DNA from: Dysgonamonadaceae bacterium
Lineage (GTDB): Bacteria > Bacteroidota > Bacteroidia > Bacteroidales > Azobacteroidaceae
Direction of reading: 5' to 3'
DNA length: 12,401 nt
Assembly (NCBI GenBank): GCA_031261015.1
Contig: JAISKG010000268.1
Span: forward strand, 1 to 12,401
In this document: positions 1 to 12,401 of the stretch, piece after piece
Position numbering within the stretch: the stretch's first letter is position 1
Layout: each line of letters begins with the position of its first letter
Position numbers and translations under genes: made by a program
The notes under the pieces: generated by a model
Told to the model about the DNA's origin: nothing
Seen by the model: the letters and a program-made list of their open reading frames with translations, nothing else
Databases searched by the model: none

Positions 1-1
1 G

Positions 2-1213
2 CCACAAAAAGTAATGAATCGGGTGTATGAAAATATCTCGGTTTCTTCCAATGTGGATTTCAATGCGAAAATCGCGTATGGCGATACCCTGATGGTTTGC
101 AAGAAAATTCGTAAAGAAAATAAGATTGAATTTCAAGAGCTGTTGCCGTCTGAAGCTCCCGAAATATTTAGATTCATTGAAGACAATAATATTAATCGTA
201 TTATTCAAGAACTGGCGAACGACATGACAGTTTTTTTCGATGGTTTTGTCGAATTTATCTTCAATAAAGATCCGTATAATCAGAAGATCGTTATGATCCG
301 GCAGAAAGAAGTCGCTTTCTCCCGGTTAAGTGAACAAAATCAAGAAACCGGTGAAATCGAATGGCATGGCTATTCCGCCAAGTGGGATCAGGGAACTCCG
401 GACGATCTAATTGTTACACCTTTTTTAGATCGCGATTGCCCGATCTACGATTTGAAAAAAAAGAAAGGTATTTATCCGGATGAAAAGACCGGTAAGTTAA
501 AAGACACCGGTGACAAACGTTTCGTCATGTCCCTGGCATTACCGACTCCCGGTAGATTCTACTATTCAAAACCTTACTGGTGGAGTATTTTTCAATCGGG
601 ATGGTTTGATTTTGCTTGTGCCATTCCACGTTTTAAAAAAGCGCTCATCAAAAATCAAATGGTGTTGAAATATCACGTTCTGATAAACACCAAATTTTGG
701 GACAAATTGTATAAAAGCGAAGGCATTACGGAAGAAAAAAAGAAAGCAGATCGAAAAAAACAGTTCTTGGATCAATTGAATTTATTTCTGTCCGGAGAAG
801 ATAACGCCGGCAAAAGCTTTGTTTCCCATTTTCAATATGACCAGGTAAAGAGTTACGAAGAACAAGATATTATCATTAAAACAATTGAATCCTTTTTTAA
901 AGGAGGAGAATATCTTGAAGATTCCGAAGAAGCGAGCAACGCGATATGCTACGCCATGGGCGTGCATCCATCTTTGCAAGGAGCTTCTCCGGGAAAAGGA
1001 AAAAGTATAAATGGAACCGAAGCCCGTGAATTATTCATAATCAAGCAGGCACTTACAAAACCTATACGCGACATGCTGTTGTTGCCGCTCTATGTGATTA
1101 AGTCAATCAACAAATGGGATCCTGATATTCACTTTGTCATACCCAATATTATGTTGACAACACTTGACAAAAATACCGGCGCCGAAAAAGTTATCGGCAA
1201 TCAAAAAATATAA
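2..1213 (+). CDS. Probable phage portal protein, 5' end outside window
   Basis: The portal is the dodecameric ring at the capsid vertex through which DNA is packaged and ejected and to which the tail joins. The frame is open to the left edge (codons P-Q-K-V precede the first ATG at base 14), so the true start is probably upstream and at least 403 residues are seen. Counting from that ATG, a segment rich in Y, W and F near residues 180-200 (YYSKPYWWSIF) leads into a helical stretch with FKKALIKNQM and a lysine-rich loop near 240. The C-terminal part holds AICYAMGVHPSLQGA near 315, followed by a Gly/Lys loop and the helix GTEARELFIIKQALTKPI. This arrangement recalls the stem and crown helices of portals, where a 'GVPP'-type turn precedes the helix. 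No signal peptide or membrane segment is visible. It sits 3 bases before the next gene, as portal and connector genes usually do. The portal call is family resemblance read by eye; another large head protein is possible. Confidence 0.62.
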   Translation, partial: PQKVMNRVYENISVSSNVDFNAKIAYGDTLMVCKKIRKENKIEFQELLPSEAPEIFRFIEDNNINRIIQELANDMTVFFDGFVEFIFNKDPYNQKIVMIRQKEVAFSRLSEQNQETGEIEWHGYSAKWDQGTPDDLIVTPFLDRDCPIYDLKKKKGIYPDEKTGKLKDTGDKRFVMSLALPTPGRFYYSKPYWWSIFQSGWFDFACAIPRFKKALIKNQMVLKYHVLINTKFWDKLYKSEGITEEKKKADRKKQFLDQLNLFLSGEDNAGKSFVSHFQYDQVKSYEEQDIIIKTIESFFKGGEYLEDSEEASNAICYAMGVHPSLQGASPGKGKSINGTEARELFIIKQALTKPIRDMLLLPLYVIKSINKWDPDIHFVIPNIMLTTLDKNTGAEKVIGNQKI

Positions 1214-1216
1214 AAA

Positions 1217-2143
1217 ATGGCACTTATAAATAATACTGACACATTTAAACAAACCGTCAAAATCGGCAAAAATGTACTTTTTGAAGTATTGTCTCCATTC
1301 ATCAAAGATGCTCAACGGTTTTATATCGAACCCTATCTGGGACGTCCGTTAATTGCCCGCTTAGAAGCGGAATTGGCAGATTCAGAAACTAAAGTAGCGG
1401 AATTACTTGTATATGCACAACGTGCCCTGGGACCTTTCGCATACATGCTCGCCACCCACGAATCCTCTATCGGTTTCGGTGATTCCGGACACACCGTAAC
1501 CCGTACCGATCACCTCGCGCCGGCAAGCGATGCTAAAGTCGAACGCGCCCGTGAAAGCGCCGAGTTTCGTGCTTGGCAGAACATGGAAGCGATGCTCCAG
1601 TTTCTGGACGAAAATCAAACTTCTTTTCCAGAATGGGAGCAAAGCCGATACCGAAGAAATCCCCGGCCCAAATATTTCCGGACGGCCGTGGAATTTCAAT
1701 TGCTCGGTATGGTTGATATTAATAACAGCCGGCTAACTTTTGAAAAGCTCATTGAGCTAATTAGAAGAATCGAACGTGCCGAAGTCATTGATCTGATCAC
1801 ACCCGAAGTTGATCTGCAGATCGGTGATCCGTTTACCAATATACTATCGAATTCGGAAGTCGTATTGGTGCAAAGCATTCAACCGTATATAGCCGCCCGC
1901 GCGGCAGCACTCCACACAAGTCAAACCACCCGTTTGCAACGCTCTCGGGCCGGGGAATTGGAGTATCGTCCGGTCATCCGTCCGCTATATGAAGATACGA
2001 CCGACACAGGCAACTACTACTCCCAGCAAGCCGACTACTGGAAAGCAAAGATTATTAAAACGCTTTCCGATATGGGTATTGACCAAACAGGTGCACTAAA
2101 ATGGAATACAGATGAAAAGAAACTTTTTTGCGATATAGGTTAA
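1217..2143 (+). CDS. Probable head-completion/connector protein (DUF6712-like)
   Basis: A 308-residue soluble protein with no signal peptide or membrane segment. It starts 3 bases after the portal stop and ends 1 base before the next start, so it is translated from the same message. The N-terminal half is mainly helical, with IEPYLGRPLIARLEAELA at residues 37-54 and a second helical block at 105-135. The middle, near 145-165, is rich in Arg, Pro and aromatic residues, and the C-terminal part is a long helix with Arg and Tyr. Size, N-terminal pattern and position after the portal agree with the DUF6712-type proteins of Bacteroides prophages, which I place by resemblance only. Helical proteins just after the portal commonly serve as head-tail adaptors, so that role is inferred. 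The gene looks richer in G+C than the portal and chaperone-type genes beside it, especially around 1480-1700. No enzyme motif is seen. Confidence 0.5.
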   Translation: MALINNTDTFKQTVKIGKNVLFEVLSPFIKDAQRFYIEPYLGRPLIARLEAELADSETKVAELLVYAQRALGPFAYMLATHESSIGFGDSGHTVTRTDHLAPASDAKVERARESAEFRAWQNMEAMLQFLDENQTSFPEWEQSRYRRNPRPKYFRTAVEFQLLGMVDINNSRLTFEKLIELIRRIERAEVIDLITPEVDLQIGDPFTNILSNSEVVLVQSIQPYIAARAAALHTSQTTRLQRSRAGELEYRPVIRPLYEDTTDTGNYYSQQADYWKAKIIKTLSDMGIDQTGALKWNTDEKKLFCDIG

Positions 2144-2144
2144 T

Positions 2145-2918
2145 ATGAGAAAATTAGAATTAAACGGCGACGTATATGCGATTCCGGCAAACTGGGATGA
2201 ATTGACTGTCGAACAAATTATTTTTTTGGTCAATTTAACCGCCAAACAAGTCACGATAGAAGAGATAAAATTGAAAATGTTACTCTTCTGCATGGATGCC
2301 CATGTGAATCGCTTTAAAGAATCCGGCCAAATTCGATTTATTATTCAGGCAGGAAAAAAGAAATATGAATTTGCGACAAAGGAGCTGCAGCCGGTAATGG
2401 ATTTATTTTCTTTCCTTTTTACAGAACAAAAAGGAAAATACCTGCTAAATCCTCTGTTAACAAAAAATCCATTTCCCACAACACAATGTGGTTGTGTAAA
2501 TGTCTATTGCAATGCTGAACAGGGTTTACAATGCCTTACGTATGGTGAATTTATTCATTTACAAACTTATTTCAGTGCGATACCGGAAAAACCGGAAAGC
2601 ATTGACAATTTTCTATCTATACTATACAAACAGAAAAACGGCTGTACATCGCCGGCGTTAATGAACAAAATGTCTCAAACGGTAAAAACAGCAATTATAT
2701 GGTACTATCTGGGAAGTATGCACTTTATATCTGAAAAATTTCCGCGCACGTTCTTCGGCGGCGGATCGCCGGACCATAATGTTTTTGAAAACCAAATGCG
2801 AATCGTTGGAGCGCTTGCCGGCAATGACTTAACTAAGCGTGAACAGGTGAACCAATCTCTACTATATGACGCCTTATATACGATGGAAATCGCAGCAGAA
2901 AATTCGCAGAAAAAATAA
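2145..2918 (+). CDS. Phage protein, tail-assembly-chaperone type
   Basis: A 257-residue soluble protein beginning 1 base after the preceding stop. The N-terminus (residues 1-30) carries LNGDVYAIPANWDELTVEQI, a pattern common in a Bacteroidetes phage family where a short beta segment is followed by 'P-x-x-W-x-E-L-T'. The middle reads NPFPTTQCGCVNVYCNAEQG (107-126) and continues to C130, LTYGEFIHLQTYF and NFLSILYK; this resembles the same family, in which 'NPFP', 'LTF/YGEF' and 'LYR/LYK' recur. Cysteines lie at 115, 117, 122 and 130 (C-x-C-x4-C-x7-C), but I see no known zinc-finger spacing. The C-terminal third is helical (TAIIWYYLGSMHFISEKFP). A role as tail-assembly chaperone, holding the tape measure protein before tube assembly, is inferred from the pattern and the tail context. 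No slippery heptamer or -1 frameshifted extension is evident, unlike in classical lambda G/GT chaperones. The gene is the last one before the hicAB cassette. Confidence 0.48.
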   Translation: MRKLELNGDVYAIPANWDELTVEQIIFLVNLTAKQVTIEEIKLKMLLFCMDAHVNRFKESGQIRFIIQAGKKKYEFATKELQPVMDLFSFLFTEQKGKYLLNPLLTKNPFPTTQCGCVNVYCNAEQGLQCLTYGEFIHLQTYFSAIPEKPESIDNFLSILYKQKNGCTSPALMNKMSQTVKTAIIWYYLGSMHFISEKFPRTFFGGGSPDHNVFENQMRIVGALAGNDLTKREQVNQSLLYDALYTMEIAAENSQKK

Positions 2919-2955
2919 AAAATGACTGTTTGGACATAAAATATAACATAAAACA

Positions 2956-2987
2956 TTTGCTTGTTTGATACTAAAATAGTATCTTTG
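2956..2987 (+). promoter_or_regulatory. Bacteroidetes-type promoter of hicAB
   Basis: The -33 box TTTG is at 2956-2959 and the -7 box TATCTTTG (TAnnTTTG) at 2980-2987, separated by 20 bases. This matches the primary-sigma promoter pattern known from Bacteroides. Transcription should begin some 5-8 bases further on, leaving a very short leader before hicA at 3005. A second TTTG at 2964-2967 is too close to serve as the -33 box. The spacer holds a perfect inverted repeat. Confidence 0.85.
2967..2983. promoter_or_regulatory. Palindromic operator candidate in the hicAB promoter
   Basis: GATACTA-AAA-TAGTATC is a perfect inverted repeat with 7-base arms and a 3-base centre. It lies in the spacer and runs into the -7 box, so a protein bound here would block RNA polymerase. 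HicB antitoxins with a ribbon-helix-helix domain are known to repress their own operon by binding such palindromes, and this HicB has that domain. Binding here is inferred. Confidence 0.75.
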
Positions 2988-3004
2988 TGTAACATTTCAA
3001 ATAT

Positions 3005-3259
3005 ATGAGTGCAAAAGATAAATTAATAGAACGATTTAAGAGGCAACCAAAAGATTTTACTTTTGACGAATTGAAGACGTTACTTGGTTACTTTGGTTTT
3101 AAAACGAATAATAAAGGTAAGACATCTGGTTCGAGAGTTGAATTTGAAAATCTTACTGATTCGCTTATAGCGCACAAACCGCACCCGTCAAACATTATAA
3201 AAGGGTATGCGATGAAACAAATACTTGATTATTTGAAAGAACATAAATATATTAAATAA
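3005..3259 (+). CDS. hicA: HicA family mRNA interferase toxin
   Basis: An 84-residue basic protein of the HicA (YcfA-like) family, a small double-stranded-RNA-binding-like fold that cleaves mRNA independently of ribosomes and stops growth when HicB is lost. Visible marks are the N-terminal helix KLIERFKRQPKDFTFDELKT (6-25), the turn GYFGF (28-32), the strand motif TSGSRVEF (40-47), the segment HKPHPSNIIKGY (57-68) and the C-terminal helix AMKQILDYLKEHKYI. Classical HicA has Gly-Ser-His; here it is Gly-Ser-Arg, the form common in Bacteroidetes homologues, so the catalytic histidine is probably H57 or H60. Length is normal for the family and no truncation is seen. The ATG lies close to the promoter with no Shine-Dalgarno sequence, so expression may be modest. 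hicB starts 14 bases after its stop. The gene is notably A+T rich (about 28% G+C over 3061-3120), consistent with acquired cargo inside the phage operon. Confidence 0.92.
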   Translation: MSAKDKLIERFKRQPKDFTFDELKTLLGYFGFKTNNKGKTSGSRVEFENLTDSLIAHKPHPSNIIKGYAMKQILDYLKEHKYIK

Positions 3260-3260
3260 A

Positions 3261-3265
3261 GGAGG
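3261..3265 (+). promoter_or_regulatory. Strong Shine-Dalgarno site for hicB
   Basis: GGAGG, within AAAGGAGGA, stands 8 bases before the hicB ATG and overlaps nothing in hicA, which ends 1 base before it. Bacteroidetes genes rarely carry such a site, and I see none of this strength before other starts in the window. It should give more antitoxin than toxin from the shared message. Confidence 0.85.
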
Positions 3266-3273
3266 ATAAATAT

Positions 3274-3615
3274 ATGGATAAACTCGAATACAAAGGTTAT
3301 TACGGAACTATTGAATACAGCGAAGAAGACAACTGCCTTTTTGGTAAAGTAGTCGGTATGCCAAGGGATTTGATAAGTTACGAGGGCAATACAGCTGCAG
3401 AGTTGTACGATGATTTTACAGGTGCGATAGATGATTATATAAATCTTTGCGTAAAAAAAGGAGTAAAACCCCGCAAATCATATTCCGGTACGCTCAATTT
3501 GCGTATGCCTGCTGAAATTCATTGCCGTATCGCATTGCTCGCGGAAAATAAGGGAACGAGTATAAATTCCTTTATTCTTCATTCAATTGAAAGTCAATTA
3601 CAGGAAGCTTATTAA
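3274..3615 (+). CDS. hicB: HicB family antitoxin with ribbon-helix-helix domain
   Basis: A 113-residue antitoxin that should bind HicA, mask its active site and repress the hicAB promoter. Residues 1-65 form the partial RNase-H-like HicB domain: KLEYKGYYGTIEYSEEDN, then LFGKVVGM, then the typical ISYEGNTAAELYDDFTGAID. A linker with KPRKSY follows. Residues 71-110 form a ribbon-helix-helix DNA-binding domain: strand SGTLNLRMP, helix 1 AEIHCRIALLAENKG, helix 2 INSFILHSIESQL. That order, HicB fold then ribbon-helix-helix, is the usual one, and both domains are complete. It is the second gene of the cassette, has the strong ribosome binding site, and ends 4 bases before the next phage gene with no terminator between. 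The order toxin then antitoxin is normal for hicAB and opposite to most type II systems. The downstream frame can be extended back over the hicB end by a TTG, but that is not needed. Confidence 0.94.
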   Translation: MDKLEYKGYYGTIEYSEEDNCLFGKVVGMPRDLISYEGNTAAELYDDFTGAIDDYINLCVKKGVKPRKSYSGTLNLRMPAEIHCRIALLAENKGTSINSFILHSIESQLQEAY

Positions 3616-3619
3616 AGAT

Positions 3620-4126
3620 ATGAATACCTATTACAATCATTTCGCTTATGGTGAAGATTTGGCGCGCCGGTTGCGTGCTATCTCCCATACCGATACCGAT
3701 CAGCATTTCTACCGCGCTACCGAAGCCGAAGAATTGCAAGATTTAATTGCTCACTTATCATCCGTTCATGGCATGATACTCGTCGCCATCGACGGGCATA
3801 ACTCCGATTTTAAATGGGCGAACTCCGATTCACTAATGGAACGATCGCAATACTTCTTCCTCGTATTACAGCAGACCGTATCGGGCGACACCGACACTGT
3901 CTTTGCCGCACAACAGGAATGCACCGGGGTAGCCCGGCAAATCATCGCCAGGATCATGAACGATGCACATGATCCGAAAGTTAAGCCTTTGCACTTTATC
4001 GATGCCGGCAGTTTCACCCTGCGTGGAGTCGGCCCCGTCGGCGACAACTTCTACGGTTCCATCCTGGGATTCAACCGGGTAGTGGGCATGAATTACCAGA
4101 TCAATACGGCAATGTGGCATGAGTAA
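3620..4126 (+). CDS. Phage connector/tail-completion candidate
   Basis: A 168-residue soluble protein. I chose the ATG at 3620, four bases after the hicB stop; a TTG at 3587 in the same frame would add 11 residues that overlap hicB and look spurious. The N-terminal part is helical (GEDLARRLRAI, AEELQDLIAHL). Strand-like runs follow (MILVAIDG near 52-59, YFFLVLQQTV near 78-87) and then FTLRGVGPVGDNFYGSILGF (132-151) and NYQINTAMW near the end. Small mixed alpha/beta proteins that end in such strands and lie before the gp10-like gene are often tail terminators or neck proteins, so that role is inferred from position and shape. The gene is strikingly G+C rich (57-60% over 3661-3720 and 3901-3960) against about 28% in hicA, so it may have a separate origin. 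It overlaps the next gene by 8 bases, which suggests translational coupling. Confidence 0.5.
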   Translation: MNTYYNHFAYGEDLARRLRAISHTDTDQHFYRATEAEELQDLIAHLSSVHGMILVAIDGHNSDFKWANSDSLMERSQYFFLVLQQTVSGDTDTVFAAQQECTGVARQIIARIMNDAHDPKVKPLHFIDAGSFTLRGVGPVGDNFYGSILGFNRVVGMNYQINTAMWHE

Positions 4127-4664
4127 TATACCTCTCTCAAAACAAATCACCAATTTGGGAAATATTCCCTTTGAATTGAGTTTAATTTCCGTGTCTGAAG
4201 TGATAAAATACCAACGTGGACAGGATCAGGAAGCTGTTGATAAATTCAATCGTGACGTTCAAGATTGGGCTAAGGAAGTTCAAGGCAAACTTAGATCCAA
4301 TGTCCGGGCTATGGTGAAAAAAGACAACAAACTTTCGTCATCCATTCGCCCGAATTTTTACAAGGACAAAACGACTAAAGAAATTAACCGTATCGGCTTC
4401 TCGTTTCGTAGAGAAGGGATTTATCTTCATTACGGTGCCGGTAAGGGACAGGGTGGTTTTCAAGGATCGAAATGGACAGACAGTTACGGTACTCTGCAGA
4501 AAACAAATCCAGACAGTTATGGGAAAATGGGAACAGGCGCCAGGCATTCCGTTGACTGGTTTAATACAATAATTAAAAAGGAAATAGAAACACTTGCCGA
4601 CATTGTCGCTGAATATTCTGCAGATTTAATTGTAGATGCAACGAGAATTTATATCCCGGATTAA
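4119..4664 (+). CDS. Tail-completion / HK97-gp10-like protein
   Basis: A 181-residue soluble protein whose ATG lies inside the last codons of the preceding gene. The N-terminal part is a helical, charged region (AVDKFNRDVQDWAKEVQGKL, 39-58). It is followed by basic residues, SSSIRPNFY (73-81) and the core INRIGFSFRREGIYLHYGAG (89-108), then a Gly-rich loop. A conserved-looking WFN (147-149) opens the C-terminal helix TIIKKEIETLADIVAEYSAD. The pattern 'F-x-F-R-R-x-G-x-Y-x-H-x-G-x-G' with a Gly-rich loop and terminal helix recalls Bacteroidetes phage proteins related to HK97 gp10, which help join tail and head. It is the last gene before a 286-base gap that carries a promoter. Function is inferred from pattern and order; a minor head protein is the main alternative. 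Confidence 0.55.
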   Translation: MSNIPLSKQITNLGNIPFELSLISVSEVIKYQRGQDQEAVDKFNRDVQDWAKEVQGKLRSNVRAMVKKDNKLSSSIRPNFYKDKTTKEINRIGFSFRREGIYLHYGAGKGQGGFQGSKWTDSYGTLQKTNPDSYGKMGTGARHSVDWFNTIIKKEIETLADIVAEYSADLIVDATRIYIPD

Positions 4665-4679
4665 AATTCTTGTCGAAAA

Positions 4680-4711
4680 TTTGCAACTGTGAAAAACAGT
4701 ACTTATATTTG
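4680..4711 (+). promoter_or_regulatory. Internal Bacteroidetes-type promoter before the membrane-protein ORF
   Basis: TTTG at 4680-4683, 20 bases of spacer, then TATATTTG at 4704-4711: an exact match to TTTG-N20-TAnnTTTG. It lies in the gap after the 181-residue gene, 17 bases before the ATG at 4729. The spacer contains a small inverted repeat ACTGT-GAAAA-ACAGT (4686-4700), too short to call an operator. Transcription would cover the small ORF and the tape measure gene. Confidence 0.75.
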
Positions 4712-4728
4712 TATATAAATTAATTGCC

Positions 4729-4893
4729 ATGTTTTTTATTGGATTCATATACGTATTAATTTGCCTTGCAATTACCTTTTGTTTCAAAGGAAATTTCGTA
4801 TATAAATTCTTATTTTTTGCCTGTATTTTTTATCTTACCCCTTTTTTAGGAATCCCATTAGTTCGTTTTATTCAACGGGCCGACGAAGTTTGA
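4729..4893 (+). CDS. Small two-helix membrane protein
   Basis: A 54-residue ORF that fills most of the 286-base gap before the tape measure gene. It opens FFIGFIYVLICLAITFCF (2-19), a clear membrane segment, has a short loop KGN, then a second hydrophobic run near 26-45 (FLFFACIFYLTPFLGIPLV) that contains two prolines, and ends in a polar tail with R46, R50, D52 and E53. No signal-peptidase site or enzymatic motif is seen. A promoter sits just upstream, and no Shine-Dalgarno sequence is visible, as with its neighbours. Small hydrophobic proteins in phage late operons include holins, superinfection-exclusion proteins and accessory lysis factors; which one, if any, cannot be told. Length is below that of common holins. 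Evidence that it is real is the promoter placement, the continuous membrane character and the lack of another use for this gap. Chance is possible, since A+T-rich DNA readily encodes hydrophobic residues. Confidence 0.6.
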   Translation: MFFIGFIYVLICLAITFCFKGNFVYKFLFFACIFYLTPFLGIPLVRFIQRADEV

Positions 4894-4897
4894 TTCC

Positions 4898-4933
4898 TGT
4901 CCTTTTAGAACCTAATTTATCTCTGTTATTTTG
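4898..4933 (+). promoter_or_regulatory. Shared leader motif TGTCCTTTTA-N22-TTTG, copy 1 (tape measure)
   Basis: TGTCCTTTTA at 4898-4907 follows the stop of the small membrane ORF by 4 bases, and TTTG at 4930-4933 stands 22 bases further on, 17 bases before the tape measure ATG. The same two elements with identical spacing occur before the gene at 10809. It could be a phage-specific promoter with a divergent -33 box, or an RNA signal. Function is unproven. Confidence 0.45.
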
Positions 4934-4950
4934 CTTATAAATTTTGATTT

Positions 4951-7900
4951 ATGAGCGATACAAACAGGAGCATTAAAATCACCATAGACAATTCGGAAGT
5001 AACTGGTAAATTGACAGTTACTACTCAAAAAATATCCGAATTAACTGCTAAATTGGTAGAATTAGACGCTGCAGGTAAAAAAAATTCAAAGGAATATGCA
5101 AGAACGGAAAAGCAACTGAATTCCTATACTGCAGCACAGGTAAAACAAAAAGCAGCTATTGCCGAAACAAAACGAGTATTAGAAAACCTGTCGGGAACCA
5201 CATATAACCAACTCATTACAGTCAAAAAACAACTGCAACGCGAACTGAAAAATGAAGTAAGCGGTACCGAATCATATAAGAACAAGCTTGAACAACTCAA
5301 TCGAGTTTCCCAACAAGTCGTCAAAATAAATAAAGAGATGACATCCAGTATTGGGGCACAAAATAATATGTGGAATATGGTGAAAGGATCCCTGGCTACA
5401 TTGGGTGGGAATATGCTTACTAACATAACTAACAATATTGGAAGTTTTTTTATTAATATAGCCAAATACGGATACAAGACAATTAAAGAATTTGAACAGG
5501 CAAATGCTGATTTAGCCTCCATTCTCGGAACCAACAGGGAAAATATTAAATTTCTCACCGAAGATGCTAAAAAACTGGGAGCAACTACAGAATATTCCGC
5601 CTCTCAGGTTACGTTACTCCAGACTGAATTGGCCAAATTGGGCTTTGATCCTAAGCAGATTATCGATATGACTGAACATGTTCTACGTTTCGCTACTGCT
5701 TTGGACGCTGATTTACCATCTGCAGCTACTGTATCCGGAGCAGCTTTGCGTGCCTTTGGATTGGATTCTTCAGAAACGGAACGTGTGGTTTCCGCTATGG
5801 CGGCCGGTGCGAATAAATCAGCATTGGATTTCAATTATCTTCAGACAGCAATGAGTACCGTAGCACCAGTGGCAAAAACATTCGGTTTTACGATCGAAGA
5901 TACGGTAGCTCTTCTCGGTGCTTTGTCTAATAGCGGATTTGATGCTTCTACAGCGGCAACTTCAACCCGTAATATTCTGCTATATTTAGCAGATGCGAAT
6001 GGTAAATTAGCTAAGGCGCTTGGAAAACCAGTAAAATCTATGGATGATCTTGTTCCGGCATTAGTTGAGCTTCGGGATAAGGGCGTAGATTTAGCGACTA
6101 CGCTTGAATTAACCGATAAGCGCAGTGTTGCAGCCTTCAATATCTTTTTGGATGGAGCCGAATCTCTGATCACTTTGCGCGATGCCGTTACGGACGCCGG
6201 AGACGAATTGAAACGAATGCAGGAAGAACGATTGAATACCGTTGAAGGATCAACAAAACTCTTACAATCTGCTTGGGAGGGTTTGATGTTATCGTTTTCC
6301 AGCAGTAGCGGCGTTTTTAAAAAAGCGATAGACTGGCTAACGTCTCTCGTGAATGAGCTTAATATAGCCTTGAAATCAATACAACAAATAAAACAAGAAG
6401 TACAATCTGATATCGAAGCTACTAATGCAAAAGAAGCCTTGAAATCCATCGAAGATTTAGCAAAAGCTTATGAAAAAAATGGGCATACAGTACAAGAATC
6501 TCGGAAAAAAGCCTTGGAAGACTATTCGGCCAATATGTCAAGTACAATCGAAGACCAAGAGAAAGAAATTAACCGTTTAGAAGGTATTATTTATACCAGT
6601 CCGATTGAAGGCGCGGTAAAAAATGCTGAAAAATCGGTTGTGTATTTGAAACAGAGGGTTCAATTGCTAAAATCCGAAATGGAAGCAGTTCAATCACAAT
6701 TTAAAATAGATCCTGCTGTTACTCCTCCCAGCAATTCTGATCCAAAAAACGATCCGAAAGCAGAAAAAGCCGCCGAAAAATTAAGAAAAAAAATCGCCAA
6801 AGAACAGGAAAAAATATTGGAAGACGCAAAATCCCAAATCAATATCGAAACCAAAGCCTATAATGATCGCCTGAAAGCAGCCGGCTTATTCGGTATAGAA
6901 CTTAACAAACTCAACGCCTTGCAACTGCAGGAGCGATTGAAGTTAGAAAAAGATTATCAGGATAAACTTATTCAGATTGCTATCGACGGCGAAGAAATTC
7001 GCTTCAAAAACGAAAAGGAAAAAGCCGGCGTTTCCGGCGATCCGAAAATATTTAACAAACAACAAAACCAAGTCCTTGAAATATTACAGGCAGAACACGA
7101 GGCAAACATTCAAAAAATCAAGGATGAAAGTGTCAAGAAACAAAAAGACACACAGGATTCCTACGATGCAGTTGTTTTGTCTTCATTGAAAACTATTCAA
7201 AAAGCGCAATTGGATAGTATTACCACTGTCGAAAATGCTAAGATTTTAGCGCTTTCTTCTCAGGCCAAAACACAGAAACAATACGATGAAGGATTGAAAG
7301 CGATAGAAAAAGAATCGTTTATTCAACGTATTGTCTTGCAAGAACAATACATCAACGCGCTTAAGCAGATTACTAATCCGTCGAAACAGCAACAGGAAGA
7401 ACTTACCGCCGCGGAAAATACCTTACTTGATTTGCAGACAAAAGCAAATCTAAAGAAATTAGCTGAAGAAGAAGATTTTCAGCAAAAACGCAAAGTGCTG
7501 CGGGAACAGTACGGTTTAGTTTCTCTGAACGAATCATTCCGGAACGAAATGAAGCTACTGCAAGAGCAGTACGCTAAAAAATTGCTCTCTGAAGATGAGT
7601 TTCAAAAATCAAAACTTCAAATTCAATTGGGGTATGTTTCCGAATACGCTCAACAAGCAAGCAATTTTATCCAGGCTGGCGCCAATACTGTTCAAGCGAT
7701 TGAAGAAGCAGAAACCGCCAACTTGGATGCTGAATATACTCAGCGACAATCGAACTTGCGGGAACAATACGAACAGGGAATCATTTCCGAAGAGGAATAT
7801 AATCAGCAAAAAGAACAGTTAGACTACCAACAAAAGGTGAAAGAATTAGACATACAGAAGAAGTATGCCGACGCTAATTTCGCCATGCAGGTAGCTCAAA

Positions 7901-8589
7901 TTATCGCTACTACGGCGCAAGGGGTCATCGCTGCATGGGCTTCATCCATGTCTTTAGGTCCCATTGCCGGCCCGATTGCTGCCGGAGCGCTCACTACTCT
8001 TTTGGGTATTACATCTGTAGCCCAAATAGATAAAGCAAAAGCTGAAAGAGATCGGGTGAAAGCTATGACGATCGAAGCTCCTGGCGGCGATGGTGGATCA
8101 CCCACCACATCCCCAACCGGTCAAATTGTTGTGAAACAGGCTGCAAAAGGAAAATATGATGTCGTCGGTCAAGATGATAATCGCACCTATCGCAATGTAC
8201 CTTATGCCGGTGAAGCTTACACCGGATTTGTATCATCACCCACTTTGGTGGGCGAAAGAGGCAAGGAACTGATCATCTCCAGCGACGATTTCAACCGTTT
8301 GCAACGCCATATTAATTTTCCGATGGTAGTTAATGCAATCAACGACGCACACAACAAGCGTGTTCCGCAACGCGCCTCCGGGAAATATGACGATTTGCCT
8401 CCGACTTCGCCTGACAAGCCTTCATCTTATACGCCCGTTTTTGACAACGAAACGGCAAAACGTATGCTTGCTATCCTACAGCGTCTGGAAGATGGAGATA
8501 TTACCGTACAAACGAATTACGGTATCACCGAACTGGAAGCAAAGCAAAGACAAAAAGTCGAAGCTGAATCTAAATTCACCCGAAAATGA
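4951..8589 (+). CDS. Phage tail tape measure protein, TP901 family
   Basis: A 1212-residue protein that sets tail length and is ejected with the DNA, sometimes helping to cross the host membrane. Residues 1-150 are a charged helical N-terminus with repeated EL-x-x-QL patterns. The TP901 core spans about 180-450 (from ANADLASILGT through SAWEGLMLSF) with the typical SGFDASTAATSTRNIL and MAAGANKS blocks. From about 455 to 975 it is a long K/E/Q-rich coiled coil. Near 980-1027 lie hydrophobic helices (AQIIATTAQGVIAAWASS, then GPIAGPIAAGALTTLLGI), probably membrane-spanning on ejection. A Gly-rich linker leads to the C-terminal module with VPYAGEAYTGFVSSPTLVGE near 1084-1103, common in Bacteroidetes tape measures. 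No peptidase or lysozyme domain is visible. At about 1.5 angstrom per residue the upper bound of tail length is near 180 nm, implying a long tail; siphovirus or myovirus cannot be settled. The stop overlaps the next start by 4 bases (ATGA). Confidence 0.95.
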   Translation: MSDTNRSIKITIDNSEVTGKLTVTTQKISELTAKLVELDAAGKKNSKEYARTEKQLNSYTAAQVKQKAAIAETKRVLENLSGTTYNQLITVKKQLQRELKNEVSGTESYKNKLEQLNRVSQQVVKINKEMTSSIGAQNNMWNMVKGSLATLGGNMLTNITNNIGSFFINIAKYGYKTIKEFEQANADLASILGTNRENIKFLTEDAKKLGATTEYSASQVTLLQTELAKLGFDPKQIIDMTEHVLRFATALDADLPSAATVSGAALRAFGLDSSETERVVSAMAAGANKSALDFNYLQTAMSTVAPVAKTFGFTIEDTVALLGALSNSGFDASTAATSTRNILLYLADANGKLAKALGKPVKSMDDLVPALVELRDKGVDLATTLELTDKRSVAAFNIFLDGAESLITLRDAVTDAGDELKRMQEERLNTVEGSTKLLQSAWEGLMLSFSSSSGVFKKAIDWLTSLVNELNIALKSIQQIKQEVQSDIEATNAKEALKSIEDLAKAYEKNGHTVQESRKKALEDYSANMSSTIEDQEKEINRLEGIIYTSPIEGAVKNAEKSVVYLKQRVQLLKSEMEAVQSQFKIDPAVTPPSNSDPKNDPKAEKAAEKLRKKIAKEQEKILEDAKSQINIETKAYNDRLKAAGLFGIELNKLNALQLQERLKLEKDYQDKLIQIAIDGEEIRFKNEKEKAGVSGDPKIFNKQQNQVLEILQAEHEANIQKIKDESVKKQKDTQDSYDAVVLSSLKTIQKAQLDSITTVENAKILALSSQAKTQKQYDEGLKAIEKESFIQRIVLQEQYINALKQITNPSKQQQEELTAAENTLLDLQTKANLKKLAEEEDFQQKRKVLREQYGLVSLNESFRNEMKLLQEQYAKKLLSEDEFQKSKLQIQLGYVSEYAQQASNFIQAGANTVQAIEEAETANLDAEYTQRQSNLREQYEQGIISEEEYNQQKEQLDYQQKVKELDIQKKYADANFAMQVAQIIATTAQGVIAAWASSMSLGPIAGPIAAGALTTLLGITSVAQIDKAKAERDRVKAMTIEAPGGDGGSPTTSPTGQIVVKQAAKGKYDVVGQDDNRTYRNVPYAGEAYTGFVSSPTLVGERGKELIISSDDFNRLQRHINFPMVVNAINDAHNKRVPQRASGKYDDLPPTSPDKPSSYTPVFDNETAKRMLAILQRLEDGDITVQTNYGITELEAKQRQKVEAESKFTRK
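7498..7821 (+). repeat. Repeated SHOCT-like helical hairpins inside the tape measure
   Basis: Three protein-level copies start with L-[RQ]-EQY at residues 850, 870 and 936. Two carry the full pattern EQY-x5-[LI]-[LI]-S-E-[DE]-E-[FY], as in EQYAKKLLSEDEFQ and EQYEQGIISEEEYN, followed by a charged helix. The pattern resembles the short helical turn of SHOCT-type motifs ('Y-x-x-G-x-I-S-x-E-E-Y'). The copies are degenerate at DNA level, so they reflect old duplication or convergence. Confidence 0.5.
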
Positions 8590-10754
8590 GCATACAAATT
8601 ATCAAAAAATTAACCGGCGAATTTTTCGATCTTCCGACCGACTATGTTATTGAAGTCGAAAAAAACAATCCGGTTTTTGAGAGAAAAGGGAGTCAAACGG
8701 TGACGATCAACTTTCCGGTGAGCGATCGTAACCGCCGATTGTTCAACTTTCCCTACCGGTTAGATAAATCGAACCGTGAAGAAAACACGATAGATGTTAT
8801 TATTCGTACAGGTTCCATCCAACAGCGCGGATTACTATCTGTTATTCCTGCAAATAATAGATCTATAGCCGCCAATATCGGTTACGATGAATCTGAAATG
8901 TATTCCGTCATGGAAAATATGCAATTAAGAGATCTTCCCAATCTTCCGCAATTCACGCTTACCGGCGACAACATGATCAGTAAGATAGATTCAATGCTGA
9001 CACATTTGACAGCCGTGATGAATGAGCAGCTACAAGCCGATTATTATGTGTTTCCAATATGGATCAATCTGCAAGACGAATATCGTTTAGGCTTGAACGA
9101 AATTGTTGACTATCCCTCCACGGATCCTAATCTTGGCAAATTGCGGGCGTGGAATAGCCGGACGATTTTGCAAAAGTCCGGAAGCGATAACATCGAAATT
9201 AATGTACCCAAGGGTTATGGCGTATCTCCATTTCTGAAGGTATATCGCATCCTTGAACTTATATTTGACTATTTTGGCTTTACTGTCGCCGAAGACCCTT
9301 TCAAAACACACCGACAACTTAGCAAATTAGTAGTCCTGAATAACACGATAGATGCTATCTTAACCGGAAGCCTGTATTATCGTGATATGATGCCAGATGT
9401 AAGCATCCAGTCCTTTTTAGACACTCTGTACGCGAAATTTGGACTGGTTTATTTTATCGATTCAAATTCTCGGAGTGTACGGTTCAAATTTGTAAAGGAT
9501 CTGGTTGCGACCAATACAATCGGAGCTATTGATATGAATAAATTCAAAACTGAAGAACCCTCGATTACTTCTTCATCTCCACGACAACTACGATTGAAGA
9601 TGAATCGTGAAATGGAAGGAACGGCCGTACTGGGCGATACCTATGCTAAATTTTTAGATAAATTTGCCGGTCAATTTACCGAATTGGACACTGGAAATGC
9701 AACTCAGAAATTCTATCCTGCCTATTCTATATATAAGATTCTCAATATTTTCCGGTTAAATTCCGGAATACTGGATCAATCTGTTTATACATCGTCTGCT
9801 TTTTTCGACTGGGACCAACAGACACCAGGCGTTGAATACGAAGATGTGTCTATGGATGATTTATGTCTTCCATTTTATGGATATGATATGATTAATGCCC
9901 TTCAATATGGCGTTAGAGCTAAACATATCTACTCCGAACTGATTGTTTCCGGACAGACGCAAGAGAACAGTTCCGATACTGCTAAGTTGGCATTTGCGTT
10001 CGCGTGGGGTATGCAGGAATACAAAAATAATGGATTTAACTATTTTTTTGCTTCGCAGATCAACCGCGATGCGAATGGAAATTATATGTACGACGCAAAC
10101 AATCAAAAATATGACATTGCACTAACTTGTATCCGGGAAGACGGCCTGTACAATCGTTTTTGGAAAGAATATGACGCATTTATTAGGCATTCCAATCAGG
10201 AAGTTACCGGAAGATTTAAAATCTCCGATTTAGAAATTTTGAATCTTAAAATGTATGACCGGGCAGTAATCAATAACCAGCCTGTCTTGTTAAAACAAAT
10301 CAAATATACATTAAACCAACCGAATAGTATTGCGGAAATAGTTTTCCGAACGTTACGATTATACAAACCCTATAATCTTTCGATTGAACAGTCAACGCCG
10401 AATTATGCCAATCAAATATATTATTGGGCAGCCAATATCAATGAAACTCTTCCGGACAGTCAGATTACGGCACAATCTGATTTTTATGCATGGAAGAAAA
10501 TTAATATTAGTTCGGATGTTTATATGACCGTAAATGGAGTGCAAACTCCAATCATTCATCTATCATATTTACCTCCCACTCAGCAACAATATGAGTCAAA
10601 CGAGCAGAGAATATACACATATAAAAAGACGTATTATTATTATGTTCAGATCTCTATCGGAGGAATAGGAAACGATCAATCGGTCATAGTAGAAAAATCA
10701 GCCGAATCAATCGTTACAATCACTTATTCTCCCGCAATAATCAATTACGACTGA
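8586..10754 (+). CDS. Probable tail hub / distal tail protein
   Basis: A 722-residue soluble protein whose start overlaps the tape measure stop, the standard place for distal-tail and hub proteins. Residues 1-60 hold a beta-rich opening (LTGEFFDLPTDYVIEVEKNN, then GSQTVTINFPVSDRNRRLF) that recalls proteins packing onto the tail tube. Around 215-235, SPFLKVYRILELIFDYFGFT and around 273-302, SIQSFLDTLYAKFGLVYFID followed by VRFKF, are two helical modules of the kind 'F-L-x-x-L-x-x-x-F-G' seen in gp27-like hub proteins. The middle is rich in Tyr and Phe, and residues from about 640 to 722 look like an Ig-like or beta-sandwich cap with a very Tyr-rich strand (KKTYYYYVQ). In Bacteroidetes phages a 600-750-residue protein commonly follows the tape measure. 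No lysozyme or peptidase motif is seen. The hub role is inferred from position and motif shape. Confidence 0.6.
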   Translation: MSIQIIKKLTGEFFDLPTDYVIEVEKNNPVFERKGSQTVTINFPVSDRNRRLFNFPYRLDKSNREENTIDVIIRTGSIQQRGLLSVIPANNRSIAANIGYDESEMYSVMENMQLRDLPNLPQFTLTGDNMISKIDSMLTHLTAVMNEQLQADYYVFPIWINLQDEYRLGLNEIVDYPSTDPNLGKLRAWNSRTILQKSGSDNIEINVPKGYGVSPFLKVYRILELIFDYFGFTVAEDPFKTHRQLSKLVVLNNTIDAILTGSLYYRDMMPDVSIQSFLDTLYAKFGLVYFIDSNSRSVRFKFVKDLVATNTIGAIDMNKFKTEEPSITSSSPRQLRLKMNREMEGTAVLGDTYAKFLDKFAGQFTELDTGNATQKFYPAYSIYKILNIFRLNSGILDQSVYTSSAFFDWDQQTPGVEYEDVSMDDLCLPFYGYDMINALQYGVRAKHIYSELIVSGQTQENSSDTAKLAFAFAWGMQEYKNNGFNYFFASQINRDANGNYMYDANNQKYDIALTCIREDGLYNRFWKEYDAFIRHSNQEVTGRFKISDLEILNLKMYDRAVINNQPVLLKQIKYTLNQPNSIAEIVFRTLRLYKPYNLSIEQSTPNYANQIYYWAANINETLPDSQITAQSDFYAWKKINISSDVYMTVNGVQTPIIHLSYLPPTQQQYESNEQRIYTYKKTYYYYVQISIGGIGNDQSVIVEKSAESIVTITYSPAIINYD

Positions 10755-10757
10755 TTT

Positions 10758-10793
10758 TGTCCTTTTATTAATAGTAAAATCGAGCGAAATTTG
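10758..10793 (+). promoter_or_regulatory. Shared leader motif TGTCCTTTTA-N22-TTTG, copy 2
   Basis: TGTCCTTTTA at 10758-10767, three bases after the stop of the 722-residue gene, then TTTG at 10790-10793 with 22 bases between, exactly as in the tape measure leader. TTTG lies 15 bases before the ATG at 10809, and both leaders end ATTTATG. The sequence between the elements is otherwise unlike copy 1. A classical TAnnTTTG box is not met (GAAATTTG here). Confidence 0.45.
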
Positions 10794-10808
10794 AATAAAA
10801 TTTAATTT

Positions 10809-11024
10809 ATGTCCAAACAAACAATCATATCATTGCCCTCAATCTCCGGAATTAATGTTCTATTCAATAGATGGAAGCTAATTAATATAGATTTAACGAT
10901 GAGTCAATTTTATTCATTTCTTCAAAATCCTTCTCCGGAAAGAGAAATTTTCTTAGAGTTAAATTGTGCTGAAACCAGTATGGAAATTGGTAATGTAATT
11001 ATCAAACAACTAATGCCAAAATGA
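10809..11024 (+). CDS. Small phage protein of unknown function
   Basis: A 71-residue protein that I do not recognise. It opens with a hydrophobic strand (TIISLPSISGINVLFNRW), has a helical middle (MSQFYSFLQNPSPERE), then a probable strand FLELNC and a short helix IGNVIIKQLM. It has no membrane segment of clear length, no signal peptide and no motif. The ORF is supported by its leader, which repeats that of the tape measure gene, and by the ATGA overlap with the next gene, which suggests coupled translation. It lies between two tail genes, so a small tail-tip or assembly role is likely but unproven. Confidence 0.65.
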   Translation: MSKQTIISLPSISGINVLFNRWKLINIDLTMSQFYSFLQNPSPEREIFLELNCAETSMEIGNVIIKQLMPK

Positions 11025-12223
11025 TTGTTTTGCACACACCGGCTCAATTATCCTTTGCAAATAATCCGATGATATTTGAATTTTCAACGGATAGTTCCAA
11101 CTACGCTTACCTGACTGTAAGTGTCAATGCCGGATCGGAATGGAAATTTTTTTCAGCCATATATGTACCAATCGGATCAAATCCATACAGGATTAAATTT
11201 GATCTGTCGGAAATTGTTAAAACCTTTCTTCCGCTACCGCAATTGGAGGATGTAGATGTCATTACAGCAAATGTGATTGATTTTATAACTGATTATTCAA
11301 TCGAACTTGAACAGGACGATGCTGTCTATAATTTTGACGGTAAGGTATTGCCCGGAGGTGTCAGCAAAAAAATGCTGCGATATCTTCAGGAAAATAATAC
11401 GGATATCTTTGCTTTCAAATATCAAAATTTCTCTCGAAATTTCTTCCTGACTACACGTAGCGATGGCCGGCATATTGTATTAAAAGAATCGGAATTGACG
11501 CCCTTTTATTTCATAGGATCTCAGAATACAATAACAATATTGACAGATCAGGAAAGAACGTATGTCTTATCTTCGATTGATGAATCGAATGTATATGCTT
11601 TAGATCTGAATGTCCTAAGAAAATTAAATTTTTACATCTACAATGAGATGCCGGTTTATTTCGCAGTTTTGGTAAATGGCGACTTTGTATTCGACATCAC
11701 CTTATTGAAATCTTCGCTTTCGTCCAACCGCCAGGTGATTGAATTTCTCAATTCACTGCATGTTCCGGAGCGAATTGAAATAACGGGAAAACCGATTTCC
11801 GAACCCGAATTTGACGAATTGCTTCCTTTTAATACGTATGATAATCGGATAGATGATTATCTGGAAGCTCACGATAGAAGGGCGATAACTGAAGTAATTC
11901 ACGCAGAAGCCGGATATAAATCGATCCAGGAATTTCACTTTATTCGCGATATGCTGCAAAGCAGCGAACAATTCCTCGTAAAAAATGATGGTAAAAAATT
12001 ACCGGTAATTATTTCTTGCGATTCATTCAAGCATGATATGATCCCTGTTGCGCCCGGATCAGTTCCGTTAACTATACGTAGCATTGAAAAAGAAATTAAT
12101 TATTCTCCGGAAGTTGATTTATCCGATGTACTGCACTTCCGGGAAGAATGGTTCAAAAATGGCTATCTAAATGCAATGGGTTTAATCTATGCAAGTTCAT
12201 TAATCTATTCACCAAACATATAA
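11021..12223 (+). CDS. Putative tail-tip structural protein
   Basis: A 400-residue soluble protein with no enzyme motif, start coupled to the preceding gene by a 4-base overlap and stop 1 base before the next ATG. The N-terminal 100 residues are beta-rich: IVLHTPAQLSFANNPMIFEF, then YAYLTVSVNAGSEWKFFSAI and IKFDLSEIVKTFLPL, resembling a beta-sandwich that recurs in Bacteroidetes phage tail proteins ('P-x-x-I-x-F-x-L/F-S-T-D'). The middle continues with alternating strands and DE-rich turns, and the last 100 residues are mixed (YKSIQEFHFIRDMLQ, IEKEINYSPEVDL). Its place after the tape measure and hub genes and before a probable fibre gene suggests a distal tail or baseplate component. I cannot name the family; the call rests on pattern and order. 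Confidence 0.55.
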   Translation: MIVLHTPAQLSFANNPMIFEFSTDSSNYAYLTVSVNAGSEWKFFSAIYVPIGSNPYRIKFDLSEIVKTFLPLPQLEDVDVITANVIDFITDYSIELEQDDAVYNFDGKVLPGGVSKKMLRYLQENNTDIFAFKYQNFSRNFFLTTRSDGRHIVLKESELTPFYFIGSQNTITILTDQERTYVLSSIDESNVYALDLNVLRKLNFYIYNEMPVYFAVLVNGDFVFDITLLKSSLSSNRQVIEFLNSLHVPERIEITGKPISEPEFDELLPFNTYDNRIDDYLEAHDRRAITEVIHAEAGYKSIQEFHFIRDMLQSSEQFLVKNDGKKLPVIISCDSFKHDMIPVAPGSVPLTIRSIEKEINYSPEVDLSDVLHFREEWFKNGYLNAMGLIYASSLIYSPNI

Positions 12224-12224
12224 T

Positions 12225-12401
12225 ATGGAATTAGGAAGAATACAATCGAATGCTAATGGCCAAACACCTACATCAGGCCAAGAATTTGAACAAATATTCA
12301 ATCAAAATATGTCATTGATTGAACAGGCAAACAATATTCCTATTTTCAATGTAACGAATCAAATTCCCCTACCGGAAGGTCAATTTTATACGTTTTATTC
12401 T
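12225..12401 (+). CDS. 5' part of a further tail gene, cut by the window edge
   Basis: An ATG one base after the stop of the 400-residue gene opens a frame of 59 codons that continues past the right edge. The visible part begins MELGRIQSNANGQTPTSGQE, is rich in Asn, Gln and Thr, and then has IPIFNVTNQIPLP and EGQFYTFYS. A polar, low-hydrophobicity start at this place suits a tail-fibre or adhesin-type protein, in which 'LP-x-G-x-x-F/Y-Y-T' openings are frequent, but too little is seen to decide. The A+T content and polar composition match the genes before it. Confidence 0.6.
   Translation, partial: MELGRIQSNANGQTPTSGQEFEQIFNQNMSLIEQANNIPIFNVTNQIPLPEGQFYTFYS

Follow-up and report, generated by a model that had tools for sequence, protein, structure and literature searches.

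Genomic context of the hicAB pair

The occurrence of a toxin-antitoxin pair among the virion genes of a phage raises two questions: whether the pair is an old component of the operon or acquired cargo, and which function it might serve there. The window, i.e. the entire 12,401-nucleotide stretch of DNA analyzed here, corresponds exactly to a single contig (C13), the end of which falls within the operon (Table 1). Portal, adaptor, and g3 genes are located on one side of hicAB, and g6, the neck-like g7, and the tape measure gene are located on the other, in agreement with the first-pass annotation, which had assigned the pair to a phage structural operon. The virion genes on both sides, together with a contig ending inside the operon, rule out a cassette that is not phage-borne. 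The window appears to derive from a tailed phage with hosts among the Bacteroidota, and its portal protein probably lacks the N-terminal part due to the contig end (the homologue in relative L007 has 479 aa).

The two genes bordering hicAB had been described as chaperone-type (g3) and as a connector candidate (g6). Searches of Pfam, PHROG, PDB, and BFVD do not support the former label: the g3 protein of the window has no Pfam match above cut-off and no PHROG match, an unnamed family (phrog_25418) is matched by 8 of 37 aligned g3 homologues, and the structure model of g3 (pLDDT 93.7) yields no PDB match at E<=0.001 and six BFVD matches at the same threshold, five of which are uncharacterised phage proteins and one an entry without a listed name. 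As for g6, it is a virion gene as proposed, but its fold is that of a tail terminator.

Table 1. Features of the window discussed in the text (window coordinates; strand given where applicable).
Feature	Position	Strand	Basis or remark
g1, portal protein	14-1213	+	Annotated portal of Leef_1 vs g1 profile, E 7e-89; homologue in L007
g2, head-tail adaptor candidate	1217-2143	+	Pfam DUF6712, 62.3 bits; Leef_1 'adaptor' vs g2 profile, E 8e-46
g3, phage-only protein, left border of cargo site	2145-2918	+	
Entire insert as compared with empty sites (from g3 stop to g6 start)	2919-3619		701 bp
Portable unit (promoter, operator, hicA, hicB)	2950-3616	+	Match to L106
Promoter pattern TTTG-N20-TATCTTTG, Bacteroidales type	2956-2987	+	By consensus
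Perfect palindrome GATACT-N5-AGTATC, candidate HicB operator	2967-2983		Overlaps -7 box
hicA, toxin gene	3005-3259	+	84 aa; GSR/HKPHP-motif subfamily
hicB, antitoxin gene	3274-3615	+	113 aa; HicB domain and Arc-type DNA-binding domain
g6, tail-terminator fold, right border of cargo site	3620-4126	+	Start codon 4 bp past hicB stop
g7, HK97-gp10-like neck/tail-completion candidate	4119-4664	+	Pfam PF04883, 16.8 bits, below cut-off (21.4)
Tape measure protein	4951-8589	+	Pfam PhageMin_Tail, 1.5e-35; PHROG tape-measure families

A second small cargo-like unit is found between g7 and the tape measure gene (4680-4893), where a promoter pattern at 4680 (TTTG-N20-TATATTTG) is followed by a 54-aa hydrophobic ORF (4729-4893). 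At the same place, L007 encodes an ORF that is similar by eye, together with its own promoter pattern and, likewise by eye, a terminator-like hairpin.

The pair had been described as complete, and this is confirmed by two intact reading frames with Pfam and PHROG family matches, arranged toxin first on the same strand, with the hicA stop at 3259 and the hicB start at 3274. HicA falls within the Pfam HicA family (27.8 bits, cut-off 27) and matches PHROG 8887 'toxin' (E 2.9e-18, 66.4 bits). HicB matches both the Pfam HicB domain (57.4 bits, cut-off 21) and the Arc DNA-binding domain (24 bits, cut-off 20.4), as expected of a DNA-binding antitoxin, as well as PHROG 9151 'HicB-like antitoxin' (E 5.8e-35). 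NCBIfam returned nothing above its cut-offs and PADLOC returned no match for HicB. Homologues are numerous, with 3376 for HicA (best non-self 88%) and 381 for HicB (best 90%); among the 120 listed for each protein, all taxon-bearing names are those of Bacteroidota, and most of the 120 listed for HicA contain PF07927. In comparison to the copy in L106 (see below), pN/pS values of 0.19 for hicA and 0.25 for hicB indicate purifying selection.

Evidence for insertion of the cassette

At the level of sequence, the locus is a real, complete, phage-borne HicAB cassette that has demonstrably been inserted. Single-protein pattern searches returned nothing for g3 and g6 in IMG/VR or for g3 in named genomes, and relatives were instead retrieved by portal and g6 alignments; the comparison comprised 63 portal and 12 g6 relatives in IMG/VR, family- and order-level genomes, and the phage record MT835542. 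Clustering of g3 at 90% identity produced 54 clusters, including that of the window. It had been suggested that empty sites in related prophages would reveal an insertion, and such sites are indeed common: g3 and g6 are separated by only -77 to 93 bp in 31 of the 45 other clusters with both genes placed, and by 155 to 6506 bp in the other 14. Two further clusters were resolved from the rest of their records (L031/L032, ~7.3 kb; L055, ~13.8 kb), which brings the loaded sites to 16 of 47, and six clusters (L028, L056, L084, L036, L021, and L070) are outside this count. In a genome of the host family (G040, one of 45 including that of the window), g3 and g6 are 48% and 52% identical to those of the window and lie 1 bp apart (L007), and the gap is 4 bp in L091 and 7 bp in L077. 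G033 has a weak g6 match, with g3 placed 79 bp upstream by its profile.

The limits of the insert can be read from two directions. The range originally given for the cassette (2940-3619) lies near both the g3-g6 gap (2919-3619) and the stretch shared with a foreign copy (2950-3616). The latter is located on contig BNXY01000018 of Bacteroidia bacterium PG1894_26 (L106), which is 81.6% identical to the window at the nucleotide level over 667 bp, from just upstream of the promoter to one base beyond the hicB stop. Based upon these boundaries, the mobile unit consists of the promoter and the two genes. In L106 (6370-7597), the cassette copy is situated between two ORFs having a stretch in common, which by eye resembles what we take to be pyruvate:ferredoxin oxidoreductase. 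The best HicB matches in named genomes are from Candidatus Symbiothrix sp. Hs463_bin62 (85%, at a contig edge) and PG1894_26 (76%), and the best 80 such matches include one from a Lachnoclostridium MAG and one on the complete chromosome of Prevotella communis. Stretches bearing HicB, with up to 7 kb per side, were obtained from named genomes as well as from contigs of viruses (L105-L184 and L189-L194), and none of them matches the profiles of g1, g2, g3, g6, g7, or the tape measure protein; in the same scan, matches were confined to L185-L188, which had been fetched for g6. Two records filed as phage with hicAB, MT836442 (L025) and MT835992 (L026), look like pieces of bacterial chromosome and were dropped as evidence; near hicAB, they encode SecA-like and glutamate-synthase-like genes, as named by eye. 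The cassette has a GC content of 33.0% vs 40.8% and 39.3% in its flanks; however, an equally low value occurs in 12 of 206 other segments of cassette length, and composition on its own is not decisive. No short repeats were seen by eye at the insert borders.

A tree of g1-g3 (49 rows), made by a quick method with SH-aLRT support only, places the window as sister to L028 (SH-aLRT 95), followed by the empty L007, and implies five or more switches between the empty and the loaded state (loaded being >=120 bp, with L028 counted as loaded). Within the near clade, gaps of at least 120 bp occur at g3|g6 in 13 of 19 clusters, compared with 0 of 24 at g1|g2 and 0 of 19 at g6|g7. Lesser sites exist at g2|g3 (5 of 24 near-clade clusters, up to 378 bp; 13 of 50 clusters overall, up to 4956 bp) and at g7|tape measure (3 of 13 clusters, up to 2727 bp). 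Hence, g3|g6 is special, though not the sole junction of this kind. The frequent loading of this junction in the near clade would also be expected if hicAB were an old, vertically inherited part of the virion operon of this phage group that most relatives have lost. However, the loads differ from one another, the sister L028 bears a different HicAB, and the HicAB type of the window was found by its subfamily HMM in 0 of 53 other clusters, for the sequence stretches examined, which also rules out a hicAB common to all related phages. Vertical inheritance is further contradicted by the fetched HicB-bearing stretches, which are devoid of the six virion genes of this phage used as profiles. This explanation was already disfavored and we regard it as extremely improbable.

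As far as its sequence goes, hicAB was acquired as cargo, at a junction of the virion operon that is loaded recurrently, a reading that follows from the empty sites, the homologous unit on a contig stretch without genes of this phage, and the varying cargo at the junction; the proposal of inserted moron-type cargo is upheld on the same grounds. An empty site, a foreign copy with near-identical ends, and a different cargo in the sister phage resolve the insertion to nearly single-base precision.

A recurrent cargo junction next to the tail terminator gene

The position of hicAB had been considered unusual, which no longer applies: g3|g6 is a recurrent cargo site, and HicAB pairs of another subfamily occur after g3 in three more clusters. 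The window-subfamily HMM had missed these pairs, which carry the GSH motif, and they were detected with a second profile built from three GSH-type HicAs. In total, GSH-type HicA is found in 5 of 53 other clusters (L028, L029-L032, L089, L088, and L021/L197). In the first three, it is located after g3 (Pfam HicA 61.6-70.8 bits) with the same position and toxin-antitoxin order as in the window; g6 is on the far side in L029-L032 and L089, and the right border of L028 is unseen. In L088, it lies between g6 and the tape measure gene, and in L021/L197 between g3 and the tape measure gene, with no g6 recognized there. Palindromes are visible by eye upstream of the GSH-type hicA as in the window, whereas the partner antitoxins have no Arc match, unlike the window HicB. 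The L028 partner matches HTH_26 above cut-off; those of L089 (HTH_28) and L030 (HicB_lk_antitox) have matches below cut-off only and are taken as HicB from position plus this weak match. In an alignment, L089 HicA is 9% identical to that of the window, which we read as a separate acquisition. L089 and L030, in turn, share 90% of HicA residues and 75% of cassette DNA despite the distance between their phages in the tree, suggesting transfer between phages. A tyrosine-recombinase gene is present inside the cargo site, upstream of the GSH-type hicAB, in L196 (1182-2114; G436), and its copy in L030 matches Pfam Phage_integrase.

Other loads are diverse. The cargo scan covered 76 proteins, i.e. the window HicB plus 75 of the 93 ORFs listed as cargo for 18 junction loci (L055 in part), and returned 24 Pfam families at E<=0.001 and 19 PADLOC models at 1e-10. 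The former include KilA-N (4), HicA (3), DUF4468 (3), exonuclease (2), HIRAN (2), and one each of KAP NTPase, DNA methyltransferase, and integrase; the latter include Cas13b, Csx27, PDC-S20, PDC-S48, PDC-M03B, and a type II methyltransferase. The largest load, in L055 (IMGVR_UViG_3300033419_000075), includes a type VI-B locus (6111-11458, with L195 6632-7950) encoding a Cas13b of 1138 aa (PADLOC E 1.4e-191) and Csx27 (E 3.2e-53) along with a repeat array of 65-bp period, in which 17 copies were found. To one side of this locus lie portal, adaptor, and g3; g6, g7, and the start of the tape measure gene are found farther away on the opposite side. Six stretches between exact repeats, some of which span several repeat units, have no exact match in the 200 records beyond L055 and L052. 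Among 14 loaded relatives, a promoter pattern is present within 90 bp after g3 in three (L009, L039, and L095) and a terminator pattern 2-32 bp before g6 in five (L009, L033, L048, L075, and L095), both counted without shuffle control; the 76-bp junction of L010 also has a terminator pattern before g6.

The junction therefore has the hallmarks of a hotspot, i.e. fixed flanks and varying content, with gaps of -77 to 6506 bp across the 45 clusters and ~13.8 kb in L055. More broadly, we lean towards the view that tailed phages of Bacteroidota maintain a cargo bay in the virion operon beside the tail terminator gene, which has been filled repeatedly and independently and would serve as a phage-defense island exchanged with host chromosomes. 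Its contents would include two HicAB subfamilies, a KAP NTPase, exonuclease, methyltransferase, KilA-N, and, once, type VI-B CRISPR-Cas13b. A non-exhaustive literature search found no paper on the g3|g6 junction, which could readily supply candidate anti-phage modules from phages of Bacteroidota. In our opinion, this junction, loaded time and again with HicAB and defense-like genes, is of greater interest than the HicAB pair itself.

Promoter and candidate operator

The cassette had been credited with its own promoter, and a matching pattern of what we take to be the Bacteroidales form is indeed present upstream of hicA (Table 1), by consensus alone and with an in-window count that is not above chance (two occurrences; shuffle mean 0.77, at least two in 54 of 300 shuffles). 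As this count is not significant, the evidence consists of the location of the pattern and of a family-conserved palindrome. Of 64 relatives, only 19 have the strict pattern upstream of hicA, L106 not being among them. The palindrome spans the first half of the -7 box. The HicB family provides 83 upstream stretches that are long enough and non-identical (window included). A perfect inverted repeat that stops 0-2 bases short of a TTTG is present in 28 of them, compared with a mean of 0.82 and a maximum of 3 in 50 rounds of dinucleotide shuffling, and 53 have such a repeat when one mismatch is permitted (12.2 in shuffles); the 83 stretches are mutually related and the control consequently overstates their independence. 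According to excerpts of a review, Yersinia HicB3 represses via an operator over the -10 box, which makes autorepression by HicB the natural reading here (PMC11594946). Presumably, the HicB of the window represses its own promoter by binding to this palindrome. The palindrome is a directly testable operator candidate for a large HicB family.

No terminator was recognized between hicB and g6, either in a pattern scan of 2919-3639 or in a separate scan, and cassette expression is therefore not cleanly separated from that of the late genes. In the strict sense, a phage moron has its own promoter and its own terminator. The hicAB genes are extra genes between two that abut or nearly abut in relatives (the 31 of 45 clusters above) and, since no terminator of their own was recognized, they are moron-type cargo in the broad sense only.

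Predicted function of the pair

By family, HicA is an mRNA-cleaving protein with a dsRBD fold, as stated in excerpts of one source (PMC10865869), and the GSH histidine is important in characterized HicAs, as summarized in the review portions cited above (PMC11594946). In the window HicA and 119 close homologues, Arg (residue 44) occupies the position of this histidine in 120 of 120 aligned rows, the equivalence being assigned by motif alone; sequence search found no relative of this HicA with a solved structure. Within the same rows, the HKPHP motif is nearly invariant (H57 in 119 of 120, H60 in 120 of 120). Either this subfamily would use other residues or its chemistry would differ.

The arginine substitution, the lack of a recognized terminator between hicB and g6, and the start of g6 just 4 bp after hicB could all be accommodated if the cassette were mainly a regulator, in which HicB at its operator sets read-through into g6, g7, and the tape measure gene and HicA is weak or inactive. 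This seems unlikely to us, however, as cassettes of this type are common outside this phage, selection on hicA is purifying, and both histidines are retained nearly without exception across the subfamily.

We instead consider it quite probable, taken as a whole, that a ~667-bp HicAB cassette was inserted intact at the cargo junction and forms a self-repressed toxin pair expressed in the lysogen. The sequence itself shows that the genes are intact, where the insert begins and ends, that the site is empty in relatives, that a foreign copy is homologous, and that the cargo changes; all this fits the entry, without damage, of a compact cassette known as a type from genomes of Bacteroidota at the border of g3 and the tail-terminator gene. 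HicB on the palindrome over the -7 box would repress the hicAB promoter, from which the pair would be expressed in the putative lysogen independently of the late genes. HicA would be held by HicB and would cleave mRNA once HicB is lost or outrun, such that loss of the prophage would be punished or growth would stop upon infection by another phage. A role in prophage addiction or in protection against other phages is likely. The cited portions of the review state that a phage-defense role of HicAB still awaits experimental proof and that mycobacteriophage Adephagia carries a HicAB-like pair for which no phage was identified as the target (PMC11594946). A third scenario is suggested by the second hicAB in the same assembly (L104, on G000 contig C181): the phage HicB could neutralize chromosomal HicA-type toxins of the host as counter-defense. 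Yet the window HicB and the C181 HicB are only 40% identical and the phage brings a toxin gene as well, rendering this scenario very improbable.

The HicAB pair itself is of a known kind, as phage-borne HicAB and morons have already been recognized. Similar to the self-repressed cassette proposed here, Tab of Pseudomonas phage JBD26 is cargo with its own promoter inside a late operon, and it provides anti-phage defense from the prophage; unlike hicAB, it is encoded on the minus strand, with terminase genes on either side, and its protein product blocks tail assembly, as described in the excerpted report (PMC10884400). In available sections of a study of Porphyromonas gingivalis, HicAB dyads are reported in prophages, i.e. 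in temperate phages of Bacteroidota, and solo toxins are reported to be placed in genomic islands of phages (PMC10367356). The lambdoid phages mEp234 and HK106 likewise carry a phage-borne hicAB with the toxin first, in the immunity region, with HicB and HicA 35.5% and 35.7% identical to those of the window. In mEp234, the pair directly follows the gene of the CI-type repressor, within the lysogeny region, whereas that of the window lies between virion genes.
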